A stretch of DNA of 64,000 nt from Morinoia aosen (lineage: Eukaryota > Arthropoda > Malacostraca > Amphipoda > Talitridae). How positions within the stretch are numbered: position 1 is the stretch's first letter; each line of letters begins with the position of its first letter. The translations under genes and the position numbers were made by a program. Positions 1 to 64,000 of this stretch are shown one piece after another. The notes below the pieces were generated by a model. It worked only from the letters and a program-made list of their open reading frames with translations, made no database searches and was not told the origin of the DNA. The stretch lies in the NCBI GenBank assembly GCA_030386875.1, contig CM059560.1, forward strand, positions 25,848,183-25,912,182, in the 5' to 3' direction.

Positions 1-703
1 CAATAATTCCCCCCCCTCCCGGGGGGGGTGAAGGGACCAAAATATTTCAATTTTCCCGATTTTGACCCCATATAAAAAGAGAACAAATGGGAAATGGAAA
101 AAAGCCGAACGAGCGTTTGTTAGAAATGTTCCAAGGATTCTAAAACTGCATTTGTTTTTGTTCTAGCATCAAAACTGAAGGAGGAGTCCCATTTTGAAAT
201 ATCGATATCAATGAAAAGCACCCAAATTTTTTTAACTTTTTCCTGATTTTGACCCCATATATAAAGAGAACAAATAGGAAATGGAAAAAAAGCCGAACGT
301 GAGTGTGTTAGAAATGTTTCAGGGATTCTAAAACTGCATTTTTTTTGTTCTAGCATCAAAACTGAAGGAGGAGTCCCATTTTGAAATATCAATATTAGTG
401 AAATATCAATACCTAAAAACCAATATGTCAAATTTGTGCAAAATCTAAGGCCTGAATCAAAAAAATGAATAGAATCAATTGTGTTTCTTTTCAAAGGTTA
501 CATATCATAGTCAAATTTCATAAGAATCAGACTGAAAAAAGAAAAAAATTTTTTTTTGATACGAGTAAAAATTTTTATAATTTTTTTTTATGAAATCACA
601 ATTCACAGTTTGAATATGAAGTTATGTATGGAAAGTATCGAAATAAAAATTAAAACTGCATTCAATTACATCAATTGTTCATTATATTACACTTCAACAC
701 AAA
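1..703 (+). repeat. Left terminal inverted repeat, ~0.7 kb
   Basis: Near-perfect reverse complement of 6871-7576. The tip is an A/T run, then a C-rich and G-rich palindrome. Inside the arm a unit of about 187 bp is tandemly repeated: GACCCCATAT blocks recur near 64 and 251, each followed by a block around GAAGGAGGAGTCCCA. The similar divergence-free match to the right arm suggests recent transposition or gene conversion. Confidence 0.85.
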
Positions 704-2140
704 ATTTTATTTTTTGCTTATACCCAACACTTTGAATTTTCAACATTCATCCTGCGACTAGTTCTCGAGTTTTGATGCTAGAACAAATCCAAAGACAGTT
801 TTAGAATCCTTGAAACATTTCTAACAAACGCTCGTTCGGCTTTTTTCAAATTCGAATTCTTTGAAAAAATATATAGCTCTAAACCTAAAAAATTGTTGCT
901 GATTTTTGAAATTTTAAAAATTTGTGAAAAAATAGAAAAAATTTGAATTTGAAAAAAACTGAACGCACGTTTGTTAGAAATGTTCCAAGGGTTCTAAAAC
1001 TGTCTTTGTTTTTGTTCTAGTAGCATCAAAACTGAAGGAGGAGTCCCAATCTGAAATTTCAATAAAAATATACCAAAAACACATTTTTCGTCAAAAAAAA
1101 GTAAGGCCTAAATCGAAAAAATGACAGTAGTAAAAAAGGTTTACTTTTACAAAATACATATACTGGCCAACTTTCAAACGAATCGGACTAAAAAAGTTGA
1201 AAAAGTGGGATGGTCTCCTTAAGCTGCCAAAACCTAAATTGCGCTCATTCAAGGTCCCTAAAATCAACTCCAAAACATACACCCACACTGTCGATTTCTT
1301 CACGAGCCGGAGCCTCTTCGCCTGCCCGGACTGCAAACCCTCGTCAGCCAAGTTCTTCAGCAACTCAAGACTCGCCCGACCGCCGGGCGTTTCCTCCGAA
1401 TAAATTCCCAAACCAAAGCTGAGTTTCCACGTCAATCATTATCCTTTCTCACGGTTTACTCTAGATGCTTATCGAGGTTGGTTAAGGACTGGCTATACCC
1501 ACGGCCACACACACAAATCCTTACACCACTGACACGTTTGTACACAAGAAAAATAGCATTCAGTACGCCCTGATTTAATTGCTTTAAAATTAAAATGCTG
1601 AATTGGGGTGTGACATCCACTGAAAAATCATTTGCAATTCTAGAAGATTGAAATAATTTGGAGCAGAGACGTAAGAATGACATCACATATCAATTGGGCG
1701 TTAATGGACAGTGATTGACGTCGTTCGAACAAGCTGTATACGCGTTCTGTTTTTCATCCGACTCACTCAGAATAGTCAGAATCAAGAGCGCCGGCGGGAG
1801 TTGGTGAGATACTGAGTGATACCGTTGCAGTAGAGGTAGTCTGTATGGTGGGGGCCAAACATAATATTGAACATCCTCCGAACAGGAATTTGTTTAAGAA
1901 AAAAAGCACCATTTAGAGTACAACTGCTGTATGTTTTATTGTGCAGCACTCGTAGAATTTATGCATTGCCAAGAAATACAATATACTTGTAGAATCTGTC
2001 CATACGTTTGTATACCTAGTTAGTTTTGTGTGTGTACTACCTACTGAGTCTTTGAAAAATATAAAAAAACGAAATAATTGCCGAGAATGGATGATGATCA
2101 TGTGATATGTTTTTACTACATTGTTGTGTTATTTTATTGG
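704..2140. other. Internal region of the composite element, no recognised gene
   Basis: An inverted copy of the sub-terminal repeat lies at about 755-845 and a direct copy at about 955-1060. A GC-richer patch at 1205-1430 is open in several frames but matches no family I recognise. The remainder, 1440-2140, is AT-rich without visible repeats or coding signal. Confidence 0.5.
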
Positions 2141-2672
2141 GTAAATGTTGAGGACTTGACCATAATCGATTTTCCACTCTTTGATCAATAAAGATTGTTG
2201 ATGAGACCAAAATAAACAAGTTTTCTTCAATGCACTTTCCGGCGGAAATAAGTATTTTAAAAGTTATGGCATTAAATGAGTTACCGTAACTCCAGTGTTT
2301 GAGGCGGGGAAAAATACACCGCGCGGTCCGACGTGAAAGTAAACAGGCGTTCCCGCGCGCCAACCAAGCCGACGAAGAGCAAACCCCCTATTACAAACGT
2401 AAAGAGGTTGGGTCGTGAGGGGTAGCCACAGTTCTTTTAGTGAAAACTATAAAACTAAAAGAACTGTGGCTACCCCTCACGACCCAACCTCTTTACGTTT
2501 GTAATAGGGTGATGCACACTGGAGTTCCAGTAACTCATTTAACGCCATAACTTTTAAAATACCCATTTCCGCCGGAAAGTGCATTGAAGAAAACTTGTTT
2601 ATTTTGGTCTGATCAACAATCTTTGTTGATCAAAAATTGGAAAATGATTATGGTCAAGTCCTCAACATTTAC
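2141..2672. mobile_element. Foldback MITE, family A, copy 1
   Basis: Arms of about 160 bp (2141-2300 and 2516-2672) are reverse complements, beginning GTAAATGTTGAGGACTTGAC. The same family occurs at 4451-5076 and 53399-53965, sharing the core word AACAAGTTTTCTTC and the phrase TGCACTTTCCG. No coding capacity. A second palindromic element (2386-2509) sits in its centre. Confidence 0.7.
2386..2509. mobile_element. Near-perfect palindromic MITE, family B, 124 bp
   Basis: CCCTATTACAAACGTAAAG at the left is mirrored by CTTTACGTTTGTAATAGGG at the right, and almost the whole interval is self-complementary with a loop of a few bases. Its terminal sequences recur at 2971-3238, so it is a repeated family rather than a chance hairpin. 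Confidence 0.75.
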
Positions 2673-2734
2673 CTTTTATTGTTCCAATTACATTGACCTC
2701 ATACCATGAGATTTGGGCTTAAGTCTAATGAAAA

Positions 2735-3475
2735 TATCGGTTATAACTGGAATTTGATGCTGATTTCAGTCAATATTGAATATAATGTTGTCAACGAATT
2801 CCATAATTTTGTAGGTATAGACGGGTAATATAGTCGATTATAAGACATTTTACATGAATGACATTCTGCCCGGCGATGCCTTATTTTCGAATTATTCAAC
2901 TTTGAAGCTGGCTTGTGCGCGCCATGGAAGCACGCGGGGCTAGCGTAATTTAATTAATACCGGAAGCTAACCCCCTATTACAAACGTAAAGGGGTTGGGT
3001 TGTGAGGGGTAGGCACAGTTCTTTTAGTGAAAATTATAAATAAGTTAAAGGTTTCGAGTGATGTTTGTTTACATCAATGCCAAGGTGGCTGCCGCCATGG
3101 CGCCAACCGGCTGAAGATGGCGGCAGCCATCTTCGAGTCGATGTAAACAAACGTCACTAGAAAGCTTTATTTATAATTTTCACTAAAAGAACTGTTGCTA
3201 CCCCTCACAACCCAACCTCTTTACGTTTGTAATAGAAGTTAGCTTCCATTTTCATTGCTAAAACAACGGCTGTTTTTGCGTTAAAAGGGCCATTCAGGAG
3301 CGCCGTTCGTATAACTTCAAACTTAAATAACTCGAAAACTAAGCATTTCCTGGCACATTGTCATTCGTGTAAAACGTCTTAAAATCGACTATATTACCAA
3401 TCTATACCTACGAAATTATGAAATTCGTTGACAACATTATATTCAATATTGACCCTGATTTCGAATATGCAATTT
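2735..3475. repeat. Large inverted repeat enclosing a family B palindrome
   Basis: Sequence around 2770-2870 (ATATAATGTTGTCAACGAAT and the following ACGGGTAATATAGTCGAT) is repeated in reverse complement at about 3365-3470. The centre, 2962-3247, is itself a long palindrome with family B termini, so palindromes are nested. Confidence 0.65.
2962..3247. mobile_element. Palindromic MITE, family B, long copy
   Basis: Arms start GGAAGCTAAC and end GTTAGCTTCC. The family B terminal block of 2386-2509 follows on each side. Each arm is about 110-130 bp. The middle contains GC-rich self-complementary words (GCCGCCATGGCG near 3090). No coding potential. Confidence 0.7.
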
Positions 3476-3930
3476 GTTTTGACCGCTCTCTATTTTTTTG
3501 ATTTTTTTTTTTTTTTGGAAAGGCGGCTAGCAACAACTGAGGTGGTGCCCAAAAAATGCCATGTCCGTACAGGGGGTGGAACCCGGCCCTATCTGGTACT
3601 CAGGCCTTCAAGGCACGGTCTGACCATGTTGGGTCGAGAATGGCAGAGTTCGGATCATGAGGTGGTGCAAGCCAAGGTATGCCAAGTCCGACCAGGTTGG
3701 GTCGAGAATGGCAGAGTTCGGATCATGAGATGGTGCAAGCCAAAGTATGCCAAGTCCGACCAGGTTGGGTCGAGAATGGCAGAGTTCGGATCATGAGGTG
3801 GTGCAGGCCAAAAAAAAACATTAATAATTATTGTATAAAAATTTGAAATTCAAAAAAATCACAAAAAATCGAAAAAATTGAGAGCGGTCAAAACAAATTG
3901 CAGATTCGGAATCAGGATCAAATTCCAGTT
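3450..3930. repeat. Inverted repeat flanking a ~68-bp tandem repeat
   Basis: GCAATTTGTTTTGACCGCTC near 3468 is mirrored by GAGCGGTCAAAACAAATTGC near 3881. Between the arms, a unit of 68-69 bp is repeated about three times (GAGAATGGCAGAGTTCGGAT at about 3635, 3704 and 3772). The open frame through this stretch follows the repeat and is not a gene. Confidence 0.65.
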
Positions 3931-4450
3931 ATAATCGATATTTTCATTCTCGCTGAGCGGCGAAGCCGCTCAGCAAGACTTTTTCCAAGATTTGTGTTAA
4001 CATTCTCACTGAAGAGATTTGATTACTTTATATATTATCCTAATTCAACATAAACTGCTTCTAAGCAGACCAGATATTTATCTACAATTAAGTGCAATTT
4101 GTTACTTCCCAATATTTATGATAAGAAATATTGAGAAAGGATTAAAATTTTCAACAAAGTAAAAATTGAATTTGATGTTTTAAATGTTTTGCAGAGTAGT
4201 ATTATGAACATTTCTAATGCATGTACACTTTTTACCCTGTAATTCTACAAATCTTAAAATGTAGGTTGTGAGTATTTCTTGAGTATGTAATTTTTCTATA
4301 ATTGTTTATATGAGCCATTAAACAAGTAGGCCTATTTGATGAATACTCTGCTACTGTTAAATAAGATTTGAATATTTTCCATGATCAATTATAAAATAAT
4401 TTAATTTCTTGATGACATTAGCTGTGCAAGCATTTTTGGTAAATTTTAGG
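3931..4450. other. AT-rich stretch, nothing recognised
   Basis: Includes a short perfect hairpin, GCTGAGCGGC/GCCGCTCAGC, at about 3953-3978. Otherwise AT-rich sequence with no coding or repeat signal that I could identify. Confidence 0.4.
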
Positions 4451-5076
4451 GTAAATGTTGAGCCTTTGGTAGTGATTGATTTTCCAGTTTTTGGTGCCTA
4501 AACATAGTTAATTAGATTGAAATAATCAAGTTTTCTTCAATGCACTTCCGTCGGAAATGACTATTTTACGAGACTAATTATACGAGTTGAAGTGGTATGT
4601 TAATTTTTGTCTTTGATGATGGATGCAGTAGAATAAACAGCTAGTTAGCCTACTAATAAATTTACAAATTTTTGTTGCTTGAATCATACTAATAACATCA
4701 AAATAAGCTAGTTACTTTTCTTCTAAACACTTTTTGCGGTAAATAAGTATTTTGCGAGTTAAAGCGGTAGGTTTTATGTCTTGCGCAATTGAGCTGTTAG
4801 AGTTCATTTGAATACTTAGTAATTTATTATTAGCTCACCCCGCGGAGCCTGAACTCACTTCTAGGATGTTTTAGTTATTACCACAATAGAAATTATCATC
4901 AAAAAATAACGAATTATAGCGGTATGTTAACTTTCGTTGTAGATGGCGGGAACGCGGTCAAGCATTTGAGCGAGTCAGATCAGAGCGTCCATGACAGTGT
5001 TGCCAGATGCACGGTCGATGAATTACTTGCCGCTTCAAACACTTAAGTTGCTGTAACTAATTTACCGCTATAACCA
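4451..5076. mobile_element. Foldback MITE, family A, copy 2 (interrupted by hAT end)
   Basis: Shares the order of words with the copy at 53399-53965: GTAAATGTTGAG or similar at the tip, then a bipartite core with AACATCAAAATAA, then GCCGCTTCAAACACT and TTTACCGCTATAAC. It stops at ...GCTATAAC, where the hAT terminus CAGGGTGGCAC begins, so a hAT element entered this MITE. The distal MITE arm is absent. Confidence 0.65.
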
Positions 5077-5120
5077 GGGTGGCACATAAAAAACCCACCC
5101 AAAAAAAACCCACACTAAAA
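4714..5120 (+). repeat. Direct repeat of ~407 bp, copy 1
   Basis: Nearly identical to 6457-6863. It covers the inner half of the MITE plus the first 44 bp of the hAT terminus. The two copies are 1743 bp apart in the same orientation and flank the hAT transposase relic. Confidence 0.85.
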
Positions 5121-5489
5121 ACCCCACTAAATAGTGTTTTTTTTTTTGGGTTTTATTATTATGTAAATTTTATTTGTTTTCAAGCTTATAGAATAAAAAT
5201 GAGCTAAATATTTATCTTGTCAAAAAATGTATTCAAGTCTTGTGTATGACTATGACAAGAAAACATTGAAAAACAAAACACCAACCCTATGTAAATCAAA
5301 TGAGAAAAACCTTAATCACAAAAAAAAACTCGAGGGACTAATATATTTCCATAAATTCCATTCCCTAAGTAAAAAAACAAAAATTTAGGAACAAATGCCG
5401 TTTGACTACTTGATAATATAGAGACTTCTGAATTTTCCCTGTCTTCCAGACTAGACTGCTTCTACAGTACTACTGTGTTTCTCTTTCTA

Positions 5490-6130
5490 CATCCACTGCC
5501 ATTTCATCGTTGTCATCCTCATCATGATCATTTGTGAGATGGCGATATACTGAGACCAATTTCTGTGCGCATTCTGATCCTAATCTATTTCTCAATTTAT
5601 TCCACACAATTCAAAATGTTGAGAAAATTCTCTCAATGAATCCTGCACTTGCAGGGCAAGAATGAAGATTGCTTATAAACTTGCAGAAAACCCTCTGCCA
5701 GTGTTTTTTCAGGAATCTGCATTTTCTGCTGTTTCATGTCTTGAATATCCCACCATCAACAAGGAGTCATTGTCTTAGTGATATTCTCATTGAACATGTG
5801 TTTTGGGAAGATGTTGAGTCCTTCAATTTATAGGAATAAAGTGCAGTGATGAACTCCGGATTGTACTCAGCCAACCACTCTTCAATATCAGTCTCCTGTG
5901 AGAGCTTTGCATGAAATAAGTCTAACAATTATAGTCACATGGGGTAGGACATGACCGCAGCCATCATGGAATGAGAAAGTAAAGAAACAACTGGCCTATG
6001 GTAAGCATTCAAGCTGCACTGGAACAAATTTGACGATGGAATCTGTTAGAGCATTTACCTCCAATCAAGAGTTCAAAGTCTAGTCACCCCCAGAAACAGT
6101 TAATGAATCTGGTACAGGAAGACACTGCTT
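5490..6130 (-). pseudogene. Decayed hAT transposase, C-terminal part
   Basis: Minus-strand translation gives recognisable hAT C-terminal features: a WW pair in a context like WWDIQDM (about 5745), then SAGFIERIFSTF followed by a stop and IVWNKLRNRLGSECAQK (about 5655-5580), which fits the hAT dimerisation region (the ...ERxFST..W.KLRNRL pattern). Further upstream, DIEEWLAEYNPEFITALYS is readable. At least two in-frame stops and frame changes break it. hAT transposases cut and paste DNA in the nucleus; this one cannot be functional. The family call is by motif only. Confidence 0.65.
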
Positions 6131-6149
6131 CCACAAGGTTTTTCAAATG

Positions 6150-6360
6150 AAATAAATGTACGAGGAGTGCGCGAGACTCAAACTCAGGACTATAAATTAC
6201 CGCGCCGGCACGCTATCGATCGATCATTGTGCCAAGCATTGCTTTCGTTGTGCTTCGATCATCTTTTAGGATGATCGATAGCACGGTCGATAGCGTGCCG
6301 GTGCGGTAATTTCTAGTCCTGAGTTCGAGTCTCGCAAACTCCTTGCACATTTACTTCTAA
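6150..6360. repeat. Inverted pair of tRNA-like (SINE-head) sequences
   Basis: On the + strand from about 6268: ATCGATAGCACGGTCGATAG, resembling a pol III A box, then CCTGAGTTCGAGTCTCGC, close to a B box (GGTTCGANTCC). A reverse-complement copy lies at about 6150-6245. The two copies are head to head around a short loop. They could be two SINE insertions or one palindromic tRNA-derived repeat. Confidence 0.5.
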
Positions 6361-6456
6361 CCATTTTAGTGTTTGTTGCTATCCTGTACTGCAAAAAGTG
6401 ATTTTTTTGGCAAATTTTAAAAGAAATCTTCGGCATGTCACCACATGTTGTAACAT

Positions 6457-6863
6457 ACTTTTCTTCTAAACACTTTTTGCGGTAAATAAGTATTTTGCGA
6501 GTTAAAGCGGTAGGTTTTACGTCTTGCGCAATTGAGCTGTTAGAGTTCATTTGAATACTTAGTAATTTATTATTAGCTCACCCCGCGGAGCCTGAACTCA
6601 CTTCTAGGATGTTTTAGTTATTACCACAATAGAAATTATCATCAAAAAATAACGAATTATAGCGGTATGTTAACTTTCGTTGTAGATGGCGGGAACGCGG
6701 TCAAGCATTTGAGCGAGTCAGATCAGAGCGTCCATGACAGTGTTGCCAGATGCACGGTCGATGAATTACTTGCCGCTTCAAACACTTAAGTTGCTGTAAC
6801 TAATTTACCGCTATAACCAGGGTGGCACATAAAAAACCCACCCAAAAAAAACCCACACTAAAA
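6457..6863 (+). repeat. Direct repeat of ~407 bp, copy 2
   Basis: Second copy of 4714-5120, including the hAT terminal sequence. It abuts the inner edge of the right terminal inverted repeat within a few bases. Confidence 0.85.
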
Positions 6864-6870
6864 GTGTGGG

Positions 6871-7576
6871 TTTGTGTTGAAGTGTAATATAATGAACAAT
6901 TGATGTAATTGAATGCAGTTTTAATTTTTATTTCGATACTTTCCATACATAACTTCATATTCAAACTGTGAATTGTGATTTCATAAAAAAAAATTATAAA
7001 AATTTTTACTCGTATCAAAAAAAAAATTTTTTCTTTTTTCAGTCTGATTCTTATGAAATTTGACTATGATATGTAACCTTTGAAAAGAAACACAATTGAT
7101 TCTATTCATTTTTTTGATTCAGGCCTTAGATTTTGCACAAATTTGACATATTGGTTTTTAGGTATTGATATTTCACTAATATTGATATTTCAAAATGGGA
7201 CTCCTCCTTCAGTTTTGATGCTAGAACAAAAAAAAATGCAGTTTTAGAATCCCTGAAACATTTCTAACACACTCACGTTCGGCTTTTTTTCCATTTCCTA
7301 TTTGTTCTCTTTATATATGGGGTCAAAATCAGGAAAAAGTTAAAAAAATTTGGGTGCTTTTCATTGATATCGATATTTCAAAATGGGACTCCTCCTTCAG
7401 TTTTGATGCTAGAACAAAAACAAATGCAGTTTTAGAATCCTTGGAACATTTCTAACAAACGCTCGTTCGGCTTTTTTCCATTTCCTATTTGTTCACTTTT
7501 TATATGGGGTCAAAATCGGGAAAATTGAAATATTTTGGTCCCTTCACCCCCCCCGGGAGGGGGGGGGGAATTATTG
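6871..7576 (-). repeat. Right terminal inverted repeat, ~0.7 kb
   Basis: Reverse complement of 1-703, ending at GGAATTATTG; base 7577 starts unrelated sequence. Contains the same sub-terminal tandem units in opposite order. Confidence 0.85.
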
Positions 7577-10261
7577 TCGTAGCGCCATAAAATTTTAGGA
7601 ACGAATAGTCTACCACCTAAGGGTCCTTCTACAACAAAAACATGCAAAATGACCATGACATCGACAGGATCTGGCAAGGGCCTGGGATGGTCTCCCTAAG
7701 CCTTAGGATAACAGTGACGGGAGGATGAGTCACGTTATGATTTCAGCTTTATACATTTCAAGCGGGACCATCGAGTTATCGTCGGTGGGAGCAAGGAAGG
7801 TTAGCTAGCCTGTGAGGGCAGTCTTTAGGCTTTTGCGAACTTCAATATTTAACCAAGATGCTCTGCAAAAAGGGGATCGAAGGTAACTGATGTAGCTCAA
7901 GTGTAAGGCTCAGGTAGATTTTTAACTGGCCTATCTCAGGCTGATGGCAAATGGCACAGCTCAAAATAAGGTAAGGTGGGAGCCAGTTAAGTTACAGCTC
8001 AGGTTAGCACCCAGGTCAGGTAAGATTCAGTTAATGGCAAAAACAAGGTCCAGAACAAGGCCAAAACTAATCCAAGTAGAAAGTCCCAAAAGCGGCCCAG
8101 GGAGACTGTTGTGAGTGGTGTGTGGCGATGACGTTGAAGTCCTGCAAAGAGTCCAAACGCTGGATGAACAGTCCAAGGAGACATCAAGGAAAATTCCACC
8201 ACTGACAGTCCCACAACATCGTAAAATAATAAACTCCCACACAGCAGAATTCGAGAAATCCTACAGATTTGACTCTAGTTAATTTCATTTGTTTCTCCTT
8301 TTCGTCAAACTCAAAAGTAGATAAGACAGATTTTTGTAGAAAGATTTTAAACAATAAATAAATTGTTTAAATGGTTTAGCTGGCAAAACTGTTCACTAAT
8401 GCCTTAGGCTTTAATATCTGAGCCTGAGGTTTAAGAACTTCCGGTAATGAAAATCGTTATTCATTACCGAAACCTCAGGCAATTAAGCACACGATCTACG
8501 GAATATCAAGAAATGTCCATAAGACTGCAACTTTTGCAAGAATCTGCAGGACAGCAATATAGGAGGTTAAATTGGTGGAGTTTTGGAGAAACACGTGATT
8601 TCCTAACACAAGATTCATGAAACAGCGAAAAGACATAACACGGCTAAAATTGCGTAAAAATGAGAATTGACGCTTGTTCAGTGCTCTAGAAACATCCCTA
8701 TCTCCGTACAAGAATTAACAGAGAAAAATCCTAAAGTTCATTGATGTAAATCCTACTAAAAATCACTGATAAATATCATTTGCAATAATGAAGGAATTAA
8801 GGAATAATATCCACAATAAAAAAAAGAAACACTAAACGTTTTGCTTGCACAGAAAGGAAATATGCGCAAAAACGAAAGCATGAAAATCAGTGCGGCGATT
8901 AACCCGGCGGCTCTACACGTCGGCATTCGCCAAGCCGCCGGCATACTTTGTACGCACTCACGAAAGGCAGATGGTAGTGGGTGTTTTTGTCACAAGAATG
9001 AACAGAATTGAATTAAATTTTATTGAAATGATTTATATTGAAATAAGTGCGATTAAACGCAAGGTTCAAGGAGTATGAACTATAAAAAATGAAACTCAAA
9101 ACTTTAGCAATCTTAGACATGAATAATCTTCGTAATTTATAAACATACGAGATTATTAAGAGACATTTTTAATTATTATTTCGCGTTGAAACATATTTAA
9201 AAAAAATCTACTGCAAGTATGTTTGTAAAAGAGAAAATACTATTATAACACATGCTTATAGTGCAATTATAGTCACGGAGTAGTGACAGGAGACGGCAGT
9301 GTATGCTCCGCCATTTGGAACACAAAGACACACTATCAACAAAGAACGCCGGCAATTTAGCCGCGTTCGTTCACGAGTCAGTCTATGAATAATTCTCGAT
9401 ATGATACTGGCGACCGCAATATATAATTTGCAGTAAAGAAAAGAAGGACGTTAGCTGAATATCTAGTATGAAGTCTCAACACGTGAATTTGGAAATGACA
9501 CGCGATATTCACTCTATATCGCCGAGTGAGCACTCTAGATAACACATGCTAGTCTAAGAATCTTAACACTATTATTAAGTTCATCCTTAATTCACGACGA
9601 TGAACAGATCCTTAAGTTAATCAACATGCACACAGGGATTTACACTTGTATACATTACCAGGTTACTTCTTCTTATTTAAACACTAAATATCTTCACTTA
9701 CACGAACGCGGTATGCACGAGCTAGATATGCACGAGAGAATGTGTTTCAAAGAGACGCCACGCACAGTGCTGCCAGATTCAGAGGCTTGAAACACGAACA
9801 TGTCAATCGTGACTTTAATTTTATGCTTTTTGCACAAAAACTTTAAGGATTACGAATTAGAAGTAGAAAATAATTAATAATAAATTAGAGTAATATTTTT
9901 AATGGTAATAATTAATTTATTTAAGTGCGAATGGGAAAATTTATAATTCTTACGCTTTTTGTAGCGATTGCTACAGTGACGTTACATTTTATTTGACGTC
10001 TCATTTCTCACCAATTAGAAATGGACACTTTAACTATTCCAAAATTATAGTTCACAAAATTAATTTTATAACCACATCCAAATAATCACAAAATTACAAC
10101 GGAGAAATGAATCATTGTCACAACAAACTCTACTGAAAAAAAGAAAGAAAACGATTCATTTGAAAAAGTTGATACATGAGATACATTAACTTGTAACAAC
10201 TTTTGATAAAGGACTTATTTGATAGATACCTATACAATGCGTGCTATAGCCGTGTCGGGGG
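7577..10261. other. Non-coding stretch, no recognised gene
   Basis: AT-rich apart from 7990-8250 and 8890-8950. A hairpin-like interrupted inverted repeat lies at about 8423-8480 (CCTGAGGTTT ... AAACCTCAGG with GGTAATGAA/TTCATTACC inside). Short open frames here have no recognisable motif. Confidence 0.4.
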
Positions 10262-10282
10262 CTAATTATATTAATAATAATT

Positions 10283-10340
<58 letters not shown>

Positions 10341-10620
10341 AGGCATCTGCGGATGCTTTATTTCCAATCAAGCCTGATACATATCACCTAGTACATTGGA
10401 TTTTCAAATGCCTTATATCTAACGCCAGGACGCCATGACGCTTTCCACCGGTCAAGACCGGTACCCATTTTACCCATTTCAGACACCTGGGTAAAGTAGG
10501 GTATTGTGCTTGGAATTTTTCTCCTATACCGAACAGAGAAAATCGCCACCTCTAGAGCCGAGTTTCGAACCCGGGTCTGCCGCACGGCGACACAGAACCT
10601 CTATCCACATGGCTATGGCG
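10262..10620 (-). mobile_element. tRNA-derived SINE with (ATT)n tail
   Basis: Read on the minus strand, the element starts at about 10620 with a tRNA-like head: A-box-like TAGCCATGTGG and B box GGTTCGAAACTC. The head can pair CGCCA at its 5' end with TGGCG near its 3' end, like an acceptor stem. A unique body of about 250 bp follows, ending in a long (ATT)n run that forms the microsatellite at 10276-10337 on the + strand. Head, body and simple-repeat tail in this order are the standard SINE layout. It depends on a LINE for movement. The target duplication is obscured by AT-rich flanks. Confidence 0.75.
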
Positions 10621-11269
10621 AGCACTTATTATTAATGAGAGAACCAGTCGGAATATCATTTCTTGGATATTTTATACACGAAAAGATGGCTGTAAACTTA
10701 TAAATGATTTAAATACTTCTAGAGAATTCTTCGAAATTCTTTAATTATTAGTTGAAACGGATTAGGAAAAGACAAAAATTATTTACTCGAGTAGACTGAA
10801 ACATCATCGTCAATGATTAGCAAGTAATGAGAAAAGGTTAGTAAATAAATAATTTATAAAAAACATCGCTCAATATGCACTTCTAGAAACATGTGAACCA
10901 ACATACATGCAAAATGCAATTCATAGCTGGTTCAACGTATGTACAGAGAGATTATTTTTCATGATAACTACCTAAGTCATAAATTTTTTTACCTACTACC
11001 AAGTCAGAACAGAAAAGAAAGAAAAGTGGTTTATTTAGATTCAAATTGATACATGAAATGTATACACTTTATTGCCATACCAATTGTTGAACAAAAGTTT
11101 GAAAAAAAACGCATTTGTTAGTCCCCATTTACATTGACATATGAGCTTAATCCTTTGCGATATCAAGGAATAATTTTTAAATAAATTTATTATATTAAAT
11201 AATTCTGCATCCAAGACTGAAAGGTTTGTGCGGTAAAACTTTGAAACGATATTTTCGTGCTTACGTGTC
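10621..11269. other. AT-rich non-coding stretch
   Basis: No gene, tandem repeat or transposon motif recognised. Confidence 0.4.
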
Positions 11270-12780
11270 AACTAATATGTTTGGAAACTTGCTCAGGTAC
11301 AATGTTTTACCTCACCACGCATTTATGATACATCTCGGATAAATAATGCTGGCACAAAAGAATTCACCGAAGTTGGAAACAAGAAAAGGATTGCTGTATA
11401 ATGTTAAACATAACATTTTACCGATTCATAGTAATGTTCATGCGATTTATGACGACTCCCTAAGTAATGCTGTCACAATGTACTCCCTAGCGTCAAAAAC
11501 GAGAAATTGTTACACCAGGGTAACATATTATAATATGAAATGAAAATTTCAAAAAAGGTGATGCAGAAACAATCATTTGATTTTAAAATGTCAGTTAGTT
11601 GTCAATTTGTCAATTTAATGTCAATTAGGTGTCAATATTAGTCAATTCAAAATGTCATAAAAATCCTTATTTGATCAATAGACATGGGTATCGTAATCCC
11701 ATGTCAATTGCCGAACAAATGATAGAAAGAAAAATTGAAATAACGCGTTCCATACGTTCCCTAAATAGAACTCACACATACCCCCATTGCCTTACTTACA
11801 CACCCATGCACAAGTACATACAATCATACATTTACTCTTGGAAGCCTCACCTATACAGACACAAGCAAACAGACACACAAATATGTATATGTCAGTAGGT
11901 TGAACCAATGTACAGATTGACTGCATTCAAGTCTTTATTTAGGATACGCGTATGGGTGTATATGAGTAAAGATTCCCAAATACGAAGATCTTGTTCATTT
12001 TTTGTGGTAAACAAAGTAGAATTTTTTTTAAAGAATAACTGGAATGTTGACAATCATCTCGAATGGATTAAAAAAGAAAAACAGTTCATTTTAATAATGT
12101 TAACACATGAAATGTATCACATTGGTTTTTAAAATATCTTTACATTGAAAATCCTTAGATGATATTCACACATGGGTATACCTATAATGTGATTGTAATA
12201 CCAACGTCAATTGTCGAAACAAATGATTGTGAGAAAATAAGGAAAAAATTCATTCAGATATCTTAGCATTAAGATCCTTAGTTTACATTCACACATGGGT
12301 ATCGTAATACCCATGTCAATTGTCGAAAAAAATAATTTAGAGAAAAGCATAAAAAATGAGTTCCATTCGCTGCGTTAATTTGATTTTGACAATGCATATA
12401 AATACCAGCAACTAAGAAAACATAATCCTAGTGACGCATTAACGAAAACACTCATGTTAGTGCGCACTTATATTGAAATTTGAGCATAGGAACATAGGAA
12501 AAGTGGTATGAGGGATTAATGATGAAATTAAAATGTGCAAAAGACCATGAGGTTGACATTGGGTACAATTTTTTTATTCTTATGTATCAACTAGTATGCC
12601 AAATAACGAGCTCGAAGAGAATAAAATATTTTAACATAACACAAATTGATGATATTTCCTACGCTAACAATGCTGACTCAAAAGAGTTCACCGGGGTCAA
12701 AAACATGGGATGGATTGTTGTACGCTGTTAACCATAGCATTTACAACATAGCTGGGACAACACGAAAAGTCAAAACTACC
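11270..12780 (+). repeat. Diverged direct repeats with CATGGGTAT hairpins
   Basis: The block at about 11275-11425 (ATGCTGGCACAAAAGAATTC) recurs in diverged form at about 12590-12755 (ATGCTGACTCAAAAGAGTTC). A second motif, CATGGGTATCGTAATACCCA then TGTCAATTGTCGAA, occurs near 11683, 12173 and 12293, and forms a short hairpin. The pattern suggests an old, unclassified repeat present in at least two copies. No convincing protein is encoded. Confidence 0.5.
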
Positions 12781-13022
12781 TAAAATAGTGTTATAGTACA
12801 CTCACGAGCGTAAAAAAACAACAACTTGCCACAGAAGACTAACAAGAACATTTTAGGGCAACATACATTCAAGGTATTGGAAAATCATCGGTACAAACTT
12901 CAGCTACTAATGGAAAATATTAATGTAAGCACTATTTCATAAATGAAAAAAGTTCAAACAATGTTTTTTTTTAGATAACCTGATATGTAAAATAAGAACA
13001 CTGATTATTAGTTACTTTCTGT

Positions 13023-14200
13023 TTATTGATGCACATGAGAGTAATTCACAAACCAATTAACTAAAGATATTTTATTAGTAGTGATAGCCTCGTTACAGTA
13101 ATTGTTCAAAATGTCTACCATTAGCATCGATAAAGTGCGACACCTTCGTCGGAGGGAGTTGCGTACGTTGCCAAAGGCTCCAGGCATCTCAGCAATATCT
13201 CCAGCAGCGACAGCAATTCTGGCGACAAGATCTTCTTCCGAGTCTACAGTTTTTTCATAAACAATACTTTTCATGTTCCCCCACAAAGAAATCTAACGGA
13301 GTCAGATCAGAAGATCTTGGCGGCCAGGACACAGGACCATTACGATGAATCCATCGATTTGAAATTGAAGCTCAAGAAAACGTTTCACATATACAGCAAA
13401 ATGAGCCGGAGCTCCATCATGCTGAAACTACATTTCTCCAAGAATATCCATTGGAACATCAGCCAATAAATCCGGAAGGACATCTTCAAGAAAAATTCTG
13501 TTAACAATCCCAGTGAGACGTTCTGGCAGAATGTGTGTGCCTATGATTTGAATATGAACGATACCTGCCCACAATATTGACAGTTTAACGATATTGGTAT
13601 ACATGTTCATGGATGACATGAGGGTTGTCCGTTTGCCATTTGTGATAATTATGGAAATTGAACATTCCATCACGGTTGAAAGTAGCTTCATCCGTCAACA
13701 ACACGTATTCTGCGCAAGGAGCGCAAGCTCGCAAGGAGCATAATCTGCAGGAAGTGGTTCCTGGATTCTCTGGAAGTGATACAGATGATGAATATTCCGA
13801 TTCACTATCCGCCTCACTGCAGTGTGATCTTGAACTCTCATAGGTGCTGCTGTGGCACGAGTGCTCGTACGTGGGTATTGACGGAAATGTTCTAACCCAC
13901 CTTCCTCATGATCCAAATCAAGCTGTTTTGGGCAACCAATATTCACTCTGTTTGCTCTAAAACTTCCGTTCTCATACAAACTTGGGTGCAAAGCGGTAAA
14001 AAATCGATGTACAGGCACCTGTTTACTGGGGTAACGGTCTTGGTACATTCTTGCGGCACGTCATGTATTACCATCAGCAGAACTAGAGGCGAAATGCCAT
14101 ATGTCATTACTGCTTCTGTTAGGCGGTTCATGATTGCGGTTCAAACTAGAGGTTCTAACGTTGACTGCAAAGTTCTAGAAATTTCTTTAATCTTGGATTT
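13023..14200 (-). pseudogene. Frameshifted mariner-type transposase
   Basis: Minus-strand pieces in order: an N-terminal helix-turn-helix part (13695-14048, with RMYQDRYPSKQVPVHRFF), the catalytic middle (13428-13691, with ILWAGIVHIQIIGTHILPER and DVLPDLLADVP), then FQHDGAPAHFA just downstream in another frame, and the C-terminal part (13023-13286, starting WGNMKSIVYEKTV). These match the layout of a large arthropod mariner-like DDE/D transposase family. At least three frame changes separate the pieces, at about 13691, 13427 and 13290, so it is dead. The enzyme would cut and paste DNA at TA sites. Terminal inverted repeats were not identified. Confidence 0.8.
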
Positions 14201-15191
14201 TTTTTCAAATTTGTCAATAGTAAGTTTTTAGACATTTTTGAATTAAGAATATATGGGTACGGCGTTAATTCCAACTAAATTGCTCTGTTCTTGTCTTTTT
14301 GCAAATTCGCCGTCGTGCTACGAAAAATGAGTTTTAAAAGCTTATAAGCACAACATCTCATCAACGAAGAGTTTTTTGAACTTTGTTTACTGATAATATA
14401 GTGCTTATATCAGTATTTTCTATTAGTAGCCGAAGTTTGTCTGAACAATTTTGCAACATCCTGTACATACGAATTATACATATACATACATTAGTGTAGG
14501 TTGGCAGCAGGTCATTTTGCAAACACACTTCGTTAAAAGTTAGATGGCACATATCCTTTATTTTCTTGATCACTTGTTTTTCAAGAGCGCGAAATTTTAA
14601 AAGTGTAGGAGCTGGTACTATTCTCAAGATACATTTCGAAAGCCATAAAGATGCGATAAAACTTGGAGTCATGACGAATTTCTTCAAATTTAAAATCGTA
14701 CGAGTTAATAAAAGGACAACGTTTCGGATGTTACGCATCTATAATCATGCCTAATTAGAACTAATCTGAACAAGCAGGTCGCTGATACTTATAACCTAAT
14801 GTAGGGTTGCCAAGTCGTAATTTGTATAACATTCTTGTAAATATTTCCAGATGGTAGAAGAAATCTCGGCGTCCTAAATTGCAATCTCTCATGATAAAAA
14901 ATGTTGTCTAAAGACTTGATGAATTGCTAAAACAAATGAATATAAGTTAAGACAGTGGGTCAATCTTAATAAACTATCGTAAAATGAAATAAAATCTCTG
15001 AATAAATTCCTAGGGAATAACAGATATTCAAATAAGGATGAAAGAATTAATTCCAGAAAATACTAGGATACAAAGCGAAACAAAAAACAAAAAAAACGAA
15101 AAAACGAAACAGAAAAAACAAAAAACAAAGAACGATAAACAATATTAATGACCAATAAAACTAAAAAACTAAAAAATTGGCCTAAGAGGAA
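14201..15191. other. Non-coding stretch
   Basis: AT-rich; A-rich simple sequence at 15060-15150. No gene or transposon motif recognised. Confidence 0.4.
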
Positions 15192-15893
15192 TTAAAAAAT
15201 CTTCAGTACTCTATCCCTCCCTTCATCTTGACTGTTAAGCTTCGGATTGTTTTCTGCGATGAGTAGTGCTTCCATTAAAATCAAATCTTGTTTGGATGAT
15301 CCTCGGTATAAAATTTCAGTATTTTCGAGTAAGGTGCGGGGCCTGGTACGCAGAATATGATGAGCTTCTCGCTGGTGTTTTAAAATCGATTGATGTTGGC
15401 GGAATCTTTCTTTAATAGTTTGTTCTGTGTAACCAATATACTTTGAAGAATTACATTCATCCCGGTCGCAAGTATACTGGTATACCACATTGAACTCTGG
15501 TGTCGGAAGGTTAGGTTTGTTCCTTATAACGAGGCTTCTCAATTTCTTGATTTTGTAGAAAATATTTAATTTAATGCGGTTGGAGACGTCTTTCGGTTCT
15601 ATATTTCTTTCGATGATTTTTCTCAAGTGATGCTCTTCCATTTTGTAGTTTGCAGTCATTTGATTTTCGAAATAAAAATTACTAAATCTTGTGTGATTTT
15701 CTTCTTCGGTTTTAACGTTTTTCTTCTGTAAAAATTTGCCTACTTCATTATCAATGATGCTCATGGGGAAATTGTTATCGGTGAGACGCTGTTTGAGTTT
15801 ATCTATTTCAGCGTGGAAGACGGCCCAATTGCTACCAATAATGTAGACACGGTGTAGTAGCGTTTTTATAACTCCGGTTTTATATTTTTTAGG
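15192..15893 (-). pseudogene. Penelope-like element fragment with GIY-YIG endonuclease (family 1)
   Basis: The minus-strand frame is open from about 15893 to the stop at 15192 (the ATG-started part is 190 codons). The upstream end, PKKYKTGVIKTLLHRVYIIG then SNWAVFHAEIDKLKQRL, resembles the region after the reverse transcriptase palm in Penelope-like elements. The C-terminal half carries a GIY-YIG domain: NVVYQYTC, then SKYIGYTEQTIKERFRQH with the YIG and conserved Arg, and a Glu in LMEALLIAENN. Penelope-like elements copy RNA to DNA and use this nuclease for integration. The copy is 5'-truncated at about 15900, where 30 bases (CCGGAGCTCCATCATGCTGA onward) repeat a piece of the transposase at 13407. 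The remaining frame is intact. Confidence 0.8.
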
Positions 15894-16514
15894 GCAAATA
15901 CCTAAAATACCGGAGCTCCATCATGCTGAAACTACATTTCTTACATACATTTCTTATACATACATGCATACATGTACGTAATCACATTACATATACATAC
16001 ATACACCACAAAAATGTGGCGCATTTGGTATAATTTAATGAAATATAGGATAATTAGCGACAGAAATTCGTAACTACTTTTGCACTACGTACTGCAGCTT
16101 ACAATTTTTGTGTAGACGTAAGATAACGAGCAATTTTGCTTTTGAGTTCTTTTAATCTTTGAGGGATTTTGATACTCCGGGGGTTCACAATCGAGGGTGA
16201 AGAGGATCTCGAGCTTTCCTTCTTCGATTGTTTGGTACACTATGTATATATAGTCTGGGAATGGGTTCTAGTGTTCTGTGTATAGCAAAAAATGTTTTAC
16301 AGGCTTAGGAACCAGTTTTTACAGTTTTTCACCACATATATTCAAAATGAATTTTATCAGGACTTAAAACTTTAGAGCGTTAAATGTTTGCAGTTCATAT
16401 AACCTTTTACATGATTAGTTCACATTTTTAAAAGAATTTTTCCGTAAGAATGATTTATCAACTCGACGTATAGGTTCTAATATATGTAAATTTTTGGAAA
16501 AAAGTTCAACAAAC
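15894..16514. other. Spacer between two divergent Penelope-like fragments
   Basis: Contains the 30-bp match to the mariner-type transposase at its left edge, then a run of TACATACAT-like repeats (15940-16010). The rest is unrecognised. Confidence 0.45.
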
Positions 16515-17165
16515 TGCATTCTGCGAAATCAATCTGTGAGGACATTCGTTTTGTTTCGTTTCCGTATTTTGGACCTCAGTCGGAGGAAATGAAGAAAGAA
16601 ATTTTAGATTAGTATGTTAACTATTTTCCAGGAATAAACTTTAAGGTAGTTTTATTAAATAGTTTCAAAATAGGCTCATTATTTCGTTTCAAAGACATGC
16701 TTCCTACCGCGGTGCAGGCTTCACTAATTTACAAATTTTGTTGTGCACGATGTGCATCTGAGTACGTCGGTTTGACGTCGCGTACTCTAGGCTGTAGGGT
16801 GGCTGAGCGTCGAGGTAGGAGTTACCGCACATGAAATATTTTATCTAGTCCTCCGAATTCAGCTATAAGGGATCATTCAGAGTTTTGTAATAACCCGTTT
16901 GACATCAGTAATTTTGAAATTCTTACTAGATCTAAATTTACCTCCGATGTAAGGATTTTCGAGTCTTTATTAATTTTAAGAAATGAACCAATTTAAAAAA
17001 ACAACTTAGTTCTTTTCCGTTGTCAATAGTTAACAGGTAATTTTGAAGGTTAATTTTTTCAATCCATCATCATTCTAATTCATTTTTATGTTTTTTCAGG
17101 TACATTTATTTTGCTGAAGATGAGCGAATGCTCGAAACGTTCAATTTTATTGTTTTACTTGCAAT
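16515..17165 (+). pseudogene. Penelope-like element 3' fragment with GIY-YIG domain (family 2)
   Basis: Plus-strand translation reads VSFPYFGPQSEEMKKEILD, stop, YVNYFPGINFKVVLLNSFKI, GSLFRFKDMLPTAVQASLIY, then KFCCARCASEYVGLTSRTLG and, after another stop at about 16830, NILSSPPNSAIRDHSEFC and FESLLILRNEP. This is the C-terminal region of a Penelope/Neptune-type element with LIY/YVG as the GIY-YIG pair and a downstream Glu. The 3' untranslated part contains CTGAAGATGAGCGAATGCTC then GAAACGTTC, a hairpin-like end seen in several such elements. It differs clearly from the fragment at 15192-15893, so it is another family. Two in-frame stops make it a relic. Confidence 0.75.
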
Positions 17166-20100
17166 TTTTAATTCGAGTGAATGTTTTTTGCGGGATTTTT
17201 AGTTCTCTCCTTTTTACTTAAGATCAGGAGGCTTCCCGATAACTTTTTTGCCCAAATTAATCTCTTTGATCTCACTAATAAATTTAATCGATAATTCTAT
17301 TTATTCATTACCACGTTGTACCTCATAAAAATACTAAATCGTAAAATAAAATTGCATGTAATGTGCAGTAGCTGATATTTTTTTCACTTAAATCTTGTTA
17401 AATGCGAGTATTTTTGAACAGTTTTTTAAATATCAGTTCGAGCTTTTCCCAAATTCCAGCACTTTTAATTCTTCTCAGCTTGTAACTGCGACCTCCAACA
17501 TTCGGAGAGTGTGAACAAGCAGCAAAAAATAGAGTGAAGGCAATGAACATGTGCCTCAGCTTGGGAGAAGCAGCCTCTCGTGTTGTGTGGCAGCGCGACG
17601 TGAGTGTGTTCGCTCGTTGGTGAGCATCTCCATCCCAAATTTTGGGAGCTTTCGCCTGGGAAGATGCGCGCGCAGCTTCCAGCTTGTCAGTTACTGTCCA
17701 CGAATCGGGGAGTAGAGAGTGCGCCAATGGCATCTACAACTGATGCAGTGTGAAGCCTAATTATGCATAACAGGCCGTCAAAACGTGTTGCCTTTACCGC
17801 AAGGTGCGGTGTCGAAGCATTTAGTCAAAATTATCAGCGTTTTGATAGTGCAAAAAATTCCTTGACTGCTGTGTGGACGTTGCAGGAAGACTTAGCCAAT
17901 ATTCTAAACTCAGCTCGTCTAATTATTCACCTATTCTGCTTGGAAATGTTGGTAGATCAGTGCTTCCTTTTTTGGTGTTGCGACTGTAAAATACGCGAAT
18001 TAATTTTATGGTTTTTATGATAACATTGTTATATTTGAGCCAGTAAACGGAAGTTCACGCATCACTCTCAAATATTGAGTCGAAAAAAGAACTTTAGAGA
18101 GATGCTGCAAGTTGTAGAGCGAATTTAATCCCTTAAATATAGAGAAATATTAGTAAAATGGATGACCTCTGTCACTCGAAAAGGGTCATTAAAATTTCGA
18201 TATTCGGTAGGGATGTTGAAAAATTTGTCTAAAATGTGACTTGATAAATGTTCAATATTATTTTTCACTCCTTGATTCTATTTCTTACCAAAAATTCTGC
18301 AAATGTCTGATCAAAATTAATAAATAATTAAACTTGTTTGTACTACACAAGAGGAATCTCGAGAATGCTCGTAATTATGTCCCTAAAAAAATTCAAAATA
18401 TTTCCAATTGTTGTTCAGTTCGCCCTCTTGAGTCTCTCTCAATACTTCCCAGTGTAACTGTTTGGTCGGTGCATCTATAATTTTAGCCGCTCAAGTAAAG
18501 TTTTGACGCCTAAAATTATAAATGTTTTGACGAAAAAATTAGAGTGGTTGTTTCAGATTCTTTTAGTATGATGCATGCTGTTTTGGACATCTCTTTCATT
18601 GGTAAATTCAATCAATAATGCATGTCATTGCTACAATTAACTTTGATGTACGTATTTCATAAATCGTACATCATAGATCTGAGAACGCTATTAACGTACC
18701 TGCACGCGACTAAATAATTTATAATCATAGGTTCATGAGTAGTTCGGCACAATTCTGAAAAATAGTGTTTTTCTTGGTGCAGCATCTGTAGAATTCGGCC
18801 GCTGTTTACAATTCTGTCACATCCATGTATATTAGAGCAAATCGTTTTCAATCTATGTATTCAGGGGGAAAATTCAGCCCCAGTTCATAGGGGGGACTGC
18901 CAGCTACTCGTTTGTTGGCTACTTCACGTCAAAAGCCGACAATTTTTTTATCTGCGATGAAATTTGTGTGCGAAAAGGAACATGTGATTATATTATCCGT
19001 AGAGCAGACTTTGAGATATTATTTAAGTTGAAAGACTGGAATGCTTTACACCATCGGTTTTTTCTGCAAAACGTTGGCGGAGACCGGAACATTCAAGCCG
19101 TGCTTTGTTCCTGTGCATGTTAGTTAGTATATGAGAAGCTGCTTCAAAAATGCACCCCCTATCGATGGCCGCTCTATAGGCAGGCAATCAACTCAACATC
19201 GATACAACATTGAAGCTACGGAAATGTAAAACACTGAGAGGAACGAGAAAAATATGCCGTTGATTTGGATGTCTTTTCGTGTGACTTTCATAGACTCTAC
19301 ATACCTAAGGTGAAAGATTTATGAAAAAATGTTCCAGATGGGATATCATATTCAGACATACAGTGGAGGCCTCTTGTTTAATTTACTCTGAGTACCGACT
19401 AGAAGTTTAAAATTTTCGCATTTTCTTATTAAGCATCAGTCACCAACTTTACGTCAGAAGATTCTATGTTTTTCCACGTCTCGTGTATTTGAATAATTTT
19501 GTAAATTGCTAAATATAATCCATTATGGTTACAGAATTGCTAAAATGAAATGAATTTGTAAAAATTCTTAGGACCTTGAACTCTAAATCGCACGTATGAA
19601 GTGTCTTCGAATGGCTCAACAAACCGCAATTTTTCATCTAACCAGTAACGAGATCAAGTGCCGACGTCTGAAAATGTGAACTGCAATCAAATCCGATGAT
19701 GCCGAGACGTGGTATCTGCATAAACGCTCGTCACATCCACTAGATCCTTGACCATAATGACAGCAGTCTAGAACTAAGCAGACTTCACTAAGTGGGGAAG
19801 ATATTGAAGAGAAAAGAAAGTGTTACCTCTAAAAAGTAGCTCACTCGCGCTAATTTTACTATTGAATTATACAACAGTCGTAATTTTAAACCAATCAACC
19901 GTTGAGGATAGTTGAACTTGTATTATGAACGGAACGTTTAAATTTCCTTAATATTGGAATTTCATTTTGGTGTAATCATTCAACAGCGTTTAAGAGCATA
20001 GTATTTCTCAAAATATCCGAGAGATCAAGTTTAGAAGAAAAAGCCTCTGCAGGCCGATAATTGTGTACCCCAGAACTGCCAGCAGCAGCCTGTGCAGGGC

Positions 20101-21111
20101 TGTCTCTAATAATGTGCTTCTAAAACAACGAGCAAGAAGCAAGACGGCTGGTGAGCTTCAGCTCTGCCATCTCTTCTTTATCTGATCACAGCCCTGCAGC
20201 ATCGCCTGATACGTCGAGAAAATAGTTCTTCCTTAATAGACCATCTTGTTGGTCTCAACAATGATTGCTTGATAGAGATCGGTAGAATTTACGAGGGGTC
20301 CCTTAAATTTAGAAGTTAAAAAATTCCAATTTTTTCTCCATATTTATCAAGGTCGAAAACAGAGTGAACCGAAGTTTACTTCACAGCGAATTTTCTGATT
20401 TCAACGAGGAAAAAGTTATAAATGATAAAAATAATGTTTTAGAGTAATATTCGAGCAATAAATAGTGTGTTTTAATTTCATCATATATAAAACTTTCAGT
20501 AGAATTAATTATATTTACCCGGCAGTTGAGAAGAATTACAGGCCAACTCAATTTTTTCTCTTGAGGACTTTTTATTGATGGTAAATCCGCGGATATTGAA
20601 ACCAGGATTTAAGTATTCCGGGCAAACATTTACGCAACTTAGGCGTGTCCAGGTAAAAATTCGGCAGGAAATGTATGAAAGAAATATTTAATGCACTAAA
20701 TTAACACTGCTTTCCAAAATCGATATTGATTTTGTGAACGAGTATGGAGATCCTGTTGAGCTGAACTCATCTTGACCATTACGCCGGGTATGTGCCTCCG
20801 TGCGGTGGTGACCAGCAGCAGCCCAGCGTGTCACTAGCTTCACTCCAGTGTTGCCTTCAGGCTGTCAACAGGCGCTGACTTAGCCCTTGTCTCCGAGGTG
20901 GTCACCCTACAGGTCCAGGTGGGTCACCTAATTATGCAAACTTTAAAGCGCGTTTTTCTTAACTAGGCAGAAAATACGAACATATGCATATGCTTTGTAA
21001 ATAAAAATTGCTAAAGAATTTGCATAGTGTAATTGATCGGCTGCTTGGTTATGTAAAGCTGGAAAATTCCCTTCAGTATAGCTCAATTTTATTGATTTAT
21101 CGACACTTCAG
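17166..21111. other. Intergenic stretch with unclassified GC-richer patches
   Basis: Mostly AT-rich. GC-richer patches at 17500-17760, 20050-20200 and 20780-20930 have open frames of 60-110 codons on one or other strand, but no recognisable domain and no convincing paired splice sites. I see no transposon motif here. Confidence 0.4.
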
Positions 21112-21239
21112 GGCAAACACTCAGGATGTTTCCATCCATTCCTACTGATTGTCTTGCACCAACTCCAGAACCCAGTTGTGTTGTATATGCTCAATCTGAG
21201 GTGACTCGTTTTATCTCATACCAGTATCTCAACTATCAG
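21112..21239 (+). CDS. Candidate coding exon of an unrecognised gene (exon a)
   Basis: After a pyrimidine-rich tract and AG at 21110-21111, an open frame runs to a consensus donor (CAG|GTGAGC) at 21240. It translates to QTLRMFPSIPTDCLAPTPEP then SCVVYAQSEVTRFISYQYLN YQ, ending in phase 0. An ATG at 21126 could be internal or a start; a second AG at 21124 is an alternative acceptor. The next candidate exon at 21902 opens in the same phase and continues sensibly. Balanced codon use and paired splice sites argue that it is real. I do not recognise the family. Confidence 0.45.
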
Positions 21240-21901
21240 GTGAGCTTTCAAGGACTTATCTAAAAACCATAGAGGATGGATAATTAGAATTAACACTATT
21301 TTAAAAGTTCATGCCATTGGAGGCTGAAATGTTTTACTGGTTAACTCTATTTACTTATGAATTTAGATATTCCTCAATCTCAATAGGCTGCGACCAAAGT
21401 TGTTGATTTGCAAAATATAGTTTAATTTAGCTCTAAACTTTTATAGGGTAACACTAGTTATTTTTTAAGAAGAAGTTCTCGTGAAATAAGAGTTTATATA
21501 ACCCTAAGGTTTACAATTTGATGCTAATATTGTTACTCGAGAACTGAACTCATAAGAATATAAACATGAACATCAGCGTCCTTCACTGTATTACGAACAC
21601 TTGAACTCCTTGTTTCTGTCGAAAGTATGACAATCATGTCTCTGTTTCTGCGTCAAACTCGGAGCCCCAATCTAATTTGGTTCTGTGAAATAAGAAGGCA
21701 GGAACGTGAGCAAATTACCCGAAATGCGTGGCCGCAGGTCTCGCTCAGTCTGGGTCGAGACTCTGGCTGATCTGAGCGGCTGAGCTTCTTTTATTGAGCC
21801 GTAAATTAGTGAGCCGCCTGACCAATTAGGACTCTGCCGCAAAAAATACGAGAGCATCCGAGGAAAGAACCACTAAATGGAAATGTTATCATCTGTTTTA
21901 G

Positions 21902-22020
21902 TGGGAACAGAGCATGGCGCTGCTCATCGTCTGGAGCAGTTGTGCTATAGGGGTGGTCTCAGTGAACTCAATATTGTGGCAAAAGAAAGGAGAAGCTTAC
22001 GGAAACTCCCGTTGTTCTTG
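21902..22020 (+). CDS. Candidate coding exon with a probable membrane segment (exon b)
   Basis: The acceptor TGTTTTAG at 21894-21901 is followed by 119 nt of open frame, then GTAAGA at 22021. Joined in phase 0 to exon a it reads ...YLNYQ|WEQSMALLIVWSSCAIGV then VSVNSILWQKKGEAYGNSRC, leaving phase 2. The stretch MALLIVWSSCAIGVVSVNSI is hydrophobic and long enough for a transmembrane helix. Exon a contributes two cysteines upstream, fitting an extracellular part followed by a membrane pass. The protein family is unknown to me; the next exon is not certain. Confidence 0.45.
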
Positions 22021-24905
22021 GTAAGAAAACATGAAGCGAACTCAAGTTGAGCGTAAGGTGGTTGACTTGAGATTGGAACCATGCACATGAATACTCCCAA
22101 ATTTAACCGAATACATGTAGCATGTAGTCAGCACACTATCGTACATATCAAATATAACCTCAAGAACATGAACGGACGCGAAAATGGTTACGTACAATCT
22201 AACAAATATGAAGGATGGCACTGTATGTGTGTACGATTACAGAAATTGGAGTACGATTCATGAGTGTAATTGTGAATCCTTGGTAGAAACATCGCTAAGC
22301 TTTTCAAGGAAGCGTGAGCGTAGCTGCGTCAGCCTACCCTATGCAGGTGTGCCTTCTGATTTAACACACAAATGTTATGACATGATACGGTTCTTGTACC
22401 CTGTCCCTGTGGCATGAATAATGGAAAGCTGTTCAAATTCAATTGTAACGATGAGAAGAGGGCACTAAATATCAAAAGAAATTCTGAAAAAATTTCTATA
22501 AGTTAATTTTATAGGGGCATGAATTTTGTCTCTTCACTACTAATAACTGAATAATCTGGTGTACCACTGACTTATAGGTAATTTATGCGATAGTCGTGAG
22601 TAATGTGGTTTATAATTAAAAGTTTTTCCTTAGAACCCATTAGATAGTCTTTACGTACTTCATTATTAACAGGCATAGTAATACTTCAACTCGTAGCACT
22701 CATCTGTCCTCCAGACATGTTTGCTTCAAATGAATTACAGTACTTCCATACACTCTTGCCCATTTCTGGTGCACAGGATGAGAAATTTTTTCACATTGCC
22801 GTTATTAGCTCCGAAAACATCAAAGAAAAATTATACCTCAATCAAGTCTCATGTGCATGATGTTTTGTGTCAGAAGCGGTGACTTGGAGGCAATTTCTGC
22901 CATACATAAACGCTGTCATGTTTTAGTTATTCATTTAATCTGCTTTTTGTTTAGTTATTGTTTTTTCAATTCAATCACTTGAATAAAATAACGATGAGCG
23001 TCACTAATTTTTTCATATATGATAAAAATTTATTCATTTGTGTGGAAATATAATTACTGTATATTAACTCATTTACACATTCATTTATCATCATTTGCTC
23101 AGTTTTATCCTTTTTGCCTTTTGAAGAGTCTAAATTTACAGCGCGAATTGTCTTATCAACTTTCCCCATCGTAAAGTGGATGCAATAATGACTATAAATT
23201 TATGACTGTTAACGCTATCAGAAACTTCGGTGCAGTAAACAATTGTTGCATTTAGCACACTTGTCTCCCTCCAGTTTCTAAGTAAGATTAACTTCAGTTC
23301 CGAGTCGCACTGAAATGACTTAATGCCTTCAATGTGAAGCGTTCGGTTACTTCCACTGTTTACTATTTCAGCGACCAAATATCAGGAATCGATCAATTAA
23401 CAGTTTTCAGTTAACCTAAACGAGAATCTTTTCTCTTTAATTTATTTTGGAAATGCATTTTCTTATCTTGTTACCTGTAATCGATCCCAATAGAAATAAA
23501 TAAGTATTCAATATATTTTGTTAGTCGTTGTTGGATCACCAAATAAATTAAATCCAAAATGCTTGATTACTTTGCCTCATAACTTACAGAGTAAGTCAAA
23601 TGTTTGGCTCCAGGAACAATTCATGATAATTATTTAGTAATGTATCGCTCTAAGATTTTTATTTTTGATATATTCCGTCCTAATAAACCGAATATGAGCA
23701 CAAAGTGCCGACTCTTTAGTGTTTCGTCAGACATCGAATTTATGAATGACCTCTAATTACTGGAAAATATTTCGTGTGAACTACTGTAATCCTTTAAAAG
23801 TCTCTCATTGACCACTTTCCTTTATCGAATGATCAATAATACTATTATCATCGAAGTGTATTGTTATGACTGAATAACAACGTTGTAAGCCACCCTTGTA
23901 GTCTCATCAGGCGCTGTCTGGTGTACTGAACATCACAACAGTCTGACCTTCAGACGTTCGAGCTGCGACGGTGCACCAATATGACAGCAGACATTGCACA
24001 AGCGTCACCAGGGCACGGATATCACCATTAGCGAAATTTTGATAGTGTACGTATAGAAATTTAAACATTTGCTGACTAACTTGCATCTTTTAAATTTTTA
24101 TTATATATAAATTTAAAACTAATCTTATTTTATGGAAATGAAACAACTCTAAAACTTGTTTGCTTTCATCTTTCAAGAGATTTAAAACCTTTAACATTCA
24201 AGATATTTACAGAACAAAAAGTTCATCAGCCTCTGAACTAACTTTAGACAGATTTTAGAGTAAGCATTCATTTATTCTGGAATTTTAGAGATTGTAATTT
24301 CATTTTTAAATATTTCATTCTTCGTTGCAAAACAATTCAAGAATTTCATGAACGTTTCAGCTCGCTAAATTATAATTTGCTACCCAAAGTCTCCATTAGT
24401 TATTTCGTTTTAAGAAAATTTACTTCTACCATGTGCAGGAGCAATAAAATGTCAGCATATACCGCGGAATGGTCACAAAAGAGACTCAAACCTTCTAAAA
24501 TCTTCAATTTGATACATGGAATGCCTCAGAGAACACATTTGAAACGCAACGATATTGGCAGACGTGGAAAAAGACATCATCATTTTGCAAAACTAGAACA
24601 GTTTTTTTTTCGTGTACTGATATGGTTCTATCATTTATTTTATAGCCTGAAGAAATAATATTTAGCAATGTGAATAGTGTGAAGAAAATGCACGAAGACA
24701 ACATGCTCGCATTATCCATTTTATTCAGCTTTAACTTTGTTTGTAGTATCCCTGTGCTGCTTAATTTTAATTTCCCAATATTCGTTCACACGGAATATAA
24801 TTTGTTATAACTTTACTAATAAAACGCGATGGCCTTTGCTCCTCGTAGTCTAAATTAGCGTAATGACAGAACCCCGCAATGCTGCATTAGGTCATACCGC
24901 AAAAG
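22021..24905. other. Intron or intergenic stretch, no recognised feature
   Basis: AT-rich. Open frames at 22081-22417, 22975-23378 and 24377-24719 are short and lack recognisable motifs or good splice sites. Confidence 0.4.
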
Positions 24906-25066
24906 AGTATCCCTGTAAAGTGGTTATTTAACCGATTTTCAAAAACTAATTTTTTGAAAAAGGAAACAAAATTTACTTCACTGTGAAAAAAACAATTAAA
25001 ATATGTTAATTTAAAGCGGAAATATAATCAAATAAAAAGTGGGGGACATTTTCGTGGGACACCCGG
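24906..25066 (-). mobile_element. Solo arm of a TA-type MITE, family C
   Basis: Similar to the right arm of the complete element at 34472-35054: CTGTAAAGTGGTTAT, then AAAACAATT..., ending GGGGGACATTTTCGTGGGAC and ACCCGGT. Only one arm is present, so it is a truncated copy. Confidence 0.6.
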
Positions 25067-25235
25067 TTGAAGAAATTAGGATGGCCCTGTGTTTTTGTAG
25101 TACATCTCCCTCATGCGTCTAACTTCGTGGCAGCTGCCGTGCGAGAACATATGGGCGTAAAAATTTGCAGCTTTTGTAATTGTGGTCTAAATTCGTTGCG
25201 TGATTGCCGACTGGAAAAATGCGTAGCCAGGCTGC
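25067..25235. other. Flank of the satellite array
   Basis: Unique sequence before the tandem array; nothing recognised. Confidence 0.35.
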
Positions 25236-27010
25236 AACATAGTTAGTGTAGCAGCTAGTTACACTGTGTTAGTGTAGCGGCTAGTTACACCGTGTTAGTG
25301 TAGCAGCTAGTTACACTGTGTTAGTGTAGCAGCTAGTTACACTGTGTTAGTGTAGCAGCTAGTTACACTGTGTTAGTGTAGCAGCTAGTTACACTGTGTT
25401 AGTGTAGCAGCTAGCTACACTGTGTTAGTGTAGCAGCTAGCTACACTGTGTTAGTGTAGCAGCTAGTTACACTGTGTTAGTGTAGAAGCTAGTTACACTG
25501 TGTGAGTGTAACTAGCTTCTACACTAACACAGTGCAACTAGCTGCTACACTAACACAGTGTAGCAGCTAGTTACACTGTGTTAGTGTAGAAGCTAGTTAC
25601 ACTGTGTTAGTGTAGCAGCTAGTTACACTGTGTTAGTGTAACAGCTAGCTACACTGTGTTAGTATAGCAGCTAGTTACACTGTGTTAGTGTAGCAGCTAG
25701 TTACTCTGTGTTAGTGTAGCAGCTAGTTACACTGTGTAAGTGTAGCAGCTAGCTAGACTGTGTTAGTGTAGCAGCTAGTTACACTGTGTTAGTGTAGCAG
25801 CTAGCTACACTATGTTAGTGTAGCAGCTAGCATCACTGTGTTAGTGTAGCAGCTAGTTACACTGTGTTAGTGTAGCAGCTAGTTACGCTGTGTTAGTGTA
25901 GCAGCTAGCTACACTGTGATAGTGTAGAATCAAGCATCACTGTGTCAGTGTAGCATCTAGCATCACTGTGTCAGTGTAGCAGCTAGCATCACTGTGTCAG
26001 TGTAGCATCTAGCATCACTGTATCAGTATAGCAGCTAGCATCACTGTGTCAGTGTAGCATCTAGCATCACTGTGTCAGTTTAGCAGCTAACATCACTGTG
26101 TCAGCGTAACAGCTCGCATCACTGTGTCAGTGTAACAGCTAGCATCACTGTGTCAGTGTAGCATCTAGCATCCCTGTGTCAGTGTAGCATCTAGCATCAC
26201 TGTGTCGGTGTAGTAGCTAGCATCACTGTGTCAGTGTAGCATCTAGCATCACTGTGTCAGTGTAGCAGCTAGCATCACTGTGTCAGTGTAGCAGCTAGCA
26301 TCACTGTGTCAGTGTAGCATCTAGCAACACTGTGTCAGTGTAGCATCTAGCAACACTGTGTCAGTGTAGCATCTAGCATCACTGTGTCAGTGTAGCAGCT
26401 AGCATCACTGTGTCAGTGTAGCATCTAGCAACACTGTGTCAGTGTAGCAGCTAGAATCACTGTGTCAATGTAGCATCTAGCATCACTGTGTCAGTGTAGC
26501 AGCTAGCATCACTGTGTCAGTGTAACAGCTAGCATCACTGTGTCAATGTAGCATCTAGCATCACTGTGTCAGTGTAGCAGCTAGCATCACTGTGTCAGTG
26601 TAACAGCTAGCATCACTGTGTCAATGTAGCATCTAGCATCACTGTGTCAGTGTAGCAGCTAGCATCACTGTGTCAGTGTAGCATCTAGCATCACTGTGTC
26701 AATGTAGCATCTAGCAACACTGTGTCAGTGTAGCATCTAGCATCACTGTGTCAGTGTAGCAGCTAGCATCACTGTGTCAGTGTAGCATCTAGCAACACTG
26801 TGTCAGTGTAGCAGCTAGAATCACTGTGTCAGTGTAACAGCTAGCATCACTGTGTCAATGTAGCATCTAGCATCACTGTGTCAGTGTAACAGCTAGCATC
26901 ACTGTGTCAGTGTAGCATCTAGCATCACTGTGTCAGTGTAACAGCTAGCATCACTGTGTCAATGTAGCATCTAGCATCACTGTGTCAGTGTAGCAGCTAG
27001 CAACACTGAG
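25236..27010 (+). repeat. 26-bp satellite array, about 68 units, two subfamilies
   Basis: Units of 26 bp run for about 1.77 kb. The left third is subfamily A (GTGTAGCAGCTAGTTACACT plus GTGTTA). From about 25930 subfamily B takes over (GTGTAGCATCTAGCATCACT plus GTGTCA). Within B, units alternate as GCATCTAG, GCAGCTAG and AACAGCTAG in a recurring three-unit order near 26460-26640, so a higher-order repeat of about 78 bp is forming. About two units at 25505-25556 are inverted. No spacers differ from repeats, so this is not CRISPR; no conserved open frame crosses it. Confidence 0.95.
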
Positions 27011-27160
27011 CTTCAGTGCTACAGACGCGGAGGTTTGGTTGCATCGATCTTCGTTCGGCTGCAGCTCCTGCCTCGAGCAGCGCCGCCAGGTCTTGCCTGG
27101 CGCTACGGAGATATTGCACTCATAACATCCTGGGGTGGACTCAACTACACAGGGGAACAT
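27011..27160. other. GC-rich island, possible exon on either strand
   Basis: Much more GC-rich than its surroundings. On the minus strand, after CACCCCAG (27137-27130), the frame reads GCYECNISVAPGKTWRRC and QPNEDRCNQT, with cysteine spacing loosely like a Ly6/three-finger exon. On the plus strand a phase-2 reading after TTCAG at about 27016 is also open and could follow exon b (22020). I cannot choose between these, and it may be non-coding. Confidence 0.25.
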
Positions 27161-29592
27161 GAATCCACGTTATTTCTGGCATTTCTGTCTGGCAAATCTT
27201 GATCGTACAAAAGTGAAATAGTCTTAACTCGTTGAATTTTTTCTAAGGGTGTATTTTTCATTTTACAATGGGTAAAACGTGCGCATTAATGCGCTCAAAT
27301 ACTCCACACTTCGTTTGCCTGTTTAAAGCTGCATTAGGAGGGAGAAGTGTTGACGATGACAACCGTTAGGGTTTGTTGAAAATCTTGGCTTGCGCACTGC
27401 AGCGCGTCATGAGCTGGGAAATACGGAAGTGTTACTAAACTTAGTGACGCATCTCTCTGCTCGTTTGGCTGATGTCTTGCGCCTTATAACTCCAGCAGTA
27501 TAACATTAGGAGAAAGAGAAAAATTTAATCTAAAAACTACTTAGTATTAGAGTTTTGATCTCGGTAGATTCTAATGTCTGAAAACATTATTCATCGACAT
27601 CCATACTACACCCAGGCGGTCACGCGCGCCACGCTCATCCGGCGCCGGTCGTTTCGACCTCCTGAGGAAGGAGGTGTCAGGCGCACCTGAAAAACTGCAC
27701 TTCGAACTAGCAAAATTCTGCAACGTGGAGCACAGTCTACCAATGTTATCTAAGCATTTGTATTTGAGGAGTAACCGACTCAGCTTCAAAACTGTGCCAT
27801 GAGTGCCGTTCAATTTGGTTTGGGTAGAAGTTTGGATTTACCAACTCGCCATACTGATGGTGAACCATACTACCGACGTAAACCATTTAAAAAACTTAAA
27901 TTTTGCGGTAAATGGAAAAATTAGAGGTTCATTTTAGGTTGAACTTGAAATTTAGTAAGAGCTTACGAGTGGGACTTAAGATTTGATTTTAGGGCATAAA
28001 AAACCTAATTTTCCATCGTCACAGTTTTTGCTGGATAATTCAAAAGTTAATTTAGGAGTTAAAACAACTTTATCAAGTAATTTTTCGAAGTATTTTTCGC
28101 GGGATAAATCTCAATTCTTCAACAGCTTCACAAATTGAGTGTCATGGAAGGCAAGTAACTTTTTGAAAGATTTGACTCGCACAAATATTCTGCGACACTC
28201 AATAGATTAAGAACCTTATTTTATGATCCTCCATACAAGTCTGAGGCAATGGAAACGTCGTGCAATATCAATAAATGAACCTGAATCTTGAGAGCAGATT
28301 TAGAAGGAGGATTTCCTCATCATGTATTTAAAGTTCATCGTATTTCTACCATTCCAGCTAAGAATTACGTCTGTGCGGTCGGAAAACATCTCATACGTAA
28401 GACAGTATGCAATTGCATTTTCAGCGTAACCAATGATGCTAATAACTACCGTGTAAGCATCACAGGAAGATGGGAACTGCTTTAATCAGGTAGAGACTCA
28501 ACGTATGGCATATATTAGCTTCATATTACTTCAATTAACATGCGCTATTGAACTGTTTTTCCAGTCTAAAGTTGAAAATTTCGCTTCACATTCTTGTGTT
28601 GGGTATGGTGCATTCAAGAAAAACACTTTGACGCCAGTTTCACGGCGCATGTGTTCGATGAAAAAATCCCTCGATCAATACTCCTTTTCATTTCAATTTG
28701 AATAGATGCGCAATGTGTTTTCATCGAATGTATTATCGACAGCTACTTTTGACAGAATTTCGAATTGGATGAGAACAGAATCACATTTTGAGGGTGTAAA
28801 TTGAAAAACACCAAAGTAGTACCATTAGTTTTTCTCAGCCATCAAAAACTGTTATTTGAAGTGTCTGAGACGAACAAAATCTAGTATGGGAATTTCCCAT
28901 CTAGAAATTGAGTGTTTGGATTATTTTTGCCCTGATCGTAATTTTCTAAGTTTACAGAATTTGTTTTAACAAAAATCACGGTTTTAAATAACTAGCTCAT
29001 AATAAAGTACACTGTATTGGACAATTACTTTCTTTGGAATAAAGAGATTAAATAAAAAGTATCACTGCTGACGCTTTAGGTTTGATGACAATCGCAGTCA
29101 ACAGTGTATCTGTTTGTGGTACAGGCTTGAGAGGGTATAGTTTTTAGCTATATTCATGAGTATATTTAGAAAAGTATACTTGAAACAATTTCTTAAGGTA
29201 TAAATTCATGAGAAGAACAGCCATATTCTCATAATCGTGTTTCCTTGTGATGAAAATTATTAGTTTATAGAATAACGTAATTTCAGTTTAAGGAATTAGG
29301 TATAATATTGATTCTTAAATGAGTCCTAGCACAGCTAAATATAGTAAAATGAATTAAAACTAATACAATTTACTAACAAGAAGTTTGCACAGCATTGTTA
29401 TGTTTGTTTTTACTGGCCTATAGTTACCAGTTCAAACAACCTTAGAATTTCTGGTCATCCGTAATTTCAGAATTAAAACAAACTCTGTCAAATGCTCTCA
29501 AATATGTCAACATCATACTATCATTGCAGCCAAATTTTGGGTCATCTGCTTTTCGAAGTCTTCAGTTGTCGTGATAAATATTGTGCTACCAG
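27161..29592. other. AT-rich stretch, no recognised gene
   Basis: A CpG-rich patch at 27600-27700 has no recognisable coding content. No transposon or tandem repeat was identified. Confidence 0.4.
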
Positions 29593-29665
29593 TTCGTGCG
29601 GTGAGATGCGCTTGCTGAAGTGCTGCCTGCGCCACAATCCGCTCCGCTGCGCCTTGAACTTTTAG
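29593..29665 (+). CDS. Candidate Cys-rich terminal exon (tentative)
   Basis: After the acceptor GCTACCAG, the frame reads SCGEMRLLKCCLRHNPLRC ALNF and a stop at 29663. Its phase (2) is compatible with the donor at 22020, which would give ...NSRCSCSCGEMRLL. The link would span 7.5 kb and the satellite array, and phase agreement has a one-in-three chance by luck, so this is only a suggestion. Confidence 0.2.
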
Positions 29666-32626
29666 GTATAGCTCTTAGGTTCTGCCTTGAACAATAGGAA
29701 ACATGCAAGAAATACAGTGTTCAGAATTTTTTTTAATACCCCCGTCACTTACCGGTAAGAAAAAACAATTAATATTAGAAAAATGGAAACTGCGAACTTC
29801 AAAGAATGAAAACACAATTGGAATCCAAAAGAAAAAAACGAACACTCCATGCTCTAAGAACAATCTTTGAAACATTTTGCTTGATATTTTATCTGTTTTT
29901 TTTTTCATGCACATTTGGCACAAGATAAGCATCTTAAATTACCCCCTGTCTCGGTAAATCCATCATATCACTCGGGCTGTCGATCACTACTCTTCCCAGT
30001 TTCTCTCTCAAACTTTTTTTTAACTAATCTTCTTCATTCATTACGTTCTTAGCTCATTCTCCTTAGTTCCACTTAAACTCAATCCTCAACTTTTAATGCG
30101 CTCAATTTTACTCAAGTTTATTCCTTTAACATATTTTCACTTCTATATTTCTTGAGCCCAAAGAACTATACTAATCTTTTCCAGAGTTTTCATTTTTCTG
30201 CGGTACATTCTCCTAAGTTTTGCACAGCCAGCAGGGTGCTCTCAATAATTCTACGCATTTTTTCACGTCATTTCCTAGTTTCTGATCAAGGTGCCCGGCT
30301 GGGTGCGTGCGCTTGCGTTCCTGTACGTCTGAGAAGAAGCCTTACAAGCCCGCGAGACTTCACCAAGTTGTGCTGAACTCTTGTTCCAGCAGCTGCTCTT
30401 ATTCTGCTGTTTGTAACTCAGGCTTAGTATCAAATCTGAGCTACTGCTGTGTACACGCGCCCTATGTCGTTCAATTCGATGTTCTTTGAGAGCAATTGAA
30501 GTGTGCAAGACACGAGTACATCGTGGGCGGAATACAATTCGAAGTGACGCTCGACATCTTGACAAGAAACTCGCCCATACAAAGGCGCCACATCTAGTGA
30601 TTCTTGATAGTTCTGAACGTGAAGCAGTGCGATCGATACCGAGAGTGATTAGTTATTTGCTTATGAGTTTTTTTTTCTGCACCGCTGATGTTGGGCTGTC
30701 GAGCTACGAGCTTAATGAGCTTTCTAGCATACGAAAGTCGCGAGTTGTAGCCTACGTTGTCTTTTGTTAACTGAATTTATTTGAACTCCCGTATGATAAA
30801 TTAATTATTAAAAAGTCGTGTGTGAGTAGAAAACAGGCATCACCTACTCAAACTTTGTGGTGTATTTAAACTGCTATTAAAACAATTTTTTCAGTATCTA
30901 TGGTGTACAGAATTTTTAAATAGTAATTTTGAGATAACAGAGAACATAATTGAAACTGACGAAAATATCTGCAAATATTCGCACTAAATTAAGCGTCTGA
31001 TAACTTAGTGCGATTTGTATACTGACTAGCGTGAAATTAACGCGCATTATTTTTTCTTTTAAACGTGAAGTCCTAATTGAGTCGAATGCAACTTACTCAC
31101 AAGTTCAATGCATCTTACGAAGCGGCTGAGTTTTGGACTGTCTGCGTTGTCCAGAGCTTTTCTGTATCATCAGTGGTGCACAGGCGAACGTCCGCTGTGA
31201 AAAACATTCAATTCGTTTATTTTGCAAAAGTTCCGTTTCTGCCCAACTTTAAGTTTGTGTTCTGGTATTGCCCTAGAATCGGACCGTCTTAAAGAATTCC
31301 TGATACAAGAATTAAAAATTGAGCAATACAATTTCCTTAAACTTGTATACGTGCATAATGAATCCCATTATGCATCTCGCATTCAGTTTCCCGGTCTTGG
31401 GGCTATCGGTCGGTCCATTAGTCCCCAATGTTCCAACGAAGTAGCACATTTCATTTTAACTCCATCCCATTCACCTTGAACTTTCTTCTCTCCATCTTGT
31501 GCAACCCTCGCAATAAAATACTAACAGTAAAATAGTGCGTAAAGTGTTGCCATCCAATCTCACCTCGGTGCCAAGTCTCTTGAGGTTTTTAGGTGCCAGC
31601 AATTGCACGCGGACACTCGCGAGGCGCGACACAATCAGCGGTCACGGCATTGTGGAGCGGCCAACGATCCCTCCCGCCTCTGCTCTCACTCTTTCTTCAG
31701 CGCACGCCGAGCTTTTCATCCCTGAAAGGCGACGCTGGCGATCCATGAGTTTTTGTTTTTTTATTTGCGTGTCTTCCAAGGCGCGTCCGAGTGAGAAGTT
31801 GTTTAGAAGTGGAGTTGAGACTTGAATGAGACTTGAAACTACTAGGCTGAAGTGACATGAAATTACCCAGTTGCAAGCGTTACTGAATTTCTTTCCTTAA
31901 TCAGACGTAGGTCTAAAAATAATCCTAGGAAATCATACCAATGAGATCTGAGAAGCACAAGATGTGGGGGATATCTTTAGGCAGAAAATAAAATAAGAAT
32001 CAAACTTGAGACAGGAAGGTAAAAAGATGCCATAGGAAGTGAGCTAAACAGCTGGAGCATCACAGCAAAAGCTGTCAAAAACGTCACCCAATGAGGCAAA
32101 CAAGCACGTGCAACAGTGAGCTAACTTACAGGAGGTGGTTTCGATGAAGGCAGGGAAATTTCCGAATGGAAATATATAAAAACAATGAAATTAAGGAAAT
32201 GAACGATGATCGTTAAAGTTATGCAAAAATGATTCACAAATAGAAAACTATTGACTGACGGTGTATACAAAGAAACAAAACGACGGTAATTCTGAGGAGT
32301 AGGGCGGCCGTAAAAGGTCAGACATCGCCATTGTCACTATTTCAGGAAACCTTGATTAAACCTATTGAGCTGGTGGGTGCGACCTCATTAAGATTAGAGT
32401 AAGACATACACAAGCAGTTATGTGAATGCATGAAGCAATTACTTGGGAACGGAAGCAAGACTTTTCAATTCATGGGATCTCTGAAACAGCCAAAATAAGT
32501 AACTGATTGAATCAAGCCATAACGCAGTACTCAATTAGTCGCTGTAGGGCTCACGCTGTGGACATAGGATTTTCAAATATTAATAATCACAGACGCATTT
32601 CAGTGATGCATTGACATCATTTGCAG
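29666..32626. other. Region upstream of the myosin gene
   Basis: GC-richer segments at 30280-30620 and 31540-31830 may include 5' exons or promoter sequence of the myosin gene, but I found no motif that decides it. Open frames in the region have no recognised domain. The rest is AT-rich. Confidence 0.35.
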
Positions 32627-33759
32627 CTCAAGCAGATGGGAACCAGAAATGAACGTTCCAATAATGTCTGGAAAACATTTCAAACCGGACAGAGTTTTCG
32701 ATTCCACTGAAATAAAACTAGGATTGATGGAATCCATTTCCCCTACGAGGACACCGCAGAGAAGCAGCGTATCTCCTACGAACAAAACAACAGCGGAGGT
32801 ACCCCTAACGAATGGCGCAGCTCGCCTCGTCAGTGACTCGAGCTCTTCGTCTTTCAGCTCCATCGCATCGGCTAGCGAGGACTTGAAATCAACGCTCTCC
32901 GTGCCGGCACATAATTGTAGAAAGTTCACGGTCTCGGTGCCTGCCAGTCTCTCTCAAGCGTCGGGTTGCGGGGGCAGGCAAAATGGCGACCAGCAATGCT
33001 CAGAAAAGCCTAGTGCTTGCCGTGACCAAATGGAACTCTCTCAACTTGTTTACGACTCTCCCGGTAGTGAAAATATGGTCAGGAGTAAAACAAAAAATCA
33101 TATTTCACTAGCTGAAGATGGTGAGCACGAACTTGTTACAAATTTTAATCTTGAGATTGATCGTGTTAATGGGCAAACTTTGGAAGCGAGGACACAAAAT
33201 GAAATTGGAAACCATAAAACTTTGTGTGCTGCGAGCAGGAGAAGCAGTTCAAAAGCACATGGCAAATACGGCGAGTCCAAGCGCCTCAAAAGTGTAATGA
33301 AAGATCGATCTCCGTCTCCTAAAAACGGAATGCGGATCCCAAGGAAAGTTACATTCATGGTTGAGCCTATCGTAGAGCACTTCACTGACGCTGATGAATT
33401 TATTACTTCATCTCCTCTTTCTCGGGAGATTTCTCCCTCTTCAAGAGAAATTTTGCTCTCGTCCGAATCCTCTTCTCATGGGAAATCCCAAGTACCTAAA
33501 GAATCTTCGAACTCATCCATGGGATTTTACCCTCCTTATGAACACTCACTGTCACCGATAAAAAATAGATACGAAAGCCTTGACCGTTGCATCGAAATTT
33601 CTGAAGAAGACTACAGGTCGTGGAGGCTCGAGAGACAGAAAATAGAAATGCGCATTGAAGATGTCATGGCAAGAAGCAAACGAGACTACCTCTCGCGCAC
33701 TGAAGTCTGCCCTGGTTTTCTGAGGCCCTTCCACTCAATTAGGAGGAATTCTGCTCCCA
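32627..33759 (+). CDS. Myosin exon 1: Ser-rich N-terminal extension
   Basis: A 370-codon open frame starts at ATG 32649; acceptor-like TTTGCAG ends at 32626. The frame would run to a stop at 33774, but a strong donor (GTAAGT) at 33760 cuts it in phase 1, matching exon 2. The protein is rich in Ser, Pro and Lys without globular domains. Residues 231-236 (PRKVTF) fit the PP1-docking RVxF pattern and SVMK (215-218) resembles the accompanying SILK motif. Many SP and RSxS sites suggest phosphorylation. Assignment to the myosin gene rests on strand, phase and position, not on homology, so it is less sure than the motor exons. Confidence 0.65.
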
Positions 33760-36700
33760 GTAAGTTCTTTGAGTGAACTGATGTCGTCATAAATCAAAAT
33801 TCGTTGAACAATATAAACTAATACGCGGTTTTCTTGTATTCATGTCGCAATAACTCGTCATCGTTACTTTTAAATTTCTATTCACACAAATTATTATTTA
33901 CCAATAAAATATGTTACTTAACATAAATATTTACCTTTGCTAAGACTGGGGTTTTTAAAAAGCATTGACGTTATTGAACTTGAATATTTTTCAACAGAAA
34001 TTCCGATCTTCCACAATATCTGCAAACTCACGTTGAACAACTCGCTGCGTCTCCAGACTGCATAGTGCCCTCATAATTTTCAATATTTTGACCTTCCAAA
34101 TGGAAATGAAAATACGACTTTGCGCAGTCTGGCTTGCTGAGGCGTTCATTTCAAGTTAGATTCCCTACTTTCGGTTCTAAGATGAAACTTCATAAGATTT
34201 GAGACACAAAACATGTAATAAAAAATTAAGTCTTCACTGTAGCTCCTCGGTCTATTCAACCTCGGTCTGCAAAATGTATTTAAAGTCTCAGTGCTAAGCT
34301 ATATTTTTTAGAGAATGGCAGTATTTAGATTTATGTATTTGATTTGCGTATAGTCTCTACCGTGCATTTGCTTGACGTAAGCTTCAAATGTGTATTCTAT
34401 CGAAATTCAAATTTTTCAATTTGAATTTTACGAAGTTCTCTGAAAGGAAGAATGACCTCATTTTCAAAATACTAGGTGTCTCACAAAAATGTCCCCGACT
34501 TTTTAATTGGTTGTATCTCCGCCTTAAATTAACATATATGAATTGTCTATTTCCACAATGTAGTAAATTTTGCTTTCTTTTCGAATAATTTAAGTTTTTG
34601 AAAATCGTTTCATAACCACTTTACAGTGATCGATTTGTGAAATGAGTAGAAAGCTAATTATTCAAAGTAAAAGTTTTTAAAACAATATTGATATTCTTCC
34701 TTGTTTTGTTTGGTACTTTCCAAAAACCCGAACAAACAAAAATTTTACAGAGTAACAAGTCATTACCTAAAATAACATTTAAATAAATAAAGCAATTTAG
34801 TATCCTTCGACATACCCTCCATTTCTCTCAAGGCAAGTATTACTTCTAGCCAGCATTGAACAATTAGTTTTTATACTCTTTGAGTAAATCGATCACTGTA
34901 AAGTGGTTATAAAACGATTTTCAAGAACTTAAATTATTCCAAAAAAAAACAAAATTTGCTATATTGTGAAAAAAAAGACAATTCAAATATATTAATTCAA
35001 AGATGAGATATAATCAATTGAAAAGTCGATGACATTTTTGTGGGACACTCGGTGTATTCTAAAAATATTTTTACGACTTCACGAATTCCGTTCTTATTCT
35101 TTGTGAGCTTTCAAGTGGGAATGCAAGTTTCCTGCGTACGTTCAAGATTGCGTGTATAGTACGAATCAAATATTTTCAAGCTTTGGTGTTGCTCTTTGGT
35201 TTATACTCTTTCGAAAATTATTGTTCCTTTTTTCTTATTTTCTCTTTAACTAACTCATTCCTCAATTCTGCTTTCACTCATCACTGTATCATTTAATTTT
35301 AATTATAAGAATAAAAATGAGTCCAGAAGTTACAATAAATATTATGCGCAAGAAGTATTACAGTCATTGTTGCATAAAGGGAATTTTACAGTAGAACTAC
35401 AATCAAAATAAGCTAGCAAATGCCTCATAAATGAAGTATGCCTTTAAAATTCTAGGGAAAATATTAGCTAATCCATAATTAAGTACCTGCATAGGATTAT
35501 CATAATGAAACTCTGAAGTTAGCAACGGTATAGAATCATATTAAACGCATAAATAAGGAAATTACACGTCGACCAAAGCTGACATTTTTGCAATGAGAAA
35601 TGCATTTTGTGTTGGCATTAGTTTTGCTAGATGCGTGTTTATCAGAAACGTCTCTGTGACAGTAGCGAACAAAGGAATTTATGCATTCTGAAGTGAGCAG
35701 TGTTCTGCAAATTATTGGTTATACATCAGTTATGTATTGAACTGACTGCAACGTTTTAAGTTTCGAGGCTGTACTTGTACTCTATAGTTACTAAATTGTT
35801 CTCTCTGTTTATACCGGGTTTAGTTCTTAACGTAACATTCTTTCAATACTGGAATGAATCATTACTACCGTGCCTTATTTGATTTATCTTATTTATTATC
35901 GAAATTCGATATTTTTGATGCACACTAATTTCTAAAATGGTTACAGATTTTAGATAAATGAATTGCTATAGCAGAGTAACATAAGCCAAGCAAGCCTCCA
36001 TTGAAAATCCGAACATCATTAAAAGTCAACAGAATGCTTGTTTGGAGAACATTAAAGAGATTCAAAGAGACCGGAAAACTAAGAAGTATCCCAGAGCAAA
36101 GTCGTCCCTATAGTACAAGTAGAATATCAAAACTAGTGAAATCAACCAAAGAGATGATTGTAGAGACAACAAAAGATCCGACAGATTTATGACGGAAGCG
36201 GCGATTGGGTCCCCTGGGATGATGTTCAAAATACTTCACAAATACTTGAAAACCACCCCATACAAACATTAATTAAACAGATCTCGTCTTCGAGTAGAGT
36301 GAACAAACGCCTGGTTAGAGCTGAAACTTAGCTTTCTCGCATCTTCTTCAGCGACGAAAAAAAAATTTAACATAAACAGAAAATCAATCCTTAAAGTAAT
36401 CGATTTTGGTCGAATTCTGGCGATCAGAGTGACCATTTCGGAAACAAGGCTCTGCTTATGCAATGATGTGAGTAGCCGTAACTGAAATAGAAAGAAGCTT
36501 GATCAAAATCTACAAAAAAAATTACGGAAATATTTCTTCCAGAGAAATCATTGTTGACTGGGGTTGAAGGCCATTTCAAAAAACGGGATTGACCATTTGA
36601 ACAAGACTCAGCAACCTCTCATGGAGCTAAGAAATCACGAGAGTAGTTGGCATCCAATGTTCCTCGCTCTTTTCAAAAGAGGAATGGCTTTCTTCTTGAC

Positions 36701-39700
36701 AGATCTTAATTCTCTCGATCGCAGTTTCTAGTTAATTTTAGATAGTAAGGTGTCAGAATAACAATGCCTAAATTTAAACGCTGTGAAAGTAAAAATCGCC
36801 ACAGAGTGGGCTAGAATCACCCCAAAATATTGTTGGTGATTCGTGCCAATAGTTTTCCATGCGTCTCTAGCGTTTTATCGGTGAAAATGGGGAGTATTTA
36901 AAATAAAATGTACAAATTTGTAATATTATCTTGAACTGTTATTATTTTTTTATATTGAATTTATGCATCATTTTTTTACAATTCAGTTAAGAAAGCATGA
37001 AAACATGGCGGTAATGGGCAAAAATGCTTGTGACTAATTCTTGACCTCCCTAGCTGTATACAACCGTTCACGTACGCTCCTGCGCTGGTGAATGGTAAGA
37101 ATTTACCAGACTCAATGAATAGTTTTCTGATCGACGGATGTACAAATCAAACTTCTCGCGTTTTCAAAGCTTTTTGTGAGTTTGCAACATTCCTTACGTT
37201 CAGTGTTTCTCGTTCTTTGCGTGGATTACGATATTAAATTATTTTTTTCTGTCGTGAGATTAACTCACGATTAGTTGTCGTTCCACATGAAAATTGTACA
37301 AAAGAAAATTGTACGTATTCAGTCTGCCTGCATATTTTTGTTTTTAATGTAAAGAATCGATGTTTGAAATCATCCAGATCGTTCTTCTTCTTTCCGATGG
37401 CTGTATGCGGAGTGGCTGTACGGAAGTGAATAGCAAACGCCAGGCCCACGGAACTGCAACAGCCGCACACCGTTCTGTCAAATGGAACAGCCACTATCTC
37501 CCTTTACTGATATAAATGTTTATCGAAATTTAATTTTTGCAGTACTTTTTCAATTAATTTTTTGCATTGCAAAAATGTAGTGCATGTAAAAAACACTATG
37601 TAGCAATAGAGCGAAAGTGGCTCTTAATGTATGTATGGTCAATTAACTAGAAATGCGCACACAGAGAAATGTAAACAAATATAGGTATCCTATAGTTTGA
37701 GGTAGCTCGTTTCCCTAACATATTTCGTTCCCCCACCGATGCATTTGAAGAAAATCATTTGTTTCAAAAAGTTCAGGGTGCTGCTATAGCGTGAGGTCTA
37801 CTACACTATAGCATGAGATCTACCTCAAGCTAGTACTATAGCATTAGCTAGGTTACTAATGGAAATTGCATGTTTCTATACACTTAATTCAGCTATAAAC
37901 ATTTCATTTGTACATCTCACATTGCACCTTGGTTGGCGATGTATAGCGGTATACCTCACTCTATAGTAGCTGCGAGTTAAGTTTTAATATCGGGCTGGAA
38001 TTACATTCAATGTGTACGGCTAAAGCTTCCAGAACCGTCCTTTAAATATATTTCATATGTAATATGTCATTTATATACGGCATTTACAAATGATGAAATG
38101 CAATTAAAAAATAGTTCCTTCAGTGATAGTAAAAACTAAATTACTTTCTACGAAAATTCTTCGTTACGATCATCTCTACTAAGATTAGAGTCAAATTGCA
38201 GTTAAATCATGCAGTCGATGCATTTGATGAGAGGAAATTCAACATTTCGTTGCACTCGAAGTAAAAAACACTAATTGCAACTAATATATTATGATTTAAA
38301 TTGGAAAATGTTTAGAAAATATGCTTTAAAATTATATGGAATGAACATACGCAAAATTAATGTTCAAATTAAGTGAGTTCAATGTACATGCATTATATGT
38401 CCGTCAGAAGCCACTAAGAATAAACGAGACATAAGCATAGAGACATTTTATTTCATTTCTGTTCATACTTTCGCTTGGAGGGAGAAAAAGGCGCCATTTG
38501 TGAAGAGAATTTGAGAGCTGATCTTCTCTAAAAATATAAAACATATCAATGAAGAGCGGGAACAAAAATAGTAGGAATAAACATACTTTAATTATTTGTA
38601 TTTTTACAGCCCTGACGGAGGGGAGCGGCATGCCGGGGGGCTGGAGAAGACCTCCTGAGGAACCTGGAGGTTGTGGGAGCTCAGGCGAGCTGCAGAACGT
38701 GGGTGGAGGAGATGCCTCCACGTCCAGGTACCAGCACCAGTACCCACACACCCTCCACCACCACCACCGCCAGCAGACGTTTTATGCCAGTGGGGGAAGC
38801 AGCTCGACCGCAGGTCCCCCATTCTCCACGCTACAGCAACTGTCGTCTTCCAGCGCGGCAACGCCGTCGCCTTCTTCCTCCTCTTCGTCCACGCCGTCGT
38901 CTGCCAGACTTGCCTCCAGGGGGCTGCGAGCCCACTCCGTGCGAGGGGTGCTGGGGCGCGGCGCCCAGGTGTCGAGAGGCTTCTCTATGCCGAGGTTAGA
39001 CTAGACAGCCCCCCCAGTTCACAACCTAACGTAATGTGGCTGTGGCCCTGTAACAAATGTCTGACGCGTAGTTACATAGTGACGTTACGTACTCGAGTAA
39101 TTGCATAACTTTACAAGAGTTTCAAGTACGCCAATCACGTGCGTGCATCAATCAATGATCAATGAGATCTGAATTTGTTTTCATCGCGTACTTTTGATAC
39201 TTTTAGAATCTCTTCAAAGTTCGGCGGTTTTCTCACACGTTTACTAGTGCAATTTTTTTCTCCGCTCTATAAGGTCAAGTTATATCTATTAAAAAATTTC
39301 TTTGACTTGGTTGTTATTCAGTGGTACCTCACAAAGCAACTGATAAAAAACTGCGACGATCGAAAAAATGAAAAGAATACGACCGGAAGTTGTTCAGAAG
39401 ACCTCAATTAATCATGACATGATCCTAGATTTTTTCGATGATAAATGATATTTTTCTCTCAATGCGTTCATTAGTTGTTTAGTGGATGCCTTATACATTT
39501 GTATAATGGATTTCCTTTACAATGCACAACTAATTCTCGTAATAGAATTCTAATATAATTGGAGAATGACTTCTCCATGTTTATGAGAGAATCAAAAGCA
39601 CGTCAACTTTTCTGTTAAAATATGGTTACGTGCGTAAAAAAAACTATTACACAGCTTGATACTTCTATGTTTTTTTTGCCTCACTTCTATACCAAATCAA

Positions 39701-42700
39701 AAATTGAGGCAATTAGAATACATCGATAGCACACTCGCATCATTTTTCTGTGTTCAAGCTTACTGTGCTGGGCAAATTGCTTCGTGGATGAATAAGAAAT
39801 CGATGCATGATACATTAACGGATCATTTTTGTGATTACCGTGTCCTTAGTAGTCAACAACGCTGGCTTCTCGAGATGTGGGCTGATGTACCTGTGGTCGG
39901 TTGCCTGGCTGTTGTGGTGCTTGTGGTCGGTTGCCTGACTGTTATGGTGCTTTGTTGACGGTTGCCTGACTGTTATGGTGCTTTGTTGACGGCTGCCTGG
40001 CTGTTATAGTGCTTGTGGACAGTTGCCTGGCGGTCATGGTGCTTGTAGACTGTAGATACGTTCGAAGCCCTTCGTTGTAAATCACTTAGTTTTCCCGTTG
40101 GAAAAAGGAAGCTATTAGCTACAATTTCGAACTCAACCTAGGTGTATGAAATATGTACCGGCTCGACCGATGCATTGTGGTGTTCTGGCATCAATTCCCA
40201 TGATTCTTGAGAACCCACGCATCATATCAGTAAGTATCAACTCGATTGGAATAAAATATCCTTGTTTTGTCGGAGACAGCAGCGCCTCCAACAGCAACCT
40301 GGCTGTGTCCAGACTGGGCTCGAGATCCAGTTCTCAGGATGGCCGGGCCAGAGGCGGCGCATGGTCGATAATGGGCGCGGACATGGATGTCGGTGTGGCC
40401 GACTGTAGTCTGCTGAGTCCCGCCAATGAGGAGTCTATCGTCCGTAATCTTAGCGCAAGATACGACAGTGATATCATATATGTGAGTGTTGATGATGTCG
40501 AGAGCACTTTCCTGAAAGTAGACCGCTGATGCCTTGGTCGATTACTTCAAATACGCATTACGATATTCGGCGAGAGTGCAAAGTGAAAAGAATGGTAGCA
40601 ATGATCAAATAAGTTTTGGGTATGATGAGTAATATCTAAGGAAAGTATTATAAAAACAAAACAAAATACCTGTTGGATAAAATTTTCTCCTGTAGTGTCA
40701 TATGCCTGTGATTCTTTAGTGTTTTTCGACGAACGGTTTTTCGTATTTAATTTGTGACATATTCGCATCGATATGCCAAGACTTCATTAGAAGTGTGCTT
40801 GCCAACTAGCCCTTACCAAGTCTTGCACCATCTATTATTTCCAAAAAATCAGTAGTATATGTATTTAACTTTTATCCTACGGTTTTTCGGAAAAAGAAGT
40901 CATTTGTATGGTTTCTGTTCTCAACAGAGTAAAGTCGGCTGTGATCTGGTGAGCGTGAACCCTTACCAACGTTTGGAGCTGTATACGCTGGAGCTCATGA
41001 GGGCATACCGCGCCCCTCTGCTCAGTGCCCTGCCCCCTCACTTGTGAGTAGCGTGTGGTGGTGAGGGCCCCTCTGCTTAGTGCCCTGCCCCATTACTTTT
41101 GAGTAGCATGTGGTGGTGAGGGCTCCTCTGCTTAGTGCCCTGCCCCCTCACATGTGAGTAGCGTGTGGTGGTGAGGGCCCTTTGCTCAGTGCCCTGGCTC
41201 CTCACTTGTGAGTAGCGTGTGGTGGTGAGGGCCCCTCTGTTCAGTGCCCTGCCCCCTCACTTGTGAGTAGCGTGTGGTGGTGAGGGCCCCTCTGCTTAGT
41301 GCCCTGCCCCCTCACTTGTGAGTAGCGTGTGGTGGTGAGAGCCACTCTGCTCAGTGCCCGATTGTGATCTCACCAGCTTACGGCTTGAGAACCTCTTCAT
41401 AAAGCTCCTGCTGAGATCTGTAGGTATAGGAATAGAATTTTAAGTAAAACATTTTATGGAACCTGAGTATCTTAACCTCAAGATGGTTCTAGCCTACCTC
41501 ACCCCGTCAACCAATATACTTGGGAATCACAAGTATAGTGACCACCACGCTGAGAGGTACGAGATCTAACCGCTCCGTTGTTATGTGATCTGCGCTACAT
41601 TTACTCGTACATGATCAGTTTCTTGATTTCGAGGAGTAAAAATAAATCCTTCTCATTTCTTTTCCTACTACTTAAAGAGTGCTTCTTAATTCACTATCAA
41701 GTAATGAAGGAATACTGCTTAATTGGGCTGATATTTTCATCTACCGCTGAGTTTTTCATGTATGGAATGTATGCTGAGTATTTTACTCAGTACTCTTGAA
41801 AAAATGCAGTGAACTTTTTTCAAATTTATGAAACACTGAGAAAGTTTTTTTGTAGTACCGAATATGATTCCATTTCTCTGAGTACTTGAAAGGGAATACG
41901 TTCACAAGGTATCTCTCAGAAAAGTAAAGCAGCAGTTAGTGTTTTAGAAATCACTCTAGACTACAATGAAACCCAACACCAGGCTACAAGATGAACACCA
42001 GGAAAACATGCTCAGGTGTGTCGGCCGCGCACGTGTAGCGTAAACGCAGCGCAATTGAAGTGCCATCGTGCATCTCTCTGCGCTGTTGTACTTAGTGGTT
42101 GGATGCCCGGTATTGTGGGGTTTTTTGACGGTGGTCTAGCTGTTGATTGCGGGTGGTTACGTGCGTTTGAACTTTGTAGATTTTGTCAGCTTTTAGCTTT
42201 TTAAGCGATTGATTATGCACATCTCACGCGCGCAATACTTGTTCGAGCTTCTATGCTGCTTTGTGTCTCAACTGAACGGTCGCCGAGCGATATACATGCT
42301 GTGCTGAGGTGTTGTGCGCCGTGTAGAGGTTTAAGTGATGCGCTGGAGTGACACCGTTGCACCGCTGGAGAGACACGAAACTGGAGCAACACGAGACTGG
42401 AGCAGCGTGAGACGGAAGCAACACGGAACTGAGAGATACGAGACTAAATTACCTCGAGGCTGGAGCAACACCAGACAGGAATAACGCGAGACTTTAGCTG
42501 TATGAGACTGGAGCAGCATGAGACTGGAGCAACACTGGACTGAGAGCCCCGAGACTGAATTAGCTCGAGACTGGAGCAACATGAGACTGGAATAGATATG
42601 AGACTGGAGCAACACCAAACAGGAATAACACGAGACTTTAGCTATGTGGGACTGCAGCAACACGAGACTGGAGAGACACGAGACAGCACAACGAGAACAC

Positions 42701-45700
42701 CAGCAATTAGGAGTGCTGCCATTGGCTGCTTCTGTCTCGTTCCTTCTGGGGCTGTCGGCAGCAGCTAGCCTGGGTGAGGGTGAACTGCGTGATGGTCACG
42801 TGGTTGGTGAGTGTGGTGGTGAGCTGCGTGGTGAGGGTGGTGGTGAGCTGCGTGTTGAGGGTGGTGGTGAGCTGCGTGGTGACGGTGGTGGTGAGCTGCG
42901 TGGTGAGGGTGGTGGTGAGCTGCGTGGTGAGGGTGGTGGTGAGCTGCCTGGTGAGGGTGATGGTGAGCTGCGTGGTGAGGGTGGTGGTGAGCTGCGTGGT
43001 GACGGTGGTGGTGAGCTGCGTGGTGAGGGGGTCTAGTGACGGCATGCTAGGGTGAGAGGTGCTGCTGACATATTTGAGCAGAAAAAAATACAAATTACAC
43101 CACATCATAGTTGAAGTATTTCAGTGAATTTTTTTAAAACTAATTATGACACATTGAACTGATTGGAAAACATAGAAAATTCGTCCGTTTTTCGAAGATG
43201 TTTACTTAGTCTTTGAGAAGCAAATATTTAAGAATTTATGGAACATGAAGTTTGAAAAATAAAGTCCATTCTTGAGGCAATCATCAAGGAATTTCTTACG
43301 CAGCTTCCCACCTGTCCCACCTGGTAATATGCAAAGTACGAACGCAAAGTACGTACAATGATTTAAAAAGCTACGTTTAAAATAAGCTTTACGTGGTGTT
43401 CAAAGTTGTGACGCGAAATGACGAGTGCGCCGTCACGGAGCTTGAGCTTGAACTTGAACTTGAACTTGAAATTGAGGGCCGACAGCGTCGGGGCCTTTGT
43501 AACGGCCTACAATTCCCTCCACAGTTATCACACAAAGAGTTCAGCGCCTGGTACCAGACTTGTCCACTAAACTACTCAGGATTTACCAATCCTTGTCACA
43601 AGCTGCCATTGGATGGCGTCACTGGGATAGCCAGTGCGTCAAAACACCATCCCCAGGCATATTGGGTCATTACTGACCATTCTACCTGACTGGCTCATTC
43701 CAGTCACTGTCTCTTACTCCAGGCACGCACAAGAAACAATTTCATAGCTTCAATGATACTCAAATTGCACTCCTGATCCAATCCAGCAAGACAGCTTATA
43801 CCGCAATCATCTTCAGCACATCTGGCATACCACTCATTCTCTCCATACTGCTCAAGCACCACATTCATAAAACTTTCTCTCTCTTGCTCATACTTACTAC
43901 ATTCCAGCACAAAATGCTCAATTGTTTCCTCCACTCCACTAATACACTGCCGACATAATCTGTTATTATTCTCATTCCACCTCCATGTACGTCTGTTCAC
44001 ACTCAATGACTTACATCTCACAGCAAACAAGAGTTGACTTCCAAAACTACCATCATAGAACATCTCAAACTTAGGTGCTTCTTTTTTCATATACCAGTCA
44101 AGTGTAGGCTTCCGCACCATGCTAAGCCTCCACTTATTCAATCCATACTCTTTTGTTTTCCTCTCAATCTCTTTCTTCCACCTCTTGCAGTCCCACTCAG
44201 GCCCTACACCTCCAGGATTTATTAAACTCCAGTCATCCACAGGTCTCCCAATTCTAACATGAATAATCTTTTGCATACTAAGCTTCCTTGCATGCCCCCA
44301 ACACACTTTCTCCCAATAGCTTACACTCAGATTCCATTCAAAAATTCGCTTTACCCATCTGCTATTCTGCATTCTTTCAATTCTCACCTTATAATTCAGC
44401 ACCGCCTTCATCATTCTTTCTGAAAATAGGCTCCACCCAAGGTCACCTCTAATGGCTTCTGTAGCTGTCCATTTTGGAGCACCCAATGCTAACCGTCCTA
44501 CCTTATTTTTTATTACATCCAGCTTTTCAAGATCACTTCCATTCCAGGCAAGAGCACTCATACCATACATGACACTAGGTACAGCAACATACTTCCACAT
44601 TCCTCTCACACATTCATACTTGTTTGCTCTGTATCTGGCCACGCTACTTAATCGTCCACTCCACTGCATAGCTTTTGCCACTTTCTCACCCTTAGTTCTA
44701 GTGCATCCATCTTCACTTATCATACAACCTAGATATTTGTATTCTTTTGTTCTACCTATTCTGATTTCTCCAATATTCCACAGTCTGTCTCTATCAGTCT
44801 CATCACTATTTATAACCATAACCTTGCTTTTGTCGGCACCGAAGTTCATCTTGAAATCTGTACTATATCCGTTCACAATGTCAAGCATCCTTTGCAGTTC
44901 ATGTCCACATCCACTAACCACAACCACATCATCAGCATACAACAAACAGCTCAGTCTCTCATTACCAACTTTCAGTCCTAAGCCACTCCTTCTCAGTCGA
45001 ACTGCTAATTCTTCTGTGTACAATCCAAACAACAGGGGAGACAGCTAGAGTACAGCCCTGTCTCACTCCTCTAACACTCCTCACTTGCCCCGTTTCCAAA
45101 TTTCCTAACCTGTATATAGCGCTTGTGTTCTCATACAGACTTTGTACAATTTTTACTATTTTTCTGCTAAACCCAACTTTTCTCAGAACTTCAAGGAGCC
45201 TAACCCGATCCACTCTGTCATACGCTTTTTCAATATCCAGGAATGCTAAATACACCTTCTTATCATCCTTCCTCATTCGCTCAATTATTTCACTCACTAC
45301 AAACAGATTATCTTCCCCACGTCTATCCTGCCTAAAACCACTGTTCTTCACCTAGGACTCCTAATTCCTCAACTAAATTTTTCATTCTCTCATTCAAAAT
45401 ACCACAAAATATCTTACATACAGTGTCACCCAGTGCAATTGGTCTGTAATTTTTAAGTTCTTTCATACTCTTATGTCCACCCTTATGCAACAGAACTACA
45501 TTACACTTGTTCCAGTCATCCGGTACTCTTTCACTCTTCCATATCTCATCAAATAAACATTTCAACATACTGACCACACTCTCTCCTCCAAATTTATAGA
45601 ACTCATATGGGATCTTATCAGGGCCACATGCCTTTCCATTTTTCACTTTCTTCAAAAAACTTACAATCTCTTCACAAGTGATTTCGTCTTCCATTTGCAG

Positions 45701-48700
45701 TTCACGTTCATCAATCAAAAAATTTATGGGTGCATTATCTGTAACCTGCTCATTCATTCCACCAATGTCCTCCCAGTATTCTTCAACTGCTTTCACCAGT
45801 TGCATCCTATCTTGCACACTGCAACCATTAACTACTAATTCATCAACTTGAACTTCACTACTTCTATCATTACCTTGTATAAACTTATACCAATCTTTTA
45901 TTCCATCCGGACCTTTCTTTCTTAGATTTTCAACTTGGTGTCTCTCCTCTTTAACTCTAGCCTCATTAATCATTCTCCTTACTTTCTTCTGCTGGTCCTT
46001 GTACTCATTCCATGCACTCTGCCATTCATCCTCAGTAATTCTGTTTCTTTCATACATTTTCCTCATACTGCGTTGTTTCTTATTTAAAGTCTTTCTTCTC
46101 ATTCGTTCTTCCTTTATCTCACTTGTAAACCACCTGGCATTCCCTGTCCCTTTCCTACATTTTATTCTACCAATCTTTTGCTCTGCCACATCATACAAGG
46201 TTCTTGCAATCTCACCATTTAGGTCATTTACATTTCCACACCTGTTCCAGTTATACCTACTCAATTCATTCTTAAATTCTTCCCAGTTTGCCTTTTTTAT
46301 CTGCCAACTTTCTTTCACACTACTGACCTTTTGCATTGACTCCTTTCTACCCCAGTTATATTCAAGCACAAGCATTTTATGGTCACTATCAATATCAAAA
46401 TCATCTTCATCTACAAACATTTCATTGACACACTCTCTTGCTCTACTATTCACAATCATATAGTCAATTGCAGTTTTCCATTCCCTGCTTTGCCATGTAT
46501 GCAAGCCATTTCCTATTGTTACATTCAGGTTTTCAAGTTCATTCTCATCACAAAAATCTATCAATTTTTGTCCATTTGCATTCACCGGCTCACCAAGTAT
46601 ACCAACATGGCCATTCATGTCACCCATCACAATCAGAGGGCACCTGCAGTGTTCTCGTACAATCCTTGTTAATATTTCATACTTTTTTACATTCTCTTCA
46701 TGAGCTAAAATCCCATCAGTTGTCATATAACATACAATCACAACAATACATTCTCTGGCATGCATTCTTTCACACTTAATCGCTAACAAATCTTCACTTT
46801 CAGGTTCATTTCCAACAGGAAGTTCCTCTAATTTCCAATTTAGAGCATTCTTTACAATCAAACCAACTCCACCACCTCTTTTTTGCCAATTTACACGCCC
46901 TTTTCCTATCATATGATACTTATTCTCCTTACATGTTAAACTGACTCTATCACGCATTTGGGTCTCTACTACACCAACACAATCCAATTTTCCGTTCTCA
47001 AATTCTACTACGAGGTCATCTAACTTTCCTGCATTCCATCCACGCACATTTATACTCCCAAACCTTACAACACAATTGGACAATTCCAGACGTTCCTCAC
47101 TTTTGCTCTGACGGATTTTCATTCATCCAGTTCCAGCTTCCATTATGACATGAGTAGCCCTGATCCACCGGATATATTTCTTGGAGAGTTTCATCTCACC
47201 TTCTTTTGTAAGATGGACTCCATCTCCAAGAAAACACCCATCCTGGATCACGCTATCCATGTCAAGGAAGCTGGAACCCAGCTCACGCTTTCTTACACTC
47301 TCAGCTCTCATACTCATAATCCTTTCATGCAACTCTCTATTCACCTCCTTTCGCACCCTTTCATACTCCTCATCACACGCAGGCCTTCTTAGGAGGCTAG
47401 TCACTGCCACTCTAACATTCTTCTTCCGCGCCCTATCAACAACTTTCATAATTGCATTCACCGTACGTTCTCTCCCACATTCAAGCAACCCATTGCCACC
47501 TCCTTGCAGTACAACCATTCCTTCATCCATTCCATCTATCACTCTCTCAGCATGCCTACAAATCTCCTCCACTCCTTTCCCTCTCATGCTCATACATCCA
47601 CTACTGTCACTCATACATACGAACCTATCAACATTCTTCACCATGCTATCTCCACATATTCTAATCATAGGTCTTACTCTCCCTTTCATGCTACTCTTTC
47701 GCTCACTTCTTTCACTCAGATCATTCTTTCCATTCATCTTCCTTTCATTCGCTTCCACTACAGGCTCCTGCACCTCATGTGGCACCACAACAGGTGGCTC
47801 ATTCACTCTCTTTCCATTTTTACCTCTTTCATCATGCTCATTCATCCTTCTACTCTCATCTGTCACATTTGCACCATCATTTACTTCATTCACACTCCTT
47901 GCACCATCATTTGCATTATCATCCACTTCATTTGCACTCCTTGCACCACCATTTACCTCTTCATTCACTGCATTTGCACCATTCTCATTCTTTCCTTCGT
48001 TCAGCTTCCTTTCATCCTTCAAGTCAGCCTCTAAAGCAACCATCAAAATTGTTAATCTCTCAACCTCCTCTTTCAACTTCTTACTCTCATCATTCAAACA
48101 TTTCCAGCACGTAAACACAAGATCACTCAACTTTCTCCGACTCATTTCTCTCAAACCTTTGCATGCATCTATATCTATCCACTCTTTACAAGTCATGCAC
48201 TCAATCTCCTCATCCATTCCACTTGCACCTCCCTTCCTACGACCAGTCCTATTTCTTGCCATCCTCAAACACAGACTTCTCTCTCAGTACAAATTTCACA
48301 GGCAGAAGAAGTCTTCACTCACCAAATCTACTGAAAATCAAGTTATCAAACCAAAAGAAACAAAAACGTTTCCTACTACTCTCACAGTCACTCTCTACAA
48401 TGTCACACACTATACTCTTTATATGCAAAGAAAGCTTACCAGTCAAAACACCTCAGTCAAAAATTGCAAGTCACCACACCAAAGTCCAATGCTCAGTCTC
48501 AACTCTCACGCAGCAAAAAAAACTACTCTCACGAGCACTCCATACAAAGTCACACACTGTACTCACGTGAATATACAAACTATACCAGTTTTTCAGCAAC
48601 TTCACTTTAATTCACCACAATTTTCGTCGGAGAATTGGACGCACGTGCACACCGTATCGTACCCGTCCGTATCCATTCCACTACAATGAACCGCTAGAGT

Positions 48701-51700
48701 CCGCTAGAGTCCGTACACCGGATCGAGCTCGGCGCGGCCCGTACGGAGCGACACATCCTGTTTACGGCGACTTGCGTCTGCTGCACGACACGCGAACAGC
48801 TCACTTAAATGCTTCCGCGCTGCCGAGGTCGTCTCGCGCTGCTGTGTAGTGACGCTTCTGACCGCAACTGGGTGTATCAGCAGCATGTTCACCCTATTGG
48901 CCACTCGCTGGGTATATCAGCTGCGCAGTCACTCTACTGGCCACTCGCTGGGTATATCAGCTGCATAGTCACCTTATTCACCTCTCACTGGGTACATCAG
49001 CTCTATAATAATCTTGCTAGAAATATTGGCTCACTAGAAATATAGGCTGCTAGAGCTTCTTCTCGTCGATTTCTGGAAGTATTGGCTGTGAGTCCACGTA
49101 CCGCCTTTAGCGGAGCGCGCACGCGCACCATCTTGTTAACGCACATTCTGAGCAGGTAATTGAAGATATGTTGGAAAACAACGTCTACTGTTAGTAATCC
49201 TGGTAGTTGCATGTAATGCTAGTGGTTGTCATCAAACAGATCATAGACCTCGTCTATAAATTTAATTGATCGTGAAATACTTTAGTTTTTGAGTCGTATG
49301 GATGTGCGATTTGAGAATCCCTGTTAAATTGAAAATGCAGACTAGATGTTTTCAATAGACCTGTTATTTCTTCTGTATTATTTTAAAAACGTTTCAGTGA
49401 AACTTACTCGTTTACTTAGATCATCGTCTATGATAACTCCGTGTTCGAAATTTTAGGTTAAACATATTTTTCAGAAAAAAACTTTTGCTTCCTTACATTT
49501 CTAATTAGGTGTGGCGCGTCAAAAAATATTGAAGGAATACCACAGATGCTTTGTGAAATTGTGTATAAAGGTTGAGTAGGAGGCTTACTAATTTTTTTCA
49601 GAAATCAAATATTTATTCGTAGTTTCGAAGTGTTGAATAAGATGTTGGATTTTGCTTCTTCACTCGCGTTCTGTTCGATTTAACGAACAGTTTAATTTTT
49701 TGTTACGGTTCACATCGTATTTGTGAACGAGCGTTCAGGATTTGGTTCAAGAATAATTTAAATTCCCTGAGAGGAAGTAAATTATCTTCATTCCATTCTC
49801 AAATGTTTCTTCTTGAATATTATTTTATTATGCTCTTTACGAAATCATACTTAGAAGCAAGACTCAATTTTTGTACATTGTATGCATTAACGTGATTTTT
49901 GCTTTTATTTTTGTATTGTGGAATTATACTGCCATTTTAGCTTGTTCACACGTGTTATTTCAGGAATTGTGGTTTCCCTGTAGAATTTGACTTCTACAAA
50001 TAACTTTGTTTCGTCATCTGTTTTACTCATACAGAACGAAATACTTTAATTTGATTTGTCGTGGTTCCATTCTTTTACCACTGATGTCACATCATTTCGT
50101 CGTTGCGGAGGCATATTTCAGATGTAATTTATTCGTTTCCTATTGTCGTGATGCTTGGTCACACCACTTTAATATATTTTAATAAATAAGACGTGACTTT
50201 AACGTCCTCGCCTTGACTTTAATTAATTAATGATCTATAATTGCTGCCACTACCTCTGAGAGAGGAGTATTATTTTATTATAAAGACAATGAGTCATTAT
50301 TTTTGGTAACGTATTTCATGCCTCGAATGCCTTGTCTCTCATTCCCTCAACGCAGGAGAATGATACACAATCGTAAACTACATGGTAAATTTACTTCCTA
50401 AGAATCAGTTAGGTGCGCAACACAAATATCAGCTAAAGAATTCACTACATAAACTTCACTTGCTTTATCAGAACATAATGATAATCTGCGTTACGGACTA
50501 AGATATTAATAAGGAAAGGTTTCACAAATGATCGCGATAAAGAAAGAACACTCATCTTAGAGAAAGGTGGAGATGTGCCTTGACTGGCAGTCACGGTGCC
50601 GGGCTTGGGTGTTAGCGTAACCCCGAAGAAGATAGCATCTTGGTGTCTCGCAATGTAGTAGCGTCACAGTAACGGTTTGTTAGTCGTTCACTCATGAAAC
50701 AGTTCAGGATGAATAGCCCCCACAGGTCACTTTATAGATCAGGCGCTCACTGGCTTCGTCGTATTTAATTATTATGTGAGTTTGTGGCACTGGCGCCCAC
50801 ACCCGAAGGTGCGGCCGAAGATTTTAACGACACGACGCAGATGTTGCTCTTGTCGTGGGTGGTGCCTCACTGACTCACCGCTCTACGCGAGCGATCGCAT
50901 GAAGTCTACAACCGCACCCAAACGCCCGATTGTACGTCGATCGATCGAATAACAAAGTCGTTCAAACATATATGGAAATATGCCTAACTGAATCAATAAC
51001 ATCCCTATTAATTCCTATTATGAAATACGCTATACACAACAAGAAATATATTCCTAGGAAATAGAAGAAATACTAATTGAAGTTACATGAAATAAGTAAG
51101 ATGGCAGCTCCTCTCGGTTGTTTGGGAGACCTCGACGTAACACGTACAGGACGATGAGATTGGTCTCGAACTCCCTTGATATTTGACGCGTTGTTCCGTT
51201 GGCAATTCGCGACAAAGATGGAATATCTTCTCAAGTATGATGGTTGACGTATTTCTCTTTACAGCACAAAAGGATCTTCTTGGACGCGCAGATTGAGGAA
51301 TCATTACAGATTTTTCATTTTTATTCATCCTTACGAATCATAATTGCATGTTAAATCCACACCATTTTGTTAGTGTAAAATAGCAGGGCAGTCTTAGCCA
51401 CTCGGATGCATGGGCATAAAAGGCTGTAAAGTGCGCTCCAATCCAGCGCCTTTGTGTTGTGATGAAGCAGGGGCGAACTTGCGCTCCTGGTCAATAATTT
51501 CAGCCGGGGACACAGCTCGCAAAAGTGGCGCATGAGAGTTTGGGTGCTTCCACAAGTGGCGGAAATTGATGCTCGACCTCATTACCGTTGTTTGCTCGCA
51601 CCTCCGCGGCGTGCAGCGCGGCCTCACAGAAATATTACATCAATTACTGGTTTGGCTCGCCTGGGACGCACTACTCTTCGTACATGTTTGTTATTGCTTT

Positions 51701-54700
51701 CTACCCAATGCAATTAATTAAAATAAATCTACGACATGTTAGGTATTGATAAACACTGTAAAAGTTACACTGCTTAGAAGATATTTTCTATTTTTTCATT
51801 ATTTAGTGCCAAAGCCCCGTTTTGCACTGACCATGTGCATTATTACCGATTAAACTATAAATATGAAATCTGGTGGGAATTACGAATATGTATGTATGTA
51901 AAACTATATTTATTGGCGTTTACAAAATTGTTCAGAAGAACCACTAAAATTTTTGCCATATCAGCCGAAATATTAGATTTGTCTTCCTGCTTTTTGCTCC
52001 CTCATGCGTGGAGTTAGCACGCTGTCACTTGTTCTAACTTTGAATTTCTACCTAATTTTCTTGCTACCGTTACAGCAAAAGAAAGTCGGTTTGCGAGTGA
52101 TATACACTATGGAGGAATACAAGCATTGATCCGATTTCTCTTGTCAGAAGTTGTATTAGTATTAAAGGTTTTTGCTCATTGATGATTTCCACCCATCGCC
52201 AAGCGTTTGGAGCATGTTATTGTAATCACATGAAAACGTGCGTCCAGATGTGGCCAGCCAAACTAATGAAGCAGATAACCAAGTGGGTTTTGAGCTACTG
52301 GAGCGTTCAATCGTCGTTAGATCTCTCGCCCAAACTTATCGCTCACCACTTCTTTGAGCCGTTCAATAATGCCACACGAGATTGTAGTTCTCTTTTTGGT
52401 AAAGAACTGCTGGAAAGGTGTACCTGGGTAGTTGAAGAACAGTTTGAGAGGCAATGCTCTATGCTCGTGAACCGCTGATATATGGGCATCGAAATGGAAG
52501 TGTGTTAACGGCAGTGGGATGAGAAATACTGCGTTAACTTTTGTTCTGAATGAATTAACTGAAGAAACAAAAATGCAAAAGTTTTCGGCTCTCTTTTTAG
52601 TATTTAATGTTCGACCTTTGTGGGATGCCAACATTTATTTAAAATTAGGGTTTTTCGATGGTAGATTTTATCAATATTGTTGAAGAGCTCTCCGAAAACT
52701 GTGCTGGCGTTGACGAAAGGCACAATTATAGGAAATTATGCTAAATACCTTTCTGTGTTAATATAAAATTGAGGGCATGCTATATTTTCCTCCCACAAAG
52801 CTTCCTGCAACTAGAATTTGGGGTCAGTACTCCTCCGTTAAATTCGGGTTATTCTCTCCAGTTGGATTTGATGATGAGCATCCAGAAGGTCAAGGTTAGG
52901 TTACCATGCGTAAAAACATATCAGCTAAAATAGTACGCATTTTTATCAATGTATGTTTTGCGACAATCGTAAGCCTTCAAATTATAAATATACGAAAGTA
53001 AGCTCGGTGCGAAACATGAGCGCAGTAGTTTCTTCGCGAAGGTTGTACGTTAGATAAAAGCTATGCTTGACTTCAACTTTCATTTATTCATCTGGCTGAC
53101 TTGTATTAACATTGGTAATTTTGTAGTCCTGTTTTGCCAAATGCATCACCCAGTAAGTTAATCTTTGATATCCGAAGCTCGAAACGCTCGTTATTTCCAT
53201 TGTATTTTGGACGACCTTTAGAAACTATGTTTTGAACTACTGCATAGAGAAAAAAAATTGTATTAGGTAATGCAAACTCAATCATTTCAACTTAGTTACT
53301 TATTGAATGAAACTTTAATACGTTGGCCGCGGTATGTTAAACTGATGTTCAATGTTTGACGCAAATTTAAATTAATTTTACTTGCATTTTTAAAAATAGC
53401 TAACATTGGTAAATGTGTAGCGAAGGTCAGTAATCGATTTTCCACTTTTTTGTGCCTGAACCTAATTAATTGAATCAAAATAAACAAGTTTTCTTCTATG
53501 CACTTTCCGTCTCAAATGAGTATTTTACGATTTATAAGGGTAAGTTTAGTTTCGTCTTTGATTCCGAATGCGCTCGAATAAACAGCTACTCATCGATTTT
53601 TGAATTTTTGTTGCTTGAATCATGGTAATAACATCAAAATAAACAACTTTTCTTCTATACACTTTTTTCGTCAAATGAGTATTTAACGAGGTAAAGCGGT
53701 AGGTTTGGTTTCGTCTTTGATGACGATCGCGCTGGAAGCGAGTGCGCATTGCAGTGTTGTTAACCGACGTGCTCCTTGAATTACTTGCCGCTTCAAACAC
53801 TGGAGTTGTGGTAAGTCATTTACCGCTATAACTAATAAAATACTCATTTGAGACGGAAAGTGCATAGAAGAAAACTTGTTTATTTCGATCTAATTAACTA
53901 CGATTAGACGCCGAAAAGTGGAAAATCAATTACTGACCAACGCTACACATTTACCGCTAACATTAACTCGACTATGCGTTCATTTAGTTTTGGTTAGGTA
54001 TATATGAAAATTGAGCTTGTGGTTACTGGTCGGTCAGCAGCATTATATGAATCCCTTCCATGGCTACCGGCGGCTCACGTCGCGGTCCAAGTGTTAACCA
54101 ACACCAAGAGCTCCAATCGATATATTATTCTATGACTCTGAGTGTCAGACAATGAATTTTGTGGCCCTTCAAATTAACTGCTGCTCTTCATGAACCACTG
54201 CTCGTGTAGCTAATGAACAAATACACCAAACTAAAATCGGTTCCCAAGTCAACAGATTCGATAAATTAACGCCGCGATTTCAAAATATGTTTTTAATGTT
54301 AGTTAGCAAGTGCTTGAAATATGAGAGAGGAACTTAAAATTTAGCCTTTTCCAATTATGCGGTAACTGATGGTGACCGCTGCAGCGGATGCTGTCGCCTA
54401 CAGGAAGTCGTGAACTCGACCAGCGCTGCCAAATTAAGGGGTTGTGCCAACACGGCTCCAAATTTGTAGCGTCGCCTCTGTTGAGCTACGATGCACTCTT
54501 GCGTTCTGAAACGACTTACGCTCAGCGGTCTATTGAAGTTCAATTGTTGACTCAACATGATGTGTCTTGTCTTAAGAGCGACCAATCAGTCGTCTTTATA
54601 AGGCCAAATGTTTTAGAGGCTATGGTGCCTTCAACTGTACTCTGCTGTCGTGTTTTTTTTCATTCGACCTGGTTGGAATACAATTGGAAGTCAGTTTGTT

Positions 54701-57700
54701 CATCAAGGGAAACTCTTATAATAATTGTTATCAGTACACGTGACACACACTGACCACGAAGTGCAATAAGTTAATGGTACTTAAGCCTCAGGCTGGGGGG
54801 TGGGGTTGCATTGTACATGCTTTTATTTCCGAAACACATGACATAGATTGTATTTGCATGAGTAGGTAGGTGGCTTGACTGAACAAGCTCGAGCTTCACA
54901 CAGCAGCCCAATACTGACACGTGCTACTTATTTTAGTGAAAGTGTGCAGCCGAGTTGCCAAACTGGCCTTTTTTCCCATCAAAGTATTTTAGCTTGGCCA
55001 TATCTTATTTGGAAAGATGGAAGATTTGAATTAAGCTGCTCGTAAGAAGATGACAAATCTCTTTTTCTTGTGATAAACCAACGCGAACACCGACTGCTGC
55101 CGTGACTCCATGAGCAGTTTTGGACCGATGCTCTCCCCATCTCAGAATTGGTTCTCATGCATAGATTCGAAGGAGGGCAGTAGAAGGATGATTGTTTTGT
55201 GGAAAACAGTGTGATGAAGAAAAAAATTTGGTGGCGGTTACGCAGGATGGATGAAACACACGATACAGCCTAGGTATACTGCTCCACGAGGCCGTAAATT
55301 GAAGTAAATTGTACACCAGTAAAATTTTAAGAAACACTCCGAGAAGGAAATGCAATATTGTTGAGCTCTTACTGGTTTCATTTGCTCTCGTCGCCCATCA
55401 GATCTGGACAGCATGGGATTGAACAAATTTCATAAATAATACTTCCTGATATCTAAAACTACTGCAAATTTTATGCATGAATGAGTAGTAAAGCAGATCC
55501 CACTTGCCTTACTCGCCTGGTCAAATATGATTATATAGGCGCAGAGAGAGTTATCTCTATAGGCTAAAATATAATTTTGAATGTTTATGGTAATTTACTG
55601 TTGAATAAGAATTTTATAGCTTTCGTACGAAAGTGCCTCAATTTGAAATTGGGTTTAGCGTTAAAATTCTGAGGAACGAGTGACTGAACCAGCGTGGTCG
55701 CGGGGTAATGTCTTGATTCACCATACCGCCCGCAGCTGGTAAATATTCAGGTATCTGTACAGACAGAACTTTGTTGGTGAGGTTCTTTACAGACCACAAG
55801 CGAGACGGAAAAGTGTGTTAGCCCAAGAAGGGATTGTTCTCTGTTCCGATCAAAATTTTAGCTTCGCTTCTGGAAAAATCGAGTGCCTCATGAAGCAGCT
55901 GTCAACTTAACTTTCTTGGGGTCACATTCCTATTTAAGGTTGTATTCTCAACTGAAGGGTGAGAAGAGAGACCACATACACTGCGACTTTGTGATGGACC
56001 TGAATTTTATACTTCTGTGCTTTGACCATTTCCGATTTGTAGTTACGCTAGCAACTAAGTGTTACATTCCTGTACTGATTCCATCAGGAGGATACAACTA
56101 TTGTATCTACGGGAATTACCTCTCCCACTAGGGAAATGTGAGGTCCCGAGCTAATAGTTAGGTAGGCTTTTTTTCTTTAAATAAATGTGTTTTTTGTTTT
56201 GTTGAACGACATTTTATTTTCAATTCTTTACCGGCCTGTTTTTCAGCACCTCTGATTTTTTTCTTCAACTTTTATCCTGTTTCCTAACCTTCCTTCTCAA
56301 CTGACTGTTCTTATGAGCAGGGAATCTTGTGTGGGAACACACTTTGTGCTTACATTCCGCGTTTCCTTAACTCCATACTAAATGGTACCTTCATCCATTC
56401 TCTCTTTGAACATCTTTGTTCTCATAAAGAAGGCTAAAACTAACTTAAAATCAATCTATCATTCCTGTAATAACTCGCCCTCCAAACGCACGCGGACGCT
56501 CCTTCTCACTTTTCTTTCTTTGCAGGTTCGCAATTGGGGAAAGCGCGCGGCGGGGGGTGTACGAGCAGCGCGAGGACCAGGTGGTTGTGCTCGCTGGGGA
56601 GAGCGGTGCGGGCAAGACGGAGGCGGGCAGGCTGCTGCTGCAGTTCCTCTGCCCTGAGGAAGAGTCTTCTTCTGCCGCTAGGCTCCATGCCGCCCACACC
56701 GTCTTAGAAGGTCCTTCTGAACTTAGGCTTGGTCATTCCAATTTGATCACCATTTGTTAAGAAGAAAAAGAATTTATTCATGGTGGTAGAATAATGAGCT
56801 CCTATAGTTATAATGTTCGAAAACGTTAGCCTTGGCTTCAACCTAAAATATTGTCTTAGAATGATTTATGCTCATGCACTCGTAAAATGTTTTTTAAGGG
56901 AATCTTTCCCCCGCTGAGAGTCTGTGACTAATGCAGGTATATAAATTCTACATCTAGTGTGCAAGTAATAAATGTTTCATTTTCATGCTGTTACAGAAAT
57001 GTATTTTCTAAAAGGTATTTTCATTGAAAATGTTCCAATTACTCGAACTGCTTTCTTTTCTCCACAGCTTTCGGCAACGCACGAACTCGACGGAACGATA
57101 ATGCATCGCGCTTTGTGAGTATTTAATGCTAGCACAGAGTTATGTTTACGCTCTCTTTCCGTTACAATGAGATTAAGCGCAAAGATTTCTCAAATTTTAC
57201 TTTTTCCTCTCATGAACACCTCATCTAACACTCACCTAGCCAGCGAGTGCGCCGCAACTCTGATGTGTAGGCTGTGTTGCTGTCCAGTGTAGTCAGTCGG
57301 ATTTTAATTGAAATATCAATTGGTGGTGAGAAAATTGTAGTACATTCGACGTTGAATTCTACTCCGAAAAAATGCTTTTATTTTCTTGAAATATGCGATA
57401 GCTCATGAAAAGATCAGTGATTACTAGGAGACGTAAAAGACGTGCGCACCCAGAGAAAAATATTTGTTTTTCCATAGAAATAATTTTGAGCTCTGCAGTG
57501 GAACTGAGGTCGTCACGTCGGTAGGGCCAAGCAAATAGCTGCTTCTATTCTTTGTGGCAATTTTTTGAGCTGCTTTTTCTAATTGACTCAGGTTTGAATT
57601 ATCGAAAGAACTGCCTGTTACTGGAATTAACACTGCTGGCTCATGCATTGGAGTACAGTGCACTCTCGAAGCAAAAATTATTTTAAAAATCTTCACACAT

Positions 57701-60700
57701 CTAGGGGGCTGTTTGAAATATCGAAATGTTTGACACAAAATAAGCGCTGAGTTTTCACGTGCTCTTGTCCAGTGGTTATTTAGCGCTGCGAGCACCACAC
57801 GTTGTAATTTATGGCAACAAAGAAAATTTGATTCATTATTTTTGGTCAAGAAATATGTTTTGATAAGAATTTAATTGTTAAACTTATTTATCTTAGAGTG
57901 ATGGGCCTCGATATTTTATCAAAATATAAAAATGACGATAATCACGACACTCATTATGTAAGAACCACATAGTTCGAACACATCAAAATGACTCTTCCCA
58001 GTTCCGAGTTCTAGCTGTCAATGTTACCCGAACGATTGAAAACTCAATCATTTGTAATGAATTCAAGTTGAAGGTCAGTTAAGCAGATGTGAACATCCAT
58101 ATAGACTCAATTATGTCAGCAGCCCGCATTCTCGGGGCTGCTAAACCTCCAAGAGATATTAATGTAAAGCACAGAGGGAAAATTATTTCAGTCAGCGATC
58201 TACTGCAAAAATATAATCCAGTTCTCTAGCATTCACGTAGACAAATCTTTTCCTGCTTTAGCTAGAAATATGAAAGTAATGCCATGGGATGCTGTCGTGG
58301 TTCCGATCCCCTAACTGAGCCACCATTGGTGCTTTTGAGTGGAGCGTGTCGATCGGTAGATGTTGAAGTACGTCGTGACAGAACTACACTAAAATTAGTG
58401 TAGTTGAGTGCTTTTGTATTAATATGGTTCCAGCATGCGTTTGAAGGAGACAGCATATTTATCGACGCATTGTAATGCTTCAGTTATTGGTCTCCTCGAT
58501 ATCGAGGCAAATTTTAGTTTACCTCACGATCTCCATTTCGTGGATGTACTTCTTAATTGGATCCTTGCACATTTTTTCGAGGTTAATCTTTACACTTCGG
58601 GCATCTTTTCAGGCAAAGCACGTAGAGCTCGAGCTGGACCACAGAGGGGAGGCTGTGGGAGGTGCCTTCACAACCTGTGAGTTCTGCCAGTGGCAGGCCT
58701 CTCTGTCGTCAGTTGCAAATATGTTCCGTTCAGTGTCCTTCCTTGTCATTTCTTAATTGATTTAATCAATATCTACTGTTGCCTTATGAATAAGTTCCAC
58801 CAGCGAACAATATCAGTAATAAATCTTTGTTGTGGCTTAAATAATCTGTCAGTGTCCACTAATGTCATTTTTAAATAGGAGAAATCAATGCCCTTTGCTA
58901 TTTTATATGTATTTTCTGCCAATAGTTACCATTGCCATTTATAAATAAGTACTACTAATCTTCATTTTATTGATTATAAGTATTTTAATCGAGATAATTT
59001 TTGGCAACTTTCATTGGTGGATTTTTTTTTTAATCCGGCTGCAGCTTTACTTCAAGTATAAAGTTTTATGTGGGAAGATTTTTTTAGCTATTTGGATTTC
59101 CTAGCAAATAGTTACTTGAAATACAAAGATGTGTGAGATACTGAACGTATTGGACGCTATACACGACAGTTAATTTTTTTACAAATTTCGGGTGCAAATC
59201 ATAACATAATTAATATTCCTATCGTGCCTCCTTGCGCATGAACAGAATTGCTCAGTGTTATAAAAGCAGCTGTGATGCTAACAGACCAACATCTTGTTGG
59301 GTAGGAGCGCTCCAAAAATTGATATACGCTAAAATGTTTACTTAAAAAAGACGTTAAACTTCACTAAATAACATTTTTCCTTCTTACAATGATTTAGTTT
59401 TGGGTTATTTTAATGACTGGATTTTTGTAACTTCCATGCTCTACCGAAGATTTGTTGGAAAAGGTAAGTGCAGAAGTGAAGGCTTTGATTTATGCGATAT
59501 TGACAGCACGCATGCGCGCCTCGCACACTCCTCGCTCATAAGTAAGGGTGGTGAAATTAGGGTTAGTGACCGGCGATGTGTTCAAATGTTTCCTCTTCAT
59601 TTAAGGTATTTTGCTTCCGGTGCCTTTGTCGCTATGAATGATATTGAAGTAAAGTTCATTGAGTGTGGCCAATCTTGATTCTGCATCTGCTGAATTTTGG
59701 GAAAAAATTATTCGTCATTTGTTACCCAATAATGATACCTTTGCTCAGCTACTAGTCAGTTAAAAACACTTTTCATTTAAATCTTTTATTCTCTTCACTG
59801 AATTTGAGTGACGATGATCGCAATGTGTTATCGCTTTTAAAGAGAGAAAATGTACGTCAAAATTAAACACTTTAAATATCTTTTGGTGTCCATGTCATGA
59901 AGGTACAAGTTACCATAAGCTACAATAGGACGTTATAGTTACAATTTTAAGGAGTGCCTTACCTAACAAATTATCGAGCAGTAGTTGTGTTATAAATTTA
60001 TTAAGGAATTTCAGTTAACGATGTCACGCTCTTATATGTACTTTGCAAATAGCGAGGAGCTGACTTATAATTTTTCTTAGGAATGTGTTGCAGAAGCCGT
60101 GTGAATATTCATTCTACATGTGAGACAAAAATTTAAGTTTCATGAGAATTTGCAGCTAAAATGAAATCGAAAAAATGTCAGCTTGCAAAATTTGTACTGA
60201 TTTTACCGTCTGCGTTTGAAAACATGTATGCTTGTTCCTTCCAACTTTACGTAAGACTTGCTTTCATCGTTTATTTCATTGCACAAAGCCCTTTAAACTA
60301 AATTTTACGGTGAAAATTAACCTAGATGCAAATTTACACAAATAATAAGGCCATAAAAACCCTTACCAATGATACATGGTTTCGTAAGCTGTCTGTTTCC
60401 AATGTTTAAACAGTTTTCAACTTCGATCTACTCTCTCTAGGTAGTGAATTTTTGCGTGTCGATGAGAGTTTGAATGATGAACGTAGCATTAGCTGAATAA
60501 AGTAATGATCACAGTCATGTGATCGTCACATTTCAAATATTATTAATATTTCAGAGCAGAGTATGCCACCAGAACCCGAGCGAGAGAAATTATCACATCT
60601 TCTACCAGCTTGTTACCGGCGCACATCCCCACACGCTCAGTGAGTATCCTGGGGCACATCCCCACACGCTGTGAGTATCCTGGGGCACATCCCCACACGC

Positions 60701-63118
60701 TGTGAGTATCCTGGGGCACATCCCCACACGCTGTGAGTATCCTGGGGCACATCCTCACGCGCTGTGAGTATCCTGGGGCACATCCCCACACGCTCAGTGA
60801 GTATCCTGGGGCATATCCTTTACATGCTCAGTGAGTACCCTGGGCACTCAGTGAGTATCCTGGGATACATATTCCATTTTGATTTTATTTTGGAGTATAC
60901 AACTATCGTACTAGCGCTCCGTAGGGAAAGATGTGAGGTCCAAAGATGTGAGGTACTAGATAGACCTTTTTCTTGTTATACTTGAATTGGGTTTTTTATT
61001 TTATAACCAATCACTTTTTTAGGCTCACTACTGCCCTTATTTTCAGTACCTATAGCTTTCAGCCTCAACTTCTATATTGTTTCTCATACTTCTTTTTCAA
61101 CCTTGCTGTTTCCAAGGGCAAGGTAAGAGGACTCTTTGTGCATAAGTTCCCTGTTCCCTTAATTTCGCACGAAATGGTAATTTCCTCGTCCTCTCATGGG
61201 AATACCTTTGTTGTGGTTACTGGTTAGGGAGGCCTAAACTAACTTATAATCTAATCTGTTTCGATTTGACGAAATTGAAGCTATCGAAGATCGTCCTCGA
61301 ACTTCTCGCTCCTAACTTAGGAAAATTGTCACTGAAGACGCGTCCCTCCTTGAAGCGCATAAGCGTTAACAACTCGCAGACCTCCAAAAAAACGAATGGC
61401 AATGGGTAAGATTTTTCTGAACGTTCGGGGAAAGTTACGCTGTCAGCTGACACCATACTTTCAAACGGGAAACTTTTTCACTTGTTGAAGCGAAGTTTCT
61501 CAGCTAGAAAAACAAAGAGCTCGCATAGTCTCATACACACATTCCAGGCTCATAAAGAACAGTTTTTGGACGTCAAGAACCAACATCGATCAGGATGCAG
61601 GTTATCATTTCGAAAACATGTAAATCTTCGATCAATATTATTCGTGTCTAGATGAGCATAAATTCTTATATCAGACAAATCTTTAGTCCCGCACTGAAGG
61701 AAGTTCAGTGCGCATTTTGAAATATTCCCCTCTCTCAATACCATAGTACATCTCAAAATGCAAACAGCGAAATAACGGTAGCGGGAATATTTTCCACTTA
61801 TTTTTAACAAGGAAAAGTGGTACCTTTCATTGTTTGACCTCAACCAAAATGGATTTTTCGGCCTGGATCATTCTAGAGTCTGAAGCTTAGGCTTCGCTAT
61901 CACGCAACCAGTGAAGCTATGAAGCGTTTCTTCAAAATGACCTGAAAAAAATTGTCATGACGTTCTTCGCACGTTATGCAGTAGAAATGTCCACACGACT
62001 TAGGGCTCGTAAATCCGGCTGGAGGAAAGGCAATGAACAATAATTGTTTATGATTTAGATAAAGACCCTGAATAAATGCTGCAATAGCCATTTTTAATTA
62101 CAATTTACTAAGTCCGAGGTTTTTATCTGTATACAGTACCACCGTTACTTTCAATCCACATGTGCATATTGGTGATGCAATACTGACAAGCAATTATGAA
62201 GACTTCCTGATGCGAACCTCCTATCTTCAACAAAATAAAATAATTTTTTAGATGAGTAAATTAAGAGTAAAGGTACCTAAAAAACTATTCCAAGACCATA
62301 CACTTCATTAGGCCCTATCGAGAGTTGGTTCACTTTTTGAGATACTCGGAAATCGAAAAATACCTTTCCGAAAGTCAGATGAAAAATCTCAAATTCATAG
62401 CAACAGTGAAGCAAACACCTGGCCTTAAAAAAGAATACGCATTTCGTACTGCTCATTAGTAGACATTTCAAACCTCTACAGCTCTGTGTTCATGGTCATG
62501 TTCTTATTTCTGGCACAGAAAGCTTGCGCCTGCAGCGCAGTGCTGACCAGTACAAAGCTCTCTCCTCCTGCCGCCCAGTTCCCTCAGACGCTGACGTGGA
62601 CAAGCTGCACTACGCCGCCACCAAGGTCTGTTGCACAAGCCATAATCCTATTTATTTGTAAGAAGTTTGGGTCAAATACTGTCGCATAGGCATATGAGTT
62701 TGCTCAAGATCTTGACATGATGATATGCTCATTTTCAGGGCTGGAGCAGACTTTAGAAGTAAACAAAGTAGAAATGGAATAATACCTCGAAACTATTAAG
62801 CTTCATAGAAATCGTAGACATCCTTGGTTGATTTTTATTATTGTTATACAAAGAAGGACTAGAAAAAAAGTTCGAATTCTACGTTTCAAGTTGAAGGCAA
62901 ACAAATAATTTGAGGCGATAAAATATGGGCTAGTAGATCACCTCGTGCCTCTCGCGATTCTGATGTTCAGCGCGCCTTGGACACGCTGGGGCTGAGTGCA
63001 GCGGAGCAGCACGACGTGCTGTGCATCGTGGCTGCCGTGCTGAAGCTCTCCAACCTCGTTTTCTCGCCCGTCAACAACATAGACGGCACGGAGGGTTGCG
63101 CTGTGCAGAACGAGTACG
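32627..63118 (+). CDS. Unconventional (class I-like) myosin heavy chain, 11 exons, 3' end outside window
   Basis: Joining 32649-33759, 38610-38994, 40280-40481, 40928-41043, 56526-56710, 57068-57114, 58613-58676, 59450-59463, 60555-60639, 62519-62625 and 62971-63118 gives 2464 nt, i.e. 821 codons with no stop and every junction phase-matched. Residues 1 to about 540 are a Ser-rich, probably disordered extension. The motor head follows: VSVNPYQ, P-loop GESGAGKTE (about 629-637), VLEAFGNA, switch I NDNASRFAK (about 676-684), YLLEKSRV and RNYHIFYQL. Myosins bind actin and use ATP to move along it in the cytoplasm. The short loops and YLLEKSRV/NPYQ motifs suit class I, but the long extension is unusual and an insect Myo95E-like identity is possible. 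The rest of the head, the neck and the tail lie beyond the window. Confidence 0.85.
33760..34471. other. Intron 1, proximal part
   Basis: Intron 1 runs 33760-38609. This part is AT-rich and shows nothing recognisable. Confidence 0.4.
34472..35054. mobile_element. MITE with ~190-bp terminal inverted repeats, family C, in intron 1
   Basis: The left end GGTGTCTCACAAAAATGTCC mirrors the right end GACATTTTTGTGGGACACTC. TA lies at each outer edge (CTA before, TA after the right end), fitting a TA target duplication as used by Tc1/mariner-type transposases. Length about 580 bp, no coding capacity. A one-armed relative lies at 24906-25066. Confidence 0.75.
35980..36905 (+). pseudogene. Decayed Tc1/mariner transposase in intron 1
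   Basis: Pieces in three frames, in the right order: helix-turn-helix VNRMLVWRTLKRFKETGKL (36025-36085), KYLKTTPYK (about 36240), RIFFSDEKK (36338), a catalytic-core remnant FEQDSATSHGAKKSRE (36597-36645), and the C-terminal end with IATEWARITPKYC (about 36793) and KWGVFK (36890). Numerous stops and frameshifts show it is old. This family would mobilise TA-flanked elements; whether it relates to the family C MITE 1 kb upstream cannot be judged here. Confidence 0.75.
36906..38609. other. Intron 1, distal part
   Basis: No gene or transposon motif found. Words such as CTATAGC recur irregularly at 37785-37970. The intron ends in TTTTTACAG. Confidence 0.4.
38610..38994 (+). CDS. Myosin exon 2: Gly/Ser/His-rich linker
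   Basis: The acceptor TATTTTTACAG is followed by CC completing the split codon of exon 1 (A|CC, Thr). The frame encodes a low-complexity stretch: GSGMPGGWRRPPEEPGG, a His-rich TLHHHHRQQ, then a long Ser run and LASRGLRAHSVRGVLGRG. The donor at 38995 (GAG|GTTAGA, phase 2) fits exon 3. High GC content contrasts with the introns. It is predicted to be disordered. As with exon 1, its membership of the myosin rests on splice phase rather than homology. Confidence 0.65.
38995..40279. other. Intron 2, with a ~33-bp minisatellite at 39885-40040
   Basis: Contains about five imperfect copies of a unit around GGTTGCCTGGCTGTTGTGGT. The ORF through the first copies has no domain. The intron ends GTCGGAGACAG; an alternative AG lies three bases further on. 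Confidence 0.6.
40280..40481 (+). CDS. Myosin exon 3: entry into the motor head
   Basis: The first half is a Ser/Gly linker (SASNSNLAVSRLGSRSSS). The end, SLLSPANEESIVRNLSARYD then SDIIY, matches the start of a myosin head, where a Glu/Asp-rich segment leads to a helix of the form ...hhxNLxxRYxxxxIY. The donor TAT|GTGAGT at 40482 is phase 0. Here the homology to myosin begins. Confidence 0.85.
40482..40927. other. Intron 3
   Basis: Intron of 446 bp with consensus ends (GTGAGT...TCTCAACAG). Nothing else recognised. Confidence 0.7.
40928..41043 (+). CDS. Myosin exon 4: VSVNPYQ segment
   Basis: Encodes SKVGCDLVSVNPYQRLELYT then LELMRAYRAPLLSALPPH, the classical head region (consensus VAVNPY...YR...PPHLFA). 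Phase 0 in, phase 2 out; the split codon TT|G gives the Leu of PPHLFAIG. The usual YTYIG before this motif is replaced by YSKVG. The exon's 3' end and its donor (CACTT|GTGAGT) are the first unit of the minisatellite that follows. Confidence 0.9.
41012..41370 (+). repeat. 56-bp minisatellite seeded on an exon end and splice donor
   Basis: About six copies of GCCCCTCTGCTCAGTGCCCT...CTCACTTGTGAGTAG..., the first of which is the last 32 bp of exon 4 plus the start of intron 4. Most copies preserve the GTGAGT; others show TTTTGAGT or ATGTGAGT. Splicing at any donor but the first would add 56 bp per unit and shift frame. Confidence 0.9.
41371..42340. other. Intron 4, first unique stretch
   Basis: No gene or repeat recognised. 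Confidence 0.4.
42340..42700 (+). repeat. Degenerate GAGACTGGAGCAACAC repeat with higher-order copy
   Basis: A short motif around CGAGACTGGAGCAACA recurs more than ten times. A longer block (CTGAGAGATACGAGACTAAA and following) occurs at about 42431 and again at about 42540, so the short repeats were duplicated together as a larger unit of about 110-150 bp. Confidence 0.75.
42770..43040 (+). repeat. 24-bp G-rich minisatellite
   Basis: About eleven copies of GGTGAGCTGCGTGGTGAGGG plus TGGT, with occasional GGTGACGG variants. It yields apparent ORFs in three frames on both strands, all artefacts of the 24-bp (multiple of three) period. Confidence 0.85.
43041..43439. other. Intron 4, flank of the retrotransposon
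   Basis: AT-rich, nothing recognised. Confidence 0.4.
43704..47122 (-). pseudogene. LINE ORF2: APE endonuclease and reverse transcriptase, two frameshifts
   Basis: The first frame (47122 to 45332, 596 codons) has an apurinic-type endonuclease with INVRGWNAGKL, VVETQ, GDMNGHVG and SDHKML, then the start of the reverse transcriptase (GKACGPDKIPYEFYK, LKNYRPIAL). A one-base shift at about 45340 moves to a second frame (GFRQDRRGEDNLF, FLDIEKAYDRVDR, VRQGCTL), and another at about 45035 to the last frame, with the catalytic LLYADDVVVV and a C-terminal zinc-knuckle-like CRQC...EHFVLEC. The protein would nick target DNA and prime cDNA synthesis. The ORF2 ATG follows the ORF1 stop directly (TGAATG), suggesting coupled termination and reinitiation. 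Both frameshifts disable this copy unless they are sequencing errors. Confidence 0.9.
47123..48268 (-). CDS. LINE ORF1 protein: PHD-like zinc finger plus SGNH esterase
   Basis: Intact 381-codon frame, from ATG at 48268 to TGA at 47125-47123. The N-terminus has a zinc-finger-like set, CMTCKEWIDIDAC ... FTCWKC (residues about 24-56), then a coiled-coil-like KKLKEEVERLTILMVALEAD, a repetitive Asn/Glu/Asp linker (NEVDDNANDGARSVNEV), and from about residue 200 an SGNH-hydrolase-type domain: RICGDSMV (Ser block), GGGN (block III-like), and DGVHLT (Asp-His block). ORF1 proteins with a PHD-like finger and esterase domain are known from CR1-type LINEs, where they bind the RNA. It is followed at once by ORF2. 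It has no visible lesion. Confidence 0.85.
   Translation of the reverse strand: MRMARNRTGRRKGGASGMDEEIECMTCKEWIDIDACKGLREMSRRKLSDLVFTCWKCLNDESKKLKEEVERLTILMVALEADLKDERKLNEGKNENGANAVNEEVNGGARSANEVDDNANDGARSVNEVNDGANVTDESRRMNEHDERGKNGKRVNEPPVVVPHEVQEPVVEANERKMNGKNDLSERSERKSSMKGRVRPMIRICGDSMVKNVDRFVCMSDSSGCMSMRGKGVEEICRHAERVIDGMDEGMVVLQGGGNGLLECGRERTVNAIMKVVDRARKKNVRVAVTSLLRRPACDEEYERVRKEVNRELHERIMSMRAESVRKRELGSSFLDMDSVIQDGCFLGDGVHLTKEGEMKLSKKYIRWIRATHVIMEAGTG
48701..49010 (+). other. GC-rich flank and ~40-bp minisatellite
   Basis: 48705-48860 is GC-rich and may be the LINE's 5' end or a genomic flank. From about 48868 a unit around GGCCACTCGCTGGGTATATC is repeated three to four times. Confidence 0.55.
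49011..53398. other. Intron 4, central stretch
   Basis: No exon, transposase motif or tandem array recognised. Open frames at 51083-51720 and 52179-52640 lack recognisable domains. GC-richer at 50580-50940 and 51400-51640. Confidence 0.4.
53399..53965. mobile_element. Foldback MITE, family A, copy 3, in intron 4
   Basis: The most complete copy. The left arm begins TAACATTGGTAAATGTGTAG and the right arm ends CTACACATTTACCGCTAACA. Arms are about 150 bp; the centre contains a partial second copy of the arm core (AAACAACTTTTCTTCTATAC at about 53642). Related to 2141-2672 and 4451-5076. Confidence 0.8.
53966..56127. other. Intron 4, distal stretch
   Basis: Open frames such as 54388-54753 and 55883-56131 have no recognised motif or homology. 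Nothing else seen. Confidence 0.4.
56128..56460 (+). repeat. Intronic repeat, copy 1
   Basis: Aligns by eye in order with 60915-61258: TAGGGAAATGTGAGGTC, the T-rich tract, TTTTCAGCACCT, GTTTCCT..., CATCTTTGTT and a final CTAAAACTAACTTA. Diverged, same orientation; unclassified. Confidence 0.6.
56526..56710 (+). CDS. Myosin exon 5: P-loop exon
   Basis: The acceptor CTTTCTTTGCAG is followed by G, completing TT|G (Leu) from exon 4, so the protein reads PPHLFAIGESARRGVYEQRE then DQVVVLAGESGAGKTEAGRL. GESGAGKTE is the textbook myosin ATP-binding P-loop with Lys and Thr in place. The rest, LLLQFLCPEEESSSAARLHA AHTVLE, has a short loop 1, and the exon leaves phase 1 (G|CT, Ala). The intron before it is 15.5 kb. 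An unspliced read-through meets a stop at 56758. Confidence 0.95.
56711..57067. other. Intron 5
   Basis: Short intron starting GTCCTT, a weak donor, and ending TTTTCTCCACAG. Nothing else recognised. Confidence 0.7.
57068..57114 (+). CDS. Myosin exon 6: switch I exon (47 nt)
   Basis: With the Ala codon split across the intron it encodes AFGNARTRRNDNASRF and ends at CTTT|GTGAGT in phase 0. Switch I in myosins is normally NxNSSRFGK; here, with exon 7, it is NDNASRFAK, so the first Ser and the Gly are both Ala. The Asn, second Ser, Arg and Phe are kept. Confidence 0.95.
57115..58612. other. Intron 6
   Basis: A minus-strand open frame at 57424-57849 (141 codons) has no recognised motif and is probably chance. 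The intron ends GGGCATCTTTTCAG. Confidence 0.6.
58613..58676 (+). CDS. Myosin exon 7: strand after switch I (64 nt)
   Basis: Encodes AKHVELELDHRGEAVGGAFT T and ends T|GTGAGT in phase 1. Compare the class I pattern GKYMDIxFDxKGxPVGGxI. The Y codon is completed only by the microexon that follows. Confidence 0.9.
58677..59449. other. Intron 7
   Basis: Begins GTGAGT and ends TGCTCTACCGAAG. Otherwise AT-rich with no recognised element. Confidence 0.65.
59450..59463 (+). CDS. Myosin exon 8: 14-nt microexon (YLLEK)
   Basis: ATTTGTTGGAAAAG is followed by a perfect donor, GTAAGT, and preceded by TGCTCTACCGAAG. Exon 7 leaves a single T, so T|AT, TTG, TTG, GAA, AAG encode YLLEK; exon 9 then opens in phase 0 with AGC AGA GTA (SRV). 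The result, FTTYLLEKSRV, restores a segment that is nearly invariant in myosins and is missing if exons 7 and 9 are joined directly: that join would shift frame and give a stop (T|AG). Confidence 0.85.
59464..60554. other. Intron 8
   Basis: Starts GTAAGT, ends AATATTTCAG. Nothing else recognised. Confidence 0.65.
60555..60639 (+). CDS. Myosin exon 9: SRV...HIFYQL
   Basis: Encodes SRVCHQNPSERNYHIFYQLV then TGAHPHTL, matching the myosin pattern SRVxxQxxxERNxHxFYQLL. It ends CTCA|GTGAGT in phase 1, and A|AA into exon 10 gives Lys in TLKSLRL. The end of the exon plus its donor is the founding unit of the 31-bp minisatellite that follows. Confidence 0.95.
60621..60870 (+). repeat. 31-bp minisatellite seeded on an exon end and splice donor
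   Basis: About eight copies of GCACATCCCCACACGCTGTG plus AGTATCCTGGG, each with a GTGAGT donor; the first and two later copies have CTCAGTGAGT. The phase-correct donor for the myosin is the first (60640). The last units are shorter and more diverged. Confidence 0.9.
60871..62518. other. Intron 9, remainder
   Basis: Holds the second copy of the intronic repeat (60915-61258). A minus-strand open frame at 61550-61843 has no recognised motif. The intron ends TTATTTCTGGCACAG. Confidence 0.5.
60915..61258 (+). repeat. Intronic repeat, copy 2
   Basis: Diverged partner of 56128-56460, in the same orientation but in a different intron of the same gene. No termini or target duplication are obvious. 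Confidence 0.6.
62519..62625 (+). CDS. Myosin exon 10: head segment before the relay region
   Basis: Encodes KSLRLQRSADQYKALSSCRP then VPSDADVDKLHYAATK, fitting the head pattern ...LLxxLxLxxxxxYxYL...xxDxxxF... Phase 1 in, phase 0 out at AAG|GTCTGT. GC-rich against AT-rich introns. Confidence 0.9.
62626..62970. other. Intron 10
   Basis: Intron of 345 bp ending GATTCTGATGTTCAG. Nothing else recognised. Confidence 0.65.
62971..63118 (+). CDS. Myosin exon 11: IVAAVLKLSN segment
   Basis: Encodes RALDTLGLSAAEQHDVLCIV AAVLKLSN, LVFSPVNNIDGTEGCAVQNE Y, corresponding to the head pattern ...AMxxLGFSxEEQxxIxxIVAAVLHLGNIxF. It ends ACG|GTAAGC in phase 1. The usual Gly in LGN is Ser. The remaining head, IQ neck and tail lie beyond the window. 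Confidence 0.9.
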
Positions 63119-64000
63119 GTAAGCGCGAGCACTCCCCATGTCACGCAAATGTACGCATGCGTAACGTCTTTTGCTCTCTTGTCTCTACTGCGATCGTATG
63201 TGTTTCGACCCGGTAATCTTGGAAGGTTATTGTTTTTTTCTAAAGCTAGTATATTCCGACCACTATAACTTTTGCAGTTGTGTCATTATAATTCCATTTT
63301 ATTATAGAACAACATCGTGAAATTTACATTCAAAGAAAAAAAATTAACCTTTATGGTCCTCTTTCTAGACCAAATTCACGATACTCAACGTTTGCTTTAA
63401 TGAAATAAAATCCTTTAGCAACAAAATATATTCGTCACCATGTTTACCAGTCCAGTAAGGGATTAATTCGATATGTAAATCAATAGCGAGCTATAGTGGA
63501 CAAATTTTTCAGCTCGTAACGACTCTACTGAGGTTACAAGTTGCGTCTTAACTGCGTGAGACGGAGGTGTCAGTACCACATCGTTTGTATGAACACCTTG
63601 AGGCCATTGTAAAATATTTCTTTGCAGCATAAGACTGCGTTTACCTTTGAAGCTCATCATGAGAACTGAATGAGGTAAAACCAATAATATTCCCTGTCCT
63701 TTTCTCCTTATGCACAAGGGCTGCAGTTTTAAAGCTGTAACTCCTACAGCATTTGCAGCAAATTACCAAGTTACAGATCCGGTACGAAAATCGCATTGGA
63801 AAATATTTGTAGTCTAAATTTATGATAATCCATTCAACGCTGCAGACGTTTTGACAACTCTTTCCCAAGTAAAGTTAGCTCAATTTTCATTCTTTAACTG
63901 TACGCTTATTTGCTACACAATTTTCTTACAAGGCCTGCTTCATCTTTTCATTCCCTCGAGCTAAGTTTTCGTGTGGAAGGAAATGAAAAATTACCATTTT
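63119..64000. other. Start of intron 11
   Basis: No further myosin exon was found before the window ends. Open frames at 63463-63868 on the minus strand show no recognised motif. Confidence 0.6.

Follow-up and report, generated by a model that had tools for sequence, protein, structure and literature searches.

Very short coding exons in myosin genes have been reported before, and the closest described examples come from plants. Plant myosin genes contain very short exons that are absent from almost all ab initio predictions (PMC3850447), and among the domains to which plant exons of no more than 15 nt contribute coding sequence, Myosin_head ranks with the commonest, at 2.4% of coding microexons (PMC8831610). 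Almost all automatically annotated myosins contain mispredicted exons (PMC2375034), and mapping of proteins to genomes with Blat or Exonerate overlooks very short exons (PMC2442105, PMC3162530). As regards inclusion, a microexon of only 4 nt whose length is not a multiple of three, exon 2 of MPC1, is documented as constitutively included, and four other constitutive microexons are incompletely included in artificial reporters (PMC9929638).

The microexon described here lies at 59450-59463 on the + strand of the window, the 64,000-nt stretch of Morinoia aosen DNA that was analyzed and from whose first base positions are counted unless a contig is named. It reads ATTTGTTGGAAAAG and is preceded by ...CTACCGAAG and followed by GTAAGTGCA, with the dinucleotide AG directly 5′ of 59450 and GTAAGT directly 3′ of 59463. 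Exon 7 ends at 58676 with ACA ACC T, leaving over a single base (T), and exon 9 begins at 60555 on a codon boundary (AGC AGA GTA). When exon 7 is joined straight to exon 9, GAFTT is followed at once by TAG; when exons 7, 8 and 9 are joined, the T of exon 7 and the 14 nt encode YLLEK and the frame is open through this segment. A sequence-only reading of the DNA had claimed that AG and GTAAGT border the 14 nt, that exon 7 leaves one base while exon 9 opens in phase 0, so that their direct union creates a stop, and that the 14 nt supply exactly YLLEK. The splice dinucleotides proved exact at these positions, the stop is the GAFTT-TAG junction, and the segment is restored by the 14 nt and has no other source in the 1,878-nt interval between the two exons. 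Its exon numbers, 7 to 9 with the microexon as exon 8, are consistent if 40928-41043 is counted as exon 4. As an internal exon, 59450-59463 combines a length of no more than 15 nt with splice signals and the correct phase. The 14-nt exon in the class-I myosin motor is, judged from sequence, very probably real.

The 5′ splice site of the microexon, GTAAGT at 59464-59469 (+), matches a general 9-base donor consensus at 9 of 9 positions when the preceding AAG is included. It is the only one of the ten donors scored in the gene to do so, the other nine matching at 6-8 positions. The 3′ splice-site region (59420-59449, +) is ordinary in its pyrimidines (11 of 15, vs 8-13 at the other acceptors), carries TGC at -13 and is free of AG for 50 nt upstream. 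It ends in AAG, not CAG, and is alone in this among the eleven acceptors scored, the other ten of which end in CAG; the AAG end counts against the microexon explanation.

Because the segment belongs to the motor and an mRNA that skipped it would meet a stop at the exon 7/9 junction, inclusion is probably constitutive, and we regard it as highly likely that a divergent class-I myosin gene carries at 59450-59463 a coding microexon that is included constitutively. It would then be part of the mRNA in all cells that make the protein. Like MPC1 exon 2, it has a length that is not a multiple of three, breaks the frame when skipped and is bordered on both sides by introns far longer than itself, although RT-PCR and minigenes demonstrated inclusion for MPC1 exon 2, whereas for the myosin microexon it is predicted (PMC9929638). 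The sequence-only reading had also held 14 nt to be too short for exon definition by the usual rules; this stands in part, but the documented 4-nt constitutive microexon (PMC9929638) speaks against the remainder.

It is also conceivable that the microexon is a regulated on/off exon, included in some cells only (e.g., in neurons, via the eMIC splicing enhancer), its skipping switching the myosin off elsewhere. The length that is not a multiple of three and the TAG produced by skipping would suit such an exon, and the weaker acceptor, the UGC at -13 and the 50-nt AG-free stretch resemble those of eMIC-dependent exons (PMC8797185). However, TGC also occurs within 30 nt of three of the gene's ten other acceptors, and before two of the ten AG is absent for 51 and 91 nt. 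A profile search of the genome for SRRM_C (eMIC, PF15230) gave no match at E up to 1; introns that split this 67-position domain could, however, hide a copy from such a search. Exons that encode an indispensable motif are usually constitutive, which also argues against regulation. Finally, while the eMIC- and SRRM4-dependent neural microexons may share with the myosin microexon a weaker acceptor, a nearby UGC and a possible removal of the downstream intron first, they are regulated, and those of the fly have weak 5′ splice sites where the donor here is very strong (PMC8797185, PMC10250204). We consider regulated inclusion unlikely. That two introns lying 14 nt apart in an exceptionally conserved stretch of one lineage's myosin have made of the microexon a cell-type switch, giving a motor when it is in and a stop when it is out, strikes us as decidedly unlikely.

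If the microexon is included constitutively, how might an exon of 14 nt be recognized? One possibility is that U1 recognizes the perfect donor first and that intron 8 (1,091 nt) leaves first, fusing the 14 nt to the 85 nt of exon 9. The microexon would then be recognized as part of a composite exon of normal size (99 nt), and the weaker AAG acceptor would be used last, in the removal of intron 7 (773 nt). A downstream-first model fits because a perfect donor is combined with a weaker acceptor (PMC10250204). In that study, 58% of SRRM4-dependent microexons are spliced downstream-first, highly included control microexons are divided about equally between the two orders, and an upstream intron that is short relative to the downstream one is associated with upstream-first removal. 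Since the shorter intron here is the upstream one, this last association speaks against a downstream-first order. For a 14-nt Arabidopsis microexon, 41 reads with downstream-only splicing and none with upstream-only splicing are reported (PMC8831610). Removal of intron 8 before intron 7 has, in our estimation, about an even chance of being the order used.

The host gene is, from its predicted product, a divergent class-I myosin. Its chain of exons, all on the + strand, comprises motor exon 4 (40928-41043; ...SVNPYQRL...PPHL), exon 5 with the P-loop GESGAGKTEA (56526-56710), exon 6 with the switch I segment NDNASRF (57068-57114), exon 7 (58613-58676), the microexon, exon 9 (60555-60639), which leaves one base, exon 10 (62519-62625), exon 11 (62971-63118) and later motor exons at 64159-64370, at 65077-65196 and from 65914. 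Joined, these 11 consecutive motor exons, from 40928 to about 66030, are in frame and contain no stop. The 404-aa joined product, which was ended after ...LHLLQQ for the Myosin_head and PDB comparisons, matches Myosin_head with 390 bits, in agreement with the original identification of the gene as a myosin. The best eight of 60 PDB matches are myosin-Ib (three), myosin-Ic (two), myosin IE (two) and "myosin I" (one), with myosin-Ib in first place at 333 bits and the other classes ranking after class I; comparison with NCBIfam gave no match. The name Myo95E was considered for the gene, and we do not claim it.

Further 3′, and outside the joined chain, lie open exons that encode HYAG..., the CLKPN segment and the last part of the motor. 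Also outside this chain, on the same strand and about 19 kb downstream (about 18 kb after exon 9), is a match to Myosin_TH1 at C5:25926874-25927014 (E 7.6e-4), which at 29.3 bits falls below the cut-off of 31.1. Because of these further open motor exons and the TH1 match, even though it is below the cut-off, the gene does not look dead. If it were a pseudogene in decay, with the 14 nt as a remnant that splicing now leaves out, the divergence of the motor, in which switch II reads DVFGFE and is followed by unusual sequence, and the placement of the exon 9 donor inside a 31-nt minisatellite would be accounted for, but decay would hardly have left 11 consecutive exons with neither a stop nor a broken phase, the P-loop, switch I and conserved segment intact and the motor exons further downstream open. 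We consider this reading very unlikely.

The minisatellite itself occupies 60621-60818 (6.3 copies), starts within the 3′ end of exon 9 and has a unit that is not a multiple of 3 in length; it repeats the exon 9 donor GTGAGT and therefore presents a run of several similar donors. Two intron stretches, 56059-56440 and 60970-61260, resemble interspersed repeats, and their translations have matches at numerous sites in three further myosin loci. GC skew is extreme (-0.52) in one 4-kb block, 44001-48000.

How readily could such a segment arise by chance? A screen of the 1,878 nt that separate exon 7 from exon 9 for AG..GT segments of up to 300 nt found 93 that are frame-compatible and stop-free. 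YLLEK is encoded by two of these, both starting at 59450, one with its donor after 59463 and the other with its donor after 59475, which inserts VSAE after YLLEK; as the latter donor also preserves the frame, it counts against the explanation with an exon at 59450-59463. Candidates shorter than 60 nt number 65, and three are 14 nt long (YLLEK, LAGLS and CILLP). An exact AG-YLLEK-GT exon in this phase appeared in 1 of 20,000 dinucleotide-preserving shuffles of the interval, and the loose pattern [YF][LFM][LA][ED][KRQ] in 8 of 20,000. The window and 41 loci, 42 partly overlapping sources read on both strands, offer 2,458 AG-14-GT frames in 727,410 bases, and 59450-59463 is the single occurrence of the loose pattern among them. 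Although a 14-nt match is short and its acceptor not ideal, the rarity of such matches in the shuffles and the failure of any other candidate in the interval to encode the segment make it exceedingly improbable that the match is accidental and that an exon not yet seen supplies the true segment.

A Myosin_head profile search across all 29 contigs of the genome (1.99 Gb), limited to the best candidates, gave at least 79 matches, including one to an exon of the host gene. For comparison with other myosin genes, 17 loci were obtained from 27 listed places, less the host gene's own three. The segment is YLLEK in 11 of them, YLLEQ in two and YLLER, FLLEK, YMAEK and YFLDQ in one each, so that calling the motif almost invariant, as the sequence-only reading did, was fair. 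In 17 of 17 loci the segment and the residues that follow it are in one exon (borders read by eye), and none of the 17 has both of the introns that flank the microexon; the exon borders are for this reason without comparative support. At L023 a phase-0 intron apparently ends 4 nt upstream of the position that corresponds to the intron of the host gene, and at L022 there are two possible acceptors upstream, the nearer of them 3 nt before the segment (both by eye). Apart from this nearer acceptor, no intron touches the segment in any of the 17 loci read besides L023. The idea that the microexon is the gap between two introns found singly in paralogs was rejected for the loci read, in every one of which the segment is continuous with what follows it.

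The intron between exons 6 and 7, which follows SRF in phase 0, has counterparts in L015, L016, L021 and L024, so intron positions can be common to these genes. Compared with each other by BLAST, introns 7 and 8 gave, self-matches apart, only matches of 11-41 nt with E of 0.02 or worse, and both introns compared with the collected loci gave none at E 1e-3 among the listed matches below 100% identity. Intron 7 matches itself alone in the genome. Given that none of the 17 loci has the two introns together, that they are unlike each other and that intron 7 is found once, they are probably specific to the host gene or its lineage, in which two introns would have come to lie 14 nt apart.

Several observations were made in passing. 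Two of the myosin loci, L017 and L019 (C17, 37.53 and 37.59 Mb), lie about 63 kb apart and are nearly identical in the exon read, with YLLER replacing YLLEK in one of them; the pair is perhaps a recent tandem duplication. At C1:35644596-35648320, one muscle-type myosin gene has six matches to the same motor segment, with starts at profile positions 376-378, an arrangement that we take to recall arthropod muscle Mhc with its mutually exclusive exons. When a 131-aa product was compared with viral contigs, 10 stretches matched a pattern and none was confirmed as a relative. Contig C27 carries several long stop-free COX1 frames, unlike the copies on C26, C28 and C29, which have 8 TGA, and C27 may include sequence of bacterial or other foreign origin.

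The kind of microexon described here is already known, as tiny myosin exons missed by automatic methods have been reported before. Both the short exons of plant myosins (PMC3850447) and the plant Myosin_head microexon cluster 38 (PMC8831610) are, like 59450-59463, tiny coding exons in myosin genes; those systems are plant myosins, whereas the present gene is an animal class-I gene, and a location within the motor is given for the animal exon alone, as far as the available portions of those papers extend. Among the matches listed in a literature search of partial coverage, there was no paper on the 59450-59463 exon or on a microexon at the YLLEK motif of an animal myosin. That gene finders would overlook this exon is a prediction in line with published experience. 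In an automatic model of the host gene the motor would probably be interrupted by a frameshift or stop, and the gene could pass as a pseudogene or a truncated myosin. With its perfect donor, AAG acceptor, 14-nt length, frame-breaking phase and conserved codons, the predicted exon would also offer a clean natural case in which to test the order of intron removal at a constitutive microexon.
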